From positions 1 through 64,000 of the forward strand of contig JAPCJI010000002.1 in the NCBI GenBank assembly GCA_027887005.1: a stretch of DNA of 64,000 bases. The letters run 5' to 3'. The translations under genes were made by a program, and so were the position numbers. Position 1 is the stretch's first letter. Each line of letters begins with the position of its first letter. A model generated the notes under the pieces. The model saw nothing but the letters and a program-made list of their open reading frames with translations. It had not been told where the DNA came from and searched no databases. The DNA is from Nitrososphaerota archaeon (lineage in GTDB: Archaea; Thermoproteota; Nitrososphaeria; Nitrososphaerales; Gagatemarchaeaceae). Of this stretch, positions 1 to 64,000 are shown piece after piece.

Positions 1-60
1 CCTATAAAGTGAGCGAGGTGCTCAGGAGAGGGCAGCCTTCACGTCGACCACGAGGTAGCC
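1..60 (-). pseudogene. 3' end remnant of a cystathionine gamma-synthase/lyase-like gene
   Basis: Read on the minus strand, the segment encodes the last residues VDVKAALS followed by a stop at 22-24, closely matching the end DLKAALS of the intact gene at 5056-6219. The similarity continues past the stop (bases 1-20 against 5035-5054). Roughly three quarters of about 52 aligned bases agree. Nothing upstream of these codons matches the intact gene, so this is a detached 3' end. Its position downstream of the intact gene and in the same orientation suits an old attachment scar. Confidence 0.6.
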
Positions 61-89
61 TGGCCTTCTACCTACTAACCGCGTATCTG

Positions 90-836
90 TCAAGAGTGTA
101 ATTGCGGGAACACCTCTCCGCCATAGAAATCAAGGGAGCACGACTTGGCAACCTGATAGCCTCGGCCGGCGTATTGCCAGCTGACAGTAATACCTAGGAA
201 GTATCTGCCTTGGGCAAACCTGAAGTGCTTACGTTCAGAAACCATCTCACCCTCGTTGGTTCTTTCTTTCTCCCAGTTCAACTCGAACTGTTCATCGGCA
301 GCGCTGTAGATGAGACTGAAGCCGAGCTCCCTCTTGAACGGAATAACCTCGATTTCTTCCTGAGGGAGAAGAACACCAGAGAAAACGATGAACTTCTTGT
401 GCGTCCCCGACGCGCCCGAACTATCGATCGACACCTCGCAAGTTGCGTTGTTTGCCATCCGTCCTCCCGTGTTGCGGATTTCAAAGAGCCAGCTGCGTTC
501 CTTTTCGTTGTCTGTTTTTGGTATGTGGGGTTCAACTTCGATGAAGGGACGGATGGCCCAGTCACTGACGGCGGACAGGGCTAACACCAGGATGATGGAA
601 CCCACGAGCAAGGACGCGGGGTCGGGAAAGAGAGCGCGGAAACCCGTAGGGAAGAGAAACGCGGAGGCGAGCCAAAGCACCATCGCGCCCACGAACAGCT
701 GAAAGAGAATGTGGGGGTTGAGCCAGTAAAACCGAAGATACCTGTCCAGGAGTCCTCGCTTCGCCAAGGATTCCTTGTCAGACCGGGGATTATTTGAAGC
801 ATTGACCTCTGACTCGCTGGAGACGAGAACCCTCAA
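90..836 (-). CDS. membrane-anchored protein with beta-rich soluble domain, unknown function
   Basis: No family is recognised in this 248-residue protein. Residues 1-35 are polar, two hydrophobic helices lie at about 43-66 and 73-92, and the remaining 155 residues form a soluble region with alternating hydrophobic residues suggesting a beta-sandwich. The layout resembles small archaeal envelope proteins with an N-terminal hairpin anchor. It diverges from the membrane gene starting at 938. It sits in the sparse segment bounded by the duplicated gene 3' end, so it is probably accessory cargo. The start is taken as the ATG at 834-836; no clear TATA element supports it. Confidence 0.6.
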   Translation of the reverse strand: MRVLVSSESEVNASNNPRSDKESLAKRGLLDRYLRFYWLNPHILFQLFVGAMVLWLASAFLFPTGFRALFPDPASLLVGSIILVLALSAVSDWAIRPFIEVEPHIPKTDNEKERSWLFEIRNTGGRMANNATCEVSIDSSGASGTHKKFIVFSGVLLPQEEIEVIPFKRELGFSLIYSAADEQFELNWEKERTNEGEMVSERKHFRFAQGRYFLGITVSWQYAGRGYQVAKSCSLDFYGGEVFPQLHS

Positions 837-937
837 GAGAGATTACTGGAATGCTTGCAACTCGTCATGAAGCGTCGGAGAATTCATGTCACACCTTAAC
901 CCTTATAGATTGGGTGCCAGAGCCCGACTTCCAGCAA

Positions 938-1348
938 ATGAAACCCGTAAACATGGTTCTTTCAGTCGTTCTGCTGATTTCGGCGGCCGTAGGAAGCTAC
1001 ATCTTGGCCACCGATTCATATCTCTGGTCAGTGGCTCCGACGCACGCCTACGGACTCGCGGCGTTCACGGTCCTTGACCTTGTCTTGATAGTCGGCCTGT
1101 GGAGAGTGCCGAAGTTTGCAATAATCGGCGCGGTCCTTCTAGGCCTGGTACAAATGGGGGCCATGGGAGGCGACGTCTTCCTCGGGACGCTAACGTTCTC
1201 CTCAAACGTCACCACCGCCACGGCCTTCTCGAAATATCTCCTTGGCAACATGGCGTTCCTGACCCTGCTTGGGGTGCAAGTCGTCCTCATCATCACTGGA
1301 ATCGCAGCCTTCGTGATGTCGCGCAGGACCCCGGTCGCGCCAAAGTAG
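938..1348 (+). CDS. four-helix membrane protein, unknown function
   Basis: The 136-residue product has about four hydrophobic helices and short loops, with a basic C-terminus (MSRRTPVAPK). No family is recognised. The frame is open from 851, but the ATG at 938 is preferred: it begins directly with the first helix (MKPVNMVLSVV) and a TATA-like CTTATAG at about 902-908 lies near 33 bases upstream, fitting a leaderless start. A secreted cupredoxin gene follows after 14 bases, so the two are probably co-transcribed and may act together at the membrane; that link is inference. Confidence 0.6.
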   Translation: MKPVNMVLSVVLLISAAVGSYILATDSYLWSVAPTHAYGLAAFTVLDLVLIVGLWRVPKFAIIGAVLLGLVQMGAMGGDVFLGTLTFSSNVTTATAFSKYLLGNMAFLTLLGVQVVLIITGIAAFVMSRRTPVAPK

Positions 1349-1362
1349 AACTGAGCACCGTC

Positions 1363-1824
1363 ATGAAGACGAATGCCGAAAGGAGGTCCGCAGTTGGAAC
1401 AGTTGCGGTCGTTTCGGTGGCAGTAGTCGTCATCCTTGCTGCCGGCGTGGCCTATTACGTTCTTGTCGCAGGGACGGCCAAAGCCGCGACGACGACCCCA
1501 ACAACAACCATCTCAGGGACAAAGACGGTGAATGTGATCATCCCCAGCGGTGTCAGCACGAACCAGTCGCTCAACTTCCAACCCGCGAGTATGACCCTCG
1601 TCATCGGGGTAAACAACAGCGTGAGGTGGGCGAATGATGATAGTGCCCCTCATGACGTCATGTCCACTTCGGTGCCGAGCGGTGCGTCGACCTTCAGCTC
1701 GGGGAACATGAACTCCGGGGCGACGTTCACATTCACATTCACCGTCCCAGGCACTTACACGTACCAGTGCACCTATCATTCGCTCTGGATGCTGGGAACT
1801 TTGCTTGTTAAGCAGACCGCGTAG
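1363..1824 (+). CDS. membrane-anchored cupredoxin (plastocyanin-like blue copper protein)
   Basis: The 153-residue protein has an N-terminal anchor helix (about 10-33), a threonine-rich linker (about 38-48) and one cupredoxin domain. The type 1 copper ligands are visible: His in the APHDV segment, then Cys, His and Met in YQCTYHSLWM. Such proteins shuttle electrons outside the membrane and are abundant in Thaumarchaeota. It lies 14 bases behind a four-helix membrane protein gene. ATG 1363 is chosen because the charged MKTNAERR leads straight into the anchor; the upstream continuation of the frame overlaps the previous gene and looks non-coding. The electron partner cannot be read from the sequence. 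Confidence 0.85.
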   Translation: MKTNAERRSAVGTVAVVSVAVVVILAAGVAYYVLVAGTAKAATTTPTTTISGTKTVNVIIPSGVSTNQSLNFQPASMTLVIGVNNSVRWANDDSAPHDVMSTSVPSGASTFSSGNMNSGATFTFTFTVPGTYTYQCTYHSLWMLGTLLVKQTA

Positions 1825-2046
1825 GATATCTGGCTTTCCCAAGATTCACCCTCCTGGGTGATCTGGTACCGAATGGTCTTGGACTTGCGCACTTCCGCCC
1901 CCGGTCTCAAATCATCAATCAGGTCTGGTCAAAGACCGCCTTTATGGCAGAATAGCAATATCACAACAGAGAACCGTCGAGTTGGAGTACGGGAATCAAT
2001 CGCGCGGAGTGAACTCATAGCGACGGGGCTGTTGGGTGATAGGACC

Positions 2047-2265
2047 CTATAGGCGCCTGGACTTCGTCTTCCCCCTGCCTCTTGGGTACACCGCTCCTAC
2101 GATAGCCCCGACTACACCTACCCAGAATCCGTCGTTCACAAGGTCCCCGGAGTACACGTATCCGTTGTTGATGAGAACGCCATCCATGTAACCAGCGTAG
2201 ACACCCAATATCACTCCGCCGACCCCGCCAATCAGAATCGCCAGCGCCAAGTTCATTTCTTTCAT
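2047..2265 (-). CDS. small glycine-rich membrane protein, unknown function
   Basis: The 72-residue protein has two glycine-rich hydrophobic segments (about 5-26 and 46-60) and a basic tail, PRGRGKTKSRRL. The glycine spacing resembles small two-helix membrane proteins that oligomerise, but no family is recognised. A TATA-like CTTTATCAA on the minus strand near 2291 lies about 26 bases before the ATG, which supports a real leaderless gene. It stands alone, divergent from the gene at 2435. Confidence 0.5.
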   Translation of the reverse strand: MKEMNLALAILIGGVGGVILGVYAGYMDGVLINNGYVYSGDLVNDGFWVGVVGAIVGAVYPRGRGKTKSRRL

Positions 2266-2434
2266 CGTCCCAATGCGTAATGTGTTTGATAAAGGATTCG
2301 CGGGGCGATTGTAAGGTGGCGATGGTGCTTACTGGTTCAAGGTTCAGTGCATCCTTCTCTAAAGGACGGGAACCGTTTCGCAACAGCCCCCGTGGCAAGC
2401 CGTTGCGTAGACTTTATGAACCGAGTGGGCGGAG

Positions 2435-3193
2435 ATGCAAATCAGTCCAGCATCCATGAGCGACGGTGATACTTTCGTTGCAATCGCGTCTGGATGGATT
2501 GCTCTCTCGGCGCTTGGTGCTGTCATAATCTACGCACACTGGCCTCCAGTTCTCGCCATCGTTTGGATATCGGAGAATCTGATAGCACTGACTCTGGTCG
2601 GTTTGACCTGGAGCTTGAACGACACGGACAAATTCTTGGCATTCACATTTGGATGGATTATCTTTGGGGTTCTGAGCAGCGCCGTAATCTACGCATATTG
2701 GCCTCCTCTTCTCTCCGTAGCGTGGATAATCGAGAATCTCTTGGCATATGCAGTTGTCAGCCTATCCAAGACCTGGTCGATGGAGAAGGGCCTGTGGGTC
2801 TGGGCCTCGGACGAAAAAACCCAGCGTCGTCTAACCAAGAAAGTGTCAGAGTCAAAGCGTCTGATGGTCGCGCTCGAGGCCATCAGGAAACGCGAGGAAG
2901 GCCTCAGCAACGCAGAACTCGACGATCTCACTTCTGACAACTCAAATTGGATGACGCTCTGGGTGATGCGACAGTTGCTCTCGTTGGGCTTCGTCGAATA
3001 CCAGGTGGATTTGTTCGGCAATTCCGGGAAATACAAGCTGACAGCCCTCGGGAGAGACACGCTGCAGAAGCTAACCGGACAAGCTCCTTCCGTCAAGCCG
3101 CCAGCGCAGACAGCACGGCCCTCCACATCTCCTGGTCCCGTGGCTTCCTCGCCTGACTCGGAGAAGCTTCAGACGAAGCCTGCGCAGACTTGA
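2435..3193 (+). CDS. membrane protein with duplicated helix pair and cytoplasmic winged-helix domain
   Basis: In this 252-residue protein the helices at about 18-52 and 69-103 are an internal duplication: GWIALSALGAVIIYAHWPP recurs as GWIIFGVLSSAVIYAYWPP, each followed by a segment ending in ENL. After four helices comes a basic linker, a winged-helix-like domain (about 135-210: NAELDDLTSDNSNW, MTLWVMRQLLSLGFVEY, GKYKLTALGRDTL) and a Pro/Ser-rich tail. This suggests a membrane-tethered transcription regulator, perhaps sensing the membrane state; the function is inference. An alternative ATG lies at 2456. It lies in the accessory segment. Confidence 0.65.
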   Translation: MQISPASMSDGDTFVAIASGWIALSALGAVIIYAHWPPVLAIVWISENLIALTLVGLTWSLNDTDKFLAFTFGWIIFGVLSSAVIYAYWPPLLSVAWIIENLLAYAVVSLSKTWSMEKGLWVWASDEKTQRRLTKKVSESKRLMVALEAIRKREEGLSNAELDDLTSDNSNWMTLWVMRQLLSLGFVEYQVDLFGNSGKYKLTALGRDTLQKLTGQAPSVKPPAQTARPSTSPGPVASSPDSEKLQTKPAQT

Positions 3194-3292
3194 GAAGACA
3201 CCCTGAGCTCTTCCTACTGACGGCGATTGTTCGAAGTGATTGGTACTCTTTCGTCGGAGAGACGCAAAGTGCTGCGCGCAATCACACAGTAC

Positions 3293-3991
3293 TCAAGTTT
3301 CTCTCGTCGTGAAGTACCAGAACGAGCCTACTGTTCCGATTAGGAAACAAAAGATATACGCGATCCAGTCGACGCTGTAGATTGGGGCCATGCTGAAGAA
3401 GGCAACCGGAAACACTACGGAGAGGTAAACCAAAGCGAAGACCATCGCGAGGCTGACTATGGTCGAGACGTAGTCACGAAGGCTTTGGCTTTGGAACCCC
3501 GGATGACTCCGTTCAAACCATATGCCCGCGTTTAGGATACTGAAACCCAATACCAGTCCCATAGAAGCGAATGTTACCGTCGCAGGTCCAACAGAAGTCT
3601 GGCCTCTCACCAGCGAGAAGGCATTCGAGGCTATCGGAATGACAATCAGCATCAGTCCATAGAAGAAGGACCTGAACCCGATCTCCCTGCTAGAAGCTCT
3701 GAGACTGGCGACGAGAAAGCCAAGGAAAAGAATTCCGAGGGTGGCGGCAAACCCAACAGACCAGTTCGCGAAGGTCAGGGATCCACCAAGGACTGCAGCA
3801 TCAGGGGCAAAGATTGCCGTAACAATCCCCGCGGGAAAGTTTGCTGAGTTGTCGACCAGGCCCTGGAACAAGCTTGGGTTCGACCTGAACGAGAGATAGA
3901 CGAGAGTGTTCCCCATTATGATAATCGAGATGATCGCAACTGCGAACAGGATTCCAGGAAGTCCTGTCCTAGACAAGCCAGCACTGGCCAT
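3293..3991 (-). CDS. six-helix membrane protein, unknown function
   Basis: The 232-residue protein has about six hydrophobic helices with short polar loops and no recognised catalytic or binding motif. A TATA-like TTTTTATCAA on the minus strand near 4018 is about 27 bases before the ATG, supporting a leaderless start at 3991. It is a single gene between two plus-strand genes. A transporter or an envelope protein would both fit; nothing in the sequence decides. Confidence 0.6.
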   Translation of the reverse strand: MASAGLSRTGLPGILFAVAIISIIIMGNTLVYLSFRSNPSLFQGLVDNSANFPAGIVTAIFAPDAAVLGGSLTFANWSVGFAATLGILFLGFLVASLRASSREIGFRSFFYGLMLIVIPIASNAFSLVRGQTSVGPATVTFASMGLVLGFSILNAGIWFERSHPGFQSQSLRDYVSTIVSLAMVFALVYLSVVFPVAFFSMAPIYSVDWIAYIFCFLIGTVGSFWYFTTRET

Positions 3992-4224
3992 GAATGCGCA
4001 CCCGGCCCTGTTATTGATAAAAAGAGTTTCTTCAACCTGAAAGTTCAGGCCGTGGTCCTCCCACTTGGACAGGGAAACGCGACTGCAATCCTATCCTCGA
4101 TGGATGAGGCGAGACAGAGAGAACTCGCGAGGTGGTGGAGCTGAGGAAGCTGTTGCGTAGTTGTAACGCAAGTGAAGCCTGCAGGGGTAATGGTTTAATT
4201 ATCAAATCGGGTGGCATTGTCTAG

Positions 4225-4581
4225 ATGCCCGAAAATTCGGTTTCATCACTGATTCAGGTGGTTCTCACTCTTACTATCGTAGGGGTTCTGGTCTATCCTC
4301 TCTACCCAGTCGTGGAGGGTCTGAATCATGCCTATGGGCTGTTCTTTGTCCTAGCGGTTGCATTGGTACTGGCGGCCGTTGTCGTGAAACTGGCCGACGG
4401 GTCGCGGGGGCTAGGTGAGAGGAAGAAGGCGTTTGGTTTGATTGGAACCTTGCTCTTGTTCGCGACTTTGGTTGTTGTAACGCTCGCAGTTGTGTTTCTC
4501 ATTGGTGGCACGTCCCTCCAGTTGTCGGTTATCTTGGACGTCGTGGCGATCGCAGTCCTCCTCGTCCTCGCGATGTCTTAG
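4225..4581 (+). CDS. small four-helix membrane protein, unknown function
   Basis: The 118 residues are almost entirely hydrophobic: about four helices, with one polar loop (LADGSRGLGERKK) after the second. A TATA-like TTTAATTA at 4193-4200 is about 28 bases upstream of the ATG, matching a leaderless promoter. No family is recognised. It belongs to the run of small membrane proteins in the first 5 kb. Confidence 0.6.
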   Translation: MPENSVSSLIQVVLTLTIVGVLVYPLYPVVEGLNHAYGLFFVLAVALVLAAVVVKLADGSRGLGERKKAFGLIGTLLLFATLVVVTLAVVFLIGGTSLQLSVILDVVAIAVLLVLAMS

Positions 4582-4663
4582 ATTCAGCGCAACGAACCAA
4601 CCTCCCTTCCTAGTGACGTGAGAGACTTAACTATGGGAATGACTCCGTGAATGACGCGCACAA

Positions 4664-4834
4664 TTGATTCATGTGTGGGAGGTCGCCGTTGGAATCGTCT
4701 TCGCAGCCGTATGGCTTCCGATCCTGTTCTTTTCCATTGCCCACTGGAGCACGCTCCCGGTCGCCACGATCCTCTCAGTAATCACGCTCGTAGTGTTCGC
4801 ACTCTTCATGGGTCTTATGCATGACAGCAGTTAG
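4664..4834 (+). CDS. two-helix small membrane protein, unknown function
   Basis: A 56-residue frame starts at TTG 4664, or at 53 residues from GTG 4673. It encodes two hydrophobic helices separated by the short polar turn AHWSTLP and ends MHDSS. A TATA-like CTTAACTA at 4626-4633 supports TTG 4664. It is the last small membrane protein before the transsulfuration operon. The composition and promoter support a gene, but no homologue is recognised. Confidence 0.45.
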   Translation: MIHVWEVAVGIVFAAVWLPILFFSIAHWSTLPVATILSVITLVVFALFMGLMHDSS

Positions 4835-5055
4835 ACCCAAACTCGTGCCCTAGTCATCGCAAGCAACGGCTCGACCTGAGGCTACATGGAATACTTCCAG
4901 ATCATGGGATCGCAGTCTCGTCAAGACCGCGGCAACGTGGCGGGCCTGGTGAGGCCAGCCCCCAAACATGTTCCGAGAAGGTCTCCGTGGGTAGTGGCGA
5001 TGTTGCAAGTCTGCAGTAGGGCCGCTCACTTTCGCCTATGAAGTGAGCGATGCGA

Positions 5056-6219
5056 TCAGGAGAGTGCCGCCTTTAGGTCGGCTATCAGGTCGTCAGCGTC
5101 CTCTATCCCCACCGAGAATCTCACCAGTCCGTCCCCGATGCCGAGCTTCTGGCGCCTTGTGGCCGGGAGGCTCGCGTGCGTCATGGTCGCGGGGTGCTCC
5201 ACGAGAGACTCCACCCCACCTAGGCTCTCGGCCAAGGAGAAGACCTCTAGCCTGCCAAGGAACTTGCTCACTGCCTTCATCCCTCCCTTCATCTCCGCCG
5301 AGACCATTCCTCCCGCCATACGCATCTGTCTCTTCGCCAGGGCATACTGAGGATGAGACTTCAGCCCCGGATAGTGGACGGCCGAGAACTTGGGGTGAGA
5401 GGCGAGGAACTCCGCCACCTTCAGGGCGTTCTGGCTGTGCCTCTCCATCCTGAGGTGCAGAGTCTTCGAACCTCTCAGGATTAGGAAACAATCGAAGGGG
5501 GACGGAACGGCACCGATGGCGTTCTGGTTGAACTTGACTGAATCGAAGAGGGTTCGGTCGTTGAGGATCACGGCCCCCCCGACCACGTCGCTGTGTCCCC
5601 CGATGAACTTCGTCGTGCTGTGGACTGCCACGTCCGCCCCGAGGGCAAGGGGGTTCTGGAGAAACGGGCTCGCGAAGGTGTTGTCAACGACGGTCGCCGC
5701 CCCGCCGTCCCTGGCGGCCTTCGAAATCGAACTGATGTCGCAGATGTGCATCAGGGGGTTGGTGGGGCTCTCCAGCCACACGAGCCTGGTCTTGGGGCCG
5801 ATTGCCTCCTTGACCGCCCTAAGGTCCCTCGTATCGACGTAGGTTATGGCGACTCCGAACTTCCTGAAAGTAGTCTCGAAGAGCCTGACGGTCCCGCCGT
5901 AGAGATCGTTGCCCGCGAGGACGTGGTCCCCCTTCTTGAGAGCGGAGAGGAGGAGGGTGGTCTCCGCGGCCATCCCCGAAGAGAAGGCGAGGGCGTAGTC
6001 TGCGCCCTCCATGATTGCGAGCCTCCGCTCCAGGGCGAACCTGGTCGGGTTCCCGGTCCTGGAGTACTCGAGGCCTCCGGTGGGCTTTGCCGAGTCCTTT
6101 CTCGCGAAGGTCGCCGAGAGGTGGATGGGCACGACAACGTCGCCAGTCGCGGAGAGGTCGGGCTCCTCGCCCGAATGGACGGCCCGGGTCCCGAATCCCA
6201 AGGGCCTACGTTTCGGCAA
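5056..6219 (-). CDS. cystathionine gamma-synthase/gamma-lyase family PLP enzyme
   Basis: The 387 residues are full length for the Cys/Met metabolism PLP family. Visible motifs are the phosphate-binding SSGMAAE, the ESPTNP segment, the PLP aspartate in VVDNTFASP and the Schiff-base lysine in HSTTKFIGGHSD. The enzyme makes or cleaves cystathionine; family members are hard to tell apart by sequence, so synthase or lyase is left open. Its start overlaps the end of the upstream cystathionine beta-synthase-like gene by 14 bases, which together favours reverse transsulfuration (homocysteine to cysteine). A diverged copy of its last codons lies at 1-60, suggesting its 3' end once served as an insertion site. 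Confidence 0.9.
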   Translation of the reverse strand: MPKRRPLGFGTRAVHSGEEPDLSATGDVVVPIHLSATFARKDSAKPTGGLEYSRTGNPTRFALERRLAIMEGADYALAFSSGMAAETTLLLSALKKGDHVLAGNDLYGGTVRLFETTFRKFGVAITYVDTRDLRAVKEAIGPKTRLVWLESPTNPLMHICDISSISKAARDGGAATVVDNTFASPFLQNPLALGADVAVHSTTKFIGGHSDVVGGAVILNDRTLFDSVKFNQNAIGAVPSPFDCFLILRGSKTLHLRMERHSQNALKVAEFLASHPKFSAVHYPGLKSHPQYALAKRQMRMAGGMVSAEMKGGMKAVSKFLGRLEVFSLAESLGGVESLVEHPATMTHASLPATRRQKLGIGDGLVRFSVGIEDADDLIADLKAALS

Positions 6220-7585
6220 GGTAGTTTATCACATCTGCGATGGTCAGGACGCCGACGATCTTTCTCCCGTCCAGAACCGCCACCGCCCCGGCGTTGCCGA
6301 GGAGGGTCCCGGGGATCAGCATCTTCGCCTTGAGCTGGACGGAGGGGAGGGGCGGGCCCATGCACTCCTCGACCTTGCCCCGAGGGCCCGGCCGGACCGC
6401 TGCTCTGATGAGTGCGAGGCCCGAGAGGCAGCCCACCTGAACCTCGCCCCTGACGACGAGGAGATGCGTCAGCTTGCGGTCGGCCATCAACCGAAGGACG
6501 GCTGAGACCTTCCTGGAGGGGGGGACGGAGACGAACCCTGGGCCCCCGTCCGCAGAGGATTTCATGAGGGAGCGCACCGAGACTTTCCTCCCTCGGGACG
6601 GGAGGAAGGCGTGCTCCTCCATCCAGTCATCGTTGTAGACCTTGTTCAGGTAGCTCCGTCCAGTGTCAGGAAGGATCACGACGACAGTCTTCGACGAGCC
6701 AAGGCCCCGGGATGCGCGGAGGGCACCGAGCACGGCTGCCCCCGACGAAGAGCCGGCGAGTATCCCCTCCTCCCTGGCCAGGCGTCGTGTCATGAGCATA
6801 GCCTCTTTGTCCGAGACTGTGACGAAGTCGTCGATGACCTTCATGTCAAGTGTCTTCGGGAGGAAATCCTCGCCGATTCCCTCGACCTTGTAGGCCAAGG
6901 CCCGCGACTTCTTGCCGCGGAAGAGCTCGGCCAGGATCGAGCCCTCCGGGTCTACCCCGACCACCCGGATGGAGGGGTCCTTCTCCTTCAGGAACTTCGC
7001 AGTCCCGGAGATGGTCCCTCCGGTCCCGACGCCCACCACAAGGACGTCCAGCTTCCCATCGGTCTGCTCCCAGATTTCAGGCCCCGTGGTCTCGTAGTGC
7101 GCCCTCGGGTTGGCCGCATTTTCGTACTGGTTGGGCATGAACGCGCCGGGGGTCCTCTTGGTTATCCTCTTCGCGACCTCGACGTAGCTCTCAGGATGGC
7201 CCGGGGGCACGTTGGAAGGGGTCACTCTCACCCGGGCGCCCACCGCCCGAAGGAGGTCGATCTTGTCGCGGCTCATCTTGTCCGGGACGGTGAATACCAC
7301 CTTGTACCCGCGGTGGATGGCCGCGAGGGCGAGCCCCATTCCCGTGTTGCCCGAAGTGGGTTCGACTATGGTAGCCCCTGGTTTGATGAGCCCCTTCCTC
7401 TCGGCGTCGAGGATCATCGAGAGGCCGATCCTGTCTTTGACGCTGCCTCCGGGGTTGAAGAACTCGAGCTTGGCGTAGACCTTCGCCCTGACGCCCCGGG
7501 TGACCTTCTTCAGCCTGACTAGGGGCGTCCCACCGACCAGCTCGAGGATGCTCTCTGCGACGCGCGGGCCCACCCTGGGGGTCAC
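6206..7585 (-). CDS. cystathionine beta-synthase-like enzyme with CBS domain pair
   Basis: The 459-residue protein has an N-terminal fold type II PLP domain (about 1-320) and two C-terminal CBS domains (about 335-459). The PLP lysine is in NPGGSVKDRIG, followed by TSGNTGMGLA and the glycine loop VGTGGTISG. The CBS pair probably binds an adenosyl ligand and regulates activity, as in related enzymes. It could act as cystathionine beta-synthase or cysteine synthase; the overlapping cystathionine gamma-enzyme gene downstream favours the former. It overlaps proC by 4 bases, so translation of all three is probably coupled. Confidence 0.9.
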   Translation of the reverse strand: MTPRVGPRVAESILELVGGTPLVRLKKVTRGVRAKVYAKLEFFNPGGSVKDRIGLSMILDAERKGLIKPGATIVEPTSGNTGMGLALAAIHRGYKVVFTVPDKMSRDKIDLLRAVGARVRVTPSNVPPGHPESYVEVAKRITKRTPGAFMPNQYENAANPRAHYETTGPEIWEQTDGKLDVLVVGVGTGGTISGTAKFLKEKDPSIRVVGVDPEGSILAELFRGKKSRALAYKVEGIGEDFLPKTLDMKVIDDFVTVSDKEAMLMTRRLAREEGILAGSSSGAAVLGALRASRGLGSSKTVVVILPDTGRSYLNKVYNDDWMEEHAFLPSRGRKVSVRSLMKSSADGGPGFVSVPPSRKVSAVLRLMADRKLTHLLVVRGEVQVGCLSGLALIRAAVRPGPRGKVEECMGPPLPSVQLKAKMLIPGTLLGNAGAVAVLDGRKIVGVLTIADVINYLAET

Positions 7586-8385
7586 TCCTCTCCTTCGAAC
7601 TTCTTCGCAACCCTCTCGGAGGCCCGGGTGGCTGCTTCTACGGCGTTCATCACGCTCGTCCTGAAGGAGCCCTTCTCGAGCTCGTAGATGCCGGCTATGG
7701 TCGTCCCGGCTGGCGTCGTCACCGAATCCCTGAGTTCCGCGGGGTGCATCTTCTTCTCCTCGAGAAGGTCGGCGGTTCCGACCAGCGTTTTTGTGACAAG
7801 CTTCGACGCGATTTCTCTCGGCATCCCTACCATAAGCGCGCCGCTGACCATCGACTCGATGAAGGTGGCGATGTAGGCGGGGCCGCTCCCGCTCAGTGCC
7901 GTGACCGCGTTCATGAGGGACTCGGGGACGCGGATGCTTTCGCCGAAGGACCTGAGGACCGACTCGACGGCTCGTGTCTCGCCCTCGCTCACTTCGGGGG
8001 AAAGAGAGTAGGCGGTGATGGATTCTCTGATGGTCGCCGCTATGTTGGGCATGGCCCTGACCACCTTGGCACCCGGCAGAGCGGCCTGGATTCTCTTGAT
8101 CGAAACAGCGGCCATCAGAGAAACGACCAGTTTGCCCCTGGTGACGCCCGATATCTCCTTGAGAAGAGCCTTGGCATCCCCCGCCTTCACCGAGACGATG
8201 ACCAGGTCGGCGTCCTTCGCGGCCCTCCTGTTGTCCGTAGTTACCTGAAGCTTGGACGAAGCGAGGTGCCTGACGGGACCTAGGTTCCTCCTCGTCATGA
8301 TCACCCTTGAGACGCTCTTGGACCTGGAGAGGCTCCTCGCCACCGCCTCCCCTATCCTCCCCCCTCCGAGCACGGCCACTATCAT
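7582..8385 (-). CDS. proC: pyrroline-5-carboxylate reductase
   Basis: The 267-residue protein performs the NAD(P)H-dependent last step of proline synthesis. The Rossmann motif VLGGGRIGEA is at the N-terminus, and the C-terminal ProC signature contains VTALSGSGPAYIATFIESM and the conserved DSVTTPAGTTIAGIYELE region. Length is normal. It is the first gene of a three-gene operon with overlapping cystathionine beta- and gamma-enzymes. The pairing of proline with sulfur amino acid genes is a genomic association, not a known pathway. Confidence 0.93.
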   Translation of the reverse strand: MIVAVLGGGRIGEAVARSLSRSKSVSRVIMTRRNLGPVRHLASSKLQVTTDNRRAAKDADLVIVSVKAGDAKALLKEISGVTRGKLVVSLMAAVSIKRIQAALPGAKVVRAMPNIAATIRESITAYSLSPEVSEGETRAVESVLRSFGESIRVPESLMNAVTALSGSGPAYIATFIESMVSGALMVGMPREIASKLVTKTLVGTADLLEEKKMHPAELRDSVTTPAGTTIAGIYELEKGSFRTSVMNAVEAATRASERVAKKFEGEE

Positions 8386-8540
8386 GTCCTATCGCATTGG
8401 ACGGGTTCCTGCGGGGCTGATTTACTTTGCGGGGGCGCCACCCCCTGCTGGCTCGGAAGGACGGTGATTTCGGGCTTCGCGAAGGCCCCTGGGGGTGTTT
8501 GCGCGGTTAGAGTTATCTAGACCAGACCCCAAAACCGTGT

Positions 8541-9593
8541 GTGAGAAGAGAGAACAGGACCTCGAAGGCAGTCTCGGCTGTCCTTGTCGTCTCCCTGGTT
8601 GCGCTGTCAGGGTTGGGGGCCTACCTGGTCAACCAAACGATCCTGGACTCGAGTCCTCTAGTAGGCAGCGCAGTGAAGGTGGCTACATCATCCTTCAGCC
8701 CGTTCGTAGGTGCGGTGGGAAACGTAGGGTACCTCTACGTCGGACTGCTGAACGGCACAGTGGTGAAGATGGAAGCCCAGAGCGGCAAGGTTGTGAAATC
8801 CGTCGCCCTCCCCGACCAGAACTCGGCCGCGCACTTGGTGTACTACAACGACTCGGTGTACGTCGGGACGGAGAAGTTGCCAGGAGCGAAGGACACTGGA
8901 CCGTATCACGTCTACAGAATCGACTCCCAGACGATGCAGATAGCGGGACAGATGGCCATGAACCTTCACGAGGCCAACGGATTCCTGTTGGCCTTCAACG
9001 GGTATCTCTGGGCAGGGGACGGCCAGTGCACCCTCTACAAGATTGCGCCGCGCAACCTGACGGTGGTGAAGATGGTCCCGAACGTTGCGGAGGACGAGAT
9101 GGCCTTTGACGGGCAGTACTATTGGACTCAGTGCGTTCACAGCGTCCACGTTCTGAAAGCAGATTCCACCCTATCGAGCGTGGCCGCAGGCGTGCTGACA
9201 GGACCCGGAAGGCCGCGGGGCTTCTTCATTCTGGGTTCATCTACCTACTGTACGGACACGGCGAACTTCACCCGGCACCGGATGCTCCTGTCTGGGCATA
9301 CGGTGATGTTCAGTAGGGTGGGAAGCTTCCTCGACCAGGCCATCGGGACCCGCGACGCCTTTTCATTGAAGGGCCTTCTTTACTTCTATGAGACCAGGGA
9401 CGACAGGCAGGTCCCTGGCCGGATCATCGTCTATGACGGGAATCAGAAACTCGAAGTCGTAGTCAACCTGTTCGGATACGGCCTTCCGACGGACGCTTCA
9501 CAGCATTCGATGTTCCTCCTCGACGGGAGGATCTACTTCGTGACGCCTTCCGTGGTGGGATATCTCCTGCCTTTCGACGCCCAGGCGGTCTGA
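8541..9593 (+). CDS. secreted, membrane-anchored beta-propeller-like protein
   Basis: This 350-residue protein begins at a GTG about 24 bases after TTATCTA (8514-8520). An N-terminal signal anchor (about 10-31) precedes a region of repeated short beta segments such as YLYVGLLNGTVVKMEAQSG, YNDSVYVGTEKL and FNGYLWAGDGQ, the pattern of quinoprotein or PQQ-like propeller blades. Three cysteines lie between about 160 and 240. No catalytic residues are recognised. It probably faces the cell exterior and may bind a partner or polymer; this is inferred from the fold pattern. It stands alone, divergent from proC and convergent with the RidA-family gene. Confidence 0.7.
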   Translation: MRRENRTSKAVSAVLVVSLVALSGLGAYLVNQTILDSSPLVGSAVKVATSSFSPFVGAVGNVGYLYVGLLNGTVVKMEAQSGKVVKSVALPDQNSAAHLVYYNDSVYVGTEKLPGAKDTGPYHVYRIDSQTMQIAGQMAMNLHEANGFLLAFNGYLWAGDGQCTLYKIAPRNLTVVKMVPNVAEDEMAFDGQYYWTQCVHSVHVLKADSTLSSVAAGVLTGPGRPRGFFILGSSTYCTDTANFTRHRMLLSGHTVMFSRVGSFLDQAIGTRDAFSLKGLLYFYETRDDRQVPGRIIVYDGNQKLEVVVNLFGYGLPTDASQHSMFLLDGRIYFVTPSVVGYLLPFDAQAV

Positions 9594-9631
9594 GCCTCTT
9601 CGGAGGGGCACCCGCCAACCCTTTCCAAGCC

Positions 9632-10027
9632 TCAACCCAGGGCAACCGCTTCTATCTCGACGACTTGGCCTGGAAAGGCAAGGCCCTTAGTTTCCACCAG
9701 TGTGGACGCAGGAAAACCGTCTGAGAAGAATTGTTTCGTAAGCTCAGTGAATTCCTCGATGGTGCCCTTCATGTCAGTCACGTAGGCGGTTATCTTCATG
9801 ACGTTCTGGTTCGCCATTCCGCTTTCATTCAGGACTGCGGCTATCCCGTCGAGCGCCATTTGGCATTGCTCTCGGAAGGTGCCGCCGACGAAGTTGCCTT
9901 CCTTGTCCGCGGCGAGCTGGCCCGAAATGAAGAGGATCCTTTTGCCTCCTTCGGCCAGGATGCCTTGGCTGAACCCATATGGATCGCTGTTGAAGATCGA
10001 GGGAGGCGCGATTGCCCTTCGTTTCAA
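9632..10027 (-). CDS. RidA/YjgF family protein lacking the usual catalytic arginine
   Basis: The 131-residue protein matches the RidA fold: FISGQLAADKEGNFVGG, REQCQMALDGIAAVL and the C-terminal VVEIEAVALG. RidA proteins deaminate reactive enamines and imines using an arginine in a P-A-R-S type loop; here that loop reads PASTLVET, so the arginine is missing and deaminase activity is doubtful. TTG 10027 is preferred over the in-frame ATG at 10075: a GGATAAACC element near 10055-10063 lies about 30 bases before it, and the shorter form has the usual family length. An unrelated function within the family is likely. Confidence 0.8.
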   Translation of the reverse strand: MKRRAIAPPSIFNSDPYGFSQGILAEGGKRILFISGQLAADKEGNFVGGTFREQCQMALDGIAAVLNESGMANQNVMKITAYVTDMKGTIEEFTELTKQFFSDGFPASTLVETKGLAFPGQVVEIEAVALG

Positions 10028-10054
10028 GGTACGGGAATGCCGGGAGGGGTGAAG

Positions 10055-10063
10055 GTGGTTTAT
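10055..10063 (-). promoter_or_regulatory. TATA-like element for the RidA-family gene
   Basis: GGATAAACC read on the minus strand lies inside the longer reading frame and about 30 bases before TTG 10027, which is why the shorter start was chosen. Confidence 0.45.
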
Positions 10064-10116
10064 CCGTTTCGGCATCGGAACTCCAGCGAGTTCGCGAACA
10101 ACGAATTCAAGACCGA

Positions 10117-10136
10117 AGCGGCCCGGTGGGGCTCAG
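10117..10136 (+). repeat. degenerate tRNA-Lys 3'-end copy
   Basis: AGCGGCCCGGTGGGGCTCAG resembles the copies at 11620 and 12300 and the 3' end of the tRNA-Lys gene (13103-13122) with one base deleted and a few substitutions. All copies have the same orientation and lie downstream of the tRNA 3' end. A second fragment at 10143-10157 (TGGGATCGAATCCG) also resembles the tRNA T-loop region. This is the most diverged and most distant copy. Confidence 0.45.
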
Positions 10137-10212
10137 ACCTATTATGGGATCGAATCCGAGCGTTGGCTAGGCCACAAGGGTTAAAGGGATTCTATGCCCC
10201 ATTCCATAACGA

Positions 10213-11010
10213 ATGCTGGACTTCGCTCCTAGCTTCCTAGCATGGTTAGCTTCCACAGCTGTTCCAGCCTTCGTGGGATTGCTGGTAATTACCAGCCTTG
10301 GTTCACTCGTGAAGCCCAGGTATCTCAACGCCTTCGCGTTAGGTATCTTCCTCTGGTTCTTCGTCGACACGATCGGCGGGTCCTCCAACCTGGAGGTTAA
10401 CCAGGGCTTCAGTGGCGGAGCCAGCCAGGCCGCAGTCCTGCTGCTCTTCGTTGTGGGTGTCGTGCTGTCTTTCTCAGGAGATAGGGGATTGTTTTCTGCC
10501 GATTCGGTGGTCGGAACTTTCGACCTCAGGATTCCGCTCTTGGTGGCGATTGCGGTGGGAATCCATGGGTTCGGCGAAGGTACTGCGTTCGGCAGCACCG
10601 CAGCATCCACCTCGAACACTCAACTTTTGGACGCTTTCGGGGGGGTGAGTGCCGGAATCGCGTATGCGCTTCACAAGGCGCTCGAGCCGATGATGATAGG
10701 AGCGGTCTACGTCTTCTATTCGCGAAATCAAATCAGAGGGGGCCTGAGCAGGGCGAAGGATCTGGTCTTCCTGACGGTTCTATTCGTCTTCCCGTCGTTA
10801 ATCGGGGCGGCGACTGGGTACTACGTGAGTTATGACGCGACCTACTTCTTCGCGCTGGGGACGGGGACCTCGGTCTACGCCGCGCTGAAATTGGCCAAGC
10901 CTCTCTTCCAAGGCCCAGAGGTCGCAGGTTCTGCGGACTCGCTGAAGGTCGCGTTGTGGCTGGTCTTCGGGTTTGTCTGCATTTATTTCGCAGGGCTATT
11001 CCACTCCTAG
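10213..11010 (+). CDS. ZIP family divalent metal transporter
   Basis: The 265-residue protein has about eight hydrophobic helices. The ZIP signature is visible in helix 4, GIHGFGEGTAFGS (H-x3-E-G), and helix 5, ALHKALEPMMIG, which hold the metal-binding histidines and glutamates of the family. ZIP proteins move zinc, iron or other divalent metals into the cytoplasm; the substrate cannot be read here. A TATA-like GGTTAAAGG at 10179-10187 lies about 30 bases before the ATG. A CuA-like cupredoxin gene follows 10 bases later, making a metal-related transcription unit bounded by tRNA-derived repeats. Confidence 0.8.
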   Translation: MLDFAPSFLAWLASTAVPAFVGLLVITSLGSLVKPRYLNAFALGIFLWFFVDTIGGSSNLEVNQGFSGGASQAAVLLLFVVGVVLSFSGDRGLFSADSVVGTFDLRIPLLVAIAVGIHGFGEGTAFGSTAASTSNTQLLDAFGGVSAGIAYALHKALEPMMIGAVYVFYSRNQIRGGLSRAKDLVFLTVLFVFPSLIGAATGYYVSYDATYFFALGTGTSVYAALKLAKPLFQGPEVAGSADSLKVALWLVFGFVCIYFAGLFHS

Positions 11011-11020
11011 GTGAGAATTC

Positions 11021-11452
11021 TTGAAACTTGACCGCCGTACGACCATTCTGATTCTGGTTGTCGCCGTTGTGATTAGTTCCACGTTGGTGGTTGCGTACTC
11101 TCTGAACTTGGGGAAGGCTGGCCCGGGCACGAAGCAATCTGGCGGTTTCCTGATAATCGCCGGTCCCAACGGGTACAATGACAGCATCGACCACGGCGTT
11201 CCTCAGAACCCTTGGCCCATAGTCAAGGTGCAGAAGGGAACCACGGTGACCATTTCGGTGTACAACTCCGACCACCAGGCACACGGATTCCAAATCACGC
11301 ACTATCTCGCTGGGAGCATAAACACTGTAGCCCCGGGACAGACGTTCACGGTCTCGTTCGTCGCCGATGAGACGGGGACATTTCAGATCTACTGCGCGAT
11401 TTTTTGCACGGTGCATGCCTTCATGCAGAGTGGGGAGCTCATCGTCCAATAG
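11021..11452 (+). CDS. membrane-anchored cupredoxin with CuA-like binuclear copper motif
   Basis: This 143-residue protein has an N-terminal anchor helix (about 8-27) and a cupredoxin domain. The C-terminal motif CAIFCTVHAFM gives Cys-x3-Cys-x2-His-x2-Met, close to the CuA site of cytochrome oxidase subunit II (Cys-x3-Cys-x3-His-x2-Met) but one residue shorter between the second Cys and His. An upstream His occurs in DHQAHGF. It lacks the two-helix hairpin of a true oxidase subunit, so an independent electron carrier or copper carrier is more likely. TTG 11021 follows an AGGTGAG Shine-Dalgarno-like site, consistent with translation behind the ZIP gene. Confidence 0.8.
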   Translation: MKLDRRTTILILVVAVVISSTLVVAYSLNLGKAGPGTKQSGGFLIIAGPNGYNDSIDHGVPQNPWPIVKVQKGTTVTISVYNSDHQAHGFQITHYLAGSINTVAPGQTFTVSFVADETGTFQIYCAIFCTVHAFMQSGELIVQ

Positions 11453-11619
11453 CGTTCGCCCAAGTATTCATTCGGTGACTGGGAAACGCAAGGTAGACTC
11501 GGCGTTCTCCGAAGCCAACCGCGCCGAGTTCAGGCCCAAGCGACTCCCGTACTTCAGCGTCTTGGCCGGGACTTGTCAGTCAATGTAGGCGCCCCAACAT
11601 ACGAGTTGAAGGATGCCAT

Positions 11620-11639
11620 AGCGGGCCCGGTGGGGTCCG
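11620..11639 (+). repeat. tRNA-Lys 3'-end derived repeat (copy 2)
   Basis: AGCGGGCCCGGTGGGGTCCG is identical to the copy at 12300-12319 and matches 18 of 20 bases of the 3' end of the intact tRNA-Lys gene at 13103-13122. On the minus strand it can still form the GTGGG/CCCAC T-stem with a shortened loop, but no other tRNA part is present. The surrounding intergenic stretch 11453-11690 holds nothing else recognisable. Confidence 0.7.
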
Positions 11640-11690
11640 CCCACAAACGGGTCCGAAGTATGGATTCCGACAGATGAACGCGACACGAAT

Positions 11691-12188
11691 TCAGTAGAAT
11701 CCGGCGGCGACCATGAAGACCGACGCGAGAACAAGAAGGAGGACCGTCAGAGTGGCTGTGTCTGAAGCCCTCTTGAGCGTCTTTGGAAAATCCGCCGGGG
11801 GTTGATGCTGACCGGAGGCTTGCATTTCCTTTATCATGTTTATCGCCTTGACCTGGATTGGAACACTTACGAATTCTGAGATTAGGAACGCGACAAACCC
11901 AATGGACAGCCCAATCGATAAGTTGACTCCATAAGAGGTCGAGGGGTCGAGCAGCGGCAAGCTCCCGAGGCTATAGAGAAGAAGTACTCCGAACAGTATG
12001 GTCGTGCCCGCAAATATCTGAAAGAACCGAACGACCCTTGGGACGACTTTCACTAGGAATTCGCCTGAACTGGGAGGTGAGAGCTTCGCGAGGGCTGGTC
12101 CCACCACAAAGGCGAACATTATTCCGCCGCCAAGCCAGCCTATAGCTGAAACAATGTGAAACCAGGCAAGAATCGCCGTGAACAGCAT
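11691..12188 (-). CDS. CopD-like membrane protein
   Basis: The 165-residue protein has about four helices. The N-terminal AWFHIVSAIGWLGGGIMF resembles the opening helix of CopD/YcnJ-type copper resistance membrane domains and related four-helix proteins, where the histidine can bind copper or heme. The family assignment is tentative. It lies alone between two tRNA-derived repeats (11620 and 12300), next to the ZIP and CuA-like genes, which supports a role in copper handling by context only. Confidence 0.55.
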   Translation of the reverse strand: MLFTAILAWFHIVSAIGWLGGGIMFAFVVGPALAKLSPPSSGEFLVKVVPRVVRFFQIFAGTTILFGVLLLYSLGSLPLLDPSTSYGVNLSIGLSIGFVAFLISEFVSVPIQVKAINMIKEMQASGQHQPPADFPKTLKRASDTATLTVLLLVLASVFMVAAGFY

Positions 12189-12299
12189 TCCCTAAGGTCC
12201 TCGTTTCGGACTTGGCATTACGCTATTTAACTGTGGGTTGAGGGAAAAGTTCCCCCCTTAGGTCGCCACCTGACAACCGACTCGACGATTCCAAAGAGA

Positions 12300-12319
12300 A
12301 GCGGGCCCGGTGGGGTCCG
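12300..12319 (+). repeat. tRNA-Lys 3'-end derived repeat (copy 3)
   Basis: An exact second occurrence of AGCGGGCCCGGTGGGGTCCG, 803 bases from the same region of the intact tRNA-Lys gene and 680 from copy 2. It lies between the CopD-like gene and the DHFR-like gene. Confidence 0.7.
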
Positions 12320-12376
12320 GTGCGGAATCGTACCCCAGAGCTGGCCCAATAATGGGCCTTACTTAGTCAGCCCCGG

Positions 12377-12468
12377 CTACTTCCTGAGCCTCTCCACCAA
12401 CTCCTTGTACCTGGACCTCTTCAGAAGGCGCCTGTTGCCTAGGCTTAACTCAGTCGACCAGAGGGGTA
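12377..12468 (-). pseudogene. possible C-terminal gene remnant
   Basis: A short open frame on the minus strand ends in RYKELVERLRK and a stop at 12377-12379, preceded by the basic stretch LGNRRLLKRS. The composition looks protein-like, as of a DNA- or RNA-binding C-terminus, but the frame has no plausible start and runs into the promoter of the gene at 12475. It could be a leftover gene end associated with the repeat at 12300, or chance. Confidence 0.25.
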
Positions 12469-12474
12469 AGGACC

Positions 12475-13056
12475 ATGAGACATCTGATCCTTGACACAAT
12501 AGTTTCCCTTGACGGGTACTTTACGAGTCTGAGGAATGAGATTGACTGGTTCGGATTCGACGACGACGAGTGGAAATGGTCTAGGGATATTAATCGCAGG
12601 GTGGACACGATGCTCTATGGGCGAGTCACTTACGAAGAGTTCAGGCAGTTCTGGCCGACTACAGCCCCGAAGTCAATGGGGGTGGATCCCACTCTCATTC
12701 AGCAGCTGAACACCCTGCAGAAAGTAGTTTTCTCGCGGACTCTCGCCAAGGCGTCTTGGAAGCCCGCGACCCTCGTGCGAGGCAACCCGAGCGAGGCCGT
12801 CTCGAAGCTCAAACGACAGAATGGGAAGGACATAGTCGTCGTGGGCAGCGGAACGCTGGTGGGCTCGCTCCTCCGAGAGGATCTCATCGACGAGTATTAC
12901 GTCCGGGTACGTCCCATCATACTGGGCTCGGGGAGGCCCATATTCGTCGACCCCGACGGCAGGCACCCTCTAAAGCTGATCAGCGCCAAGACGTTCAAGT
13001 CGGGAGTGGTCGGACTCCACTACGAACCACTAGCGCAGACGAGAGACAGAAAATAG
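12475..13056 (+). CDS. dihydrofolate reductase-like (RibD C-terminal domain) protein
   Basis: The 193-residue protein matches the RibD_C/DHFR-like family: ILDTIVSLDGYF at the N-terminus, MLYGRVTYEEF, IVVVGSGTLVGSLL and YYVRVRPIILGSGRPIF. These proteins use NADPH, but most stand-alone members have no assigned substrate; a role in antifolate metabolism or riboflavin synthesis cannot be deduced. It lies between the third tRNA-derived repeat and the intact tRNA-Lys gene, so it is probably the youngest cargo of that locus. Confidence 0.85.
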   Translation: MRHLILDTIVSLDGYFTSLRNEIDWFGFDDDEWKWSRDINRRVDTMLYGRVTYEEFRQFWPTTAPKSMGVDPTLIQQLNTLQKVVFSRTLAKASWKPATLVRGNPSEAVSKLKRQNGKDIVVVGSGTLVGSLLREDLIDEYYVRVRPIILGSGRPIFVDPDGRHPLKLISAKTFKSGVVGLHYEPLAQTRDRK

Positions 13057-13124
13057 GTTCACCTCTCTTGATTCTGGAACCGCCGCGGGGTACGAAACTC
13101 AAAGCGGGCCCGGTGGGATTCGAA

Positions 13125-13146
13125 TTCGTGGGCGTTTTACACGCCT
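13125..13146 (-). other. predicted tRNA intron 3 (T-arm, 53/54)
   Basis: The 22-base intron forms an ideal bulge-helix-bulge: GGA bulge, four-pair CGTG/CACG helix, AAT bulge, and an internal GGCGT/ACGCC hairpin. Cutting after the second base of each bulge joins GTGGG to TTCGAAT exactly. Confidence 0.88.
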
Positions 13147-13162
13147 CCCACGACATGCTGGT

Positions 13163-13178
13163 GACTCCCACCTGAAGC
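13163..13178 (-). other. predicted tRNA intron 2 (anticodon loop, 37/38)
   Basis: The 16-base intron lies at the canonical position. Bulges TAG and TCA flank a four-pair CTCT/GGAG helix (one G-T pair), with cuts after the second base of each bulge, next to the GCTGG/CCAGC stem. Confidence 0.85.
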
Positions 13179-13191
13179 TAAGAGCCAGCCG

Positions 13192-13210
13192 CTTGAGCCG
13201 AGATTTATCT
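13192..13210 (-). other. predicted tRNA intron 1 (D-arm, 24/25)
   Basis: The 19-base insertion interrupts the 3' strand of the D-stem. Removal restores GAGC opposite GCTC. A GAGA/TCTC helix is possible, but the bulge-helix-bulge is irregular, so the exact ends could shift by one base. Confidence 0.75.
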
Positions 13211-13259
13211 CTCTAACCTGGCTGAGCCACGGGCCCGCAGTTTGAGCGTCCGTCTTTAC

Positions 13260-13271
13260 CGATTTAAAGAG
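13260..13271 (-). promoter_or_regulatory. TATA element for tRNA-Lys
   Basis: CTTTAAATCG read on the minus strand, centred near 13266, is 30 bases upstream of the tRNA 5' end at 13236, the usual archaeal spacing. Confidence 0.6.
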
Positions 13272-13410
13272 ATTCTTTGGCAACTGTGAAACGATTGAAG
13301 TTTCCTTCATCTTGAGATTTATCTTGTCGGCAAAAATGCCATCATTGTTCGTGAGGGGAGTGTGAAAGTGCTTTCTCGTTGATATACCAGGCATCAAATG
13401 AGGAAGCCGA

Positions 13411-14451
13411 ATGGGAAGACTGGTGTTTGTCGGCCTGGGGCTGGGCGGGAAGGGAATAAGTCTCAACGGCATCGAGGAACTGAAGGCGGCAGACGTCGCA
13501 TACCTCGAATATTACACTTCACCTCATGAGCCGGGCCTCCTCAAGGAGCTGGAGGACGCCGTAGGAAAGCGTCTTGTCATCGTCGACCGGGCTTTCGTCG
13601 AGGACGGGACACGGATCCTAGACGAGGCAACTAACAAGAAGGTGGCTTTGGCCGTCCAGGGCGACCCCATGATTGCGACGACCCACGGGGAACTGAGAGC
13701 CAGGGCGACGAAGGCGGGAATCGAGACGAGAGTGGTCCACGGGGCCACCATAGCGTCGGCGGCGGCCAGTGAATCCGGACTCCACTACTACAAGTTCTCC
13801 CGGACGGTGACCGTCACCAGGGAAGCGGTCGGCAGGTTAACCCAGGCGTACCACGTGCTGCACCAGAACCTGCTCGAGGGGGCGCATACCCTCATCCTGC
13901 TCGAGTATGACGAAGATAGCGGTGAAGGAGTCTCACCTGCGTCCGCCATCGCCGGACTCCTGCTCGCCGAAGCGAACTTCAAGAGGGGCGTTGTGAGTGA
14001 AGCGACCTTCGCTCTCGTCCTGTCGAGGGTCGGAAGGCCTGATAGCGCGGTCGGAGGAGGGACATTCGCTGAGCTTGATAAGAAGGACTATGGTCAGCCG
14101 CCCCACACGCTCCTCATCCCCGGGAAACTGCACTTCACCGAGACTGAGGCGGTTGCTGCGATCTTCAAACTGAGCAAGGCGGAGGTCCGCAGCAATTCGG
14201 AAGGGGTGCTTCGGACGGCCCAGACCCTGGTCCCGAAATACGTGGCCAAGACCAGGCGGGCGTTGGAGGGGGTCAGGTCTAAGCTTGGGTCGCAGTATGA
14301 ACCCGTCCTTGAGAACGCGGAGCTCTACATGAAGGACGCGGAGAACTTCCTCGCCAACGGTGAGGACGAGCTGGCGATGCTGAGCATCGGCTACGCCGAA
14401 GGTCTATTAGATTCACTCTCGTTCGCCGGCGTTGTAAAGATAGACTGGTAG
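13411..14451 (+). CDS. dphB: diphthine synthase fused to a DUF357 domain
   Basis: Residues 1-260 are diphthine synthase, the SAM-dependent methyltransferase of diphthamide synthesis on EF-2: LVFVGLGLGGKGIS at the start, GDPMIATTH, and the EYDEDSG region. Residues about 265-346 form an extra helical domain ending YMKDAENFLANGEDELAM and LSIGYAEGLLDSL, recognisable as the archaeal DUF357 family, which is often a separate protein. A TATA-like TTGATATACC at 13379-13388 is 27 bases before the ATG. The ribL-like gene starts 3 bases after the stop, so the two form an operon. Confidence 0.9.
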   Translation: MGRLVFVGLGLGGKGISLNGIEELKAADVAYLEYYTSPHEPGLLKELEDAVGKRLVIVDRAFVEDGTRILDEATNKKVALAVQGDPMIATTHGELRARATKAGIETRVVHGATIASAAASESGLHYYKFSRTVTVTREAVGRLTQAYHVLHQNLLEGAHTLILLEYDEDSGEGVSPASAIAGLLLAEANFKRGVVSEATFALVLSRVGRPDSAVGGGTFAELDKKDYGQPPHTLLIPGKLHFTETEAVAAIFKLSKAEVRSNSEGVLRTAQTLVPKYVAKTRRALEGVRSKLGSQYEPVLENAELYMKDAENFLANGEDELAMLSIGYAEGLLDSLSFAGVVKIDW

Positions 14452-14454
14452 CAA

Positions 14455-15054
14455 ATGAAAGGCAAACAAATCCTCTCAGTCATCTTCTCACTGAGTCTCC
14501 TGGGGGGAAGTCCCACCCTCATCGAGGTCGGGAAACGGCTAGGAGTTGAGGCAGCGGACATCAGGGAAAAGGTCCAGGAGTGCCTGGCAAGGGGCCTCAT
14601 CGTGAATCGACACGGAAAGCTCGCACTGACCAAGGACGGACGGCGCGCACTCAGGGTGGTCTTCATCGGAGGGGGCTTCGAGATCATACACCAGGGGCAC
14701 CTGTACACCATCGAGAAGGCGAAGGAATTGGGGGATTTGTTGGTGGTCGTGGTGGCGAAGGACAGCACGATCCGGAAGAGGAAGAAGCGGGACCCGGTGG
14801 CGGGGGAAGAGAAGAGGGTGGCCTTGCTTTCGTCGCTCAGGCAGGTGGATGCAGCTATCCTGGGGGTCGAGGGGAACATCTACGACACCCTCGAGAAGGT
14901 GAAGCCCGACGTGGTCGCGCTGGGATACGACCAGCATCATCTGGAGTCCGACATAGCCCGCGAGGGGAAGAAGAGAGGACTGAAGCTGAAGGTGGTGAGG
15001 CTGGACTCCCCGATTCCCGACGTCAAGACCAGCGCGATGCTGAGGGACTTCTAG
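14455..15054 (+). CDS. ribL: FAD synthase (RibL-type cytidylyl/adenylyltransferase) with N-terminal winged helix
   Basis: Residues 1-65 look like a winged helix (GGSPTLIEVGKRLGVEAADI, REKVQECLARGLI); residues 67-199 are a HIGH-family nucleotidyltransferase: VVFIGGGFEIIHQGHLYTIE carries the HxGH motif, DPVAGEEKRVALL follows, and PDVVALGYDQH carries the C-terminal motif. Archaeal RibL makes FAD from FMN and ATP. The extra N-terminal domain could regulate or target the enzyme. It is directly downstream of the diphthine synthase fusion and overlaps the convergent translin-family gene by 4 bases. Confidence 0.82.
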   Translation: MKGKQILSVIFSLSLLGGSPTLIEVGKRLGVEAADIREKVQECLARGLIVNRHGKLALTKDGRRALRVVFIGGGFEIIHQGHLYTIEKAKELGDLLVVVVAKDSTIRKRKKRDPVAGEEKRVALLSSLRQVDAAILGVEGNIYDTLEKVKPDVVALGYDQHHLESDIAREGKKRGLKLKVVRLDSPIPDVKTSAMLRDF

Positions 15055-15683
15055 CTGCGGGCAGCGTTGTCGAGCTTCTTCTGCAGGCGAGCTAGAGACG
15101 AGTTGACCGATTCCCGCCTCACCTCCTCCGTAAGGAGGCCTCGCGTATCCTCGACGAGCATCCTCGCCACGTCGATCTTCCTCCTCGCCCCGTTGGCCAC
15201 GTGGTCATAGACCGCGAGCGGGGAACAGACCGAGTAGAGCTCCTCCATCACCGAGAAGTACTTCTTGGCCTTCGTGACCCTTCCGTTCATTATCGAATCG
15301 AGCACGAGGCGCTTCAGCTCACCGACAGTGTCCAGCAGCCCAAGGAGGTAGGCTTCTGGGGAAGACCCCAGCGAAGCCCTCGAAGGGATTGGTTTCCCTT
15401 TGGCTAGGGCGACGACGGCCGACGCTTCGACGTACTCCGTCTCTGGAGATACGAGGTATCGCGCCAGGGGACCGTCTCCGGACTTCTTTAGCGCCGCGAG
15501 GAGAGACTTCGCGCGAGCGAGCTCCCGTTCCGCGTCCTTCGTCCTCCCGTTGTGGACGTTGATTATTGTCCGCGACGCAGAAGCGATGACATCCCTGCTG
15601 TCCTTCAGGAGCCTGTCCCTGCGCTCGAGCTGCAGCGAGAAATGGGTCTCGAGCCCCTTGATGGAGCGGTTCACCTCTTCCAT
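15051..15683 (-). CDS. translin family protein
   Basis: The 210-residue all-helical protein matches archaeal translin homologues: the N-terminal RDRLLKDSRDVIASASRTI, LLGLLDTVGELKRLVLDS and the C-terminal arginine-rich helices. Translin and TRAX bind RNA or DNA as octameric baskets; archaeal relatives can have nuclease activity when the acidic TRAX residues are present, which cannot be judged here. ACTTATGAC on the minus strand near 15713 is about 30 bases before the ATG. Divergent from an EamA transporter gene. Confidence 0.8.
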   Translation of the reverse strand: MEEVNRSIKGLETHFSLQLERRDRLLKDSRDVIASASRTIINVHNGRTKDAERELARAKSLLAALKKSGDGPLARYLVSPETEYVEASAVVALAKGKPIPSRASLGSSPEAYLLGLLDTVGELKRLVLDSIMNGRVTKAKKYFSVMEELYSVCSPLAVYDHVANGARRKIDVARMLVEDTRGLLTEEVRRESVNSSLARLQKKLDNAARS

Positions 15684-15773
15684 GGCCTGATGTCAGAGGC
15701 GCCCTTCCCATCGTCATAAGTCTACCCGTCGCAGGCCAAGGCTTATCTGCGGAAATTCAGCCATCGCGGAGAC

Positions 15774-16706
15774 TTGAGGAGGGAGGCCGGCCTAGCCCTG
15801 GCCGAGACGGCGCTCACGGCGGTTCTGTGGGGGACATCCTTTCCCGTAATCTCGGTAGGAATCAAGGGGGGCCTGGACCCCAGGACCTTCGTCTTCCTCC
15901 GGTTCGCCATCGCCGCGCCGATAATGCTCGCAGCAGCAGCTGCGCTAGGAAAAGACGTCAGACGCCTGTTCAGGAGCCGCGGTGTCTGGATCGTAGGGCT
16001 TCTAAACGCCGCAGGTTTCCTCTGCCAGTTCCTCGGTCAGCAGTACACCGACGCTTCCGTAGCTGCCCTCCTGGTCAATCTCTCAGTTGTGTTGGCCGCG
16101 GGCGGGGCAGCCGTGTTCCTGGGGGAGAAGTTCGGGGGGCTGAAGGTGGCCGGGGTGGTCCTCGCGGTGTTGGGGACCGTCCTGATTACCACGGGGGGAG
16201 ACTTTTCGGTTGTCACAAGAAGCCAGGCTTTCGGCGACGGGCTGTATCTCATCGCCGCGGTCTCCTGGGCCGGGTACATCGTCTATGCGAAGAAGAAGAC
16301 GGACGAGGAGAAGTGGGACCCGCTCGCGGTCGCGGCTTGCATAGTGACGGTGACAGCGGTAGCGGTGCTTCCCGCCGCCCTCACAGCAGGCATCGGAGTC
16401 TCCATCTCCCCTGGCTCCCTCGCCGTCATAGGCTACACCGCGGTCTTCAACACCGTCATTCCCTTCGTGCTTTACCAGGCGGGTTTGAGGTACCTGTCGG
16501 CGGCCACGTCGGCTGTCGTGCTGATGCTGGAGATTGTGGTCGCGGTGATGGTCTCTGTGGCCTTCCTCGGAGAGACTCTGCCCTTTGTTGCTTGGATAGG
16601 AGCCGGGGCGGTCTTAGGTTCAATCCTGCTGGTCTCGGGATTGGAGCTGGGTGGCAAGAGCTTATCCGTGTCTTCTGACAACGCTGCCCCAGTGAAGGAC
16701 TCGTAG
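15774..16706 (+). CDS. EamA/DMT family transporter
   Basis: The 310-residue protein has ten hydrophobic helices in two EamA repeats; each starts in the usual way (AVLWGTSFPVISVGIKGG; AVSWAGYIVYAKKKTDE). Such transporters export metabolites or amino acids; the substrate is unknown. Start TTG 15774 is preceded by CTTATCT near 15741-15747, about 30 bases upstream. Three genes follow in close array: Hjc 3 bases after the stop, then a zinc-ribbon protein. Confidence 0.85.
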   Translation: MRREAGLALAETALTAVLWGTSFPVISVGIKGGLDPRTFVFLRFAIAAPIMLAAAAALGKDVRRLFRSRGVWIVGLLNAAGFLCQFLGQQYTDASVAALLVNLSVVLAAGGAAVFLGEKFGGLKVAGVVLAVLGTVLITTGGDFSVVTRSQAFGDGLYLIAAVSWAGYIVYAKKKTDEEKWDPLAVAACIVTVTAVAVLPAALTAGIGVSISPGSLAVIGYTAVFNTVIPFVLYQAGLRYLSAATSAVVLMLEIVVAVMVSVAFLGETLPFVAWIGAGAVLGSILLVSGLELGGKSLSVSSDNAAPVKDS

Positions 16707-16709
16707 GGC

Positions 16710-17018
16710 ATGGCCCGGACCAGGTATGAAAGAGGAAGGGAAAAAGAGTATAGAACGATGAACCTATTGAAGAAAGACGGATGGTTGGTGTCTAGAAGCG
16801 CAGCGTCACACGGCGCCGTCGACGTATTTGCCGCAAAAGGCGGGATGATCTTGCTGGTGCAGGTCAAGAGCGGCAAGGCACGGGTGAAGAAGGAGGAACT
16901 AGAAGAACTGGTTCAATGGGCAAAGAGCTCGAACGGACGGGCCGAAGTGTGGCACTTCAAGGGCAGAGGCAAACTCGAGAAGCGCCGGGTCTACGCATCT
17001 AAGGGGGGAAGAGGTTGA
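16710..17018 (+). CDS. hjc: Holliday junction resolvase (Hjc-type) nuclease
   Basis: The 102-residue protein carries the archaeal resolvase core: RGREKEYRTMNLLKKDGW, SAASHGAVDVFAAKGG and LLVQVKSGKARVKKEEL, giving the catalytic E, D, and Q-x-K residues of the restriction-endonuclease-like fold. Hjc cleaves four-way junctions during recombination and fork repair. It is slightly short compared with typical Hjc (about 120-140 residues), missing part of the C-terminus. It overlaps a 55-residue zinc-ribbon gene by 4 bases. Confidence 0.85.
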   Translation: MARTRYERGREKEYRTMNLLKKDGWLVSRSAASHGAVDVFAAKGGMILLVQVKSGKARVKKEELEELVQWAKSSNGRAEVWHFKGRGKLEKRRVYASKGGRG

Positions 17019-17182
17019 AACCGAAGTGCTACTTCTGCGACATCGAGCTCGAGGTCGTCCTGCATAGCTTCAAGGTCGGGCCACGGGACGAGCCCGTCTG
17101 CGAGGAGTGCTACATGAAGACGGTCAACAGGCAGAAGGCAAAAGAAGAGGAAACGAAGGGCGGTTCGGACGGCTCAGGCTGA
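17015..17182 (+). CDS. small zinc-ribbon protein
   Basis: The 55-residue frame starts at TTG 17015 overlapping the Hjc stop (TTGA). It has paired cysteines CYFC and CEEC about 20 residues apart, as in a zinc ribbon, followed by a Lys/Glu-rich tail ending GGSDGSG. Overlap with hjc implies translational coupling and perhaps a shared role with nucleic acids; this is inferred. Its last codons overlap the convergent gene at 17174. Confidence 0.65.
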   Translation: MKPKCYFCDIELEVVLHSFKVGPRDEPVCEECYMKTVNRQKAKEEETKGGSDGSG

Positions 17183-17533
17183 GGCGCAGGCGCGCTTCAG
17201 CTCTCGGATAAGAGTCGAACACTCGGTGAACTTGTCCTCGTCCTCCTCGCGACGATAGCAATCGAGCGCCCTTTCGTACTCCCCCAGGGCTGAAAGAGCC
17301 CTGAGCGTAGGCGGGGTGGTGGGCTGTGACAGGATCAGCCGGCCGGCGGTCTCGTACCAGTTCCCTGCGTCTTCATACTGCTCGAGCTGGAAGAGCCAGT
17401 GGGCGATCGACTCGCAGACGTCGAGCTTCTGGGGCGAGGCTGCGAACTTCTCGAACTCCTCTCTGAGGAGGTAGACTGCGGGGTTCCCGCTCCGCATCTT
17501 CTCCACCCTGAAGACCTCGGCAAAGTCTCCCAT
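17174..17533 (-). CDS. TPR-like helical protein, unknown function
   Basis: The 119-residue protein has paired helices reminiscent of tetratricopeptide repeats: IAHWLFQLEQYEDAGNWYE and ALSALGEYERALDCYRREED. No further family assignment. It is a monocistronic gene convergent with the hjc unit. A binding-scaffold role is the most that can be said. Confidence 0.6.
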   Translation of the reverse strand: MGDFAEVFRVEKMRSGNPAVYLLREEFEKFAASPQKLDVCESIAHWLFQLEQYEDAGNWYETAGRLILSQPTTPPTLRALSALGEYERALDCYRREEDEDKFTECSTLIRELKRACASA

Positions 17534-17614
17534 TCGAGGACGAAAGCATCTGTGGAGACGTAAGAGGGGACTGCTCTAGATTTGTTGAGCCAGCAATCAA
17601 AAGGAACCCCGAAG

Positions 17615-18103
17615 TCAGTGGCCTTCGGGCACAGTCACTTCGGCCTCTCTAAGCTTCCTCCTCGCCAGGGCCTCCCGGAAGCGCCGCTTCTCCTCCTTGG
17701 TGATGGGGATCAGCTTGGGGATTGGAGTTGGTCTGCCCCTTTCGTCGATGGCCACGAAGGTCAGGTGGCATGAGCCGGTGTGGGTGTTCTTCCGCGTCGA
17801 AGGGTCCTGGGCCTCGATCCTGACCCCCACTTCCATCGACGTCCTTCCTACGTAGTTCACCGTGGCCTTGAGGATTAGCAGGTTGCCGACGAAGACCGGG
17901 GCGTAGAAGTCCATCCTATCGATCGAAGCGGTCACGCAGTTGCGGCCTGCGTGGCGCCAGGCGACTATCCCTGCTATCTCGTCCATGTACCGCATGATCG
18001 CGCCGCCGAATACGTTCCCCGCGACGTTGGCGTCGGTGGGCATCATGAGCCTGGCCGTAGCCATGCTGGATTCAGAGGGGCTCTTCGGACGCGGTTGGGC
18101 CAT
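17615..18103 (-). CDS. acyl-CoA thioesterase (hotdog fold)
   Basis: The 162-residue protein matches the cytosolic acyl-CoA thioesterase type: ARLMMPTDANVAGNVFGGAIM contains the catalytic Asn/Asp segment, then MDEIAGIVAWRHAG, DRMDFYAPVFVGNLL and the GRTSMEVGVRIEAQD strand. It hydrolyses acyl-CoA to free acid and CoA. ACTTTATGAA on the minus strand near 18135 is about 32 bases before the ATG. The substrate chain length is unknown; it may balance the acyl-CoA degradation genes at 36-43 kb. Confidence 0.87.
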   Translation of the reverse strand: MAQPRPKSPSESSMATARLMMPTDANVAGNVFGGAIMRYMDEIAGIVAWRHAGRNCVTASIDRMDFYAPVFVGNLLILKATVNYVGRTSMEVGVRIEAQDPSTRKNTHTGSCHLTFVAIDERGRPTPIPKLIPITKEEKRRFREALARRKLREAEVTVPEGH

Positions 18104-18175
18104 CGTTGAGAACGAAGCACATTCTGAGGTTCATAAAGTTGATACCTCGACCACAGGCCCGGGCAGTGGGCCGGA

Positions 18176-18778
18176 TTGATAGTCAAGCAGATTGCCGTGG
18201 GGACGATGGCGAACTTCGTTTACCTGCTGGTGGACGAAAGGAGCCGCGAAGGGGCGGTCGTCGACTCCGGATGGGAGACGGAGCCGATTGTCAGGGCGGC
18301 GGACGAAGCAGGCGCCAAGGTGAAGTTCGTCGTGGCCACCCACGAGCACTTCGACCACACCTCGACCATCTCCGAGCTCGCGCAGAAGCTATCCGCGAAG
18401 GTCGTGGCCCACAAGGACTCGCCCATCGAATGCGATCTGAGGGTCGGAGACGGACAGGTGTTGGAGCTGGGCGGGGAGGGAGTGCGGGTCCTCCACACGC
18501 CAGGGCACACCGAGGACAGCGTCTGCCTCTACGACGGCCGCGAGGTCTTCACCGGAGACACACTCTTCGTGGGGACGATCGGGAGGTTCGACAGGATGTG
18601 GGCCGAGGCCATGCACAAGAGCCTCAACGAAGTCATCATGAAGCTTCCGGACTCGACCGTCATGTATCCGGGGCACGACTACGGAGGCGTCCCCTTCAGG
18701 ACGCTCCGCGAGGAGAAGGCGGCCAACCCGTTCCTGATGGCGGCGGACCTCAAGAGCTTTCTTTCGCTTTTCTCGTAA
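18176..18778 (+). CDS. metallo-beta-lactamase fold hydrolase (glyoxalase II-like)
   Basis: The 200-residue protein has the MBL metal site: ATHEHFDHTS (HxHxDH), HTPGHTEDSV, TGDTLF and the final PGHDYGG histidine. The fold cleaves thioesters, as in glyoxalase II, or related substrates; specificity is not clear. TTG 18176 begins the protein with MIVKQIAVGTMANFVYLL, normal for the family. It runs into the convergent dehydratase gene with a 29-base overlap of 3' ends. Confidence 0.87.
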   Translation: MIVKQIAVGTMANFVYLLVDERSREGAVVDSGWETEPIVRAADEAGAKVKFVVATHEHFDHTSTISELAQKLSAKVVAHKDSPIECDLRVGDGQVLELGGEGVRVLHTPGHTEDSVCLYDGREVFTGDTLFVGTIGRFDRMWAEAMHKSLNEVIMKLPDSTVMYPGHDYGGVPFRTLREEKAANPFLMAADLKSFLSLFS

Positions 18779-19745
18779 GAATCGAAGAGAGGAGCTGGAC
18801 TGAGATGTTCCCGCCGCTGACTACGAGCACGATCTCTTCCCCCACCTCCTCTCTGAGAGGCCCCTTCATGGCGGCGAGGGGGGAGGCGCCGGCGGGCTCG
18901 GACAGGACCCTTCCGAGGGTCAGGAGGTCGTAGATCGCGTCCTCCAGCTGGAGGTCCGTAACAAGGCCGACCCTGTCGACGTACCTTGTCGCGGCTTCGA
19001 AGGTCAGCTCCCCTGGGATGGCCGCCTGCATGCCGTCGGCTATCGTCTTCTTCGGGTCCACGTGGACCCTCGAACCCTTCTGCAAGGATTCGTACATCGA
19101 AGGTATGGCAACGGTCTCGGCGCCGTAGACCCTGACCCTGTCCAGGGACTCTTTGAGGGCGATGGCGATGCCAGAGATCAGCCCACCTCCGCCGATGGCC
19201 ACCGCGGCGCTGTCCATGTCCGGGAGTTGCCTACTCATCTCGAGGCCGCAGGTCCCCTGTCCGGCGATTATGTCCCTGTCGTTGAAGGCGTGGATGAAGG
19301 TCAGGCCTCTCTTCGCGGCGGTGGATACGGCGTGCTCATAGGTTTCATCGTAGCCGCTGCCGAACCTGACGATTTCCGCCCCCTGCTCCTCGATCGCACT
19401 TAGCTTCTGGGGGTTGACGTTCTGAGGGACGCAGATGGTGGCCTTCACTCCGAAGATCCTAGATGCGTAGGCGATGGCGAAGCCGTGGTTTCCGGACGAG
19501 GCCGTGAGCACGCCCTTGCCTAGGTCTGAATCCCCCAGGCACTGCAGTTTGTTGAGCGCGCCCCGGATCTTGAAGACGCGGATGGGCTGGAATGTCTCGA
19601 GCTTGAGGTACGCCTCGCGTCCGAGTAGGTTCGAGACCCCTTTCGAGTATTCCAGGGGCGTTTCGGGAATGTACTTCCGGATCCTGGCTTCTGCCTGTTC
19701 GATGTCTCTCAGGGTCGGAAGGCCCGTCTGACTCAGCCGAACCAC
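18750..19745 (-). CDS. threonine/serine dehydratase family PLP enzyme
   Basis: This 331-residue protein is the catalytic domain of threonine dehydratase without the ACT regulatory domain. The PLP lysine is in VFKIRGALNKL, followed by SSGNHGFAIAYA and the glycine loop IGGGGLISG. Catabolic threonine dehydratase or serine racemase/dehydratase would both fit. GTG 19745 is chosen because it overlaps the end of the FEN-1 gene by 13 bases; the frame further upstream runs inside FEN-1 and is basic and unfamily-like. Confidence 0.87.
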   Translation of the reverse strand: MVRLSQTGLPTLRDIEQAEARIRKYIPETPLEYSKGVSNLLGREAYLKLETFQPIRVFKIRGALNKLQCLGDSDLGKGVLTASSGNHGFAIAYASRIFGVKATICVPQNVNPQKLSAIEEQGAEIVRFGSGYDETYEHAVSTAAKRGLTFIHAFNDRDIIAGQGTCGLEMSRQLPDMDSAAVAIGGGGLISGIAIALKESLDRVRVYGAETVAIPSMYESLQKGSRVHVDPKKTIADGMQAAIPGELTFEAATRYVDRVGLVTDLQLEDAIYDLLTLGRVLSEPAGASPLAAMKGPLREEVGEEIVLVVSGGNISVQLLSSILTRKAKESS

Positions 19746-20758
19746 TTCTCCAGGGTTTCGGTCGGGGGGGCCTTGGCGGACTGGATTCTGCCGATGGCAG
19801 ACTCGACCCTTTCGCGGGAGAAGGAATGCTCTCCGACGAGGAAGGACATGAGCCTGTCTCTGTCGAAAGGCCTCCAATCAGGGTTCACGCCCTTGACGCT
19901 AGGGGCGTTCAGGTAGAGACTCCTTATCTCCTGGAACCGGACCTGTTGAAGAGAATCCTTCAGCTCCTTGATGTCCTCGAGCTTGCCGTATTTCTTGAGA
20001 TACTTCAACGCAGTGGCGGGGCCCACCCCTTCGAATCCGTCAGGGTTGAAGTCTGTCCCCAGCAGGATCGCGAAGTCGACGAGTTGTTCTCTGGTGAGGC
20101 CCGTAGACGATAGGACGTCAGCCAGTCTGATCCGCTCGGGTAGGACGTTGATTACTATTCCCTTGCTCGGGAGGCGCCTCTTGCCGGAGATGGTTACGTT
20201 CCTGACGAGGACGGGGGCGCCGAAGACGATCGAGTCGTGGTCCTGGGAAGCGACAGCGTTCACCGTACCTTCCATGGCCATGGTGGAGGCCTGCGCCTCT
20301 CCCTCGGAAGGTGCGTCGACCCATGGGATCCCCATGGCATCCAGGAGTTCCTTGGCGTCGGACACCATGTCCCGCCCGAGGACTGTGGAGGCTTCGGCGT
20401 ACTTTCTGGCCTGTGGGAGGTCGCCGACCTGGAGCGCCTTCAGGTACTGGTCCTTCGCTTCCCTGCGCACGGCGGAGCGCCTTTCAATCTCCTCCATCTT
20501 CAGCTCGGGGGGCTTGCCGTCGAACACGTAGACGAGCTTGATGCCGAGCTCCATGAGGTTCACGTTCCTGTAGAAGAGGCCGGAAATGTGGGAAGTGACC
20601 CTCCCCTTCGAGTCCTTCAGGTGCCCTCCGTCCATGCCCCGGATTATCGCGAGGAACTGGTAGAGGGTGTTGTAACCGTCGACTGCGAGCTTCCAGCCGG
20701 AGATGTCTTCTAGCTGGATCTTCTCTCTTGGGATTGAGTCGCCGAAGTCGACGCCCAT
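19733..20758 (-). CDS. fen: flap endonuclease 1 (FEN-1)
   Basis: The 341-residue protein is full length. XPG-N (about 1-105) and XPG-I (about 125-240) regions show the metal-binding acidic residues in AVDGYNTLYQFL, VFDGKPPELK, PSEGEAQAS and ASQDHDSIVFG, then LLGTDFNPDGFEGVGP, the helix-hairpin-helix. The C-terminal TETLEKWFG is a PCNA-binding motif. FEN-1 removes RNA-DNA flaps during Okazaki fragment processing and repair. It lies 28 bases behind a small winged-helix gene and overlaps the dehydratase gene. Confidence 0.95.
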   Translation of the reverse strand: MGVDFGDSIPREKIQLEDISGWKLAVDGYNTLYQFLAIIRGMDGGHLKDSKGRVTSHISGLFYRNVNLMELGIKLVYVFDGKPPELKMEEIERRSAVRREAKDQYLKALQVGDLPQARKYAEASTVLGRDMVSDAKELLDAMGIPWVDAPSEGEAQASTMAMEGTVNAVASQDHDSIVFGAPVLVRNVTISGKRRLPSKGIVINVLPERIRLADVLSSTGLTREQLVDFAILLGTDFNPDGFEGVGPATALKYLKKYGKLEDIKELKDSLQQVRFQEIRSLYLNAPSVKGVNPDWRPFDRDRLMSFLVGEHSFSRERVESAIGRIQSAKAPPTETLEKWFG

Positions 20759-20786
20759 GGACGACGCCGCCTGGCCGCGGTCGGAT

Positions 20787-21035
20787 TTATTCGCTTATCC
20801 GGGGGATGCGCATGTCCTCGGTCGGCTTCTCGATCGCCTCGATCCTGCGCTTGTCCTTGCTGACCCATCTCAGAGTGATGAGCCCCAGGATCTCCAGTTG
20901 CATGAGCAGCTTGTTCAGCTCGTCCGGGGAGCATTTGCTCCCGTTCTTGTTCAGAGCCTCCAGTAGGTCGTCGTCGGTGGCGCTCTTCTTCTCCTTTACC
21001 CATTCGTAGGCTGCATATCTGAGAGGATATCTCAT
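20787..21035 (-). CDS. small winged-helix protein
   Basis: The 82-residue protein has a winged-helix pattern: ATDDDLLEALNKNG, SPDELNKLLMQLEILGLITL and the wing strand RWVSKDKRRIEAI. It probably binds DNA or a protein partner. A TATA-like TTTTATACC on the minus strand near 21086 would give a leader of about 25 bases. It heads the unit that continues into fen, so it might belong to replication or repair. Confidence 0.65.
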   Translation of the reverse strand: MRYPLRYAAYEWVKEKKSATDDDLLEALNKNGSKCSPDELNKLLMQLEILGLITLRWVSKDKRRIEAIEKPTEDMRIPRISE

Positions 21036-21106
21036 TGTCTAAACATCGTGCCAGAAACGGTGGAGAAAGGGCGTCGGGCGCGGTATAAAAGGACTACAGG
21101 AATGAT

Positions 21107-21397
21107 TCAGTGCTGACCGGGGAGCCTGCTGGACATCCTGCTGACCCCCATGAATTCTGACTGGCCGACCAGGGGAGCGCCTGTCACCGCCGCCTCTACC
21201 TTGTCGATCTCTCCTTCTTCCTCCGGAGCCACGATGTCCATGATTATGGCAGAGAGGCCGAAGGCTATCGGTTCGATTTTGTGCCCTCTTACCTGCGCCT
21301 CGGCAGGCAGGGCCATAGCCACAGAATCAACGATCTTCTGGTGCTCGGTCGTCGTGTCCTGGGGAAGAATCTTGAGCCGGATCACGTAGGAACCCAA
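21107..21397 (-). CDS. ef1b: elongation factor 1-beta
   Basis: The 96-residue protein matches archaeal aEF-1 beta, the nucleotide exchange factor for EF-1 alpha: the N-terminal YVIRLKILPQDTTTE, ALPAEAQVRGHKIEPIAFGL and the conserved C-terminal SEFMGVSRMSSRL. Length is normal. It lies 10 bases behind the zinc-ribbon gene at 21408, a gene pair common in archaea. Confidence 0.94.
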   Translation of the reverse strand: MGSYVIRLKILPQDTTTEHQKIVDSVAMALPAEAQVRGHKIEPIAFGLSAIIMDIVAPEEEGEIDKVEAAVTGAPLVGQSEFMGVSRMSSRLPGQH

Positions 21398-21407
21398 GGG
21401 AATCAGC

Positions 21408-21590
21408 CTAGGGTCCTTCGAAGCCGCAGTTGACGCACTTGTACCGTCTCGAGAACTTCCTGCACTTCTCGGACCTCCAGATGAGGGTCTCGTGGCAGTT
21501 GGGGCAGAGGAAATGGGTCGCTCTCTCCGCCGGCTTGATGGGCCGGTTGCAAGAGCTGCAGATCGGGAGCGCGGCCGTGGCTTGAGACAT
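21408..21590 (-). CDS. zinc-ribbon protein (HVO_2753-like)
   Basis: The 60-residue protein contains CSSCNRPI, CPNCHETLIW, SEKCRKF and CVNCGFEGP, a double zinc-ribbon pattern found next to EF-1 beta in many archaea. A TATA-like ATCTATATCTG on the minus strand near 21622 lies about 32 bases before the ATG. Homologues in Haloferax influence swarming and biofilm formation; no enzymatic role is known. Confidence 0.88.
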   Translation of the reverse strand: MSQATAALPICSSCNRPIKPAERATHFLCPNCHETLIWRSEKCRKFSRRYKCVNCGFEGP

Positions 21591-21646
21591 TTCTCGGGGA
21601 ACCCCTTCGGCGCTGGCAGATATAGATTACTGAGTGAAAGGAGGTT

Positions 21647-22795
21647 TCATGCCTCGGAGATGAGAGAACGCATCTCTGCTGATGCGACGACCCTGGCGAC
21701 CCGGAGAAGCCCGGGCAGCCCGAGGGCCCCAAGGAGGGCCGATGCGTGAAAGTCGAAATCGGTCTGCGAAAGCTTGAGGACGAGCTTGGGCGTTGCCATG
21801 GCAGCCACCAGAGCGTCCATGTCTGAATTGGACAGCTTTCCGAAGACGCCCCGAAGCTTGAGCATGGTCTTCATCTCCTTCAGGAATAGAGACTCCCACT
21901 CCCTTTGATACCCCGCGAGTAGGGAGGAATCGTCGAGCCTTATGCTCTCTCCGACCCACTTCGCCGCAGAGACGGCTCCCGCGATTGAGGTCATGATCCC
22001 ACCGGCCGTGGTCGGCTTCACCTGTCCCGCGGACTCTCCGACGAGTATCCTCCTGCCCTCAACGAACTTCGGAGAGGGCCCCCCCACATAGATGGGCGCA
22101 GAAACGCGACGAAGCACTTTGTGAGGCTTGTCGGCAAGGAACGCGTCCAGGGCCTTGAACGGGTTGATCCCTATCCCCGCCGCCCCGACTTTGGCCTTCC
22201 CGCGGCCAAAGGGTATCACCCAGGCGAAGAACGCCGGGTACCGGTCTGCATCGAGGAAGACTTCTACGACCCGCTCCCTGACCCACTCTCCCTCAAGCTC
22301 GTACTTTGCGGCGGGAAGTATCCCTCCTCTGGGACTTGAGGCCGGGCCGGTCGCGTCGACGTAGTACCTGGCTGAGACTGCCCTGTCGCCCACGGCTACC
22401 TTAACACCGTCGCTCTTCTCGGAATAGCCGCCGACCCGCACCCCGGTCGATATCTTCGCCCCCCTTGAGGCGGCCTCCCTCGCTACCTGCTTGTCGAAGG
22501 CGCTCCTGTCGAGCACCACCACCTCGAGGGCGGTCGCGTTGACTGCGAAGTTCTTGCCGAAGGGAGAGTGCACGAGGGCTGAATTGATCTGATTCTGAAT
22601 CACGTCCTTCTCCGGAAGGTAGCCGTACTTCCTCAGGCCGCGGAGACTGACCAGGCCATCGCACTTTTCGGGCTCTCCGATCTCCTGGTGTTCCTCGGCA
22701 ACGAGGACGGTCAGTCCTAGGTTCGCGGCTTCGGCGGCGAAGGTCAGCCCTGTGATGCTCCCCCCGGCGACCACTATGTCGAAATCAGTTGCCAA
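21647..22795 (-). CDS. geranylgeranyl reductase family flavoprotein
   Basis: The 382-residue protein has the FAD-binding VVAGGSITGLTFAAEA at the N-terminus, the DATGPASSP segment, and GESAGQVKPTTAGGIMTS, the second FAD signature. It matches digeranylgeranylglycerophospholipid reductases, which saturate the isoprenoid chains of archaeal membrane lipids. Promoter AAGGCTTATTCCC is shared with the divergent pth2 gene. A different isoprenoid substrate (menaquinone chain) is possible. Confidence 0.88.
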   Translation of the reverse strand: MATDFDIVVAGGSITGLTFAAEAANLGLTVLVAEEHQEIGEPEKCDGLVSLRGLRKYGYLPEKDVIQNQINSALVHSPFGKNFAVNATALEVVVLDRSAFDKQVAREAASRGAKISTGVRVGGYSEKSDGVKVAVGDRAVSARYYVDATGPASSPRGGILPAAKYELEGEWVRERVVEVFLDADRYPAFFAWVIPFGRGKAKVGAAGIGINPFKALDAFLADKPHKVLRRVSAPIYVGGPSPKFVEGRRILVGESAGQVKPTTAGGIMTSIAGAVSAAKWVGESIRLDDSSLLAGYQREWESLFLKEMKTMLKLRGVFGKLSNSDMDALVAAMATPKLVLKLSQTDFDFHASALLGALGLPGLLRVARVVASAEMRSLISEA

Positions 22796-22813
22796 GGCCA
22801 GTAGAACCGTCGC

Positions 22814-22828
22814 AAAGGCTTATTCCCA
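22814..22828. promoter_or_regulatory. AT-rich element shared by ggr-like and pth2 genes
   Basis: AAAGGCTTATTCCCA centred near 22821 lies about 26 bases from both divergent ATG codons (22795 minus, 22847 plus), so one TATA region may serve both. Confidence 0.45.
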
Positions 22829-22846
22829 CTCGTAATAACCGTTCCA

Positions 22847-23206
22847 ATGAAGGGAGCCATGAAACAGGCCATAGTGGTCAGGTCGGACCTCAAGATGGGG
22901 AAGGGTAAGCTCGCGGCCCAGGCGGCCCACGCGTCTCTGAGTGCGGCCGAGCAGGCCATGGGACGGAGGTCGCCATGGTTCGACAACTGGAAGGACGGGG
23001 GTCAGGCGAAGATCGTGCTGAAGGTCCAGTCGGAAGAGGAGCTGCAGGAACTCTTCAGGAAGGCGAAGGCCGCCAAGCTTCCCGCATCTCTGATTGAAGA
23101 CCGGGGGCTCACCCAGCTTGAGCCTGGCACGGTCACATGCCTCGGGATAGGGCCCGGACCGGATGAGGACATCGACAGGATAACCGGGAAGCTCAAGCTG
23201 CTTTGA
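22847..23206 (+). CDS. pth2: peptidyl-tRNA hydrolase, archaeal/eukaryotic type
   Basis: The 119-residue protein matches Pth2: VVRSDLKMGKGKLAAQAAHA with the catalytic region, then KIVLKVQSEEELQELF and IEDRGLTQLEPGTVTCLGIG. It frees tRNA from peptidyl-tRNA dropped by the ribosome. The gene overlaps truD by 4 bases, so both are translated from one mRNA. Confidence 0.95.
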   Translation: MKGAMKQAIVVRSDLKMGKGKLAAQAAHASLSAAEQAMGRRSPWFDNWKDGGQAKIVLKVQSEEELQELFRKAKAAKLPASLIEDRGLTQLEPGTVTCLGIGPGPDEDIDRITGKLKLL

Positions 23207-24471
23207 CCGAGGTCGCGGATGCGGACAGGGCGATCGGCGTCGAGGCGTATGCGAGCTCAGGCCCCCCGTGCGCTGCACGTGCCAAGTCTTCTGAGGAGGA
23301 CTTTAGGGTCGAGGAGCTCGTCTCAGGACCTGGAGCCATCAAGGAGCCTCGGGAGGGGTACTACCCGCTGTATCGGGTCGAAAAGCGCGCCATCGACACG
23401 ATGCACATGGAGAGAGAGCTTTCTGACATCCTGAAGAGCAGGGTCAGCTACGGAGGGCTGAAGGACAAGAGGGCAGTCGCTGTCCAGTACGTGACGCCGA
23501 CGAGCCTTCGCTCGGAAAGACCCGAGGCGATAATCCGCGAGAAGTTCACCGCAACCCTCCTCGGGTTCGTCCCGCGGCCTTTGTCCAAAGGCTCGGTGAC
23601 AGGGAACAGGTTCGAGGTCGTCCTCAGAGACTGCTGCGAGGAGGTCGGCGGACTCGTGGAGGATGTCTTCGGCCTGGCGGAGGAAATGAAAGTGCCCAGT
23701 TTCTACGGGCTCCAGAGGTTCGGATCCCGAAGGGCCGGAACGCACACGTTGGGCAGGGCCCTTGTCAAGGGGAAGTTCGAAGAAGCAGTCAGGCTGATGC
23801 TGACGGAAGCACGCTCGGGGGACGACGAAGACACCCGCCTAGCCAAAGAAGCCATGGCGAATGGCCGCTATGGGGAGGGATGGAAGTTGCTCCCGGCCCA
23901 CCAGGACGTGGAGAAGAGAGTGGCCCGGAGGCTGTCTCAGAAGCCCGGAGACTGGGTGGGGGCGCTTAGGGCCGTTCCGATCAGGTTGAGGAGACTCTAC
24001 ACCCAGGCGTACCAGTCTTTCATCTTCAACCGAACCCTGAGTCTTGCGCTGAAGAGGGGGTTGGACATCTCGAAGTCTGAGGACGGAGATAACTGGAGCG
24101 AGTCAAGAGACGGCGGTTTCACCCTTTCGCCAGTGCACGGCGTAAGGGAGCCTCGCACCGACTCGGCCTTTCCCATGGTCCAGATTCCGGGATTTGCCTA
24201 CCGGAATTATGGTTCGAGGTTCGACTCGTGCGTCGAGGAGGTGATGAGTCAGGAGGAGGTGTCGGCCAGGGAGTTCTACGTCCGCGAAATGCAGGAGGCG
24301 AGCGCCGAGGGAGGGTTCAGGGTCGCCCACATGGCCTTCAGGGACGGGCGGTTTGAGGTCGATGGCACGACTGCGACCCTGAGGTTCACCCTGGCCAGAG
24401 GGCAATATGCGACCGTCCTGCTCAGGGAGATAATCAAACCGACCGACCCAAAGGCATCCGGGCTCGCCTAG
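23203..24471 (+). CDS. truD: tRNA pseudouridine synthase D
   Basis: The 422-residue protein starts at TTG 23203 overlapping the pth2 stop. The TruD signature GGLKDKRAVAVQYV contains the catalytic aspartate, followed by NRFEVVLRDC, FYGLQRFGSRRAGTHTLGRA and YQSFIFN. The archaeal-type TRUD insertion domain (about 160-330) is present. It makes pseudouridine 13 in tRNAs. Operon with pth2 makes a tRNA-handling unit. Confidence 0.95.
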   Translation: MTEVADADRAIGVEAYASSGPPCAARAKSSEEDFRVEELVSGPGAIKEPREGYYPLYRVEKRAIDTMHMERELSDILKSRVSYGGLKDKRAVAVQYVTPTSLRSERPEAIIREKFTATLLGFVPRPLSKGSVTGNRFEVVLRDCCEEVGGLVEDVFGLAEEMKVPSFYGLQRFGSRRAGTHTLGRALVKGKFEEAVRLMLTEARSGDDEDTRLAKEAMANGRYGEGWKLLPAHQDVEKRVARRLSQKPGDWVGALRAVPIRLRRLYTQAYQSFIFNRTLSLALKRGLDISKSEDGDNWSESRDGGFTLSPVHGVREPRTDSAFPMVQIPGFAYRNYGSRFDSCVEEVMSQEEVSAREFYVREMQEASAEGGFRVAHMAFRDGRFEVDGTTATLRFTLARGQYATVLLREIIKPTDPKASGLA

Positions 24472-24520
24472 AACTCGACAACGCTTATACACCGTTCCCT
24501 TACGGCGTTTCCGAAAGCCG

Positions 24521-25516
24521 ATGTCTCAGGATGTTTACGACCTGACCATAGTCGGTGCGGGCCCAAGTGGGTTGTTCGCGACCTTCTATGCGGGACTCAG
24601 GCAGATGAAGACGAAGATCATCGACGCCCTGGAAGAGCCCGGAGGGCAGGTGGCGGTGCTCTACCCTGAGAAGTACATCTTCGACGTCCCGGGGTTCACG
24701 AAGATCCTTGCGAAAGACCTTGTGAAGAACCTGGTGGAGCAGGCCTTCCAGTACCACCCCACCGTGGTGCTCGGAGAGCGGGTAACTACCCTCCACAAGG
24801 ATAACGGCGTAATCGAACTCGGGACTGACAAAGGGACCAAGCACTACAGCAAGGCCGTCCTAATCGCCGCAGGCGTAGGCGCCTTTTCCCCCAACAGGCT
24901 CGAAGCCCCTGGCGCTTCAGACTACGAAGGGAAGGGGGTCTACTACTTCGTGAAGGACAAGAGCGCCTTCAAGGACAAGAACCTCCTGATAGTGGGGGGC
25001 GGCGACTCGGCCGTCGACTGGGCCCTCAACATCAAGGAAACGGCGAGGAAGATCACCCTCGTCCACAGGAGGGACGTCTTCAGGGCGCACGAAGGGAGCG
25101 TGGTAGAGCTGATGAAATCAGGGGTCGAGGTCAAGCTGTTCTACGAAGTCAGGAGGGTGGTAGGAGACGGTTCGAAGATCAACCAAGTCGTCGTCTTCGA
25201 CAACCGGTCCCAGGCAGAGACCACGTTGGACGTCGACGTCATACTCGTGAACATAGGCTTCAGAGCCGACTTGGGTCCCATAAAGAACTGGGGGTTGGAG
25301 ATCTCGGGAAGAGAGATCGCGGCCAACGGGAAAATGGAGACGAGCATCCCCGGAGTCTACGTGGCAGGGGACATCGCCGGGCCCCTCGACGGGGTGAAGC
25401 TGAACCTGATTGCGACGGGCTATGCCCAGGCAGCTCTCGCGGTGAACGTTGCGAAGGCCTACGTGGACCCGAACTCTAAGATATTCCCCGGGCACAGCAG
25501 CGAGATGAAGAAGTAG
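24521..25516 (+). CDS. thioredoxin reductase-like ferredoxin-NADP reductase
   Basis: The 331-residue protein has FAD motif IVGAGPSGLFATFYA, the NADP motif VGGGDSAVDWALN and a final FAD segment AGDIAGPLDGVKLN. The redox CxxC of thioredoxin reductase is absent, and the length and sequence match the TrxR-like ferredoxin/flavodoxin-NADP+ reductase group. It would exchange electrons between ferredoxin and NADP. GCTTATACA near 24484-24492 lies about 32 bases before the ATG. A zinc-type ferredoxin at 58.6 kb is a possible partner. Confidence 0.87.
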   Translation: MSQDVYDLTIVGAGPSGLFATFYAGLRQMKTKIIDALEEPGGQVAVLYPEKYIFDVPGFTKILAKDLVKNLVEQAFQYHPTVVLGERVTTLHKDNGVIELGTDKGTKHYSKAVLIAAGVGAFSPNRLEAPGASDYEGKGVYYFVKDKSAFKDKNLLIVGGGDSAVDWALNIKETARKITLVHRRDVFRAHEGSVVELMKSGVEVKLFYEVRRVVGDGSKINQVVVFDNRSQAETTLDVDVILVNIGFRADLGPIKNWGLEISGREIAANGKMETSIPGVYVAGDIAGPLDGVKLNLIATGYAQAALAVNVAKAYVDPNSKIFPGHSSEMKK

Positions 25517-25517
25517 C

Positions 25518-25979
25518 TCAGCTGACCGTGCCGAGCGCCCTTCCGAAGTTATAGTCTTTCTTCACTGCCGGATGTAGCGGGTCGACGAGGATGCACTCGA
25601 ACCATGCGAACCTTCCGTCATGCCACACCGGGTAGGAGCCGAGCAGGCTCATGTTCGGGTACCTTTCTGAAACTCTCCTTTCGGCGACGGTCTGTGAGGA
25701 TACGTCGGACTTGATCTTCAGAACACCCATGTGCTTCGGCCTCCTTCCGGAGGTCGGCCGTTGCTTTCTCATCCCTCCCCTCGAGACCCTGATGCGCACC
25801 ACAACCACACCCTCCTTCGCTTTGTAACCTAGGGCCCTGGCCCTGTCCAGTCTCCAGGGACGGTCTACCCTCAACATGGCTGGCTCTTTCCTCAGCTGGA
25901 CTGCGCGGACTCTGATGTCAGCGGCCTTCTCATGGAAGATGGCCTGCCAGGTCTTCGAGATCTGCTGGTACATGGGCAT
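25518..25979 (-). CDS. rpl15e: 50S ribosomal protein L15e
   Basis: The 153-residue protein matches L15e: QISKTWQAIF, the RLDRARALGYKAKEGVVVVR segment, GGMRKQRPTSGRRPKHMGV and FAWFECILVDP. GTTTATTTG on the minus strand near 26004 is 25 bases before the ATG, so it has its own promoter. It stands between the FNR gene and serA and ends one base after the FNR stop. Confidence 0.96.
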   Translation of the reverse strand: MPMYQQISKTWQAIFHEKAADIRVRAVQLRKEPAMLRVDRPWRLDRARALGYKAKEGVVVVRIRVSRGGMRKQRPTSGRRPKHMGVLKIKSDVSSQTVAERRVSERYPNMSLLGSYPVWHDGRFAWFECILVDPLHPAVKKDYNFGRALGTVS

Positions 25980-26024
25980 CTGGGCGCCTCGCCCTAAGTC
26001 AGCAAATAAACGTTCTGAGCGTTA

Positions 26025-26936
26025 CTATGACTTTTCGAAGAAAGTCCTGACCTTGGCGCCGATGACCGCGATCGCGTCGGCCTGGGCCTCCTCGGTCTGG
26101 CCGCCGATGTGGGGGGTGAGAATGGTGTTCGGGGCCTTCAGGATTGCGCCCGAGGGGGGCTCGTGCTCGAACACGTCCAGAGCCGCGCCTCCCATCTGCC
26201 CGGCGGCCAGGGCGGCTGCCAGACTATCCTCGTCCACGACACCGCCTCTGGACGTGTTGATCAAGAACGCACTCTTCTTCATCCCAGATAGTCTTTCGGA
26301 GTCCACCATGTGCCTGCTTTCAGCCGTGAGCGGGACGTGGAGGGTCACGTAGTCCGAGGATGCGAAAAGCTCGTCCAGTAGGACGACGCGGGCGTGCAGC
26401 TTCGAAATGACCTCGTCAGGTATTGCAATCACGTCGTAAATCAGGACGTGCATCCCGAGGGTGCCGGCTATCTCGGCGATCCGCCTCCCGATCCTCCCCA
26501 GGCCGACGATCCCGAGCGTCTTGCCCTTCAGCTCCGTCCCCATGAGCGAGTTCTTCTCCCACCTGCCGGCTTTGATGCTCTGGTCCGCCTCCACCAGCTT
26601 CCTGCTGAGCGCGAGCATCAGGAGGACTACGTGCTCGGAGACAGCCTCCACGAGAGACTCTGGACTGTTGACCACCTGGATTCCCTTGGATTTCGCGTAT
26701 TCCACGTCCACGTTGTCGAGGCCGGTTCCCGGCCTGGCGACGAGCTTCAGACTAGACGCCCGGTCGATGAGGTCCCTGTCCACCTTGGTCCTGCTCCTGA
26801 CTATGAGGGCGTCGTACGGTCCGACTGTTTCGAGTAGCTCCTCGCGGGTGATCGAAGGCCGGTAGTCCACGTCGATAGAGTCTCCCAGTGCGAGGCTGTC
26901 GACCTCCACCTGGTCGCAGATCAGAATCTTTGTCAT
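26025..26936 (-). CDS. serA: D-3-phosphoglycerate dehydrogenase (short form)
   Basis: The 303-residue D-isomer-specific 2-hydroxyacid dehydrogenase has the NAD motif GLGRIGRRIAEIA, the catalytic Arg in INTSRGGVVDE and the catalytic His in PHIGGQTEEAQ. It lacks the ACT and intervening domains, as many archaeal SerA proteins do. It starts serine synthesis from 3-phosphoglycerate; glyoxylate or hydroxypyruvate reductase is a weaker alternative. The next upstream gene (FAD oxidoreductase) ends 4 bases before its start. Confidence 0.87.
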   Translation of the reverse strand: MTKILICDQVEVDSLALGDSIDVDYRPSITREELLETVGPYDALIVRSRTKVDRDLIDRASSLKLVARPGTGLDNVDVEYAKSKGIQVVNSPESLVEAVSEHVVLLMLALSRKLVEADQSIKAGRWEKNSLMGTELKGKTLGIVGLGRIGRRIAEIAGTLGMHVLIYDVIAIPDEVISKLHARVVLLDELFASSDYVTLHVPLTAESRHMVDSERLSGMKKSAFLINTSRGGVVDEDSLAAALAAGQMGGAALDVFEHEPPSGAILKAPNTILTPHIGGQTEEAQADAIAVIGAKVRTFFEKS

Positions 26937-26940
26937 GGCA

Positions 26941-28125
26941 TCATTGCGCCCGCCTCAGCCCCTCCCTTGCGGTCTCCGAAACGAGCGATATATCGGTTGA
27001 ATCCCACGCCCCCTGGTAGGCCAGGGCCGCGAGGGGAGCGCGCTGCGAAACTGCTTGAGATAGAAACTCGAGGACCTTCGCGCCGGGCCTTCCGACCAAC
27101 TGGGCTCCGAGGACCCCAGAATCGCGTCTATCGTAGACTATCAAGCAGAGGCCTTCGGCTGTAGACATCCTGACCTCCCGGGGGTCGAACCCTTCACCCG
27201 TGGCCTCTTCCAGGCTCATCCCTACCGAGGTTAGCCTGACCCCGAAGACCTCGGCCTCGAACCCCAGGTGGAGGCGGAAGTGAACCCTTTGTCCCGAGGC
27301 GTTGGCTCCAGCGACCCGTCCCGAAGAGCGGGCGGCCGAGGCCGGGATGATTCCATGAGAGATTCCATCGGGGCGGAGACAGGCGCACTCTCCTGCAGCG
27401 AATACTCCCGGCGAACCTGCCTTCAGGAGGGAATCCACCAGGATGGCGCCACTCGAGTCCTGCTCTGCCTGAACCATGGGCACGTTGGGCACCATCGCCG
27501 GGACGATGACAAGGAGGTCGCAGGGGATGAGCGACCCTCCGGCCAAGACCGCCTCGACTTCTTCGAGGCCGAGGACTCTTGCGAGCTCCGAGTCCAGGAT
27601 CGAGACCCCTCTCTCTTCGGCGGCCCCCCGGAGCTGAGACGAGACTTCGGGGTTGAGGAACGCCTGAGGGGCGGGCCGGTTGGTCAGCAGAGTCACCCTC
27701 CGCCCGGCGACTGCAAGCCTGTCGGCGACCCTCAGGGCTGGAAGGCCTGAGCCGGAGACAACTACCCTGTGAGCGCCGGGGCGGTCCATCCCCTTCTCTA
27801 TGAGGGAATCTGGATGGTCGAGGAGGATGACCCCAGCCTTCTTGTGGCCGGGGAAGGGCCTGCGGAGGGGCCTGCATCCAGTCGCGATTACGACGGAATC
27901 GAACGCAACGCTGCCCCGAGGAGTCGCCATGTAGGAGGCCCCGACGCTGAGGACCGGCTCCTCAGTCCTGATTTGGACGCCCTGGGACTCGAGCATCGCG
28001 ACATGTCCTTCTGAGCCGGAGAGCGGGCCCCTCTCGAAAAGGCTGACCTCGTCGCCGTTCGTCGCTGCTTCAGCGCAGGCAGAGAGTCCCGCCCTGCCGC
28101 CTCCCACGACGCACACGCGTGTCAT
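26941..28125 (-). CDS. FAD/NAD(P)-dependent pyridine nucleotide oxidoreductase
   Basis: The 394-residue protein has two dinucleotide folds: FAD motif VVGGGRAGLSACAEA, ATGCRPL, and an NAD segment VVVSGSGLPALRVADRL, then the FAD aspartate region replaced by AAGECACLRPDG. The C-terminal 120 residues look like the dimerisation domain of disulfide reductases. The active-site CxxxxC of lipoamide dehydrogenase is absent, so it is closer to NADH oxidase or rubredoxin/CoA-disulfide reductase relatives. The NAD motif is unusual (GSGLPA). Probably co-transcribed with serA. Confidence 0.8.
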   Translation of the reverse strand: MTRVCVVGGGRAGLSACAEAATNGDEVSLFERGPLSGSEGHVAMLESQGVQIRTEEPVLSVGASYMATPRGSVAFDSVVIATGCRPLRRPFPGHKKAGVILLDHPDSLIEKGMDRPGAHRVVVSGSGLPALRVADRLAVAGRRVTLLTNRPAPQAFLNPEVSSQLRGAAEERGVSILDSELARVLGLEEVEAVLAGGSLIPCDLLVIVPAMVPNVPMVQAEQDSSGAILVDSLLKAGSPGVFAAGECACLRPDGISHGIIPASAARSSGRVAGANASGQRVHFRLHLGFEAEVFGVRLTSVGMSLEEATGEGFDPREVRMSTAEGLCLIVYDRRDSGVLGAQLVGRPGAKVLEFLSQAVSQRAPLAALAYQGAWDSTDISLVSETAREGLRRAQ

Positions 28126-28148
28126 CTGACGGACGAGGAAGATTGACG

Positions 28149-28156
28149 GTTATAAC
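28149..28156 (+). promoter_or_regulatory. TATA-like element fixing the YchF start
   Basis: GTTATAAC lies 27 bases before GTG 28179. It falls inside the longer frame starting at 28119 and argues that the extra 20 residues are not translated. Confidence 0.6.
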
Positions 28157-28178
28157 GGGCAGGGGTACGCCGTCGGAT

Positions 28179-29384
28179 GTGCTTGTGGGAGTCGTCGGCA
28201 AACCTAATGTCGGGAAGTCCACCTTCTTCGCAGCCGCGACCCTGAAGGACGTTCCGATAGCAGACTACCCTTTCACGACGATACAGCCCAACGTCGGGGT
28301 GGCGTACCTCAGGACGAAGTGCGTGTGCAAGGAGATGGGGGTGAAGGACAGGCCGAAGAACTCGGTCTGCGTCGACGGGGCGCGGCTGATTCCGGTGAAG
28401 CTCGTCGACGTCGCAGGTCTGGTGGAAGGTGCTTCCGAAGGGAGGGGGCTTGGGAACAAGTTCCTGGACGAGGTGAGGCAGGCAGACGCCCTGATTCACG
28501 TTGTGGACGCTTCGGGCTCCACGGACGAAGAAGGGCGGAAGGTCACGCCGGGGTCTCACGACCCGATCAGAGACCTGGAGATGGTCGAGCGCGAGTTCGA
28601 CCTCTGGGTTTTTGGCCTCCTGAGGAAGGACTGGGAGAGGGCGACCAAGATCCTCGAACAAACAGGGGGGAAGGTGGTGGAGCACGTAGCCGACAGGCTT
28701 TCGGGCCTTTCTGTCTCGTTCGCCGACGTTGAGCAGGCGGTCTTGCACCTCCATTTCAGGACCGAGAAGCCGAGCTCCTGGACTGAAGAGCAGCTCATGC
28801 AGCTTGTCTTGGAGATCAGGAAGCTGACCAAGCCCTCGCTGATCGCAGCCAACAAGGCCGACCTTCCTACCTCCGCTCCGAACATCGGGCGGCTCAAGGA
28901 GACGGGGCGCAATGTGGTTCCGTGCGCTGCGGAGGCTGAACTCCTTCTGCGGAGAGCCGCCGAACATGGCCTCGTTCAGTATGTTCCCGGAGACCCCAGC
29001 TTCTCCGTCCCGTCTGCCGAGAAGCTGAGCGCGGCTCAGACAAACGCGCTGAGAATGGTGGACAAGGAGGTGATGAAGATCTACGGCGGGACTGGCGTGC
29101 AACAGGCCATAAACGAAGCATACTTCGGCCTGCTAAGCGCCGTAGTCGTGTTCCCGGTCGAGGACGAGGCCAAGCTCTCCAACAAGGACGGGGACGTCCT
29201 CCCCGACGCCTTCGTGATGAGGGGAGGGTCGACATCGCTGGACCTGGCCAGGACCGTGCACAGCGAATTGGCGGAGACCTTCCTTTACGCCATCGACGCT
29301 AGAACGGGAAAAAGGCTCTCTGCAGACCACAAGCTGGCGAACCGAGATATTGTGAAGATCGTCTCAAGCGGCAAGCGGGGCTAG
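28179..29384 (+). CDS. ychF: Obg-like GTPase/ATPase, YchF type
   Basis: The 401-residue protein has the P-loop GKPNVGKSTFF, DVAGLVEGASEGRGLGN, the NKAD specificity motif and a C-terminal TGS domain (KRLSADHKLANRDIVKI). This is the archaeal YchF/OLA1-like family, ribosome-associated P-loop NTPases. GTG 28179 is used because it starts directly before the P-loop and lies 27 bases after a TATA element; the frame is open to 28119 but overlaps the divergent oxidoreductase gene. Its end overlaps the convergent rps3ae by 21 bases. Confidence 0.93.
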   Translation: MLVGVVGKPNVGKSTFFAAATLKDVPIADYPFTTIQPNVGVAYLRTKCVCKEMGVKDRPKNSVCVDGARLIPVKLVDVAGLVEGASEGRGLGNKFLDEVRQADALIHVVDASGSTDEEGRKVTPGSHDPIRDLEMVEREFDLWVFGLLRKDWERATKILEQTGGKVVEHVADRLSGLSVSFADVEQAVLHLHFRTEKPSSWTEEQLMQLVLEIRKLTKPSLIAANKADLPTSAPNIGRLKETGRNVVPCAAEAELLLRRAAEHGLVQYVPGDPSFSVPSAEKLSAAQTNALRMVDKEVMKIYGGTGVQQAINEAYFGLLSAVVVFPVEDEAKLSNKDGDVLPDAFVMRGGSTSLDLARTVHSELAETFLYAIDARTGKRLSADHKLANRDIVKIVSSGKRG

Positions 29385-29987
29385 GGGCTCCGCCTTCTTC
29401 TGTTCCGGCCTGAAGACGAGCTTGCTCTTCCTGACGCCGACGTGTCTCAGGTGAGTGACCTTCTTTGCCTCGTTGTAGACGTCGGACGCGACCTTCTGGA
29501 GGACGAGCTCCTGGGCAAGCTGGTCGTAGGTGAGGCTTGCAGCCCTCTCGGCGATCACCCTGTCCATTATCACCCTGAGGTCGTGTTTCTTCGAGCTGTT
29601 CATCTTGCCCTGAGAGAGGGCGGTGCAGTAGACCCTTACGATAAAGCCGTCCTTGGTGGTGTAGTCCCTGATGAAGTCGGACATGGACGACCCTCTCCTG
29701 ATCAGGCTTCTGAGGAACTCCCGGGAGTATTCGTGCCCCTTGAAGACCGTGGAGGCTGTCTCGTTCTCCACCTTGTCGATCTGGAAGAAGAGCTTGAAGC
29801 TGTAGTGCTGAGGGTCCTGCTTCAGGATGTCGTAGAGGGTGGTCTCTATGACCCGGCCGAGGGGTTTCTCAATGTCTGTTAGGGGGACGCGCGCTATGGG
29901 TGCACTTCCAAAGGATGGAGACGCTGTGACTACGACCCAGGACTTCAGCTTCCACTTGTCTCTCACCTTGGCGACTTTCTTCGGCAT
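29364..29987 (-). CDS. rps3ae: 30S ribosomal protein S3Ae
   Basis: The 207-residue protein matches archaeal/eukaryotic S3Ae (S1e): VRDKWKLKSWVVVTASPSFG, EKPLGRVIETTLYDI, GHEYSREFLRSLIRRGSS and DGFIVRVYCTAL. GTTATAAAC on the minus strand near 30017 is 30 bases before the ATG. In many archaea it follows the S15-DHH nuclease-Pcc1 genes; here the same order holds with SerS fused into the Pcc1 frame. Confidence 0.96.
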   Translation of the reverse strand: MPKKVAKVRDKWKLKSWVVVTASPSFGSAPIARVPLTDIEKPLGRVIETTLYDILKQDPQHYSFKLFFQIDKVENETASTVFKGHEYSREFLRSLIRRGSSMSDFIRDYTTKDGFIVRVYCTALSQGKMNSSKKHDLRVIMDRVIAERAASLTYDQLAQELVLQKVASDVYNEAKKVTHLRHVGVRKSKLVFRPEQKKAEPLAPLAA

Positions 29988-30021
29988 TCAGAGGCGCCTC
30001 GCCCGTGTCCCGTTTATAACC

Positions 30022-31578
30022 TCATTGCCGCTGGAGCGATTCGACGCCCCCCATGTAGGGGCCCAGGACCTTGGGTATCTTCACGGAGCCGTCCTTCTGC
30101 TGGAAGTTCTCGACGAGCGCGACCAGGGTCCTCGTGACGACTGCGGACGAGTTGAGGGTGTGCACCAGGGTCGTTGGGACGTTCTGTTTCTCCCTGTACC
30201 GAATCAGGAGGCGGCGGGCCTGGAAATCGGTGACGTTGCTTGCTGAGGCCATCTCCCTGTAGTTCCCCTGGCTAGGGAGCCAGGCTTCCAGGTCGTAGGT
30301 CTTTGCGGACATGAACCCAGTGTCGCCGCTGCAGAGCGCGATCACCCTGTAGGGGATCCCCAGGGCCTGGTAGATCTGTTCAGCGTTGGAGACGAGCTCC
30401 TCGTGGAGCTTCCAGCTCTCCTCCGGCTTGCTGAAGACGACCTGTTCAACCTTGTAGAACTGGTGGACCCTGAAGATTCCCTTCGTGTCCCTCCCGTGGG
30501 CCCCAGCCTCGACCCTGAAGCAGGGACTGAAGCCGCAATACTTGATGGGGAGGTCCGAGGCTTCGAGGATCTCGTCCCTGTGCATCGACACCAGCGGATG
30601 CTCTGAGGTGGCGATGAGGTGGAGGTCCTCCCCTTCCAGCTTGTAGATGACCGGTCCGAAGTCGTCCAGGTTGACGACCCCCTCGTAGGAGGACCTGTTC
30701 AGCATGAAAGGTGGCTCGACTGCGGTGAACCCCCGGGCCATCAGGAAGTCGAGGGCGTACTGCATTATCGCGTGCTCGAGCTTCACGGCGTCCCCCATCA
30801 GGAATGAGAACCTGGCCCCCGCCACTTTGGCTGCCCTCTCCATGTCGACCATTCCCAGGGCCGAAAGGACGTCGATGTGGTCCTTGGGTTTGAAATCGAA
30901 CTTCGGCTGCTTGCCCCAGGACCTGACGGTCACGTTCTGTGACTCGTCCTTCCCCTCGGGGACGCTATCGTGTAGGATGTTGGGAAGGCTCAGGAGGATC
31001 TTGGAAAGGCGGGCGTACCGCTCGTCTGCCCTGGCGTCGAGGTCCTTTATCTCCCTCGGGATGTCCTTGATTTCAGCGAGCTTTGCGTCGATGGATTCGC
31101 CCTTCTTCTTCACCGCGGCCACCTCGCCCGTAAGCTCGTTCTGCCTGTGCCTGAGCCTGTCCGCCTCGGTCTTGAGCTTCCTCCAGTCGGCGTCTGCCTG
31201 GGCCGCCTCCTCGACGAGAGCGGCTTTCTGGGGGGTTCCCCTCCGCCGGAGGCTCCTGACCACCGATTCAGGGGATTCGCGGATGAGCTTGACGTCCATC
31301 AAGGAGAGGGCGGCTCCATGCTCGGAGGCGTCCAACTGTCTCGATAAAAGCCATACCTCCTGAAATAGGGAGACGTCGTTCAGGAGGGAGATGGCTGTCG
31401 AAAGCGAGGTAGCCGCAGTCGCTGAGGATATCTGGAAGTTGAGGGACCTCTCTTTGCGGACCACCGAGAAGCGCATCCCCTTCGGCCCTCCCAGGTTGTC
31501 GGGCGCGAGGACGTCGTCCAGACTGTCTCGGACCTGTTTGCTGCTGCATCGGACAGACAGTCTGATCTTCGTCAACAT
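30022..31578 (-). CDS. serS: Pcc1 (KEOPS subunit) fused to seryl-tRNA synthetase
   Basis: The 518-residue frame has two parts. Residues 1-80 (IRLSVRCSSKQVRDSLDDVL, APDN, MRFSVVRKERSLNFQISS, SLSTAISLLNDVSLFQEV) match Pcc1, the KEOPS dimerisation subunit for t6A modification of tRNA. Residues 94-518 are a complete class II SerS: coiled-coil arm (about 120-190), motif 2 FRVEAGAHGRDTKGIFRVHQ, motif 3 SNVTDFQARRLLIRYR. No stop separates them; the linker is about 13 residues. Either a true fusion or internal initiation at ATG 31299 is possible, but no close Shine-Dalgarno precedes that ATG. Its start overlaps the DHH gene by 7 bases. Confidence 0.88.
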   Translation of the reverse strand: MLTKIRLSVRCSSKQVRDSLDDVLAPDNLGGPKGMRFSVVRKERSLNFQISSATAATSLSTAISLLNDVSLFQEVWLLSRQLDASEHGAALSLMDVKLIRESPESVVRSLRRRGTPQKAALVEEAAQADADWRKLKTEADRLRHRQNELTGEVAAVKKKGESIDAKLAEIKDIPREIKDLDARADERYARLSKILLSLPNILHDSVPEGKDESQNVTVRSWGKQPKFDFKPKDHIDVLSALGMVDMERAAKVAGARFSFLMGDAVKLEHAIMQYALDFLMARGFTAVEPPFMLNRSSYEGVVNLDDFGPVIYKLEGEDLHLIATSEHPLVSMHRDEILEASDLPIKYCGFSPCFRVEAGAHGRDTKGIFRVHQFYKVEQVVFSKPEESWKLHEELVSNAEQIYQALGIPYRVIALCSGDTGFMSAKTYDLEAWLPSQGNYREMASASNVTDFQARRLLIRYREKQNVPTTLVHTLNSSAVVTRTLVALVENFQQKDGSVKIPKVLGPYMGGVESLQRQ

Positions 31579-32981
31579 TGTGCTGTTCTCTCGTCCACTG
31601 CCCTGAGGAACGCCTCGGCCATGCCGACTGGGATCTTGGCGCCTGCGGCCATGGTGTGCCCCCCTCCCACTCCATTCACTGAGTCAGCCGCGTCATGCAT
31701 GACGAGGGCGAGATTCACATGTCCAGCGTAGAAATCTCCGACCCGGGACGAGATCTTGAGTTCCGAGTCCCCGCTCGAGGCGCATCCGACGACTACCTTG
31801 TCCTTGAGCCCCGGCGAGGAAGTCAGGATGGATATGACCGGACCCAGTATCCGTTCGTCGACCAGCCCCTCTCCGTTGACAAACACGAAATTCGGGCGTT
31901 GGACCGTCCTAGCTGGCTCGCCTGCGAGGTCGTCGAGGGCCTTGTTCAACCCTGAGCGGTATTCGACAAGGGTCCTCATGGCTGCCTTCAGGGAGTCAGT
32001 CCTGTCCCCCAGGCAGACTGCGACCCCTGTCCCCGCGCTCCCCATCCTTCCGCATGCGTTGAGCAGGGTCCCGAATTCTCGTGCGTCCCTGAGGGGGGTG
32101 AAGGAGTCCTCGAAGCTGAGGGTATAGACCTCACCCACCAGGCCGGCGATGGCGTCTGTCGCCCCCTCCGCAGAACCCAACATGCCCGCGATCACCTCGG
32201 TCAATTTCATCTTCTCGTCAGAGGAGAGCGAGGAGATCGTGCGCCAGGTCCCGCCGTCCTTCAGCTGTAGCCCCGACTGGTGTAGCGCAGCCAGGACCGC
32301 GTCCTTGCTGCCGGTCACTCCCCGCATGAAGGGGGTCGATGTGAGCGCCACCGCTTCGTGAACAGGCCGGGTCTCCCTGCCGGTGAACATAAGGTCCTTC
32401 GAGACCCCCAGGAGCCCGGCCGACTGGGCCTCTTCCATGGCAGCCCTGTTCAGGCCCGTGAGCGACCTGCCGGGGCCCTGGTCCTGCCTGTCTGCCACTG
32501 CGCCGACCACGGCCAGGGGAGAAAGGTCGGTGTTCGAGGGGTCGAGGGAGGATGCGAAGAAGTAGGCCATGGCCGACGAGCACGCCTCGGTCCCCCCGTC
32601 GAACCCGTAGGTCCAGGCGTTCACGACCGAGGGCTTCGGCATGTCTTCCTTGGAAAGCTGATGGTGGTCGATGGTCAGGAACCTCCCGTCGATGATGGCT
32701 TCGAGTTCGGAAACCAGAGTGGAGGCCAGGTCCGTGAATATGTAGTAGTCGAACTTCTGGTCAGCGAGCGCCCTGATCGTCTTGGGGTCGAGGTCCGGGA
32801 CTGTCCGAAGGGTGACGTTCCCTCCCTTCCTCATCAGCGAGGTGAAGACGATGGAACCGCTTGCCAGGCCGTCTGCGTCGATGTGAGTCACTACGAGGAC
32901 CCGTTTGCCGCTGGTGCAGAGCTTCAGGAGCTCGGGGGAGAGAGACCTGTACCTGGTCAGGAGGCCTTCGGTGTCGGCCAA
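31572..32981 (-). CDS. DHH family single-strand exonuclease (archaeal RecJ-like/GAN)
   Basis: The 469-residue protein has the DHH motifs VVTHIDADGLASG, IDHHQLS and GAVADRQDQ, then a DHHA1 domain with GVGGGHTMAAGAKIP. Archaeal RecJ-like proteins degrade single-stranded DNA or RNA; one type (GAN) binds the GINS complex at the replisome. The gene lies between rps15 and pcc1, an order conserved in many archaea. It overlaps the Pcc1-SerS gene by 7 bases. Confidence 0.9.
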   Translation of the reverse strand: MADTEGLLTRYRSLSPELLKLCTSGKRVLVVTHIDADGLASGSIVFTSLMRKGGNVTLRTVPDLDPKTIRALADQKFDYYIFTDLASTLVSELEAIIDGRFLTIDHHQLSKEDMPKPSVVNAWTYGFDGGTEACSSAMAYFFASSLDPSNTDLSPLAVVGAVADRQDQGPGRSLTGLNRAAMEEAQSAGLLGVSKDLMFTGRETRPVHEAVALTSTPFMRGVTGSKDAVLAALHQSGLQLKDGGTWRTISSLSSDEKMKLTEVIAGMLGSAEGATDAIAGLVGEVYTLSFEDSFTPLRDAREFGTLLNACGRMGSAGTGVAVCLGDRTDSLKAAMRTLVEYRSGLNKALDDLAGEPARTVQRPNFVFVNGEGLVDERILGPVISILTSSPGLKDKVVVGCASSGDSELKISSRVGDFYAGHVNLALVMHDAADSVNGVGGGHTMAAGAKIPVGMAEAFLRAVDERTAQC

Positions 32982-32999
32982 CTGGTGCGCCTGGCCTCG

Positions 33000-33449
33000 C
33001 TAGGCGAGCTGGGCGACGACTGCCGTGTACTTGAAGTCCTGCGGGAGGATGCCCTTGCCTCGGTAGAACTTCGATAGCCTATAGATCTTGGCCTCGACGA
33101 GTTCGAGTGAATGGACGTTCTCCCTGTCGCTCTTGTGCACCCCCAGGTGCTTCTGGACCCTGTGTGCGCGGTCGATCAGGTCCTGCAGGTCCTGAGGCAT
33201 CTTGGGCGCGGCCTTCCCTTCGACCAACACTTCGCCGATCGACTTGCCTAGGAGCTGCTTTGCCAGGGGCACGCCGTAGTCGTCCCTGAGGGCGAGGCCT
33301 ATCTTGCTCGGGGGCACCCCCTCCTTGGCCAGCTTGAGTATGATCGCCTTCACCTCCTCGGGGCTGGTGGCCACCCAGCTTGGCGCAACTTTGCTGGTCG
33401 GCCTGGTCTGGTGCGACTTTCCGTGCCTATGAGAGTGAATCCTCGCCAA
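33000..33449 (-). CDS. rps15: 30S ribosomal protein S15 (S13e type)
   Basis: From TTG 33449 the protein has 149 residues and the usual start MARIHSHRHGKSHQTRP. Further motifs are KEGVPPSKIGLALRDDYGVP and DRAHRVQKHLGVHKSDREN. The frame is open 8 codons further upstream but those residues do not fit the family. S15 binds 16S rRNA in the platform. The DHH nuclease gene starts 18 bases after its stop. Confidence 0.95.
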   Translation of the reverse strand: MARIHSHRHGKSHQTRPTSKVAPSWVATSPEEVKAIILKLAKEGVPPSKIGLALRDDYGVPLAKQLLGKSIGEVLVEGKAAPKMPQDLQDLIDRAHRVQKHLGVHKSDRENVHSLELVEAKIYRLSKFYRGKGILPQDFKYTAVVAQLA

Positions 33450-33510
33450 TTCTAGTCGGGGAACAAGTCCCACGAGTTCGGCTCATAAAGGTTGCCCGCG
33501 GAATCGGCGT

Positions 33511-34185
33511 TCAGTCGAGCCTGGCGTACCTTCCTCTGCGCTCGATGTTCCTTAGCTGTCTAATGACCGCCCTGCACCGCTCGGGGCCCGCGACAGTGGA
33601 GTACCCCTTGACGAGGCTCGTCAGGGCGAGGGATGAGACTTCGGAGTGGGCGCCGACCAGGGTCTCCTTGATCAGCCTGATGTCGACCGCGTGGTCCTCG
33701 AGCCGCGAGGTGTGGAGCGAGAGACCGAAGTCGATGAAGTATAGGTCTCGACCCCTGACGATCATGTTCGCTGTGGTGAGGTCGCCGTGCATTATCCCTG
33801 CGCCATGGAGCTTCGCCGCGTTCCTGCCGACGGATTCGAAGAGCCTTGATGCTTCTTTTCCCGAGGCCCGGGAAAGGACGTCCTTCAGCCTGGCTCCGCG
33901 GACGAATTCCATGACAAGGGTGGAGCCGGGCGGGTCGACGAGGTAAAGATGGGGGGCAAGCACGCCCGCAGTCCTGGCAGAGTGGATCATCTCGGCCTCG
34001 CGCAGGGTCCTGAACCTCCGGATGGCATCGTCCAGGACAGGGTGCCTGTAGGGGAGCGGCTTCCTCAACTTGAACACCGCCTCGAGGCCCTGCCATTTTC
34101 CCCTGACAAGGTCCGCCTCGGCGCCCCGATAGATCAGCCGTCCTAGCAGGGGCTCAGCTTCTCCATGGGATGTCGACTGTATCAA
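33511..34185 (-). CDS. bud32: KEOPS kinase/ATPase Bud32
   Basis: The 224-residue protein matches the small Bud32 kinase: RGAEADLVRG, AVFKLRKPLPYRHPVLDD, the catalytic loop IMHGDLTTANMIV and FIDFGLSLHTS, ending in the basic C-terminal tail RNIERRGRYARLD. In KEOPS it hydrolyses ATP and activates Kae1 for t6A synthesis at tRNA position 37. It starts inside the end of kae1 (32-base overlap). In many archaea the two are fused; here they remain separate but overlapping. Confidence 0.93.
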   Translation of the reverse strand: MIQSTSHGEAEPLLGRLIYRGAEADLVRGKWQGLEAVFKLRKPLPYRHPVLDDAIRRFRTLREAEMIHSARTAGVLAPHLYLVDPPGSTLVMEFVRGARLKDVLSRASGKEASRLFESVGRNAAKLHGAGIMHGDLTTANMIVRGRDLYFIDFGLSLHTSRLEDHAVDIRLIKETLVGAHSEVSSLALTSLVKGYSTVAGPERCRAVIRQLRNIERRGRYARLD

Positions 34186-35146
34186 GCCTCCAAGATTGGC
34201 GGACCGGCGATTCCCGGATTGGCAGCTTGGCTCCGCGGCTGCAGGCCAAAAGCCCGGTCCAGGCGATCTGGGCGCCGCAGTCGCCGGCGTACTCGACGGG
34301 GGCGAGGCTGACCGATGCGGAGTGTCTGGCCGCCATGGTCGCGATCATTTCGTTCAGCCGTCTGTTGGCAGCGACCCCTCCGACGATCATGACCTCTTTC
34401 TTGCCCGTGAATGCAAGAGCCCTTTCGGTCACCTCTGCGACCATGGCGAAGGCAGTCTCCTGGATCGAATAGCAGAGGTCGTCGAAGCCGGCGCCACCGC
34501 TCAACATGTTCTTGGCGGCCGTCAGCAGCCCCGAGAAGGAGACGTCGTTCCCCTTCACCGAGTAGGGAAGCTTGAGGTATTCTGATGACCGTGATGCGGA
34601 TTCCTCGATCGCTGCGCCGCAGGGGGACGAGAGTCCCGCGTGCCTCCCGAACTGGTCCAGCAGCTGTCCGAGGGTGAGGTCGAGGGTCTCGCCGAGCACC
34701 CTCCACTTGCCTGCTGAGAAGGCTATGACCATCGTGTGTCCCCCGGACACGAGGAGTACGACCGGGTCCTTCGAGTGGGAGAGCAGGGCACCCAGTTCGA
34801 TGTGCCCGACTGCGTGGTTGACCGGGACCAGGGGCTTCCCGAGGGATGCGGCCAGGGTTCGAGCAACCACCGCCCCGACCCTCAAGCAGGGTCCGAGTCC
34901 CGGGCCCATCGAATAGCAGACGGCGTCGAGCTCCTCGACGTCCACCCCCGACTTCGCGATGGCTGCGGAGACAACCCCGGGCGCGGACCTGAGGTGGCTC
35001 TGGGACGCCTCGAAGGGATGGATGCCGCTCCCGGCTGGGGGCCTGTACACGCTCTTCTCGTTGGAGAGGATCCTCCCCCCGGAGGAAACGACAGAAACGG
35101 AGAACGTGTGGGCAGTGCTCTCGACGCCTATTACGTACCGCATCAT
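34154..35146 (-). CDS. kae1: tRNA threonylcarbamoyladenosine synthase Kae1
   Basis: The 330-residue protein is a full Kae1: YVIGVESTAHTFSVS start, the iron-binding PVNHAVGHIELG histidines, VLLVSGGHTMVIAF and MIVGGVAANRRLNEM. It transfers threonylcarbamoyl to A37 of ANN-decoding tRNAs, including tRNA-Lys such as the one at 13.1 kb. It overlaps bud32 downstream and lies 6 bases after the stop of the conserved gene at 35153. Confidence 0.95.
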   Translation of the reverse strand: MMRYVIGVESTAHTFSVSVVSSGGRILSNEKSVYRPPAGSGIHPFEASQSHLRSAPGVVSAAIAKSGVDVEELDAVCYSMGPGLGPCLRVGAVVARTLAASLGKPLVPVNHAVGHIELGALLSHSKDPVVLLVSGGHTMVIAFSAGKWRVLGETLDLTLGQLLDQFGRHAGLSSPCGAAIEESASRSSEYLKLPYSVKGNDVSFSGLLTAAKNMLSGGAGFDDLCYSIQETAFAMVAEVTERALAFTGKKEVMIVGGVAANRRLNEMIATMAARHSASVSLAPVEYAGDCGAQIAWTGLLACSRGAKLPIRESPVRQSWRLDTVDIPWRS

Positions 35147-35152
35147 CGCAAG

Positions 35153-35674
35153 CTACATCTTTCTGGTCTGCCGGTAGAGGTCGCCGAGGAGGTTGATGAA
35201 CGGCTTGACCTCGGCCAGGAAATCGTCGAACTTGCCCCGCTCGAAGGTGGTCGTGTGCTTCCCTTTGTCCACCTCTATCTTGGCCGCGAGGAGGATGCCT
35301 CCGCTCCGCTCAGGGTTCGACTTCAGCTTCGGGAAGTGGATTAGGGCGCCGAACCCCACCTTCCGCTTGCCCTTGATGAAGACGATGTTGTAGTACATGC
35401 TCAGGGTCTTGGTGAACTGGCTCAGCTGTTTCTTCCTGCTTTCGCTCCGCTTTACCTCGTCGAAGTCGGCGCTGGCCAGGGTATCGATCATCTCCTTCAG
35501 GACCTTCATCTCGCCTACCTTGTTGGTGTAGCCTGCGTACTCGATCGGCATCTGGTAGACGCTGTGCATTACCGAGTCCCAATCGTCCAGGACTGCGAAA
35601 GTCTCCGTATCCAGATTCATCTCACGCTTGAGCTCGTCGGAGAGGATGTCCTCGACTGTCAGCTTCTTTGGCAC
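35153..35674 (-). CDS. conserved archaeal protein of unknown function, upstream of KEOPS genes
   Basis: The 173-residue protein is soluble, mixed helical and beta, with a basic middle (KRSESRKKQLSQF) and the strand VGFGALIHFPKLKSNPERSG. I do not recognise a family. It starts a run of minus-strand genes with kae1 and bud32 6 bases further on, so a link to tRNA modification or to RNA is suggested by context only. Its promoter region is shared with the divergent gene at 35726. Confidence 0.6.
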   Translation of the reverse strand: MPKKLTVEDILSDELKREMNLDTETFAVLDDWDSVMHSVYQMPIEYAGYTNKVGEMKVLKEMIDTLASADFDEVKRSESRKKQLSQFTKTLSMYYNIVFIKGKRKVGFGALIHFPKLKSNPERSGGILLAAKIEVDKGKHTTTFERGKFDDFLAEVKPFINLLGDLYRQTRKM

Positions 35675-35725
35675 GCCGAGGGTGCGGAAGACTCACATAG
35701 TTATCGATTGCGGAAGATGAATTAG

Positions 35726-36160
35726 TTGAAGGGACCGGTTCAGTCCGTCGAGGTAAGCTATCTGCTGCATGCCACCGAGGACCCGGCCAGGGTCTCGGCT
35801 GCTGTCACGTGGCTGCTTTCAAGGGAGGGGCGGCCGGAGACCGAGGAGCTGGAAGGCCACTTCGGGAACAAGATTGTGCGCGTCAGGTTCCATCTGACGG
35901 GAGAAGAGGCGACAGCCGCGGTCTCCAAACTCGCTTCCAGCATGCCCGAGCGCCTGAAAGCGGAGCTTTCTGATCGGCTGGGAGAAATGGTGGACGAGCA
36001 CTCGGCTCTTTTCATCCGTCTGGACAAGCAGAAGCTCGTCTCCGGAATCCTGGCTGAGGGCTCATTGGACCCGGTAAGGATCAAGGTGAAGCCGAGGGCG
36101 TTCCTCCCGAGAGGAAGTGCGAGAGAGTTCTACGCCAAGCTGCTCCTGGGGGAAGCCTAG
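35726..36160 (+). CDS. RNA-binding protein of the PF01877 (DUF54) family
   Basis: The 144-residue protein starts at TTG 35726, about 24 bases after GTTATCG. It matches the archaeal PF01877 family: VEVSYLLHATEDPARV, LEGHFGNKIVRVRFHL, DKQKLVSGILAEGSLDPVRI and a final KLLLGE. Members belong to the exosome and RNase P gene neighbourhood of archaea and are thought to bind RNA. The next gene starts 16 bases later. Confidence 0.83.
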   Translation: MKGPVQSVEVSYLLHATEDPARVSAAVTWLLSREGRPETEELEGHFGNKIVRVRFHLTGEEATAAVSKLASSMPERLKAELSDRLGEMVDEHSALFIRLDKQKLVSGILAEGSLDPVRIKVKPRAFLPRGSAREFYAKLLLGEA

Positions 36161-36176
36161 GCTGTCGAAGAGGTAT

Positions 36177-36461
36177 GTGCTGCTGATGGCCGAAGGCCCC
36201 CTGACGGAGGAGGACTGCAAGACGCTCGGACTGATACTCGGCCAGAGGCACGGGAAGGTCAAGGTCATCCCGGTGGCGTCCAACCCCAGGGCCATCATCG
36301 TGAAGACGGACAACTCCGTCGCGCCTATCCTTCGGGAATCCAGCGGTCAGATCAGGCTCAGTGGAATGACTCTCGTGACTGTCCTGACGTCCGGGTCCAT
36401 AGGTAAACTCAAAAGGAGAGCGTCTGGGCCGGGGATGACGGGGAATGGCAAAGTTCCTTAG
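36177..36461 (+). CDS. small conserved protein, possible RNA-associated
   Basis: The product has 94 residues from GTG 36177 (alternatives: CTG 36162, or ATG 36186). An alpha-beta pattern is visible (LLMAEGPLTEEDCKTLGLIL, KVKVIPVASNPRAIIVKT, LVTVLTSGSIGKLKRRA). The last strand with SGSI-GKLKRR recalls the Pop5/Rpp14 RNase P subunit, and its place behind a PF01877 gene would fit, but the similarity is weak and the length is short. It overlaps the SCP2 gene by 17 bases. Confidence 0.5.
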   Translation: MLLMAEGPLTEEDCKTLGLILGQRHGKVKVIPVASNPRAIIVKTDNSVAPILRESSGQIRLSGMTLVTVLTSGSIGKLKRRASGPGMTGNGKVP

Positions 36462-36822
36462 CGACGAGTACTTCTCCCAGGTTCAAGCCGCACTTTCTCA
36501 GGACCCGAAGTGGACGGAGAGCACCAGGGGCGTGAAGACAAGCATCGCCTTCAACGTCACGGATGTCGGCCAGAACCATGTGCTGGGGGTGGAGAACGGA
36601 GCGACGACGTTCACGAAGGTGGCGCCGGGGACGCCCGCCGAGTTCTCCTTCGACGGGACCTACGAGACCTGGTCCAAGGTGGTCCGTGGAGAGATGGACC
36701 TCCAGTCGGCCGTGCTGAAGGGGCAGCTCAAGTTCAAGGGCTCCATAACCAAGATTCTCATGTACAGGGACAGGTTCATCAGGGTCGCCGAAGTCATGAG
36801 GGACGTGCCTAAGGAATTCTAG
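36445..36822 (+). CDS. SCP2 sterol-carrier-like lipid-binding protein
   Basis: The 125-residue protein shows the SCP2 pattern: IAFNVTDVGQNHVLGVENG, TPAEFSFDGTYETWSKVVRGE and the hydrophobic SAVLKGQLKFKG. SCP2 proteins bind acyl-CoA or other lipids and often accompany thiolases. Convergent here with DUF35 and thiolase genes (3' ends overlap by 4 bases), which supports a role in acyl chain metabolism. Confidence 0.85.
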   Translation: MAKFLSDEYFSQVQAALSQDPKWTESTRGVKTSIAFNVTDVGQNHVLGVENGATTFTKVAPGTPAEFSFDGTYETWSKVVRGEMDLQSAVLKGQLKFKGSITKILMYRDRFIRVAEVMRDVPKEF

Positions 36823-37250
36823 GCGGGCACGAATACATAGAACGGATTCCCTTCCTTGCTGGTCCTTTCCTCCACCTTCAGCTTCATGCCCACCTTGGCC
36901 TTCTCATGAGGGATTCCCTCGAGCCATGCAAGCACTTTCAGGCCCCCCGCGAACTCCCCGATCGCGATGATGTATGGGTCGTTCTCTGCGAAGCTCGCCG
37001 GGGTGACTTGCACGTAGGTGTAGGTGACCAGGGTCGCATCGGGACCGACGTCGGCCCATTCGAACTCGTTGCTCATGCACCTGGGACAGTCGGCCTGCGG
37101 GGGGAACGTGACCTGGCCGCACTTCTTGCATTTGGTCGTGACGAACCTGCTCTGGCGGAGAGCGTCCCAGAACTCGTGGGTCTTCGAGATCGGGATGTCG
37201 AACTTCAGGGTGATGGACCTGCGCGAATGTAGGGCCTGGTCCTGCTCCAA
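36819..37250 (-). CDS. DUF35 OB-fold protein with zinc ribbon, thiolase partner
   Basis: The protein has a rubredoxin-like zinc ribbon (CKKCGQVTFPPQADCPRC) followed by an OB-fold (LVTYTYVQVTPASFAEN, LKVLAWLEG). DUF35 proteins form channelling complexes with thiolases and HMG-CoA synthase in archaea. TTG 37250 (143 residues) starts just behind the thiolase stop; ATG 37280 (153 residues) would overlap thiolase by 26 bases and is an alternative. Operon with the thiolase is clear. Confidence 0.87.
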   Translation of the reverse strand: MEQDQALHSRRSITLKFDIPISKTHEFWDALRQSRFVTTKCKKCGQVTFPPQADCPRCMSNEFEWADVGPDATLVTYTYVQVTPASFAENDPYIIAIGEFAGGLKVLAWLEGIPHEKAKVGMKLKVEERTSKEGNPFYVFVPA

Positions 37251-37254
37251 CTTC

Positions 37255-38415
37255 TCAGTTCCTCGATAGGATCGTGACATAGGCGTAGTGTCCGGTACCC
37301 CCCACGTTGTGGACGAGTCCGACCCCGTTCTTGATCGGAGCCTGGTGGCTCCCCGCCTCGTTCCTCAGCTGCTTCGTGATCTCCACAGCCATGGAGACGC
37401 CGGTCGCCCCTATGGGGTGGCCCTTCGCCTTCAGGCCTCCGTCCAGGTTGACAGGTATCCTTCCGCCGAGCTCGGTCTGCCCCTCCCGGATCATCTTCGC
37501 CCCTTCTCCCTTCTTGCAGAAGCCAAGGTCCTCGTAGGCCATGAGCTCGGCGATGGTGAAGCAGTCGTGGCACGTGGCGACGTCGACCATGTCAGGAGTG
37601 ACCTTGGCCATGGCGTAGGCGCGCTTCGCTGCGTCCACGGACGCCTGAAGGCCGACGAAGTCGGATCGCCTGCTCAGGTTGGCAGAGTCTGACGAGTAGC
37701 CGACCCCCTTGATCCAGATCGGCGTGTCCGTCAGGCCCTTGGCCACTTCCTCGGAGGCCAAGATGACGGAGGCAGAGCCGTCGGTCAGAGGGCACGCGTC
37801 GTAGAGCTTCAAGGGCCAGGAGACGACCTGCGATCCCATTGCCTTCTCGAGGGTGATTTCCTTCTGGAACTGGGCCAGCGGGTTCATCGCCCCGTAGTGG
37901 TGGGCCTTGACCGCCACTCTGGACATGTCCTCCTCCGTGGTGCCGAACTTGTTCATGTGGGCGACCGCGTACAGGGCATAGTAGGCTGGGAAGGTCATCC
38001 CGAAGTTCTCGAACTCCCACATGTACGACCCGGCGCGGCCGATCAGTTCGATGGAGGTCAGGGTGTCCACCTCGGTCATCTTTTCGATGCCGACTGCCAT
38101 GGCGATCTTCGCTTCTCCGCTGAGGATGCTGTTGTAGGCGGTCTTCACAGCCGCGCTCCCGCTGGCGCAGGCCGCCTCGACCCTCATGGTGCCGACCCCG
38201 TCGAGGCCCGCATACTCGTTCACTATCACCGCCGGGAGGGACTCCTCGTACCATCCCCCGGCGCTTCCTATGATCACGTTCTGGATGTCCTTCTTGTTGA
38301 CACCGGCGTCGTCGACGGCTTTCTTGATGGATTCGAATGCGAGCTCTGCGACGTTGACGTCGGTCCTTCTTCCAAACTTCGAGTGCCCTATCCCGACTAC
38401 GGCAACCCTGTCCAA
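37255..38415 (-). CDS. thiolase (acetyl-CoA C-acyltransferase, SCP-x type)
   Basis: The 386-residue protein has the nucleophile region VEAACASGSAAV, the HDCFTIAELMAYE motif and GGLKAKGHPIGATGV with the catalytic histidine. The end NVGGTGHYAYVTIL lacks the usual second cysteine of degradative thiolases, which is typical of SCP-x-type archaeal members. It forms a complex with the DUF35 protein encoded next. It cleaves or condenses beta-ketoacyl-CoA. Confidence 0.9.
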   Translation of the reverse strand: MDRVAVVGIGHSKFGRRTDVNVAELAFESIKKAVDDAGVNKKDIQNVIIGSAGGWYEESLPAVIVNEYAGLDGVGTMRVEAACASGSAAVKTAYNSILSGEAKIAMAVGIEKMTEVDTLTSIELIGRAGSYMWEFENFGMTFPAYYALYAVAHMNKFGTTEEDMSRVAVKAHHYGAMNPLAQFQKEITLEKAMGSQVVSWPLKLYDACPLTDGSASVILASEEVAKGLTDTPIWIKGVGYSSDSANLSRRSDFVGLQASVDAAKRAYAMAKVTPDMVDVATCHDCFTIAELMAYEDLGFCKKGEGAKMIREGQTELGGRIPVNLDGGLKAKGHPIGATGVSMAVEITKQLRNEAGSHQAPIKNGVGLVHNVGGTGHYAYVTILSRN

Positions 38416-38422
38416 ACTAGCT

Positions 38423-39583
38423 TCACGCGCCGTCGAGAAGTTCCTTCGAAAGGATCCATCTCTGGACTTCGGAAGTCCCTTCCACTATATCAAGTATCTT
38501 CGCGTCGCGCAGATATCTCTCCACCGGGAGCAGTTTGCTGACGCCGTATCCTCCGTGGATCTGGATGGCCCGCTCGCAGGCCCAGACCGCGGTCTCGCTC
38601 GAATAGTACTTCGCCATGGCAGCCTCTTTCATGAACTCCTTTCCGCTGTCGTGGATGGTCGCCGCGTGATAGGTCAGTAGCTTTGCAGCGCTGATCCTGG
38701 TCGCCATGTCAGCGACCATGAACCTTATCGCCTCGAACTTGGCGAGAGGTCTGTCGAATATCTTCCTCTTGTTGGCGTATGAGAGAGAAGCCTCGAGGGC
38801 CGCCTCCGCCACTCCCACCGATGCGGCAGCCGCGCCTATCCTGGACTTGCTCAGGATCGTCATGGCTATCAGGAATCCGTCCCCTTCGTGGCCTATGATA
38901 TTGGACGAGGGTATCTTGCAGTTCTCGAAGACCAGTTCGGCCGTCGCTGTGCCTCTGGCGCCCATGACTTCGAGCTTCTGGCCTACCCTGAATCCTGGGG
39001 TCCCCTTCTCGACAAGGAACGCGGTCACCCCGGCGGCCCCGTCCTCGGCAGTCCCGGTCCGTGCGAAGAAGACCAGGAGGTCTGCGACCAATCCCTGGGT
39101 GATGAACATCTTCGATCCGTTGATGACGTAGGAGTCCCCGTCCTTTGTCGCTTTAGTGGAAATGGCCGCGGCGTCAGACCCGGCCCCCGGCTCGGTCAGC
39201 CCATAGGCTCCAATCAGCTCGCCTTTGACGAGCCTCGGGAGATACTTCGCCTTCTGTTCGGTTGAGCCGAAGAGCGCGAGGACTCCTCCGGCCAGGCCGT
39301 TCTGCACGCCGATCAGAAATCCGGCAGAGACGCTTGCCTTCGATATCTCCTCGCCGATTATGACGGAGGCCATCAGGTCCAGGCCGAGCCCCCCGTACTC
39401 CTGGGGGATGAAGGGCCCGAGGAGGCCGTACTCCCCCATCTTCTTGAAGAGCTGCATGGGATACTCATCGTCCCTGTCGATCTTCGCGGCGATGGGGAGG
39501 ATCTCTCTGGTAGCGAACTCCCGGGCCCACTTCTGGATGTCTGCGTACTCCTGTTTCACATGGATCTCGGGGAAGGAGCTCAT
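38423..39583 (-). CDS. acyl-CoA dehydrogenase
   Basis: The 386-residue flavoprotein has GAYGLTEPGAGSDAAAISTKA, MFITQG, the QIHGGYGVSKLLPVERYLRD segment and the catalytic glutamate in DIVEGTSEVQRWIL. It introduces the alpha-beta double bond in acyl-CoA, the first step of beta-oxidation, passing electrons to an ETF or ferredoxin. The thiolase gene starts 7 bases downstream. Confidence 0.93.
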   Translation of the reverse strand: MSSFPEIHVKQEYADIQKWAREFATREILPIAAKIDRDDEYPMQLFKKMGEYGLLGPFIPQEYGGLGLDLMASVIIGEEISKASVSAGFLIGVQNGLAGGVLALFGSTEQKAKYLPRLVKGELIGAYGLTEPGAGSDAAAISTKATKDGDSYVINGSKMFITQGLVADLLVFFARTGTAEDGAAGVTAFLVEKGTPGFRVGQKLEVMGARGTATAELVFENCKIPSSNIIGHEGDGFLIAMTILSKSRIGAAAASVGVAEAALEASLSYANKRKIFDRPLAKFEAIRFMVADMATRISAAKLLTYHAATIHDSGKEFMKEAAMAKYYSSETAVWACERAIQIHGGYGVSKLLPVERYLRDAKILDIVEGTSEVQRWILSKELLDGA

Positions 39584-39634
39584 AGATGGTTACTTTCTGG
39601 ATACCATCTCTTCCAGTGGAAGATAACCCTTCCG

Positions 39635-41623
39635 CTACTCGCCCTTGAAGTCGGGTTCCCTTTTTTCCAGCATGGCAGAAATGCCTTCGCTGGCGTCCTG
39701 GGTGGAGAGGAGGAGTCCGAACCCGCTGGCTTCGAAGAGCTGGCCCAGGTCAGTGGGTACCTGGGTCGACAGGTTCAGAGCCTGCTTCGCGAACTTCAGA
39801 GATTGAGGGGGTTGCTTCGCGAGCTTCGAAGCGAACTCGGTGACTCCAGCTTCGAATTCCGCCTTCTTGAAGACCCTGTTGACGAGGCCTGCCTTCAACG
39901 CCTCGTCCGCCGTCAGCCTCTGGGCGAAGAGCACCATCTCCTTGGCCTTGGGGAGGCCGACGATCCTCGCGAGCCTCTGGGTGCCCCCGGCTCCGGGGAG
40001 GATGCCGAGGCGGGTCTCCGTAAGGCCGATCTGGGCGTCCTCGGAGGCGAGCCGGAAGTCGCAGGCCAGAGCGAGCTCGCAGCCCCCTCCAAAGGCGAGG
40101 CCGTTTATCGCGGCAACGACAGGCTTGTTGAGCCTCTCCGCCACGGAGAAGGCCTCGAACCATCCCCTGGCGAAGTCGAATATCTTGGCGGGAGAAGAGA
40201 CATCGAAGCTCGTCAGGTCGGCGCCCGCGCTGAAGGCTCTTTCCCCTTCTCCGCGGATGATGACCACCCGCACCGAAGGGTCGGCTTCGAGGGACCTGAG
40301 GGCGGTGACAAGCTCTTGGACCAGCTTCTGAGTTATCGTGTTGAGCCTGTGCGGCCTGTTGAGCACCACCCAGCCGAGTGGCGGAGCCACCCTCACCGCG
40401 ATTTCTTCCATCTTGGTCTCGCTGGAGGAGTAGTCGTAAAACCCTTTGCCGGCCTTCGTTCCGAGCTTCCCTTCAGCCACCATCCCCACGAGCAGAGCGT
40501 CCGGCTTGTAGAACTCCCCTGAAGCTTTCTCGGTGGACCGGAGGCTCGCCACAACCTTGTCGATTCCCCATTTGTCCGCCATCTGAAGGACCCCTTCTGG
40601 GAAGCCGAGGCCCAGCTTGACGGACCTGTCAAGGTCCTCCCTCGTGCAGACGCCGTTCCTGATCAGCCACGCAGCTGCGTTTATCGCTGGTGCGAAGACC
40701 CTAAGGGGGTCGACCCCCTGACCTGCCTCCTTCGAAATCGTGGGGCGCTCCCATCCTTGGCCGGAGTACTTGTAGAAGCCCTCCCCGGTCTTTTGCCCGA
40801 ACTTTTTTTCCTCGAACCTCTTCTTGAAGGGCGGGGCCAGGAGGACGTTCGAAGCGTCCCTCATGCTCACGGCCAACCCTGCTTTGTAGATCGTGTCGAT
40901 CCCGCTGTAGTCGGCAAGCTCGAAGAGCCCCATCGGAAGGCCCACGGCGTAGACCGCCATTGAATCGATCTGTTCGACTGTGGCCTGGTTCCTCTCGACA
41001 GTCCAGGCAGCCTCGTTGAGCAGAGGACCGAGTATCCTGTTGACTATGAAGCCCGGGACGTCTTTTCTGCAGAGGACGACCTCCTTCCCGAACCTCTTGC
41101 CAAGGGCGACGGCAGTCGCGACAGATTCGTCGGAGCTCTTTTCCCCCCTGACCACCTCGAGCAGGGGCATCAGGAGAGGGGGGTTGAAGAAGTGCATCCC
41201 GACGAAGTTCGCCGGGTTCTCCACGGCTCCCGAAATCTCGCCTATTGGCAGGGTGCTCGTGTTTGAGGCGAGTAGGGCCGTTGTCGGCGCCAGCTTTGAA
41301 ACCCGGCCGAAGAGCTCCTTCTTGATGGAGATCTCCTCGGGTGCGGCTTCGATGACCACGTCCGCGTTCTTCACCGCTTCCTCGAGGTCGACGGTGCCCC
41401 TGATCCGGGCGAAGGACTCGTCCGCCATTTGCTGGGTCACAGTCTTCTTCTCCGCGAACTTCGAAAGACTCCAGCGGATCTTCTCCAGGCCGTTCTTGAC
41501 GAAGGCTTCCCCAATGTCGTAGAGTCGTACCTCGCACCCTGCGAGGGCTGCGACCTCCGCTATCCCGTGCCCCATCACGCCTGCCCCCAGGACGGCTACG
41601 ACTCTCACGTCTTCAGATTTCAT
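39635..41623 (-). CDS. 3-hydroxyacyl-CoA dehydrogenase/enoyl-CoA hydratase fusion
   Basis: The 662-residue protein has the NAD domain first (about 1-390: VAVLGAGVMGHGIAEVA, VGMHFFNPPLLMPLLEVVRG with the catalytic His, two C-terminal 3HCDH domains) and the hydratase second (about 405-662: RAFSAGADLTSF, FGGGCELALACDF, LTETRLGILPGAGGTQRL with both catalytic Glu). This order is the archaeal form, opposite to bacterial FadB. It carries out hydration and oxidation in beta-oxidation; in related archaea similar proteins act in crotonyl-CoA conversion. Operonic with acyl-CoA dehydrogenase. Confidence 0.94.
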   Translation of the reverse strand: MKSEDVRVVAVLGAGVMGHGIAEVAALAGCEVRLYDIGEAFVKNGLEKIRWSLSKFAEKKTVTQQMADESFARIRGTVDLEEAVKNADVVIEAAPEEISIKKELFGRVSKLAPTTALLASNTSTLPIGEISGAVENPANFVGMHFFNPPLLMPLLEVVRGEKSSDESVATAVALGKRFGKEVVLCRKDVPGFIVNRILGPLLNEAAWTVERNQATVEQIDSMAVYAVGLPMGLFELADYSGIDTIYKAGLAVSMRDASNVLLAPPFKKRFEEKKFGQKTGEGFYKYSGQGWERPTISKEAGQGVDPLRVFAPAINAAAWLIRNGVCTREDLDRSVKLGLGFPEGVLQMADKWGIDKVVASLRSTEKASGEFYKPDALLVGMVAEGKLGTKAGKGFYDYSSSETKMEEIAVRVAPPLGWVVLNRPHRLNTITQKLVQELVTALRSLEADPSVRVVIIRGEGERAFSAGADLTSFDVSSPAKIFDFARGWFEAFSVAERLNKPVVAAINGLAFGGGCELALACDFRLASEDAQIGLTETRLGILPGAGGTQRLARIVGLPKAKEMVLFAQRLTADEALKAGLVNRVFKKAEFEAGVTEFASKLAKQPPQSLKFAKQALNLSTQVPTDLGQLFEASGFGLLLSTQDASEGISAMLEKREPDFKGE

Positions 41624-41667
41624 GAGAACGGCCTTCGGCGCAGGGCGCCGTTAATAGGGTTAGCCCG

Positions 41668-42813
41668 TCATTCCACGACTCGGAGGCGTTTGAGGCGCGA
41701 GACCTCCCGCCGCGGGTAGCCCACCGAGCGCATCAGAGAATCCGTGTCCTGTCCCAGCGACGGGGCCCTGGTGAACGGACGAGTTCGCAGCCTGGGCCTG
41801 GAGCGGACTGGTCCGTTGAGGACAGTCCCATCTTTCGCTACTCCGACGAGCATCGACATAGAGCGTGCCCAGTTGCTTGTTAGGGCCTCCTCGACGGTGA
41901 GCACCGGGGTGGCGCACGTGTCCGCGTGCATCAGTAGGCCTGCCCAGTGGTCTCGTGTCTTGGATGCGAAGATCTGCTTCAGTCTGTCGGCAACCTCTCG
42001 CCTCTCCTCGCGCGACCCGAACCGCTTGTGCTCCAGCTCGGGGGCACCCAGCTTGGTCACGAGGTTTCCCCAGAACTCCTCCTCGATGGCGGCCACGGCC
42101 ATGTACTTTCCGTCCGAGGTCCTGTAGAGATTGTAGTAGGGGGTCGAGCCGAAGACCAGGCTGTGCCCTTCCTTCGGGGGCTTGCCGGTTGCGAGGTAGG
42201 CCGAAGCGGGTATGACCATCCAGGCCAGGAGCGATGAGACGATGGGCACGTCCACGTACACCGCCCCCCTCCTCCTGAGCAGCCCTCCCAGGATGGCCAC
42301 GGCCGCGTACATTCCCGACACCATGTCCCCCAGCTGGAGCAGGGGAACCTGGGCCCTGGAGTGGTATGCGAGGGTGCCCGCCATCGCCTGGAAGTTGATG
42401 TCGTGGCCCGGCATGGAGCTCAGCCTGCTTGATTCTCCGTAGGCTGAAATCGAACAGTAGATTATCTTGGAGTTCACCTTCCTCACTTCTTCGAAGGAGA
42501 AACCCAGCTTCTTCATGGCACCAGGGCGGAATCCCTCGATGAAGACGTCCGCATCCTTCAGGAGCTTGCGCATTACGGCCTTGCCCTCCTCTGCCTTCAG
42601 GTCGATCCCTATGCTGAGCTTGTTCCTGTTGACCGTCGCGTGGACCGGACTGACCCCGTCCTTGGTCGGGGGGGTCGCCCTCATGTAGTCTCCGAGGCCG
42701 GGCTGTTCGACCTTGATGACCTCAGCCCCCATGTCTGAGAGGAGCATGGTGCAGAACCCACCAGGCAGAAGGCGGGTCGCGTCGATGACGCGGATGCCGT
42801 CCAGGTAACCCAC
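41668..42813 (-). CDS. family III CoA-transferase (CaiB/BaiF)
   Basis: The 381-residue protein has ATRLLPGGFCTMLLSDMGA, EVIKVEQPGLGDYMRATPP and the catalytic aspartate in MPGHDINFQAMAG. The family moves CoA between acids or racemises alpha-methylacyl-CoA. As first gene of the acyl-CoA degradation run, it could activate a carboxylic acid or allow branched, phytanyl-like chains to enter beta-oxidation; substrate is inferred. An AT-rich CTTTATTT near 42836 may be its promoter. Confidence 0.88.
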   Translation of the reverse strand: MGYLDGIRVIDATRLLPGGFCTMLLSDMGAEVIKVEQPGLGDYMRATPPTKDGVSPVHATVNRNKLSIGIDLKAEEGKAVMRKLLKDADVFIEGFRPGAMKKLGFSFEEVRKVNSKIIYCSISAYGESSRLSSMPGHDINFQAMAGTLAYHSRAQVPLLQLGDMVSGMYAAVAILGGLLRRRGAVYVDVPIVSSLLAWMVIPASAYLATGKPPKEGHSLVFGSTPYYNLYRTSDGKYMAVAAIEEEFWGNLVTKLGAPELEHKRFGSREERREVADRLKQIFASKTRDHWAGLLMHADTCATPVLTVEEALTSNWARSMSMLVGVAKDGTVLNGPVRSRPRLRTRPFTRAPSLGQDTDSLMRSVGYPRREVSRLKRLRVVE

Positions 42814-42999
42814 GGCCAGCGGTCAATAGTCCGCAAATAAAGCCTAAATCGTAGCCGCGGAGCGACTGGCTGACGATGAGGTGAACGCCGTCCCAGTCAT
42901 AGCCCGGGTTAGCTCCATGGGCAGATGATGAACTCGCGACGATACTGAGTCAAGCAATCCCCAGCCTAAATAGAGGGAGGGAGAGCGTCCTCAATCCAA

Positions 43000-43185
43000 T
43001 TGGCAAAATCCGTGAGGGTACACGAGGACACACACGCGGCACTGAAGCGGCTCAAAGCGCACAGGAGGGCGGCGAGCCTGGACCAGGTGATCAGAGAGGC
43101 GATCAAGGATGCGATGGAGGGAGGTCCGGAGGAGGGCGCTCTCAAGAGAAAGTCGGAGCTGCTTACTTCTTACGCTGAAGGATGA
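43000..43185 (+). CDS. ribbon-helix-helix protein
   Basis: The 61-residue protein starts at TTG 43000, 32 bases after CTAAATAG (42964-42971). The pattern AKSVRVHEDTHAALKRLKAH, ASLDQVIREAIKDAME matches VapB/CopG-type ribbon-helix-helix DNA-binding proteins, which bind operators as dimers and often neutralise a toxin. No nuclease toxin follows; the next small frame is a beta-rich protein. It may be a stand-alone regulator. Confidence 0.7.
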   Translation: MAKSVRVHEDTHAALKRLKAHRRAASLDQVIREAIKDAMEGGPEEGALKRKSELLTSYAEG

Positions 43186-43231
43186 ATCGGTAAGACAGAA
43201 ATACGAACTCGGGAAGGCGGTGAATTCAGCC

Positions 43232-43378
43232 ATGGCCAAATTCGATGGGATAGTTGGAAAAGCGCTCCTCGCGGTCGAAGAAAAGGAAAACGAGCTGACT
43301 CTTGTCTTCGCGGACAACAGATATCTGTTCGTGAAGCTCGAAAACGGGAAGCTGAAGTCTGACAGCGTGCCCGAGTAG
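43232..43378 (+). CDS. small beta-rich protein downstream of RHH gene
   Basis: The product has 48 residues from ATG 43232, or 52 from GTG 43220. It has a hairpin-rich sequence, KALLAVEEKENELTLVFADN followed by RYLFVKLENGKL. The frame is open upstream through the RHH gene end without a good start. No toxin family is recognised. Co-transcription with the RHH gene is likely from the 46-base spacing. Confidence 0.5.
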   Translation: MAKFDGIVGKALLAVEEKENELTLVFADNRYLFVKLENGKLKSDSVPE

Positions 43379-43381
43379 GGC

Positions 43382-44035
43382 CTATTCCTTTTCGAGTATC
43401 TCGACGGTGCGGCTGCCGCCTAGCAGCGCCTTGAACCTCTCCGCGTCGGCCCTGCTTCCTACGATGGACCCGAAGTGCATGGGCACCACCACCTTCACCT
43501 TCATCGCCTTCGCCGCCTCTGCCGCTTCCTCGGCCGTCATTACGTAGGTGCCTGACACGGGCAGGAACGCGACGTCGGTCTCGAGCGCCTCCATCTCAGG
43601 GGTGTCATCGCTGTCACCCGAGTGGTAGAAGCGGACCCCGTCGAGGGTGACGACGTAGCCAACTCTTCCGTCAGCCCTTGGATGAAAGACTCTGCCGGGC
43701 TCCCGGAACTTGTTCAGGTTGTAGGCAGGCACGGTCTCGATCGTGACTCCCCTGAGTTCGAGCCTGGCCCCGGGCGCCACGAAGACCTTCTCCATCGCGA
43801 ACTGTCGGAGGGGTTCTTCGCAGACCTTGGGGGCGACGATGGCGGTCGAACCGCTGGTGAACCTCCTAATGTCGTCCGCGTTCAGGTGGTCGCTGTGCTC
43901 GTGAGATATCAACAGGAGGTCCGCCTTGTAGTCGCCGCTGGCCTTGTACGGGTCTATGATGACTGTTCTCGAGCCCTGCAGGACGAAGCCGTCGTGCCCG
44001 AGCCAGTGGACCTTGATGTTGCGGTAAGTCCACAT
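43382..44035 (-). CDS. metallo-beta-lactamase fold hydrolase (UlaG-like)
   Basis: The 217-residue protein has ISHEHSDHLN (HxHxDH), VGYVVTLDGVRFYHSGDSDD and PMHFGSIVG, matching the UlaG-like L-ascorbate-6-phosphate lactonase/RNase Z-related group. Archaeal members are widespread and mostly uncharacterised metal-dependent hydrolases. It starts 11 bases after the stop of the proteasome beta gene, so they may be co-transcribed. Confidence 0.83.
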   Translation of the reverse strand: MWTYRNIKVHWLGHDGFVLQGSRTVIIDPYKASGDYKADLLLISHEHSDHLNADDIRRFTSGSTAIVAPKVCEEPLRQFAMEKVFVAPGARLELRGVTIETVPAYNLNKFREPGRVFHPRADGRVGYVVTLDGVRFYHSGDSDDTPEMEALETDVAFLPVSGTYVMTAEEAAEAAKAMKVKVVVPMHFGSIVGSRADAERFKALLGGSRTVEILEKE

Positions 44036-44046
44036 GCCCGGCTCCC

Positions 44047-44655
44047 CTATAGTTCGACTGCTTCCTCTTTGATGCCCGTGCGGTCTATGGTGAGCAGGTC
44101 GATTCCGTTGCCGCTCATGGCGTCTCGTGCGATTGCGGCCTTGATCGAGCTCACGACGAGGTCCCTGGCCTCCTTCTGGGTCATGGTCGGCGAGTAGCCG
44201 GCTTCGACGACGCCGATCGCCATCTCTTCCCCGGTCCCGACTGTAGCATACTGGTCCGATATGACGCTCCCTAGAGGGTCAAGTACATAGACGATGGGCT
44301 TGGCGCTGACGCCCCCCAATATCACCTGAGTCAGCAGGGGCGCGTAGCGGTTCTGGAACATGAGCGTCGACATCAGCTTGGCGACGGAGTTCGGCTTCAG
44401 AGGCTTCCTCGACTCCAATTCCTTGAGCTTCGAATAGACTGCGACCTCCTTCACAAGGTTCTGCATATCAGCGACCATCCCCGCACAGACCGCGCCGACG
44501 GTTTCGGTCACCCTGAAGACCTTCTTGCCCGACTTGCTCCTGACGAAGGAACCGAGGGTGATCCTCCGCTCGGCGCCTAGGACCACGCCGTCCTTGTAGG
44601 CGATGCCCACGGCTGTCGCGCCGGGCATGTACTGTTCGTAGGACAAGGTTTCCAA
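44047..44655 (-). CDS. psmB: proteasome beta subunit lacking catalytic threonine
   Basis: The 202-residue protein aligns without gaps to archaeal beta subunits from ATAVGIAYKDGVVLGAERR through SGKKVFRV (the conserved Lys33) to GNGIDLLTIDR. However, the processing site reads MPGATAVG: the position of Thr1 is Ala, and the only threonine is at position 2. The propeptide is 12 residues. It is therefore probably a non-catalytic subunit that shapes the chamber together with the active beta subunit at 52631. TCTAAAAAG on the minus strand near 44681 is 26 bases before the ATG. Confidence 0.92.
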   Translation of the reverse strand: METLSYEQYMPGATAVGIAYKDGVVLGAERRITLGSFVRSKSGKKVFRVTETVGAVCAGMVADMQNLVKEVAVYSKLKELESRKPLKPNSVAKLMSTLMFQNRYAPLLTQVILGGVSAKPIVYVLDPLGSVISDQYATVGTGEEMAIGVVEAGYSPTMTQKEARDLVVSSIKAAIARDAMSGNGIDLLTIDRTGIKEEAVEL

Positions 44656-44707
44656 ACAGTCCGAAAAGACTCGCCTTTTTAGACATTGTGCTGAAAAATT
44701 GACAGAA

Positions 44708-45742
44708 TCAGGCGGATGCTATTGAAACGACCGAACTCCCGGCGTCGGACCTGGTATTGATTCCTCGGGAGGTGAAGAGCTTCGCGACGTAGATACTCGT
44801 TTCCAGGTGCTTGGAGACCTCCGCCACGCGCAGGTCCGAAGGGCCCGGAGCAAGCGAGAGAAGCGGGACAAGCATGTCGGCGAGGTTGATGTCGACGCAG
44901 GCCCCTGCGGCGGCGGTGGCGAGCATCCCCTGAGCTGCTTCTCTTCCGACTTCCTCGGCTGGCTTACCCCTCGCGCCTAGGGCATCCGCCCCGAGGAAGT
45001 AACCGTCCCCTGAGGTCGCGACCAGAATGGAGGACCCAGGAGAGTCGGCAGGTTCTTCGACCACGCGACTGACTCCGACGTTGATGCCTCCTTCTCTGAG
45101 GAGGCCCTCGGCGGCCTTCAGTTGTCTCTCTGCGACGCTCCTGGGGAGGAGTGCACAGCGGCTGACGATGTCCACCGGGCCCGGTTTCGGAGAATCAATC
45201 ATACGGAGGGGACGGAGAGAGACACAGGGTTCCACTTCGACTTTCACCAGTCCGCCGCCCTTAGGGTAGTACCCTCTCCTGCGCACCTCATCGTTGAAGT
45301 TGATCCCCATGACTGCGAAGGCCCTCCGGACCACTGCGTCAAAGTAGTCGAGGGTAGGGCTCCATGGGACGTCCGTGCCACCGCGAACCTCGATGGAAAG
45401 GCTCGACCGCGAGAGAGCCACTGCGGGGACCACGGTCTGGAGCACGAGGGTGATGCTGGCCGCGGTCTTGGTGTCGATCACCAAGGACCCCAGGCGAGGG
45501 GGGCCAGGGACGAAAGAAACGTCGGAGGATCCTTCGACCGCCCCCGTCAGTTCGGATTCGAAGATGTCACCGAGGACTTTCAGGGTGGCGACGTGCTGCC
45601 GCCTCAGGCCTGGGACCTCCCTCCCTGCCCTTATCTTGGAAACCCTGATGGGCTTCCCCAGCACGATAGAGAACATCAGGGCAGTGCGTAGTATCTGGCC
45701 CCCTCCTTCTCCGTAGGACCCGTCTACCTCGAGGAAGTCCAC
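44708..45742 (-). CDS. rtcA: RNA 3'-terminal phosphate cyclase
   Basis: The 344-residue protein matches RtcA: EVDGSYGEGGGQILRTALMFS, the KIRAGREVPGLRRQHVATLK region and the conserved DMLVPLLSLAPGPSDLRVAE near the C-terminus. It uses ATP to form 2',3'-cyclic phosphates at RNA ends, substrates for RtcB, whose gene is at 61.2 kb. It borders the mobile island; its promoter region has sequence similar to that in front of nadM on the other side. Confidence 0.93.
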   Translation of the reverse strand: MDFLEVDGSYGEGGGQILRTALMFSIVLGKPIRVSKIRAGREVPGLRRQHVATLKVLGDIFESELTGAVEGSSDVSFVPGPPRLGSLVIDTKTAASITLVLQTVVPAVALSRSSLSIEVRGGTDVPWSPTLDYFDAVVRRAFAVMGINFNDEVRRRGYYPKGGGLVKVEVEPCVSLRPLRMIDSPKPGPVDIVSRCALLPRSVAERQLKAAEGLLREGGINVGVSRVVEEPADSPGSSILVATSGDGYFLGADALGARGKPAEEVGREAAQGMLATAAAGACVDINLADMLVPLLSLAPGPSDLRVAEVSKHLETSIYVAKLFTSRGINTRSDAGSSVVSIASA

Positions 45743-45788
45743 GCCAATCTCAGGAAAGGGGCGAGGTTAAGAGATGTGGGATTAGGTT

Positions 45789-45802
45789 CTGGTAACTCTT
45801 CT
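45789..45802 (-). repeat. outer inverted repeat of the mobile island, left
   Basis: CTGGTAACTCTTCT is the inverse of AGAAGTTACCAG at 48334-48345 apart from two extra bases. Each copy lies about 50-65 bases in front of an outward-facing gene (rtcA here, nadM on the right). Confidence 0.4.
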
Positions 45803-45829
45803 GGAGATGGGGGTCATTCTATCTTCTCC

Positions 45830-45848
45830 CTGTTAACTGACTGGAGAT
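45830..45848. repeat. direct repeat at left edge of mobile island
   Basis: CTGTTAACTGACTGGAGAT matches 17 of 19 bases of CTGTTAACTCGCTGGAGAT at 48299-48317. The two copies bracket the transposase, small proteins and structured RNA. Confidence 0.5.
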
Positions 45849-45881
45849 ACGGTTATCTTGGAGCGACTCAGGAGAACGAGC

Positions 45882-46016
45882 ATGGAACCTACAGCCATAG
45901 GCATGTTGACTGATTTGGAAGATGCTATCGAGACTCTGGCGGATGAGGTCAAGAAACTCCAAAGAAAGATTGATAGGCAGACCGAAGAGATTGAACGGTT
46001 GAAGAGGAAACCGTAG
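45882..46016 (+). CDS. 44-residue coiled-coil protein
   Basis: The short product starts MEPTAIGMLTDLEDAIETLA and then has clear heptads (ADEVKKLQRKIDRQTEEIE) before a basic end, RLKRKP. GTTATCTT at 45850-45857 lies about 28 bases before the ATG, fitting a leaderless promoter. It is the first gene inside the mobile island. A dimeric or trimeric accessory or DNA-binding protein is likely; no homologue is recognised. The overlapping minus-strand frame is judged a shadow. Confidence 0.6.
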   Translation: MEPTAIGMLTDLEDAIETLADEVKKLQRKIDRQTEEIERLKRKP

Positions 46017-46048
46017 CCCCTTCGAAGTCAGTTTCGCCTTCGAATCTG

Positions 46049-46068
46049 TGTAGATGATATCATCTACA
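46049..46068. promoter_or_regulatory. 20-base perfect palindrome
   Basis: TGTAGATGATATCATCTACA is self-complementary over its whole length. It sits 33 bases behind the coiled-coil gene and directly before a TATA-like TTTATTATC (46072-46080) that precedes the cloverleaf structure. An operator is the simplest reading. Confidence 0.6.
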
Positions 46069-46102
46069 ACGTTTATTATCGAGGCATGGCATATGATACG
46101 GA

Positions 46103-46200
46103 ACCAAAAATGTGGCCCCCATCGTTCAAGTAGGACACCGCTACTGGTAATAGCGGAGACGCGAGACCATACCTCGCGGGGGGCCTCCTTTAGTTTTCTA
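46103..46200 (+). ncRNA. cloverleaf-like structured RNA (tRNA-Thr(GGT)-like), strand uncertain
   Basis: Bases 46114-46185 form four helices: GGCCCCC/GGGGGCC (closing), GTTC/GGAC, CCGCTA/TAGCGG with loop CTGGTAA, and CGCGAG/CTCGCG with loop ACCATAC. The middle loop looks like an anticodon loop with GGT (Thr). It lacks the D-loop GG and the TTC of a T-loop and has no CCA, so it is not an ordinary tRNA. A T-rich stretch follows (46186-46198). On the plus strand a TATA-like element lies at 46072-46080; on the minus strand TATAAAA lies at 46295-46301. The rest of the 46017-46336 gap holds nothing else recognised. Confidence 0.5.
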
Positions 46201-46294
46201 CTTGATGGTATCAAATAGGGAGACAAATAGTATTTAGGGATTACGTAGTCGCACTTCATCTCAAGCGCTTCAACTTGCCTTTCTTCGTGGGGAG

Positions 46295-46301
46295 TTTTAT
46301 A
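46295..46301 (-). promoter_or_regulatory. TATAAAA box facing the structured RNA
   Basis: A consensus TATAAAA on the minus strand, behind the transposase stop. The predicted start near 46271 would transcribe the complement of the cloverleaf and end near a T-run after 46114. No convincing protein frame starts there. Confidence 0.45.
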
Positions 46302-46336
46302 CCACATTTTGTCGCAGGAGAGGGTCGCAAGCACGT

Positions 46337-47473
46337 TTAGACCCCTACTTCAGCCTCTTTCGAGGCATTCTGGATGATAGTCAGCCATTTGTTTGGCCCT
46401 TCAACCTTGATTCCCGCTCTGTCGGCAGGGGTCTCCCCGTTCAAGGCTTCATGGGGTCGGATGAAATTGTGATAAATCTGGAGCCCCTTCAGGATGGGCG
46501 TGTCCGCCCTCTTCAGCCCCCTCATCACCTTCTCTCGGTCTCTGATTTCACCGTTCATCCGCTCCATCTTGTTGTTGTGGACGATTCCTTCAAGCGTAAT
46601 CTCCTTGACATGGACTGGCTTGACATCAGGTCGAGCGTGGGCGAAGTTCTTTATCCAAGCGCGGTGATAGGAAGGTAGCCCGTCCGTGATGAAGGTCACG
46701 GGAACCTTGCCCCCCGCCTTCATGCTCTGGGTGAAGAACTGGTTAGTGTTCTGCTTCTTCTTTGTATCCGCGACTTCCTGTGAAATCCAGAAGCGTGTTT
46801 CATCATCCATCATAGAGAAGAGATACTTCGGGTCGCCCTTGACCTTGACATACATCTCGTCGGCCCTCCAAGTGTCTGAGACCTGCGGAGTGAATCCCTT
46901 CAGGTATTCATCCATCAGGGCAATATACTTCCGAATCCACTTCAGAATGGCCACATGGGAGACCTTGACCCCCTGAAGGCGCAAGGCCTTCTGAGTGTTC
47001 CGAAGGCTCTCTCCTGAAAAGTAGAGTTGAATTGCCATAGTGATCGCTTCAGGGCTCGCCCTCATCCGCTCGAATCCAAGATTATTGGTGAACCGAGAGC
47101 CACAGTCCTTACAGAGAATCCTCTGGATGTCTCCGCTGTTGTTGTGAAGGATGCCGTCTCTGACGAGTCTCTTGGATGAGCAGGAGAGGCATGACTGATA
47201 GTCGAGAGGCACAATCCTCTTGGCGTTCTCTATTCGCCGTCTGATTTGTAGCGAGAGTTCGACCCCGAAGATGTGTTTACACTTCAGGCCTCGGTATGCG
47301 AAGTCAGGGCAGGAGCAGTTCCAGCCACCCTCAGTTGAGAGGATTTGATATTCCCCGTTCCCCGACTGAGACCTGACCCGATACTCGTTCTTGTCAATCC
47401 GTCTTACGTTGGCCTCGACCCTTGCTATGGCCTGACCCTTCGTCATACGAGAATCAAAAACGGGAGCGGACAT
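46337..47473 (-). mobile_element. DDE transposase with SWIM zinc finger
   Basis: From ATG 47473 the protein has 378 residues. In order: a SWIM zinc finger (about 40-80: WNCSCPDFAYRGLKCKHIFG), a transposase zinc ribbon (CLSCSSKRLV, LCKDCGSRF), a helix-turn-helix (GESLRNTQKALRLQGVKVSH) and an IS6-like DDE core with WRADEMYVKVKG, ITDGLPSYHRA and NNKMERMNGEIRDREKVMRG. All three acidic residues are present, so it may be active. The frame is open to 47797 but those residues overlap the divergent RHH gene and lack family features. No terminal inverted repeats typical of IS6 were found. Confidence 0.85.
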
Positions 47474-47475
47474 CT

Positions 47476-47562
47476 CTACCACTCCCTCTTGCTCTGTCGG
47501 TTCTCTGTCCACGCCTCGAATACGTCCGAATCCATCTCGAAGCGGGCTTGTTCGGTGGTCAT
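47476..47562 (-). CDS. 28-residue peptide directly upstream of the transposase
   Basis: The frame MTTEQARFEMDSDVFEAW, then TENRQSKREW, ends 2 bases before the transposase ATG. It starts about 31 bases after the TATATAT element at 47590-47596, so the transposase mRNA probably begins with this frame. It could be a leader that couples translation, a small protein, or the old N-terminus of the transposase shifted out of frame. Confidence 0.4.
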   Translation of the reverse strand: MTTEQARFEMDSDVFEAWTENRQSKREW

Positions 47563-47620
47563 TGGTATCCAATGGTATAGGTGGTAAGGTATATATGGGT
47601 TCCCATTGGTAGGTATTGGT
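47561..47620. promoter_or_regulatory. divergent promoter and operator-like repeats
   Basis: The region holds the palindrome ATTGGTATCCAAT (47561-47573), the TATATAT element (47590-47596) and two direct repeats ATTGGT ten bases apart (47605-47610, 47615-47620). The TATA element is about 30 bases from the starts of both divergent genes. Repeats one helical turn apart are typical of ribbon-helix-helix operators, so autoregulation by the neighbouring RHH protein is likely. Confidence 0.6.
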
Positions 47621-47621
47621 A

Positions 47622-47765
47622 ATGATGAACAAAGTCATGGTGAGCATGACAGACGATATGCTGAAGGCACTTGAGCAGGAGAGGAAGGCGCGGAAACTAG
47701 ATTCCGTGCCTGAGACCGTAAGGTCTGTCCTTGGAGAATACTTCAAGGTCAAGGCGGAAACCTGA
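47622..47765 (+). CDS. 47-residue ribbon-helix-helix protein
   Basis: MNKVMVSMTDDMLKALEQER, then KARKLDSVPETVRSVLGEYF: a beta strand followed by two helices as in CopG/Arc-type DNA-binding proteins. The ATG lies 29 bases after TATATAT, a leaderless start. It is divergent from the transposase leader and preceded by ATTGGT repeats, which it probably binds to control both directions. Too small to carry other domains. Confidence 0.68.
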   Translation: MMNKVMVSMTDDMLKALEQERKARKLDSVPETVRSVLGEYFKVKAET

Positions 47766-47815
47766 CCGACAATCCATCGGATGAGCAGGCGTATCATGGG
47801 CAGATAGTCCTAGTT

Positions 47816-48205
47816 ATGGGATTGCTGGGGTCGCTTGCCTTTGCGGGTCTGATTTTTGTGGTGAGTGTGCCCAGCAGATTCAATGAATCGGTTACGGTTT
47901 TTGGCCAGGTTTTCAACCCACAGGGGTACTTGGCAACTCTCATGTTCCTGCTTGGTTCGACGAGTATCTTTTCCCTCGTCGGGAGTCTGGCCTCAGCCCG
48001 AGCGAGCGTTTCAGAAGAAAAATGGCTGGGGCGTTTCGGGATAGTCTGTCTGTTCTTTGGCGTGTTGTCTTTCATTTTGGTCGTTCCCTTCCTTACACTT
48101 CCTCTCGACGCCAACGTTCCCAACGATATTCTATACCTCGAATTGTTCTTGTTTGGCGTGCTAGGCCTCTTTGGGCTAGGTGGTTTGCTGAAGAAAAGGA
48201 AGTAG
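47816..48205 (+). CDS. four-helix membrane protein in the mobile island
   Basis: The 129-residue protein has about four hydrophobic helices and a basic end, GLGGLLKKRK. No family is recognised. A minus-strand frame starting at 48282 with the strongly hydrophobic MAGTVEVGIITVILFILLLI overlaps its 3' end and could be a second, very short membrane protein. Cargo of the island by position. Confidence 0.5.
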   Translation: MGLLGSLAFAGLIFVVSVPSRFNESVTVFGQVFNPQGYLATLMFLLGSTSIFSLVGSLASARASVSEEKWLGRFGIVCLFFGVLSFILVVPFLTLPLDANVPNDILYLELFLFGVLGLFGLGGLLKKRK

Positions 48206-48298
48206 AGCCCGATAGGCCCCACTATTAGCAAGAGGATGAAAAGGATGACCGTGATGATTCCTACTTCGACTGTGCCAGCCATTCAGCCGACACCTCGG

Positions 48299-48317
48299 CT
48301 GTTAACTCGCTGGAGAT
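48299..48317. repeat. direct repeat at right edge of mobile island
   Basis: CTGTTAACTCGCTGGAGAT, the partner of 45830-45848 (17 of 19 bases identical, same orientation). Confidence 0.5.
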
Positions 48318-48333
48318 GATTTTGACACTTGGG

Positions 48334-48345
48334 AGAAGTTACCAG
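48334..48345 (+). repeat. outer inverted repeat of the mobile island, right
   Basis: AGAAGTTACCAG, inverse of the left copy at 45789-45802, about 55 bases before nadM. Confidence 0.4.
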
Positions 48346-48399
48346 TTCCTGGGATTACGTCTTAAATAGACCTCGTCGGTTCGGCCGAATGAAAGGGAA

Positions 48400-48936
48400 T
48401 TGCGAGTCGGACTCCTGGTCGGCCGCTTCCAACCATTCCACAACGGTCACCTTGCCGCCGTGAAGTATGCCCTCAAGAGAGTCCAGTACCTCTACGTCGT
48501 CGTTGGGAGCGCCCAGAGGAACCACGAGAGGGACAACCCCTTTACCGCAGGCGAGAGGATTACTATGATCAAGTCCGCCCTTGACGGGAACGGCGTCGAC
48601 CCGTCCAAGTGGATGGCAATCCCCATCGCAGACGCAGATTCGCATTCTCTGTGGGTCTCGACGGTGAAGTCCATGGTCCCGAAGTTTGACATGGTCTTCA
48701 CCAACGACGCACTTACCTTTTCCCTGTTCAAGGAGGAGAAGATCGGCGTCACCGCAGTTCCCTACCTGGACAGGAAGAAGTACTCCGCAACCAACGTGAG
48801 GGACAGGATCCTCGAGAGGAAGGATTGGGAGTCGCTGGTCCCATCCCAGGTGGCAGAGCTGGTCAGGCGTTTTGGAGGTGTCGAACGGGTCAGAGCACTT
48901 ATGCGGAAGGACCTGACGGGTGGCAGCCATGAGTAG
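48400..48936 (+). CDS. nadM: nicotinamide-nucleotide adenylyltransferase, archaeal type
   Basis: The 178-residue protein has VGLLVGRFQPFHNGHLAAVK with the HxGH motif, VVVGSAQRNHERDNPFTAGERI, and the C-terminal SATNVRDRILERKDWESLVP with the ISSTxxR-like motif in archaeal form. It makes NAD from NMN and ATP. TTG 48400 lies 35 bases after CTTAAATAG (48361-48369). It overlaps the aminotransferase gene by 8 bases. Confidence 0.94.
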   Translation: MRVGLLVGRFQPFHNGHLAAVKYALKRVQYLYVVVGSAQRNHERDNPFTAGERITMIKSALDGNGVDPSKWMAIPIADADSHSLWVSTVKSMVPKFDMVFTNDALTFSLFKEEKIGVTAVPYLDRKKYSATNVRDRILERKDWESLVPSQVAELVRRFGGVERVRALMRKDLTGGSHE

Positions 48937-50029
48937 CGAACAGAAGCTGATCATGCTTCCGGGGCCGACCAACGTATCAGACAGGGTGATGAAGGCGATG
49001 TTACGCCCGATCATCAACCACAGAGGGGACGCGTTCCGCGACCTGTGCAGGGGCCTGCTCGAGAAGGAACGACACCTCTTCCAGACCAAAGGAGAGGTCC
49101 TCGTCCTTTCATCGTCAGGGACAGGAGGAGTGGAGGCAGCGGTGTGGAATCTAATCAGGGACGGGGACGTGGCAGTCGTGCCCGTGTACGGCGAGTTCAG
49201 CAGCAGGCTCGCGGAGACGGTGGAAATGGCGGGAGGAAGGGCGGTCGAAGTCAGATCTGATTTCGGCAAGGCGCCCACGCTTGACCAGCTGCGGAAGGCG
49301 ATGGACGAACTTGGAACCTTCAAGGCCATGTTCATGGTACATAATGAAACGAGCACAGGCGTCGCGATTCCCTACGTGAAGGAAGCCTGTAAGATGGCTC
49401 AGGAGCACGGAGCGCTCGTTGTGATCGACGCGATATCCAGCCTGGGAGGCTACGCGATTCCCGTGGATGAGTGGGGGGTGGACCTCTGCATTACCGGGAG
49501 CCAAAAGTGCATTGCTGCCCCGCCCGGCCTGGCCCTGCTCTCTGTGGGCGGCAGGGTCGTCGAGTTCCTGAAGGGGTCGCCTCCCAAGACGCGCTACTTC
49601 GAAATCCCAAGGTACCTGGAATACGGGGCCAGAGGAGAGACCCCGTTCACCCCGGCGCTCCCTCTCTTCTATGCCCTGGACGAGGCCCTCAGCGAGCTGC
49701 TCGAGGAGGGACTGACCAAGAGGGTCCAGAGGCACGACGCGATGGCAGCCAGGCTCTACGACGGCCTCGCGGGGCTGGGGGTCATGCCTGTCGCCGACAG
49801 GGATGTCAGGTCGAAGACTGTGGTCGCTTCTTACTACCCCAAGGGGGTAGACGACTCGGCCTTCAGGAAGGCTTTGGCCCAGGAGAAGGGAATCGTCGTA
49901 GGCGGCGGGTTTGGACCCTTCAAGGGCAAGGTGTTCAGGGTGGGTTGCATGGGGCAGATCAATGAGAGTTACGTCGACAGGACACTGAAGGGAATCGGCG
50001 AGGTCCTGGGAAAGACCCGCGACCCGTGA
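48929..50029 (+). CDS. class V aminotransferase (serine-pyruvate/alanine-glyoxylate type)
   Basis: The protein has 366 residues from ATG 48929. Features are LPGPTNVSDRVMKAM, LSSSGTGGVEAAVWNL, VIDAISSLGGYAIPVDEWG and the PLP lysine in ITGSQKCIAAPPGLA. It transfers amino groups among alanine, serine, glyoxylate and pyruvate; the exact pair is not decided. An ATG three codons upstream is possible. Overlap with nadM suggests one operon, which continues to the FKBP gene only through a separate promoter. Confidence 0.9.
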   Translation: MSSEQKLIMLPGPTNVSDRVMKAMLRPIINHRGDAFRDLCRGLLEKERHLFQTKGEVLVLSSSGTGGVEAAVWNLIRDGDVAVVPVYGEFSSRLAETVEMAGGRAVEVRSDFGKAPTLDQLRKAMDELGTFKAMFMVHNETSTGVAIPYVKEACKMAQEHGALVVIDAISSLGGYAIPVDEWGVDLCITGSQKCIAAPPGLALLSVGGRVVEFLKGSPPKTRYFEIPRYLEYGARGETPFTPALPLFYALDEALSELLEEGLTKRVQRHDAMAARLYDGLAGLGVMPVADRDVRSKTVVASYYPKGVDDSAFRKALAQEKGIVVGGGFGPFKGKVFRVGCMGQINESYVDRTLKGIGEVLGKTRDP

Positions 50030-50066
50030 AAGTCTATAAACCCAATCACAGGGTCGCTGAAAGCCA

Positions 50067-50855
50067 ATGACGCTTGAGAAAGGGACGCTGATTTTTGCCA
50101 ACTACACCGCGAAGGTGAAGGACACCGGGGAGGCGATTGAAACGACCGTCGAGGACGAAGCCAAGAAGCTGAAGATCTACGACGCTACCAGGAAGTACGA
50201 GCCACGGCTCGTCGCAGTCGGGGAGGGCTGGTTGATATCCGGACTGGACGACGAGGTCAAGGACCTGGAGGTTGGCCAGCGCAGGGAGATCGAGCTTTCT
50301 CCGGGCAAAGCCTACGGCGTGCGTGACCCAACGCAGACGAGGATGGTCCCACTCCGGAAGTTCGGCGAAAGGGAGCGTGAACTGGAGGTGGGGGACAGCG
50401 TAGAGCTCGACAACAGGGTGGGGATCGTGAGGTTCATCGGGTCGGGAAGGGCCCAAGTGGACTTCAACCACAGGCTCGCGGGGAAGTCGATAGTCTACGA
50501 CTTCGAAGTCATGAAGAAGCTCGAGTCAGACCAGGACAAGCTCAGGGCCCTGATCGACAGAAGGCTTGGCGGCGAAGGGGGCAAGGTCACCTTCGAGCTC
50601 GGGCCGAAGACGCTCGATGTCGTAATCCCGGAGGACCTTTTCCTCCTGGAAGGGTTGCAGATAATCAAGCGCGGGATATCGAACGACGTGTTCAAGTTCA
50701 TTCCTATGGTGGCGGAGCTGACCTTCGTCGAGAAGTTCGTCAACGAAAAGGCACAGGAGAGGAAGGAAGAGGTTGCCCCTGAAAAGACCGAGGCGCCCGC
50801 CGAGCCCGCTCCGAAGCCCCGAAGGAAGAAGGCGGCTCCGGCGTCGCCCGCCTAG
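50067..50855 (+). CDS. FKBP-type peptidyl-prolyl isomerase (SlyD-like, long form)
   Basis: The 262-residue protein has the FKBP start KGTLIFANYTAKVKDTGEAI, the GEGWLISGLDDEVKDLEVGQ loop and GKAYGVRDPTQTRMVPLRKF, with the IF (insert-in-flap) region of archaeal FKBPs. A second domain (about 155-235) and a Lys/Pro/Ala tail follow. It assists folding through proline isomerisation and chaperone action. GTCTATAAA near 50032-50040 is about 31 bases before the ATG. Convergent with egsA (4-base overlap). Confidence 0.9.
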   Translation: MTLEKGTLIFANYTAKVKDTGEAIETTVEDEAKKLKIYDATRKYEPRLVAVGEGWLISGLDDEVKDLEVGQRREIELSPGKAYGVRDPTQTRMVPLRKFGERERELEVGDSVELDNRVGIVRFIGSGRAQVDFNHRLAGKSIVYDFEVMKKLESDQDKLRALIDRRLGGEGGKVTFELGPKTLDVVIPEDLFLLEGLQIIKRGISNDVFKFIPMVAELTFVEKFVNEKAQERKEEVAPEKTEAPAEPAPKPRRKKAAPASPA

Positions 50856-51892
50856 ATAACTCCGGTCGAAGTCGCCAGCTCGGTCGCCGAGCGCCTGGTC
50901 AACTTCCTTCTGGAAAGGATCGTGTAGCGGTCCGGTCGTATTGAGCTCGCTTTGACGAGCGATTCGACGACTTCGGCGCTCCCGACGCCGAGCTCAGAGG
51001 AGGTCACGGGAGCGTTGACGTTCTTCAGTGCCGAGCGCACGGCCTTCCAGTCCAAGCGGTGGAGCTTCGCCATCATTATCGTCCCGATTCCGCACTTCTC
51101 TCCATGAAGGCCCGAATCCGGCGCCAAGATGTCGAGGTAGTGGCTGAACAGGTGCTCCGAGCCGCTGCAGGGCCTGGAGCTGCCGGCTATCCCCGCGGCC
51201 ACCCCGGTGCTGATCAGGGCCTCGACAAGGTCCCGGACGCTGTCGCGGCCGAACCTCCCTATCCGCTTCGAGCCGTCAATGACCACGCTCGCGCTCATCA
51301 GGGCGAGGCTGGCCGCGTAGCTTCCGTAGTACTCACCGTTCACTCTGTGGGCCAGCTGCCAGTCCTTGACCGCCGTCAGCTTTGACACCAGGTCCCCGCA
51401 GCCAGAAGCGAGCAGCCTCCGAGGAGCCGAGGCGATGATGTCGATGTCAGCCAGGATGCCCAGAGGGGGCTTCGCCATCACTGAGTAGGGGCGGTCGAGT
51501 CCCTTCAGGGACGCGAAGGGGCTGGAAATCCCGTCGTGCGAAGCGCTCGTGGGCACTGAATAGAAGGGGAGGTGAAGGCGGAAAGCGGCGAGCTTCCCCA
51601 CGTCGACGCTCTTTCCCCCACCTACGCCGATGATGCACCCGGCCCCCGCGCTCTTCTGCATGACCGTATCCACGTTCGCGACATCGGCAGCGGCGACGTC
51701 TACCCAGACTCCCCGGCCGTCAATGGCATCGTCCACGGCCTGCCTCACCTTTGCCTGAACGTTCGAACCGGAGGCGATGACCAGCTTCTTTGTCCCCGCC
51801 GACTCTTCGATGAATTCCCCGAGCTTTGTAATGACGCCGTCCCCGATTAGCACCTTCGTCGGGAGCTCCATCAGGTGGAAGTTGGAATCCAC
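50852..51892 (-). CDS. egsA: sn-glycerol-1-phosphate dehydrogenase
   Basis: The 346-residue protein matches archaeal G1P dehydrogenase: LPTKVLIGDGVITKLGE, GVGGGKSVDVGKLAAF, SVPTSASHDGISSPFASLKG and the metal-binding GSEHLFSHYLD and HGEKCGIGTIMM. It makes the glycerol backbone of archaeal lipids, working with the reductase at 21.6 kb. CTTAAATCA on the minus strand near 51918 lies 26 bases before the ATG. Confidence 0.94.
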   Translation of the reverse strand: MDSNFHLMELPTKVLIGDGVITKLGEFIEESAGTKKLVIASGSNVQAKVRQAVDDAIDGRGVWVDVAAADVANVDTVMQKSAGAGCIIGVGGGKSVDVGKLAAFRLHLPFYSVPTSASHDGISSPFASLKGLDRPYSVMAKPPLGILADIDIIASAPRRLLASGCGDLVSKLTAVKDWQLAHRVNGEYYGSYAASLALMSASVVIDGSKRIGRFGRDSVRDLVEALISTGVAAGIAGSSRPCSGSEHLFSHYLDILAPDSGLHGEKCGIGTIMMAKLHRLDWKAVRSALKNVNAPVTSSELGVGSAEVVESLVKASSIRPDRYTILSRRKLTRRSATELATSTGVI

Positions 51893-51934
51893 GTTCAGCG
51901 AAGATGTCAGTGCTGATTTAAGCGCGTTGCGCCC

Positions 51935-52203
51935 TCAGGTCCTGTGGAGGACGGTGGAGTTCTCAGCCCAGACATGGCCGCACTTCGAGCACCGGTAGCT
52001 GGTCTCGTAGCTCATGCGTTCTATTGTAACCCTTACTGGTGTGGTGATCGGGTTCCCCGTTCCCGCGTTCCTCCCGCTTCCCGTCCTCACCAGCACCGAG
52101 CTGGTCGTTTCTTCTGTCTCGTCTGGGTGTCCAGGACCCTCCTGCCCTGGGTTGAGACCCCAAACCTCTTCCCGCAGGAGGGGCACTTCTTGAAGAGAGA
52201 CAA
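51935..52203 (-). pseudogene. frameshifted double zinc-ribbon protein
   Basis: TTG 52203 opens a frame, MSLFKKCPSCGKRFGVSTQG, that stops early; the continuation is in another frame, ending ERMSYETSYRCSKCGHVWAE. Together they form one protein of about 90 residues with CPSC and CSKC ribbons at the two ends, a plan known in archaeal zinc-ribbon proteins. The shift lies near 52110-52135. A TATA-like TTTATCTATTA on the minus strand around 52230 is about 28 bases before TTG 52203, so the first half still has its promoter. A sequencing error, a real mutation or frameshifting would all look like this. Confidence 0.65.
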
Positions 52204-52280
52204 GGACTCCCCCGGAAACCCTGGCTAATAGATAAACAGATGAAACAATTGAGTCTGGCACGAAGGAGCGAGACGGAGAA

Positions 52281-52529
52281 TTGAACCGGGTCCAAGCGGG
52301 ATACGTCAGCGGCGTGGGGCTTTTGGCACTCGGTTTCTTTTTCGGCTTATTTGCCCTCGGGCCGTGTAATGCGCAGAACTGTCTCCTTTGGCCTTCCAAC
52401 GCTTTGGTGGATTCGATTGTAGGTTACTTGCTGAGTTGGGGATTGGTCATTTCGGGTATCGGAATTCTGACCGCAAGTCTTCTTATGCGACGCAGAACCC
52501 AGACTACCAAAGGTGAAACAGCCTCATGA
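52281..52529 (+). CDS. small two-helix membrane protein
   Basis: The 82-residue protein starts at TTG 52281. The first helix (GVGLLALGFFFGLFAL) is followed by a loop with two cysteines (GPCNAQNC) and a second helix (GYLLSWGLVISGIGILTASL), ending in a basic tail. The cysteines would lie outside the cell and may form a disulfide. No family recognised. Confidence 0.55.
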   Translation: MNRVQAGYVSGVGLLALGFFFGLFALGPCNAQNCLLWPSNALVDSIVGYLLSWGLVISGIGILTASLLMRRRTQTTKGETAS

Positions 52530-52630
52530 CCAACAAGAAGTCGGGACAGAACCAAACATTTCTCGGGAAACATTAAATAAGGAACTGCCTCAACGCCGAT
52601 TTGTACGTTCTGAAGGAGTTTGTCGACCTA

Positions 52631-53302
52631 ATGTCAAGAGATTTCAAAGCGCCGGCTGGGAAAACCCTGGGTTCCGCCATGTATCACGGAACCACGACGG
52701 TCGGGTTGGTCTGTTCAGACGGGGTGGTCCTCGCGACCGACACCAGAGTCACGGCGGGGGGTTTCATCGCCCACAAGAGGGGGAAGAAGCTCCTCAGAAT
52801 CGACGACAACATCGCGATGACGATTTCAGGAGGGGTGGCCGACGCCCAGAACGTCGTTGACACCCTCAAGTACTACACCAACCTCTACAGGATAGAGAGG
52901 GGCCGCCCGATGCCCGTGAAGGCCGCAGCCCAGGTGGTCTCGAACATGCTCTTCTCGTCAAGGCTCTACCCCTTCATCGCGGATGTCCTCGTGGGCGGGG
53001 TCGACACGAAGGGCGGGGCTCTCTTCAACGTGGACTTCTTCGGCTCGATGAACAAGGAGAACGTCATTGCGACCGGGAGCGGGTCGCCAGTCGCCTACGG
53101 GGTGCTGGAGGTCGAGTTCAAGGAAGGGATGACGGTGGCGAAGGCCTATCCGCTGGCTGCGAAGGCGATAATCGCCGCGACGCGCAGGAACGTGGCCACA
53201 GGGGACCACTTCGATATCGCCATCCTCGACAAGGACGGGTTCAGGGAAATATCTGAGCAGGAGAAGGACAAGCTCCTCGCCCAGTTCTCGACTAACAATT
53301 AG
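52631..53302 (+). CDS. psmB: proteasome beta subunit, catalytic
   Basis: The protein has 223 residues from ATG 52631 (TTG 52601 is an alternative, 24 bases after TTAAATA at 52574-52580). The processing site HGTTTVGLVCSDG retains Thr1; the Asp17 region reads ATDTRVT and Lys33 is in KRGKKLLRI. It is the active 20S beta subunit, complementing the subunit at 44047 that lacks Thr1. The aCPSF1 gene begins 2 bases after its stop. Confidence 0.94.
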   Translation: MSRDFKAPAGKTLGSAMYHGTTTVGLVCSDGVVLATDTRVTAGGFIAHKRGKKLLRIDDNIAMTISGGVADAQNVVDTLKYYTNLYRIERGRPMPVKAAAQVVSNMLFSSRLYPFIADVLVGGVDTKGGALFNVDFFGSMNKENVIATGSGSPVAYGVLEVEFKEGMTVAKAYPLAAKAIIAATRRNVATGDHFDIAILDKDGFREISEQEKDKLLAQFSTNN

Positions 53303-53304
53303 GT

Positions 53305-55218
53305 TTGGAACAGAAAGCGAACGGTGTCAGTCTGATGAGCGCCATACTGAACACTATCCCAGCGGAGGCTCAGATCACTAGGATCGAATACGAGGGGCCG
53401 AGGATCGCGCTCTACACCAGGAACCCTGCCTTCCTCCACAAGAACTCCTACGTGATCTCCGAGATAGTCAACACCCTGAAGAAGCGGGTGGTCACGAGGA
53501 CTGAGAAGTCCATCAGGAAGCCCGAAAGCGACGCGCGTCAGGTGCTGGAGAAGACCCTCCCGGTCGAGGCTGAAGTCTCCAACTACTTCTTCGACGACGC
53601 CCTCGGGGAGATCACCGTTGAGGCGGGGAACCCGAAGGTACTCTCCCAGGAGGCCGGATTCGACCTGGGGAGTTCCATGGACCTGACCGGCTGGAAGGTG
53701 AAGGTGAGGAAGGCACCCCACATCAAGTCGACCGCCATCCAGAACGTCTACTACGCCATGAAGGCTGGGAGCGACATAAGGGAGAAGTTCTATCGAGAAC
53801 TGGGAGAGGCAATCTTCAGGCCAAGGCTGACGTCCAGCGAGCACGTAACAATCAAGACCCTGGGCTCCTTCCAAGAAGTGGGGAGGTCCTGCCTCCTCGT
53901 TGAAACTGCTGAGAGCAAGGTCCTGCTCGACTGCGGGATCCATCCTGGCTCGAGGAACGCCTGGGACGCGTACCCGAGGCTCGACTGGGCAGACGTGTCC
54001 CCGGGGGACATAGACGCCATAGTGATCAGCCACTCGCACCTCGACCACATGGGCTTCCTCCCTGCGATGTACAAGTACGGCTACGACGGCCCGGTCTACT
54101 GCACGGAGCCTACGCTCCCCCTGATGACGCTGCTCCAGAGCGACTTCGTCAAGATTGCCCAGATCGAAGGTGGGAGGCTGATCTACGACCAGAAGGACAT
54201 AAGGGACGTCGTGCAGCATGCCATCACCCTGCCCTACGGCATGGTCACAGACATCTCCCCAGACATCAAGCTCGTCTTCAACAACGCTGGGCACATACTG
54301 GGCTCGGCCACCGTCCACCTTCACATCGGAGAGGGCGCCCACAACATCGTCTACACCGGGGACTACAAGTATGGAAGGACCCAGCTCTTCGACTCTGCGA
54401 CCTGGAACTACCCGCGCGTCGAGACTCTGATCACAGAGAGTACCTACGGGGCCAAGGAGGACATAATGCCCATCCGAGAGGAGGTCGAAATGAACTTCGT
54501 CAATTCGATAAACGGCATTCTCCAGGGAGGGGGCAAGGTCCTGATTCCGATACCTGCCGTTGGGAGGGCCCAGGAGATACTGCTTGTGATAGACCAGTAC
54601 ATGAGGAACAAGGTCCTGGTGGAAGCCCCGGTCTTCATGGAGGGGATGATCTCGGAGGCAACTGCCATCCACGTCTCCTACGCCGAGTACCTGTCTAGGG
54701 AGCTTCGAACCAAGATCCTGGACGACGGAGTGAACCCCTTCAAGTCTGAGTACTTCACAGAGGTGGAGCACCCCTCGAACAGGGAGGAGGCCTACCGAGA
54801 GGGGCCAGCGATCATAATGGCAACGTCGGGGATGCTGGAAGGAGGGCCGGTCCTCGACTACTTCGAGAACATCGCCCCCTCGGGGAAGAACAAGATCCTC
54901 TTCGTCTCATACCAGGTCCAAGGCACCCTGGGGCGCAGGGTCCTCGACGGAAGCAGCCAGGCGAGCCTCATGGACCAGGGGGGCAAGATCAAGATCGTGG
55001 ACGTAAAGTGCGCCGTCCAGAAGGTCGAGGGGTTCAGCGGCCACAGCGACTACAACCAGATCATCAGGTTCATCGGGAAACTTAGGCCGAAGCTGCAGCA
55101 GGTCCTCGTCAACCACGGAGAGAAGAGGAAGACAGAGAACCTTGCCTATGCGATTCAGAGGATATATCGCGTGCCCGCGCTTCACCCGGCCGTCCAGGAA
55201 GCAATCCGAGTCTACTGA
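53305..55218 (+). CDS. aCPSF1, KH domain beta-CASP ribonuclease
   Basis: The 637-residue protein starts at TTG 53305. Two KH domains (about 1-140) precede a metallo-beta-lactamase domain with ISHSHLDHMGFLP, NNAGHILGSATVHLHIG and TYGAKED, a beta-CASP domain (IPIPAVGRAQEILLVI, ATSGMLEGGPVLDYF) and the final HSDYNQIIRF and VNHGEKRKT motifs. aCPSF1 is the general archaeal transcription termination nuclease, cutting at U-rich 3' ends. Operon with the active proteasome beta subunit. Confidence 0.95.
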   Translation: MEQKANGVSLMSAILNTIPAEAQITRIEYEGPRIALYTRNPAFLHKNSYVISEIVNTLKKRVVTRTEKSIRKPESDARQVLEKTLPVEAEVSNYFFDDALGEITVEAGNPKVLSQEAGFDLGSSMDLTGWKVKVRKAPHIKSTAIQNVYYAMKAGSDIREKFYRELGEAIFRPRLTSSEHVTIKTLGSFQEVGRSCLLVETAESKVLLDCGIHPGSRNAWDAYPRLDWADVSPGDIDAIVISHSHLDHMGFLPAMYKYGYDGPVYCTEPTLPLMTLLQSDFVKIAQIEGGRLIYDQKDIRDVVQHAITLPYGMVTDISPDIKLVFNNAGHILGSATVHLHIGEGAHNIVYTGDYKYGRTQLFDSATWNYPRVETLITESTYGAKEDIMPIREEVEMNFVNSINGILQGGGKVLIPIPAVGRAQEILLVIDQYMRNKVLVEAPVFMEGMISEATAIHVSYAEYLSRELRTKILDDGVNPFKSEYFTEVEHPSNREEAYREGPAIIMATSGMLEGGPVLDYFENIAPSGKNKILFVSYQVQGTLGRRVLDGSSQASLMDQGGKIKIVDVKCAVQKVEGFSGHSDYNQIIRFIGKLRPKLQQVLVNHGEKRKTENLAYAIQRIYRVPALHPAVQEAIRVY

Positions 55219-55315
55219 GAATCTGATCAGCGGGGCGACCGCCTACCCAGTGGGAGCGAAGCGCGAATAGAATCGTTTTAGCCTCAACGGATGCCACCCA
55301 TGCGAAGAGAGAGGA

Positions 55316-55786
55316 GTGACGAAGGGTTTCGAAATCAAGCTTGCAAGATCCGGCGACATAGACGAACTGGTTCGGCAGAGGCGCATGATGTTTGCCGACA
55401 TGAAGCATGGAAATGATCAGGAACGCGTCATCGGTGACCGAGCGTACAGGAAGTGGGCTCTCGAGAAGATGAAGAAGGGACTTCTGCGGTGCTATCTGGT
55501 GACAGACGAAAAGGGAGAGATAGCCGCGGGTGGAGCTGCCTGGCTCAGGGAGGAGCAGCCGGGACCAGGGCACGGAGCCCGCCTGGTGCCATACCTGATG
55601 TCGATGTACACTGAGCCCAAGTTTCGCCGGAAAGGGCTGGCTTCACTTATTGTACAGGAAGCGGTTGGCTGGGCGCAGAAGAATGGCTATCCGGGCATGA
55701 CACTGCACGCGTCGAAAGAGGGAAGAAAGGTCTACCCCAGGCTGGGATGGAAGCGAGGCTGGGAGATGTACCTCGACTTTGAGTGA
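55316..55786 (+). CDS. GNAT family acetyltransferase
   Basis: The 156-residue protein starts at GTG 55316. It shows the GNAT pattern: KLARSGDIDELVRQRRMMF, CYLVTDEKGEIAAGGAAWL, MSMYTEPKFRRKGLASLIVQ (acetyl-CoA binding motif A) and GMTLHASKEGRKVYPRLGWK. The substrate is unknown. It stands alone, convergent with sepF. Confidence 0.85.
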   Translation: MTKGFEIKLARSGDIDELVRQRRMMFADMKHGNDQERVIGDRAYRKWALEKMKKGLLRCYLVTDEKGEIAAGGAAWLREEQPGPGHGARLVPYLMSMYTEPKFRRKGLASLIVQEAVGWAQKNGYPGMTLHASKEGRKVYPRLGWKRGWEMYLDFE

Positions 55787-55813
55787 CAGAAGCGACTGAG
55801 AACGAGTCTAGGC

Positions 55814-56143
55814 TTACTGGAGGCCGCGCCAGATCTTCACGCCGGGCGGAGTAATCACTACCCTCTCGTCCCCTAGCCGGGCAATGTCTCCTCCGACGGA
55901 TGTGGCGTATTCATAGAGTTGTTCGACGGATGACTTCAGCTCTTCCAGGCTCTTCTGTGCCAGGGGGGTTACCTTCAGGATCACTATGGTCTTGTTGGCG
56001 ACGTCCTCCTGGATCTTCGGTATGTCCTCTATGCTCTTCAGCGCCAGGGCTTTGAGCAGGATCTCCTTGCTTTTGCCCTCCATCCTTCTTTCCTGGACTA
56101 CGCCGGACATTTGCTGCTGTTTCGCCTCAAAGCCAAAACCCAT
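55814..56143 (-). CDS. sepF: SepF-like cell division protein
   Basis: The 109-residue protein has a short N-terminal segment MGFGFEAK that may be the membrane anchor, a linker, and the SepF core: DVANKTIVILKVTPLAQKSL, ELKSSVEQLYEYATSVGGDI and ARLGDERVVITPPGVKIWR. In FtsZ-based archaea SepF tethers FtsZ to the membrane. A TATA-like TTGATAGAAT near 56173 is 30 bases before the ATG; an alternative ATG at 56110 follows TTAATA at 56146-56151 but would remove the anchor. Confidence 0.88.
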   Translation of the reverse strand: MGFGFEAKQQQMSGVVQERRMEGKSKEILLKALALKSIEDIPKIQEDVANKTIVILKVTPLAQKSLEELKSSVEQLYEYATSVGGDIARLGDERVVITPPGVKIWRGLQ

Positions 56144-56308
56144 TATTAAGCGTGAACCGAGAGCGCAATTCTATCAACGCCGTGAATTTGTTAGACCAAC
56201 TTGTAGAGTATTGTTCAGAAATCGAGGTTTTCGTTCTCAGCATATAAGGGGAGGGTTCCTTGAAACTTCTCCGCTTCGCGGGAGAGCCACGGTGCCCCCC
56301 CGTCCGCC

Positions 56309-56788
56309 TCAGATGGTCTTGTGCAGGTTCCAGAACCTATCGCCGACCTGGTGGACGTTCTTCAAACAACTCCCCTTGGTCATCGCCTTGGCCTCGGCAC
56401 CGGTCACCGTAGAGACCCCCACGGCGATAGCCCTCTCCTTCTTGTCCTCCCTGACGACCACCGCCCTTCCGACCCCGCCCCAGTCATCCAATCTTCTGAT
56501 GCCAGGCCTCATCACGTCCGCACCGTTGAGGAGGAACTTGATGGCCCCCTGGTCGACCACGGCCGAGGGGAAGAGCGCCAGAGCTGCGGCTGACCCCAGG
56601 AATGGGATGAAACTGGCCTCGGACTGGACGAAGGTGAGACTGTCTAGGTCGACGAAGACCACCCCTTCGGCGGGCTCGGCGCACTGGGCCTGTGCCGACT
56701 TCGGGAGCTTGAGCTCGACGCCCAGCTGTGACTCGATCTTCTCGATCATGTCCACAGAATCCCGCCGCGACAGGACCCACTTCTTCAC
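56309..56788 (-). CDS. PUA domain RNA-binding protein
   Basis: The 159-residue protein has an N-terminal alpha-beta domain (about 1-75) and a C-terminal PUA domain: FPSAVVDQGAIKFLLNGADV, MRPGIRRLDDWGGVGRAVVV and AIAVGVSTVTGAEA. It belongs to the MCT-1/Tma20-like archaeal group, which is linked to translation initiation or ribosome recycling. The TATA region near 56814 is shared with the divergent LSm gene. The 165-base gap to sepF holds no clear gene. Confidence 0.85.
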   Translation of the reverse strand: MKKWVLSRRDSVDMIEKIESQLGVELKLPKSAQAQCAEPAEGVVFVDLDSLTFVQSEASFIPFLGSAAALALFPSAVVDQGAIKFLLNGADVMRPGIRRLDDWGGVGRAVVVREDKKERAIAVGVSTVTGAEAKAMTKGSCLKNVHQVGDRFWNLHKTI

Positions 56789-56807
56789 CGACCGCGCAAA
56801 TCTGAGT

Positions 56808-56821
56808 CCTTAAATAAATCC
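56808..56821. promoter_or_regulatory. shared TATA region of PUA and LSm genes
   Basis: CCTTAAATAAATCC centred near 56814 lies 26 bases before the PUA ATG (56788, minus) and 38 before the LSm TTG (56852, plus). Confidence 0.5.
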
Positions 56822-56851
56822 ATTCGGGACGGCTTCAACAAGGGTTCGTCT

Positions 56852-57082
56852 TTGTCAGTAGACATGGCAGTGAAGGTTCTCGATGAGAGCGTGGGGAAGG
56901 TAGTGCTGATCAAGCTGAAGGGAGGCAAAATAATCAGAGGAAACCTGCAGGGGTTCGACCAGCACATGAACCTATCACTAGAGACGGCGGAAGAGGTGTC
57001 AGAGGACGGCAAGTCCAATTCCCTGGGCTCGTTGATCGTACGGGGGGACAACATCATCATGATCTCCCCGCCGCCGAGCTAG
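56852..57082 (+). CDS. Sm-like (LSm) RNA-binding protein
   Basis: The 76-residue protein is an archaeal LSm: Sm1 region VLIKLKGGKIIRGNLQGFDQ, HMNLSLETAEEV, and Sm2 region GSLIVRGDNIIMISPP. It forms heptameric rings that bind U-rich RNA. TTG 56852 is used; an ATG four codons on is possible. Divergent from the PUA gene. Confidence 0.94.
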   Translation: MSVDMAVKVLDESVGKVVLIKLKGGKIIRGNLQGFDQHMNLSLETAEEVSEDGKSNSLGSLIVRGDNIIMISPPPS

Positions 57083-57167
57083 ACTCGCACCATCGGGACA
57101 GCAGACGGAACGCACGAATCTAGTTTTAATACCGAGACAGGTTGAGGAGAGGCAAGGAAACTATTCC

Positions 57168-57827
57168 ATGGTCGACCTGCTCACTGCCGTGGTTGGGGGG
57201 GCGGTTGGGGTGGGGCTTGCGGCCGTGGTGCTGTACTACGTGTTCTACTCAAGGCCCAGTCAACAAAAGGTCGTCGTCGCCTCGCCATCGCCCAGGGGAG
57301 GGGTCACGGCGGCCACGGTGCCCTTCTCAGACCTGGAGCGCTCCAGAAGGGAAATGCGCACCATCATGGTCGAGAGAGACATGCTCTCGTCGGCCCTGAT
57401 GAAGTTCTACGAGGCCGAGAACGAAGGGCGGATCACGAGAGAGGAGCGCGAGATGATGTCCAAGCGCTACAGCGAGCAGATAAAGGACCTGCAATCCAAA
57501 TTGAAGGACGTGGAGTTGATAGTCGAGGTCGGAGAGCTCGAGAACCTCAGGAACGAGCTTGTTTCCCTCTTCGAGCAGAAGATTCAGAACATAGAGGGGA
57601 GGCTCGATGCGGCAAAGCAGAGGCTCGGGCCCGCCGCCCCAGAGGCCGTCAAGAAAGAGGCAGGCCCACGAGCTGAACGCACCACCGACCTGGAGCGCGC
57701 CGTAGAGAAGAGGTCGAAGCCGGAGATGAGCGATTCGGAGAGGAGAGTGAAGGAAATCAGGGACGAAGTCATGGAAGCCCTTACCCGCCTCGAGCAGATC
57801 GACATCGAGAAGAAGCAGGAAAACTGA
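57168..57827 (+). CDS. membrane-anchored coiled-coil protein
   Basis: The 219-residue protein has one N-terminal helix (about 5-28) and then long charged helices with heptad pattern (about 53-125 and 175-215), including LERSRREMRTIMVERDML and LERAVEKRSKPEMSDSERR. The bulk would be cytoplasmic. No family is recognised; a structural or cell-division-linked role is possible given the nearby sepF, but this is weak. It overlaps rpiA by 1 base. Confidence 0.7.
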   Translation: MVDLLTAVVGGAVGVGLAAVVLYYVFYSRPSQQKVVVASPSPRGGVTAATVPFSDLERSRREMRTIMVERDMLSSALMKFYEAENEGRITREEREMMSKRYSEQIKDLQSKLKDVELIVEVGELENLRNELVSLFEQKIQNIEGRLDAAKQRLGPAAPEAVKKEAGPRAERTTDLERAVEKRSKPEMSDSERRVKEIRDEVMEALTRLEQIDIEKKQEN

Positions 57828-58516
57828 TGGACAGGCAACGGCAAGCGCTCAAGGGAGTGGCCCAGGAGCTCTCGAAGAAGGTCGCCACAGGAGCGATCAT
57901 TGGGCTCGGGAGCGGTTCGACTGTCGCGGCCCTGATTGAGGAGTTTGCCCCGCTTGCGATAGGGAATTCCAGGCGCATAAGCGGGGTGCCCACTTCGACC
58001 CAGATCGAGATGGTCGCGTCCAGGAACGGCATCACCTTGGTACCGTTCAGGGGGTCCGTGGACCTGGCGGTCGACGGAGCGGACCAGGTGGACGCGGAGC
58101 TCAACATGATCAAAGGCGGAGGCGGGGCATTGCTGAGAGAGAAGGTGGTCATGGGGAGCGCGAAGGAAATACTGATCGTCGCCTCGGAGAACAAGTTCGC
58201 CCAGAGGCTCTGCGAGAAGGGGGTGCGGGTCCCCGTCGAGGTCGTCCCCATGGCACGTGAGAGCGCGAAGCTCAGGATTTCGAAGCTTGGCGGGGTCCCC
58301 GACGAGCGGCTGATGCCGAAGGGGTATCCATACTTCACCGAAAACGGAAACGTGATCCTCGACACGCTCTTCGAGCCCCTCGATGACCCGGCTGTCATGG
58401 AGACCAAGCTGAAGGGAGTCCCTGGGGTCGCCGAGGTGGGGATATTTACCTTCAAGCCCATCACAGTCTACAAGCTCAATGACGACGGGAGTTACGATGC
58501 GCTGAAGAAGGCCTGA
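57827..58516 (+). CDS. rpiA: ribose-5-phosphate isomerase A
   Basis: The 229-residue protein has IIGLGSGSTVAALIEEFAPL, the VDLAVDGADQVDAELNMIKG catalytic segment and KGGGGALLREKVV. It interconverts ribose 5-phosphate and ribulose 5-phosphate. The start codon overlaps the stop of the coiled-coil gene, so translation is coupled. Confidence 0.95.
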   Translation: MDRQRQALKGVAQELSKKVATGAIIGLGSGSTVAALIEEFAPLAIGNSRRISGVPTSTQIEMVASRNGITLVPFRGSVDLAVDGADQVDAELNMIKGGGGALLREKVVMGSAKEILIVASENKFAQRLCEKGVRVPVEVVPMARESAKLRISKLGGVPDERLMPKGYPYFTENGNVILDTLFEPLDDPAVMETKLKGVPGVAEVGIFTFKPITVYKLNDDGSYDALKKA

Positions 58517-58585
58517 AATTCTGTGAATCTGATTTTAAACCGATTAGATTTATAACATGCTTTTCGAGACGCATCCTGTTCGACA

Positions 58586-59014
58586 ATGACCCGAGACGTA
58601 GGATACAAGTCAGCTCCCATCGATCCGAACTTCCTTTCTAAGCCCGACCAGTTCCCGTTGACTGGCGAGCACAACGGACACAAGATCAGGGCCGCAGGGG
58701 CGAGCAGGATGGATGGAGAAAGCAAGCCCTACCCCACCACAAATGGCATTCACGGGACCGCAGTCGCGGTCGACTGGGAATCCTGTGTTGCAGACGGAGT
58801 CTGCATGGACGTCTGCCCCGTCTTCGTGTTTGAATGGCAGCTCAATCCTGGACAGGCAGGGACGGGGAAGGACAAGGTAGTCGAACAGGGGACGCCGGAA
58901 TGGGACCAGTACAGATCAGACAAGTCCGAACCCATAAGAGAGGCGGACTGCATCTTCTGCATGGCTTGCGAGACTAGCTGCCCTACATTGTCAATCAAGA
59001 TCACGCAGCCGTAG
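58586..59014 (+). CDS. zfx: zinc-containing dicluster ferredoxin
   Basis: The 142-residue protein has an archaeal-type N-terminal extension (about 1-60) with histidines for zinc, then CVADGVCMDVCP, where Asp replaces one ligand (a 3Fe-4S site), and CIFCMACETSCP (4Fe-4S). This matches the abundant ferredoxin of Sulfolobales and Thermoplasmatales. It carries electrons for oxidoreductases; the FNR-like protein at 24.5 kb could connect it to NADP. TTTATAAC at 58549-58556 is about 34 bases before the ATG. Confidence 0.9.
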   Translation: MTRDVGYKSAPIDPNFLSKPDQFPLTGEHNGHKIRAAGASRMDGESKPYPTTNGIHGTAVAVDWESCVADGVCMDVCPVFVFEWQLNPGQAGTGKDKVVEQGTPEWDQYRSDKSEPIREADCIFCMACETSCPTLSIKITQP

Positions 59015-59151
59015 ACGAATGCTTTCTGAGGAATTCATCCTGTGCCAACTGCAAGAACTGACCTACCTCTTCTCTGATTCCGAGTCTAACAAACCCGTTC
59101 GCTCCTACTCCAAACGAGTGCCTTAAAGCGGATAAGTCGGTGGGCCGATTG

Positions 59152-60039
59152 TTGCAGAACCTCAAGGGCTACGCCCTCCTCGTATTGCTGGGCGTAATCT
59201 GGGGGAACGCCTTCGTCGCCATCAGGGTGGCAGTGAGTCCCGGCGAGCTGACACCGGTCAGCCTTACTCTCCTCAGGTGGTTGATCGTCAGCGCCGCCTT
59301 CCTTGCCCTGTACCCTCTCATCGGGAAGGCGAAGGCGAAGTTCGAGAGGAAGGATTTCTTCAGGCTACTTGTGGTGTCCCTGACCAGCGTCGCCATCTAC
59401 CACCTTTCCCTGAACTTCTCGGAGCAGACAGTGAACGCGTCCCTGGCAGGCCTGCTCATCTCTCTCTCGCCGCTGTTCAGCGTCGTCCTTTCGGCGCTGG
59501 CACTCCATGAGAAGATAGGCATCAGAGTCAAGGCGGGCCTTGTGGTGGCCATCGCTGGCGCGGCCGTGATTTCCAGCCCGGACGTGAGCCTCGGGTCCAC
59601 GAACGCCTTCGGTCCACTTCTTGTCGTCGTCTCTGCGCTCTCCTCCGCGGTGTTCACCGTCGCGTCAAAGCCGCTCGTGAGCAAGTACGGGCCGTTTCCC
59701 GTGGCAGTCTGGTCGGCGGTGCTGGGGACTGCGGTCCTTCTTCCTCTTATCCCCGTCTTCTCCCCGAACATCGTCCAGGAAGCGGTGAACCTCAACCTCC
59801 AAGGCTGGACCGCCGTCCTCTACCTTTCCCTGCTCAGCACCGTAGTCGCGAACCTGATCTTCTACACCCTGGTCGGGAGGCAGATGGTCTCGAGACTGGT
59901 GGTGCAGTTGTACATCGTCCCCCTGGTGAGCGTCGTGGGCGGGGTGCTCATCCTAGGGGAGCAGTTGGGCCTGGCGACGGTCGTCGGAGGGGCGATGCTC
60001 CTGGTGGCTGTGGGACTGGCGACCATTTCTCGGCACTGA
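59152..60039 (+). CDS. EamA/DMT family transporter
   Basis: The protein has 295 residues from TTG 59152, which lies 27 bases after CCTTAAAG (59121-59128); the frame is also open from GTG 59140. Ten helices in two EamA repeats: LLGVIWGNAFVAIRVAVSPG and ALSSAVFTVASKPLVSKYGP. A metabolite exporter of unknown substrate; it is distinct in sequence from the similar gene at 15774. Confidence 0.84.
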   Translation: MQNLKGYALLVLLGVIWGNAFVAIRVAVSPGELTPVSLTLLRWLIVSAAFLALYPLIGKAKAKFERKDFFRLLVVSLTSVAIYHLSLNFSEQTVNASLAGLLISLSPLFSVVLSALALHEKIGIRVKAGLVVAIAGAAVISSPDVSLGSTNAFGPLLVVVSALSSAVFTVASKPLVSKYGPFPVAVWSAVLGTAVLLPLIPVFSPNIVQEAVNLNLQGWTAVLYLSLLSTVVANLIFYTLVGRQMVSRLVVQLYIVPLVSVVGGVLILGEQLGLATVVGGAMLLVAVGLATISRH

Positions 60040-60069
60040 CCAGCAATCGTTTTATCTTCGGCGCCTCAG

Positions 60070-60459
60070 GTGAGCCCGGATACCTTGGAAGACGACGCTG
60101 AGCTGAGGCTGCTCGAGAGGAGGAAGCTCGACGCGATGAGGAAGAGGATCAAGACGACCTCCGCGCCTGCAAAGGCCGAGAAGACGGACAGACAAATAGT
60201 GGAAGAGATGCTCTATGACAGGGGGGACGAGGTGCTCGAGGCGGCCTTTTCCATCTACCCCCTCCAGACCGTAAGGATGGTCAAGGAGCTGGCTGGCATG
60301 ATAAGGGAGGGGAGGCTTCTAGAGAGGGTCTCCGGTGGGGAACTCTACTCGATATTCAGGCAGCTGGGTCTGCGCTTCAGACTGAAGACTTCAATCAAAG
60401 TCCAGGACAGGGGGAAGCTCGTCGACCTGAGCGAGAAGCTGAGCAGGAAGGAGGAGTAG
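60070..60459 (+). CDS. PDCD5/TFAR19-like DNA-binding protein
   Basis: The 129-residue protein starts at GTG 60070. It matches archaeal PDCD5: ELRLLERRKLDAMRKRI, the three-helix core RQIVEEMLYDRGDEVLEAAF, and a C-terminal strand pair. Archaeal members are annotated as DNA-binding. Here the sequence extends beyond the usual core with a second helical part. It abuts the PAC2 gene, whose GTG immediately follows its stop. Confidence 0.8.
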   Translation: MSPDTLEDDAELRLLERRKLDAMRKRIKTTSAPAKAEKTDRQIVEEMLYDRGDEVLEAAFSIYPLQTVRMVKELAGMIREGRLLERVSGGELYSIFRQLGLRFRLKTSIKVQDRGKLVDLSEKLSRKEE

Positions 60460-61248
60460 GTGAAGGCCAAGGACGGGGCGGAGGAGGGCATCATCAGCAC
60501 CAAGGTCCTCCAGATGCCGAAGGCCTCCAACCCGGTGCTCGTCTGCGGGCTCCCCGGGAGCGGATACGTCGGGAAACTGGCCGCCGACCACCTGGTGAGG
60601 ACGTTCAAGCTGAGGAAGGTCGCCGAGTTTTCGAGCGAATCCTTCCCTCCCCAGGTCAACGTCAAGGAGGACGGGACGGCTGAGCAGCTGAAGGGGGAGC
60701 TTTTCTATGCTCCGACGAAGAAGGGTCAGAGCCTCTTCGTGTTCACCGCTGACGCGCAGCCGACCACTTCTGAAGGAGAGTACGCCCTCTCGGATGCGGT
60801 GGTGAGCCTGGCGAAGAAGTGCGGAGTAAAGAAGGTCTACACCCTGGCTGCGTACATCACCGGGGCGTTCTCCGCGTCTCCGAAGGTGTACGGGGCGGGC
60901 ACGTCCAGGAAGATGCTCGACTCCATATCAGAGGAGGGGGTGACCCTGATGAAGGACGGAGGGATAAGCGGGATGAACGGGCTGCTGATCGGCATCGCGG
61001 CCCTTCGAGGGCTCGATGGAGCCTGCCTGCTGGGAGAGACCTCTGGATACGTGCTGGACGCGGGGGCTTCGAAGTCAGTGCTGGAAGTGCTTTCGAAGAT
61101 AATCGGGCTGCCGATCGACACATCGAAGCTCAAGGAGAAGGCAGAGGAGACCCAGAAGTTGATCAGCCAGCTCCAGGCCATGTCAGAGCAGGAGAGGGAG
61201 ACCTCCCCGCAGCCGAAGAAGGAGCCCAGGCCAGGCTACATCGGCTAG
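60460..61248 (+). CDS. PAC2 family proteasome assembly chaperone
   Basis: The 262-residue protein has NPVLVCGLPGSGYVGKLAAD, FVFTADAQPTTSEGEYALSD and YGAGTSRKMLD, matching the PbaA/PbaB-type PAC2 family. Archaeal members act as ATP-independent proteasome assembly or activating factors through a C-terminal HbYX motif; the end here is PRPGYIG, which puts a Tyr at the third position from the end, an approximate match. It lies directly behind the PDCD5 gene. Confidence 0.88.
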   Translation: MKAKDGAEEGIISTKVLQMPKASNPVLVCGLPGSGYVGKLAADHLVRTFKLRKVAEFSSESFPPQVNVKEDGTAEQLKGELFYAPTKKGQSLFVFTADAQPTTSEGEYALSDAVVSLAKKCGVKKVYTLAAYITGAFSASPKVYGAGTSRKMLDSISEEGVTLMKDGGISGMNGLLIGIAALRGLDGACLLGETSGYVLDAGASKSVLEVLSKIIGLPIDTSKLKEKAEETQKLISQLQAMSEQERETSPQPKKEPRPGYIG

Positions 61249-62702
61249 CCTTTGATGTTCCCCACGGGCCTGAGGGCGACTACTTTCTTCGAGATACCGG
61301 CTAGGTCCATGGTCTCGACCACTTCCGAGATGTCCTTGTAGGCCATCCCCGCCTCCTCTGCGAGGCCGTCGATGGTCGCCGACTTCACGTAGATCCCCTT
61401 CTCGAGCATCTTACGTTGCAGCTCTGCCCCGCGCACTTCCCGCTTCGCCTGGGTCCTGGACATGGTTCTGCCGGAGCCGTGGGCCGTGGAACCGAAGGTC
61501 TCCTCCATGGCCTTCTGGGTGCCGACCAGAAGATAGGAGCCGGTCTCCATGGAGCCCCCTATTATGACTGGCTGGCCCACATCGCGATAGGGAGCTGGGA
61601 TATCCGGATGGCCAGGACCGAAACTCCTGGTCGCGCCTTTGCGATGGACGAGGAAGTCGGCGTTCACGCCGTCGTAGGAGTGCCTCTCGACCTTCGCAAC
61701 GTTGTGGCAGACGTCGTAGATTAGATGCATGTCCAGGGCCTCGGCGTCCCGGTGGAAGACTGTGGAGAAGGCTTCCCTGACCTTCTGGACGATCACCTGC
61801 CTGTTGGTGAAGGCCATGTTCGCAGCACAGACCATGGCGCCGTAGTAGTCGGTCCCCTCTTTGGAGGAGAAGGGTGCGCAGGCGAGCTCTCTGTCCCGGA
61901 CGTTGATACCGTAGCGCTTCATGGCGCCGTCGAAAACACGAAGGTAATCGCTCCCGACCTGGTGGCCGAAACCTCTGCTCCCGCAGTGAACCATCACAAC
62001 CACCTGGTCCTCGTCCACTATCCCGAAGTGCTTCGAGAGCTTCTTGTCGAAGAACCTAGCTGGGTCGACCACCTGGATCTCGAGGTAGTGGTTGCCTGAG
62101 CCTAGAGTCCCGAGCTGCTCGATGCCCCTGCTGCGGGCCTGGCGGCTGACCTTGGACGGGTCGGCCCCCTTGATGAACCCCCCCTCTTCCACGTGGGCGG
62201 GGTCGTCCTCCCAGGCAAGGCCGTTCTCTGCGCACCACTTCACCCCGTACTTCATGACCTCCTCGAACTGTGATTCGGAGACTCGCAGCGTCCCCTTCAC
62301 GCCCACTCCTGCGGGGACGAGCCTGAAGATCAGGTCGACGAGCTCCTTGACGTGTGGCTTGACTTCTGAATAGTGTAGATTCGTCCGGATGAGGCGCATC
62401 CCGCAGTTGATGTCGAACCCCACGCCGCCGGGAGAGATAACACCAGTTTCGAGGTCGAAGGCGGCGACTCCTCCGATTGGGAAGCCATACCCCCAGTGCG
62501 CGTCGGCCATGGCGTAGGCGTAGCGGACTATTCCGGGAAGACAGGCGAGGTTGGTGACCTGCTCGATGACCCCCTGGTCCATGGCTGCGAGCAGCTTCTT
62601 CGTCGCGTAGATCTTGGCGGGGACGAGCATTCCCTCCTTGTAGGATGTGGGGATTTCCCAGGACACTTCGGACACCTGCTTTGCGGAATCAATCAGAGGC
62701 AT
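61245..62702 (-). CDS. rtcB: RNA-splicing ligase RtcB
   Basis: The 485-residue protein is a complete RtcB without intein: GGVGFDINCGMRLIRT holds the metal-binding Asp and Cys, GTLGSGNHYLEIQVVD and VMVHCGSRGFGHQ follow, and HGSGRTMSRTQAKR contains the guanylylated histidine. It joins tRNA exon halves (2',3'-cyclic phosphate to 5'-OH) using GTP, needed for intron-containing tRNAs such as the one at 13.1 kb. Convergent with PAC2 and followed upstream by the archease gene. Confidence 0.96.
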   Translation of the reverse strand: MPLIDSAKQVSEVSWEIPTSYKEGMLVPAKIYATKKLLAAMDQGVIEQVTNLACLPGIVRYAYAMADAHWGYGFPIGGVAAFDLETGVISPGGVGFDINCGMRLIRTNLHYSEVKPHVKELVDLIFRLVPAGVGVKGTLRVSESQFEEVMKYGVKWCAENGLAWEDDPAHVEEGGFIKGADPSKVSRQARSRGIEQLGTLGSGNHYLEIQVVDPARFFDKKLSKHFGIVDEDQVVVMVHCGSRGFGHQVGSDYLRVFDGAMKRYGINVRDRELACAPFSSKEGTDYYGAMVCAANMAFTNRQVIVQKVREAFSTVFHRDAEALDMHLIYDVCHNVAKVERHSYDGVNADFLVHRKGATRSFGPGHPDIPAPYRDVGQPVIIGGSMETGSYLLVGTQKAMEETFGSTAHGSGRTMSRTQAKREVRGAELQRKMLEKGIYVKSATIDGLAEEAGMAYKDISEVVETMDLAGISKKVVALRPVGNIKG

Positions 62703-62773
62703 TGTGGGGGAATCTCCTCTGAAGTTTGCGACCTTCGGCCTGATTCTTTAAGCGTTTAAGGCGACAAGAGGCA

Positions 62774-63196
62774 TCAGATGTCGAGGACAATGGTGGCCTT
62801 CCACTTCGAGCCTTCGTGCCTGACCCCGAACATGTTCATCGTGACCGCCTTCACGTCGTTCCGCAGCCCGTGCCTCACTCTGTCGATTGGTTCGCCTCGA
62901 AGGTCGGCGGTCAGGGCCTTTCCGTCCGCTCCGACGTCGACTTGGACGTCGCGGAAGAGGAGGGAGTCGACGTCCTTGATCACGATGAGTTCGGTCAGGA
63001 AGTCGTAGAGGAGCCTGTCGAGGTCTTCTGAGGTCAGGGAGACCCGTCGGGAAGTCTTGGAGCCGAGGGTCTCGGGGTCAACCATGATGTCGGAGAGCGC
63101 GCGGGCACAGTCCTCGAAGAGGCCGTCGACCGAGGTCGACTCGACTTCGAAGGCGATGTCGGCCAGGGCGATGTCCGGGAGGTACTTGAAGGGCAA
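62774..63196 (-). CDS. archease, RtcB activator
   Basis: The 140-residue protein matches archease: KYLPDIALADIAFEVESTSV, LLYDFLTELIVIKDVDSLLF, and the C-terminal AVTMNMFGVRHEG followed by WKATIVLDI with the final aspartate that binds metal at the RtcB active site. It stimulates the guanylylation of RtcB. It lies 71 bases upstream of rtcB in the same direction. Confidence 0.94.
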   Translation of the reverse strand: MPFKYLPDIALADIAFEVESTSVDGLFEDCARALSDIMVDPETLGSKTSRRVSLTSEDLDRLLYDFLTELIVIKDVDSLLFRDVQVDVGADGKALTADLRGEPIDRVRHGLRNDVKAVTMNMFGVRHEGSKWKATIVLDI

Positions 63197-63227
63197 GGGA
63201 GTTCGGCGAGGGGGAGCACTTCAAAGC

Positions 63228-63238
63228 TCTAAATCTCT
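63228..63238. promoter_or_regulatory. shared TATA region of archease and lipoate ligase genes
   Basis: CTCTAAATCTC centred near 63232 lies 27 bases before TTG 63259 on the plus strand and about 36 before the archease ATG on the minus strand. Confidence 0.45.
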
Positions 63239-63258
63239 TCCACCCCCCGACTGCGGGG

Positions 63259-64000
63259 TTGAGGGGAAGGCTACTCGAGGTCGTCCTTGCTGACCCCTAT
63301 GCGAACCTGGCTCTGGAGGAGGTTCTGTTCAACGACGTCCGCGTGCCAACGCTCAGGGTCTGGAGGAACCAGAAGTCGGTCGTGATAGGTCGGGCCCAGC
63401 TTGCGGAATTCGAGACAGACCTTCAATACTGCCGGATTCACTCGGTTCCCGTGGTCAGGAGGTTCACCGCGGGAGGAGCGGTCTACAACGGCCCGGGCAA
63501 CTTGAATTGGTCCTTCCTTATCCCGGGAGGGGACGAGGGCGTCGAACTGCAAACGAGGGGTCCTAGGGGAGTTTTCGAATCGTTCGCGTCGATGGTCGTT
63601 TCTGCGTTGAAGCGATGCGGCTCGGAGTGTGCCTTCAAGGCCCCGAACTCCATAGTGGACGGCTACGGGAAGGTTAGCGGCATGGCTGCCTACCTCTCCA
63701 AATCCGCGGTGATGTGTCATGGGACGCTGCTGGTGAGCGCAGACCTGGAAGAGGTGAAGAGGTTGACCCGGCCGAGAGACGAAACGGTTGCGAAGAAGTA
63801 TCCACGCAGTAGGTTCGCCCCCGTCTCGAACTGCGCAGTCGACGAAGTGAGGTTTGTCAGAGAGCTTGTGGAAGCGTCCGGCTACTCCCTCCAGCAGGAG
63901 GGGCTGACGGAAAGGGAATCCAAGCTCAGCCTGGAGCTTGCGTCGTCCAAGTACAGGAAGCGCGAATGGACCTTCGGGGACCCGTTCGCCCTAGATGATC
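63259..64000 (+). CDS. lipoate-protein ligase A family protein (partial)
   Basis: A frame from TTG 63259 stays open to the window end (247 codons). It shows the LplA/LipB fold: ADPYANLALEEVLFNDVRVP, VWRNQKSVVIGRAQ, VVRRFTAGGAVYNGPGNLNW and the lysine in GYGKVSGMAAYLSKSAVMCH. The family attaches lipoate, octanoate or biotin to carrier proteins, or acts as an auxiliary subunit. The TATA region supports the start. The C-terminus is outside the window. Confidence 0.88.
   Translation, partial: MRGRLLEVVLADPYANLALEEVLFNDVRVPTLRVWRNQKSVVIGRAQLAEFETDLQYCRIHSVPVVRRFTAGGAVYNGPGNLNWSFLIPGGDEGVELQTRGPRGVFESFASMVVSALKRCGSECAFKAPNSIVDGYGKVSGMAAYLSKSAVMCHGTLLVSADLEEVKRLTRPRDETVAKKYPRSRFAPVSNCAVDEVRFVRELVEASGYSLQQEGLTERESKLSLELASSKYRKREWTFGDPFALDD

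Follow-up and report, generated by a model that had tools for sequence, protein, structure and literature searches.

A tRNA gene whose 3′ end is repeated several times downstream, with small genes lying between the repeats, raises the question of how such genes came to be lined up there. One such locus lies in the stretch of DNA analysed here, the window (64,000 nucleotides of contig JAPCJI010000002.1 from a Nitrososphaerota archaeon), where three copies of a 20-base sequence, at 10117, 11620 and 12300, resemble the 3′ end of a tRNA-Lys gene (13103-13122). An earlier note had read these copies as partial attachment scars of successive integrations at this tRNA, all in one orientation, all downstream of it and more diverged with distance. 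The matches and their arrangement were borne out: the 20-mers at 11620 and 12300 agree with the tRNA-Lys 3′ end at 18 of 20 positions, the 10117 copy is degenerate and lacks one base, and at up to three mismatches the window contains three copies against a mean of 0.32 in window shuffles, none of 100 shuffles reaching three. The trend with distance is broadly right, the match being poorer at 10117 and poorer again in a fourth copy at 4938, but it fails for the copies at 11620 and 12300, which are identical over the 20-mer. The features of the locus are as follows.

4938..4986, + strand: attachment site, the outermost, a degenerate fourth copy beyond cysA (covariance model R1, 33.5 bits, E 1e-7)
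10116..10164, + strand: attachment site with type II right arm, core minus one base (R1, 43.9 bits, E 7e-12)
10213..11010, + strand: ZIP-transporter-like gene, gene 1 of the two-gene unit 10116-11618 (ORF, motif-based name)
11021..11452, + strand: cupredoxin gene, gene 2 of the same unit (Pfam Cupredoxin_1, E 8.6e-8)
11564..11618, + strand: probable left arm touching the core (78% identity to L207:8378-8434; motif GGCCGGGACTTGTCAG)
11619..11667, + strand: attachment site with type I right arm, core intact (R1, 57.5 bits, E 1.5e-16)
11691..12188, - strand: CopD-like membrane protein gene, single-gene unit (ORF, weak DUF2269 match only)
12299..12348, + strand: attachment site with right arm of another kind (hairpin GGTGCG-GAAT-CGTACC), core intact (R1, 47.4 bits, E 4.8e-13)
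12475..13056, + strand: RibD_C (DHFR-like) gene in the unit adjoining the tRNA (Pfam RibD_C, E 3.9e-24)
13105..13237, - strand: tRNA-Lys(CUU) gene, its 3′ end being the anchor with the core (sequence compared with orthologs in relatives)

Outward from the tRNA, the units thus carry RibD_C, the CopD-like gene, and ZIP with cupredoxin. The gene content described earlier stands for the cupredoxin and the DHFR-like protein, whereas the ZIP-like and CopD-like genes have no Pfam match above cut-off and owe both names to sequence motifs only. The tRNA-Lys(CUU) gene, reported by neither ARAGORN nor Rfam, contains introns, apparently three (D-arm, anticodon-loop and T-arm), when compared with its orthologs in relatives. 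A paralog of the ZIP-like gene (86% identity) is found at C1:247324-248118 of the same genome, the ZIP and cupredoxin pair being duplicated there at 81% identity with no recognisable site to its left, and a relative of the RibD_C gene sits between sites in L205. The cysK-tRNA-Lys interval measures 5.5 kb in the window, against about 0.7 kb in both G011 and G032. The possibility of a cysA-cysK cassette (4938-10116) was weighed but is not claimed, because cysA-cysK is kept beside tRNA-Lys across genera.

Judged from the sequence, the 20-mers are more than tRNA scars: each forms the left end of a putative recombination site of about 50 nt. The site consists of a core, GCGGGCCCGGTGGG, of about 11-15 bp, in common with tRNA 3′ ends, followed by a conserved right arm that is not of tRNA origin, and the similarity among the window copies extends about 30 nt beyond the tRNA-like part into this arm. 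The plain tRNA scar was rejected because of these shared 30 nt and because the copies retain GGGCCCGG even where the tRNA-Lys of the genome reads GGGCCTGG. On the other side of the core, a left-arm motif abuts internal sites as well as tRNA 3′ ends, and the probable left arm at 11564..11618 is common to a second site of the window's genome (L207:8378-8434). When covariance model R1 of the site was searched against 46 genomes of this thaumarchaeal family, 43 had matches, often in head-to-tail arrays and with many same-strand clusters; the window's own genome has 13. Pattern hits in G049, G051 and G052 suggest that the range reaches beyond the family to the order. The copies are att-like, as first proposed, but they are sites of a widespread family for which tRNA-Lys is not the sole anchor.

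Arrays of these sites are anchored at tRNA-Arg, tRNA-Lys or another tRNA with a GGGCC acceptor. Such a tRNA is present on the predicted side and strand, downstream, at 22 of 39 site-bearing loci (within 3.3 kb at 20 of the 22), and the reverse arrangement was seen at none of the 39; the other 17 have no detectable tRNA anchor, among them the sites on C1 and C3 of the window's genome. Occurrence at many unrelated places had been named in the earlier note as something that would speak against integration at the tRNA. The site does occur at many places, but the majority are arrays downstream of GGGCC-acceptor tRNAs. The units between sites have a median length of 1.2 kb (about 0.4-3 kb) and contain 0-2 predicted genes in 31 of 38 cases; their genes face both ways, and 36 of the 38 have no trace of an integrase, remnants being found in L198 and L209. 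A specific link to metal genes did not survive the comparison, since common cargo also comprises VapBC, ParE/RelE, KaiC-like, SDR, AMP-ligase and cyclase-TPR genes. We also would like to mention that L101 and L080 contain second tRNA-Lys copies, possibly duplicates.

Differences between relatives, all of them observed in MAG assemblies, bear on how the arrays grow. At the orthologous tRNA-Arg(CCG), the genomes G007, G022 and G024 (84-89% identical) differ by exactly one unit, located at the tRNA; the insertion lies precisely at the 3′ end of tRNA-Arg and its breakpoints fall inside the core CGGGCCCGGTG, and the inner core of G022 is degenerate. The newly inserted units of G022 and G024 carry small genes only and no integrase. 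Right arms vary from site to site, and unit insertions exchange them. The order of two cassettes, C and VapBC, is reversed between G007 and G016, while the near-identical pairs G007/G028, G008/G030 and G005/G013 have no array differences. The CopD-like unit of the window recurs between sites in a different, tRNA-anchored array of the sister genome G009, where homology begins at the first base of the site; this copy, spread over two contigs, is of the same size and likewise without an integrase. The single-unit indel, the change of order and the CopD-like unit in a second array support the presumed mobility of single units. The single-unit indel also supports the earlier suggestion of an insertion hot spot at the 3′ end of the tRNA, to which units are added singly, the newest adjoining the tRNA.

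No integrase is left at the locus itself, as had been noted, but this does not hold genome-wide: the window's genome encodes three integrases of one tyrosine recombinase family, of which C19 directly adjoins a copy of the 50-nt site, C11 lies at a tRNA that shares this core and C6 beside a third tRNA. Integrases of this family are located at tRNA ends in several relatives, and the tRNAs they use include some with other acceptors (GGACCGG, GCGGTCG). They have the catalytic R, K, (H/Y)xxR, H and Y of the tyrosine recombinase superfamily (R164, K217, Y291xxR294 and Y329 invariant and H321 nearly so over the aligned range of 16 sequences), and their profile matches archaeal XerC-like/XerA structures. 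We infer that a recombinase of this family may act on the cassette sites, and in trans.

In our opinion, the window locus is likely to belong to a large set of tRNA-anchored arrays of gene cassettes in this thaumarchaeal family, in which circularised cassettes are stacked by a trans-acting tyrosine recombinase. A cassette would be a small unit, usually of one or two genes and usually without an integrase, with one attachment site laid out as left arm, core and right arm. It would circularise, and the recombinase would then, in trans, recombine the core of the presumed circle with its identical counterpart at the 3′ end of tRNA-Arg, tRNA-Lys or some other GGGCC-acceptor tRNA. The sequence of the tRNA would remain unchanged, the left arm of the cassette would now abut the tRNA, and the core and right arm of the newcomer would become its boundary with the previously inserted cassette. 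Repeated insertion would thus build a head-to-tail stack, the newest cassette adjoining the tRNA and the outer sites decaying.

The same locus might have arisen if complete integrase-bearing elements had integrated serially at the tRNA and had later been deleted down to their cargo, leaving attR scars. Same-family integrases at tRNA ends of relatives, the integrase remnants of L198 and L209 and the tandem integration known in archaea (excerpts of PMC6563490 and PMC8371274) are in keeping with such a history, which we nevertheless regard as unlikely: the units are uniformly small and almost all free of integrase traces, the fresh units of G022 and G024 consist of small genes only, and an integrase-less CopD-like unit of equal size is found in two arrays of two species. 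It is highly improbable that we are dealing with a structured RNA or a regulatory repeat that accompanies horizontally acquired genes and has only an incidental likeness to tRNA 3′ ends. In favour of this, the right arm contains a hairpin-like inverted repeat in which a few compensatory changes are seen, and not every site has a tRNA close by. The hairpin is, however, only modestly supported (22% of sites versus 3% of shuffles), and the covariation, likewise modest, fits the inverted repeats of a recombinase site equally well. Rfam has no match to the site; its core is identical to tRNA ends, its polarity is constant, it is anchored at tRNAs, and the G007/G022 insertion has its breakpoints within the core. 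The least credible explanation is that the dispersed 50-nt repeats, present several times per genome, moved the genes by homologous recombination with no need of a site-specific recombinase, as breakpoints fall within the 11-15 bp of the core, sites swap their differing right arms, and insertions occur at the tRNA end, always with the same polarity relative to it. Virus-borne cassettes were also rejected, the exact site pattern not being found in IMG/VR contigs.

Several known systems resemble the cassette arrays in part. Tycheposons of Prochlorococcus are targeted to tRNAs, use a tyrosine recombinase and bring cargo genes to tRNA islands; they carry their own recombinase and a tRNA that restores the target, unlike the units described here, which have a 14 bp core and carry no tRNA, apart from the possible duplicates in L101 and L080. 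Cis-mobilizable elements are larger elements, in bacteria, whereas the present units can be as small as one gene and recur at several tRNAs of a genome. The likeness lies in att-bounded segments without their own recombinase that are stacked in tandem at one target, with related recombinases in the same genome (here the three integrases C11, C19 and C6). Such elements, reviewed with IMEs in PMC5704250 and named, with accretion, in PMC3146451, are thought to be mobilised by the recombinase of a relative. The ssrA islands of the bacterium Dehalococcoides are likewise tandem units downstream of one RNA gene, split by 20-bp repeats of its 3′ end, and 15 of them are without an integration module; their target is tmRNA, their recombinase the serine recombinase DsiB, and their integration modules alone span 9-11 kb (PMC3146451). 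The archaeal arrays differ in that they have single-gene units and a conserved right arm, use several tRNAs in each genome and go with tyrosine recombinases of one family. Integrated elements of Thaumarchaeota, as described in excerpts of PMC6563490 and PMC8371274, share the host phylum, tRNA targets and short att sites (median 17 bp), with tandem integration known, but are longer and mostly defined by an integrase of their own; those excerpts contain no integrase-less single-gene arrays with a shared right arm.

A further parallel in organisation is provided by integrons, bacterial and, with IntI, archaeal, in which arrays of small cassettes without an integrase are common (PMC9668308). Here too, each small cassette has one site, sites share a single orientation, cargo is rich in toxin-antitoxin genes, cassette order varies between strains and insertion takes place at a fixed anchor. 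The differences are that new units appear beside a tRNA 3′ end and not at an attI next to intI, that the core mimics tRNA and that cargo genes lie in both orientations. In an NCBIfam scan of eight integrases, neither IntI with its extra domain nor any integron-specific integrase model was matched at E up to 10; weak, sub-cut-off matches were of Xer type and included an archaeal XerA model that names integron integrase. Both R boxes of attC (RYYYAAC/GTTRRRY) are present in only 1 of 63 sites. A known integron was rejected given the absence of IntI and attC boxes, and, as far as sequence comparison goes, the locus appears to be an integron-like accretion array whose recombinase and sites differ from those of the bacterial integron.

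Whether this amounts to a second, independently evolved integron-like system, with archaeal single-gene cassettes and a trans-acting non-IntI tyrosine recombinase serving several tRNA genes per genome, is a matter on which we find ourselves evenly divided. Cassettes would in that case be captured, stacked and reshuffled with the tRNA 3′ end in the role of attI, and the cassette site would be a short tRNA-mimicking core with arms that contain sequence-variable inverted repeats. Integrons are the paradigm for single-gene stockpiling, and an unrelated archaeal, tRNA-anchored system following the same logic would mean that this strategy arose on more than one occasion. Such a system would also account for the gain, one at a time, of toxin-antitoxin, metal-handling and signalling genes in these Thaumarchaeota. 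As its sites are short and defined and a candidate recombinase is encoded in the same genome, the proposed system is directly testable, and the covariance model offers a means to find gene cassettes in unannotated archaeal genomes. A scan of public genomes with a longer site pattern, from which near relatives of the window were possibly left out, returned four loci, all in three 'Thaumarchaeota archaeon' MAG assemblies.

The repeats reported at tRNA-Lys by the earlier note were confirmed, the 20-mers at 11620 and 12300 being identical and agreeing with the tRNA-Lys 3′ end at 18 of 20 positions, and the copy at 10117 having one base missing. Their interpretation as scars of successive integrations was right in kind, in that it invoked insertions at a tRNA 3′ end, but too narrow: the best reading is that of cassette arrays that resemble integrons and are anchored at tRNAs, a novel form of accretion array. 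The genome comprises 1.6 Mb in 26 contigs, and the window is the beginning of contig C2 (C2:1-64000). The features concerned are:

13105-13237, minus strand: tRNA-Lys(CUU) gene, with inserts in D arm, anticodon loop and T arm
4938: fourth window copy of the site, a covariance model match
C19:9111-9159: site ending 31 bp upstream of a tyrosine-recombinase gene start, taken in this analysis as 9190
C11: integrase adjoining a tRNA with a core identical to that of the sites
C19: integrase adjoining a site
C6: integrase adjoining another tRNA

The 14-mer GCGGGCCCGGTGGG occurs six times in this genome: three times in the window, twice as the 3′ end of other tRNAs and once (C19:9113) without a tRNA. 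Its GGGG variant is recurrent across relatives, and a reversed control pattern is rare. Aligned copies extend beyond this tRNA-like core into a right arm of ~30 nt, of type I (CCCCCAAAcgGGTTCGAAAAGTGGATTCC) or type II (GACCCATTATGGGTTCGAATCC), and elsewhere the same place is occupied by a hairpin of other sequence (e.g., GGTGCG-GAAT-CGTACC at 12299); perfect stems of at least 5 bp are found in 22% of sites versus 3% of shuffles. With a covariance model, the site was located in 43 of the 46 genomes of the family, and the present genome has 13 copies. Those relatives that have named records are MAGs entitled "Thaumarchaeota archaeon", and the isolate names of at least two indicate groundwater. 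The window repeats are taken to be recombination sites. The copy at 4938 lies beyond cysA, and the genes to its left differ from the relatives' conserved neighbours.

Sites are grouped head to tail in a single orientation, as in genome G015 (contig C1, sites at 1143968, 1145195, 1146588 and 1148755, then a tRNA-Arg 3′ end at 1151994). Among 39 annotated site-bearing loci, 22 have a GGGCC-acceptor tRNA whose side and strand agree with the prediction (at 20 of these within 3.3 kb), none has the reverse arrangement and 17 are without a detectable tRNA anchor; the anchors include tRNA-Arg(CCG, TCG, GCG), tRNA-Lys and tRNA-Ile. The 38 delimited units have a median length of 1.2 kb; in 31 the number of predicted genes is 0-2, and remnants of an integrase are present in two. 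Cargo includes toxin-antitoxin pairs (VapBC/PIN with AbrB/MazE, ParE-RelE with a small antitoxin-like partner) and KaiC-like ATPase, SnoaL-like, AMP-ligase, SDR, CBS, methyltransferase and adenylate-cyclase-TPR proteins, and in the window cupredoxin and RibD_C. The adenylate-cyclase/TolB-like/TPR proteins (~450-780 aa) form one family, often adjoining sites (L197, L198, L203, L206, L207, L213, L225, L230, L231, L234), with genes in consecutive units at L197.

Several comparisons of loci indicate that units move singly. The G011 locus reads cysA-cysK-(0.7 kb)-tRNA-Lys-dphB, this interval measuring 5.5 kb in the window and a similar 0.7 kb in G032; in other relatives different genes occupy the spot between cysK and tRNA-Lys. 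At the orthologous tRNA-Arg(CCG), where C denotes one cassette, G007 has the order VapBC, PIN146/AbrB, site, C, tRNA; G022 has VapBC, site, C, core, PIN136/92-aa, tRNA; and G024 has C, site, 84-aa and 232-aa genes, tRNA. Alignments of G007 with G022 both end and restart within CGGGCCCGGTG, so that the insertion at the tRNA 3′ end was of exactly one unit. In G016, C is followed by VapBC adjoining the tRNA, the opposite of the G007 order. The CopD-like unit (11619-12298) is ~80% identical to DNA between sites of another array in the sister genome G009, where the copy is split over two contigs, which calls for caution; the alignment sets in at the site's first base, the left neighbour differs, and to the right are a cyclase-TPR gene and a different tRNA. 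The ZIP+cupredoxin pair has an 81% identical paralogous copy in the same genome (C1 near 247 kb, L304). To the right of this copy are a degenerate core (GCGGGCCCGACGGG) and the same left-arm motif as at other sites; to its left no site is recognisable.

At internal sites this left-arm motif, CAGAGTTCATTCTGAGCTATTTCATAA, is contiguous with the core; it also lies directly at tRNA 3′ ends in L206, L215 and L223, and in recognisable form terminates the tRNA-adjoining unit of G022 and G024. Its position at tRNA 3′ ends is predicted if a circle carrying left arm, core and right arm integrates there: the newest left arm would abut the tRNA, and the new right arm would be attached to the core that had been pushed outwards. 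Insertion is polar, with breakpoints in the core, and presumably involves circular intermediates and recombination in trans.

The genome encodes three members of one tyrosine-recombinase family; in many members of this family the gene starts no more than ~100 bp from the 3′ end of a tRNA. R164, K217, Y291xxR294 and Y329 are kept in 16 relatives, H321 nearly always; a profile weakly matches archaeal XerC-like/XerA structures, and NCBIfam detected no integron-specific integrase. One of the members presumably acts on the cassettes. Since same-family integrases adjoin tRNAs with other acceptors (GGACCGG, GCGGTCG; L109, L116, L120, L125, L135), parallel arrays with other cores, invisible to the covariance model, may exist. 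Contigs C11 (1-1290) and C19 (9111-11554) both break off within an element that bears an integrase; the two may be neighbours, in which case one array would hold two integrases.

The arrays behave like integrons but fall outside them as regards IntI, attC boxes and attI; archaeal integrons with IntI are already known (PMC9668308). Architecturally, the nearest published counterparts are the tandem ssrA islands of Dehalococcoides, several of which lack an integration module (PMC3146451), and the accretion of cis-mobilizable elements. Integrated elements of Thaumarchaeota have been described before, as has tandem integration (PMC6563490, PMC8371274). A literature search, made mostly outside subscription papers, turned up no account of arrays of single genes lacking an integrase at tRNAs of archaea.

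The tRNA-Lys(CUU) gene was not reported by tRNA finders. Its inserts are missing singly or together in relatives' orthologs (L076-L105) and have the appearance of three introns, of which subsets differ among relatives and the T-arm one may be there or missing within one genus. In G027 (L080:3557-3800), a decayed tRNA-Lys 3′ half lies ~127 bp downstream of the intact gene, beginning near the anticodon loop and retaining the T-arm intron, as expected after an integration in which the 3′ half was exchanged and the intron thereby lost. In G033 (L101:10457 and 11806), two apparently complete tRNA-Lys(CUU) genes flank a 271-aa gene, one with the anticodon-loop intron and the other without it.
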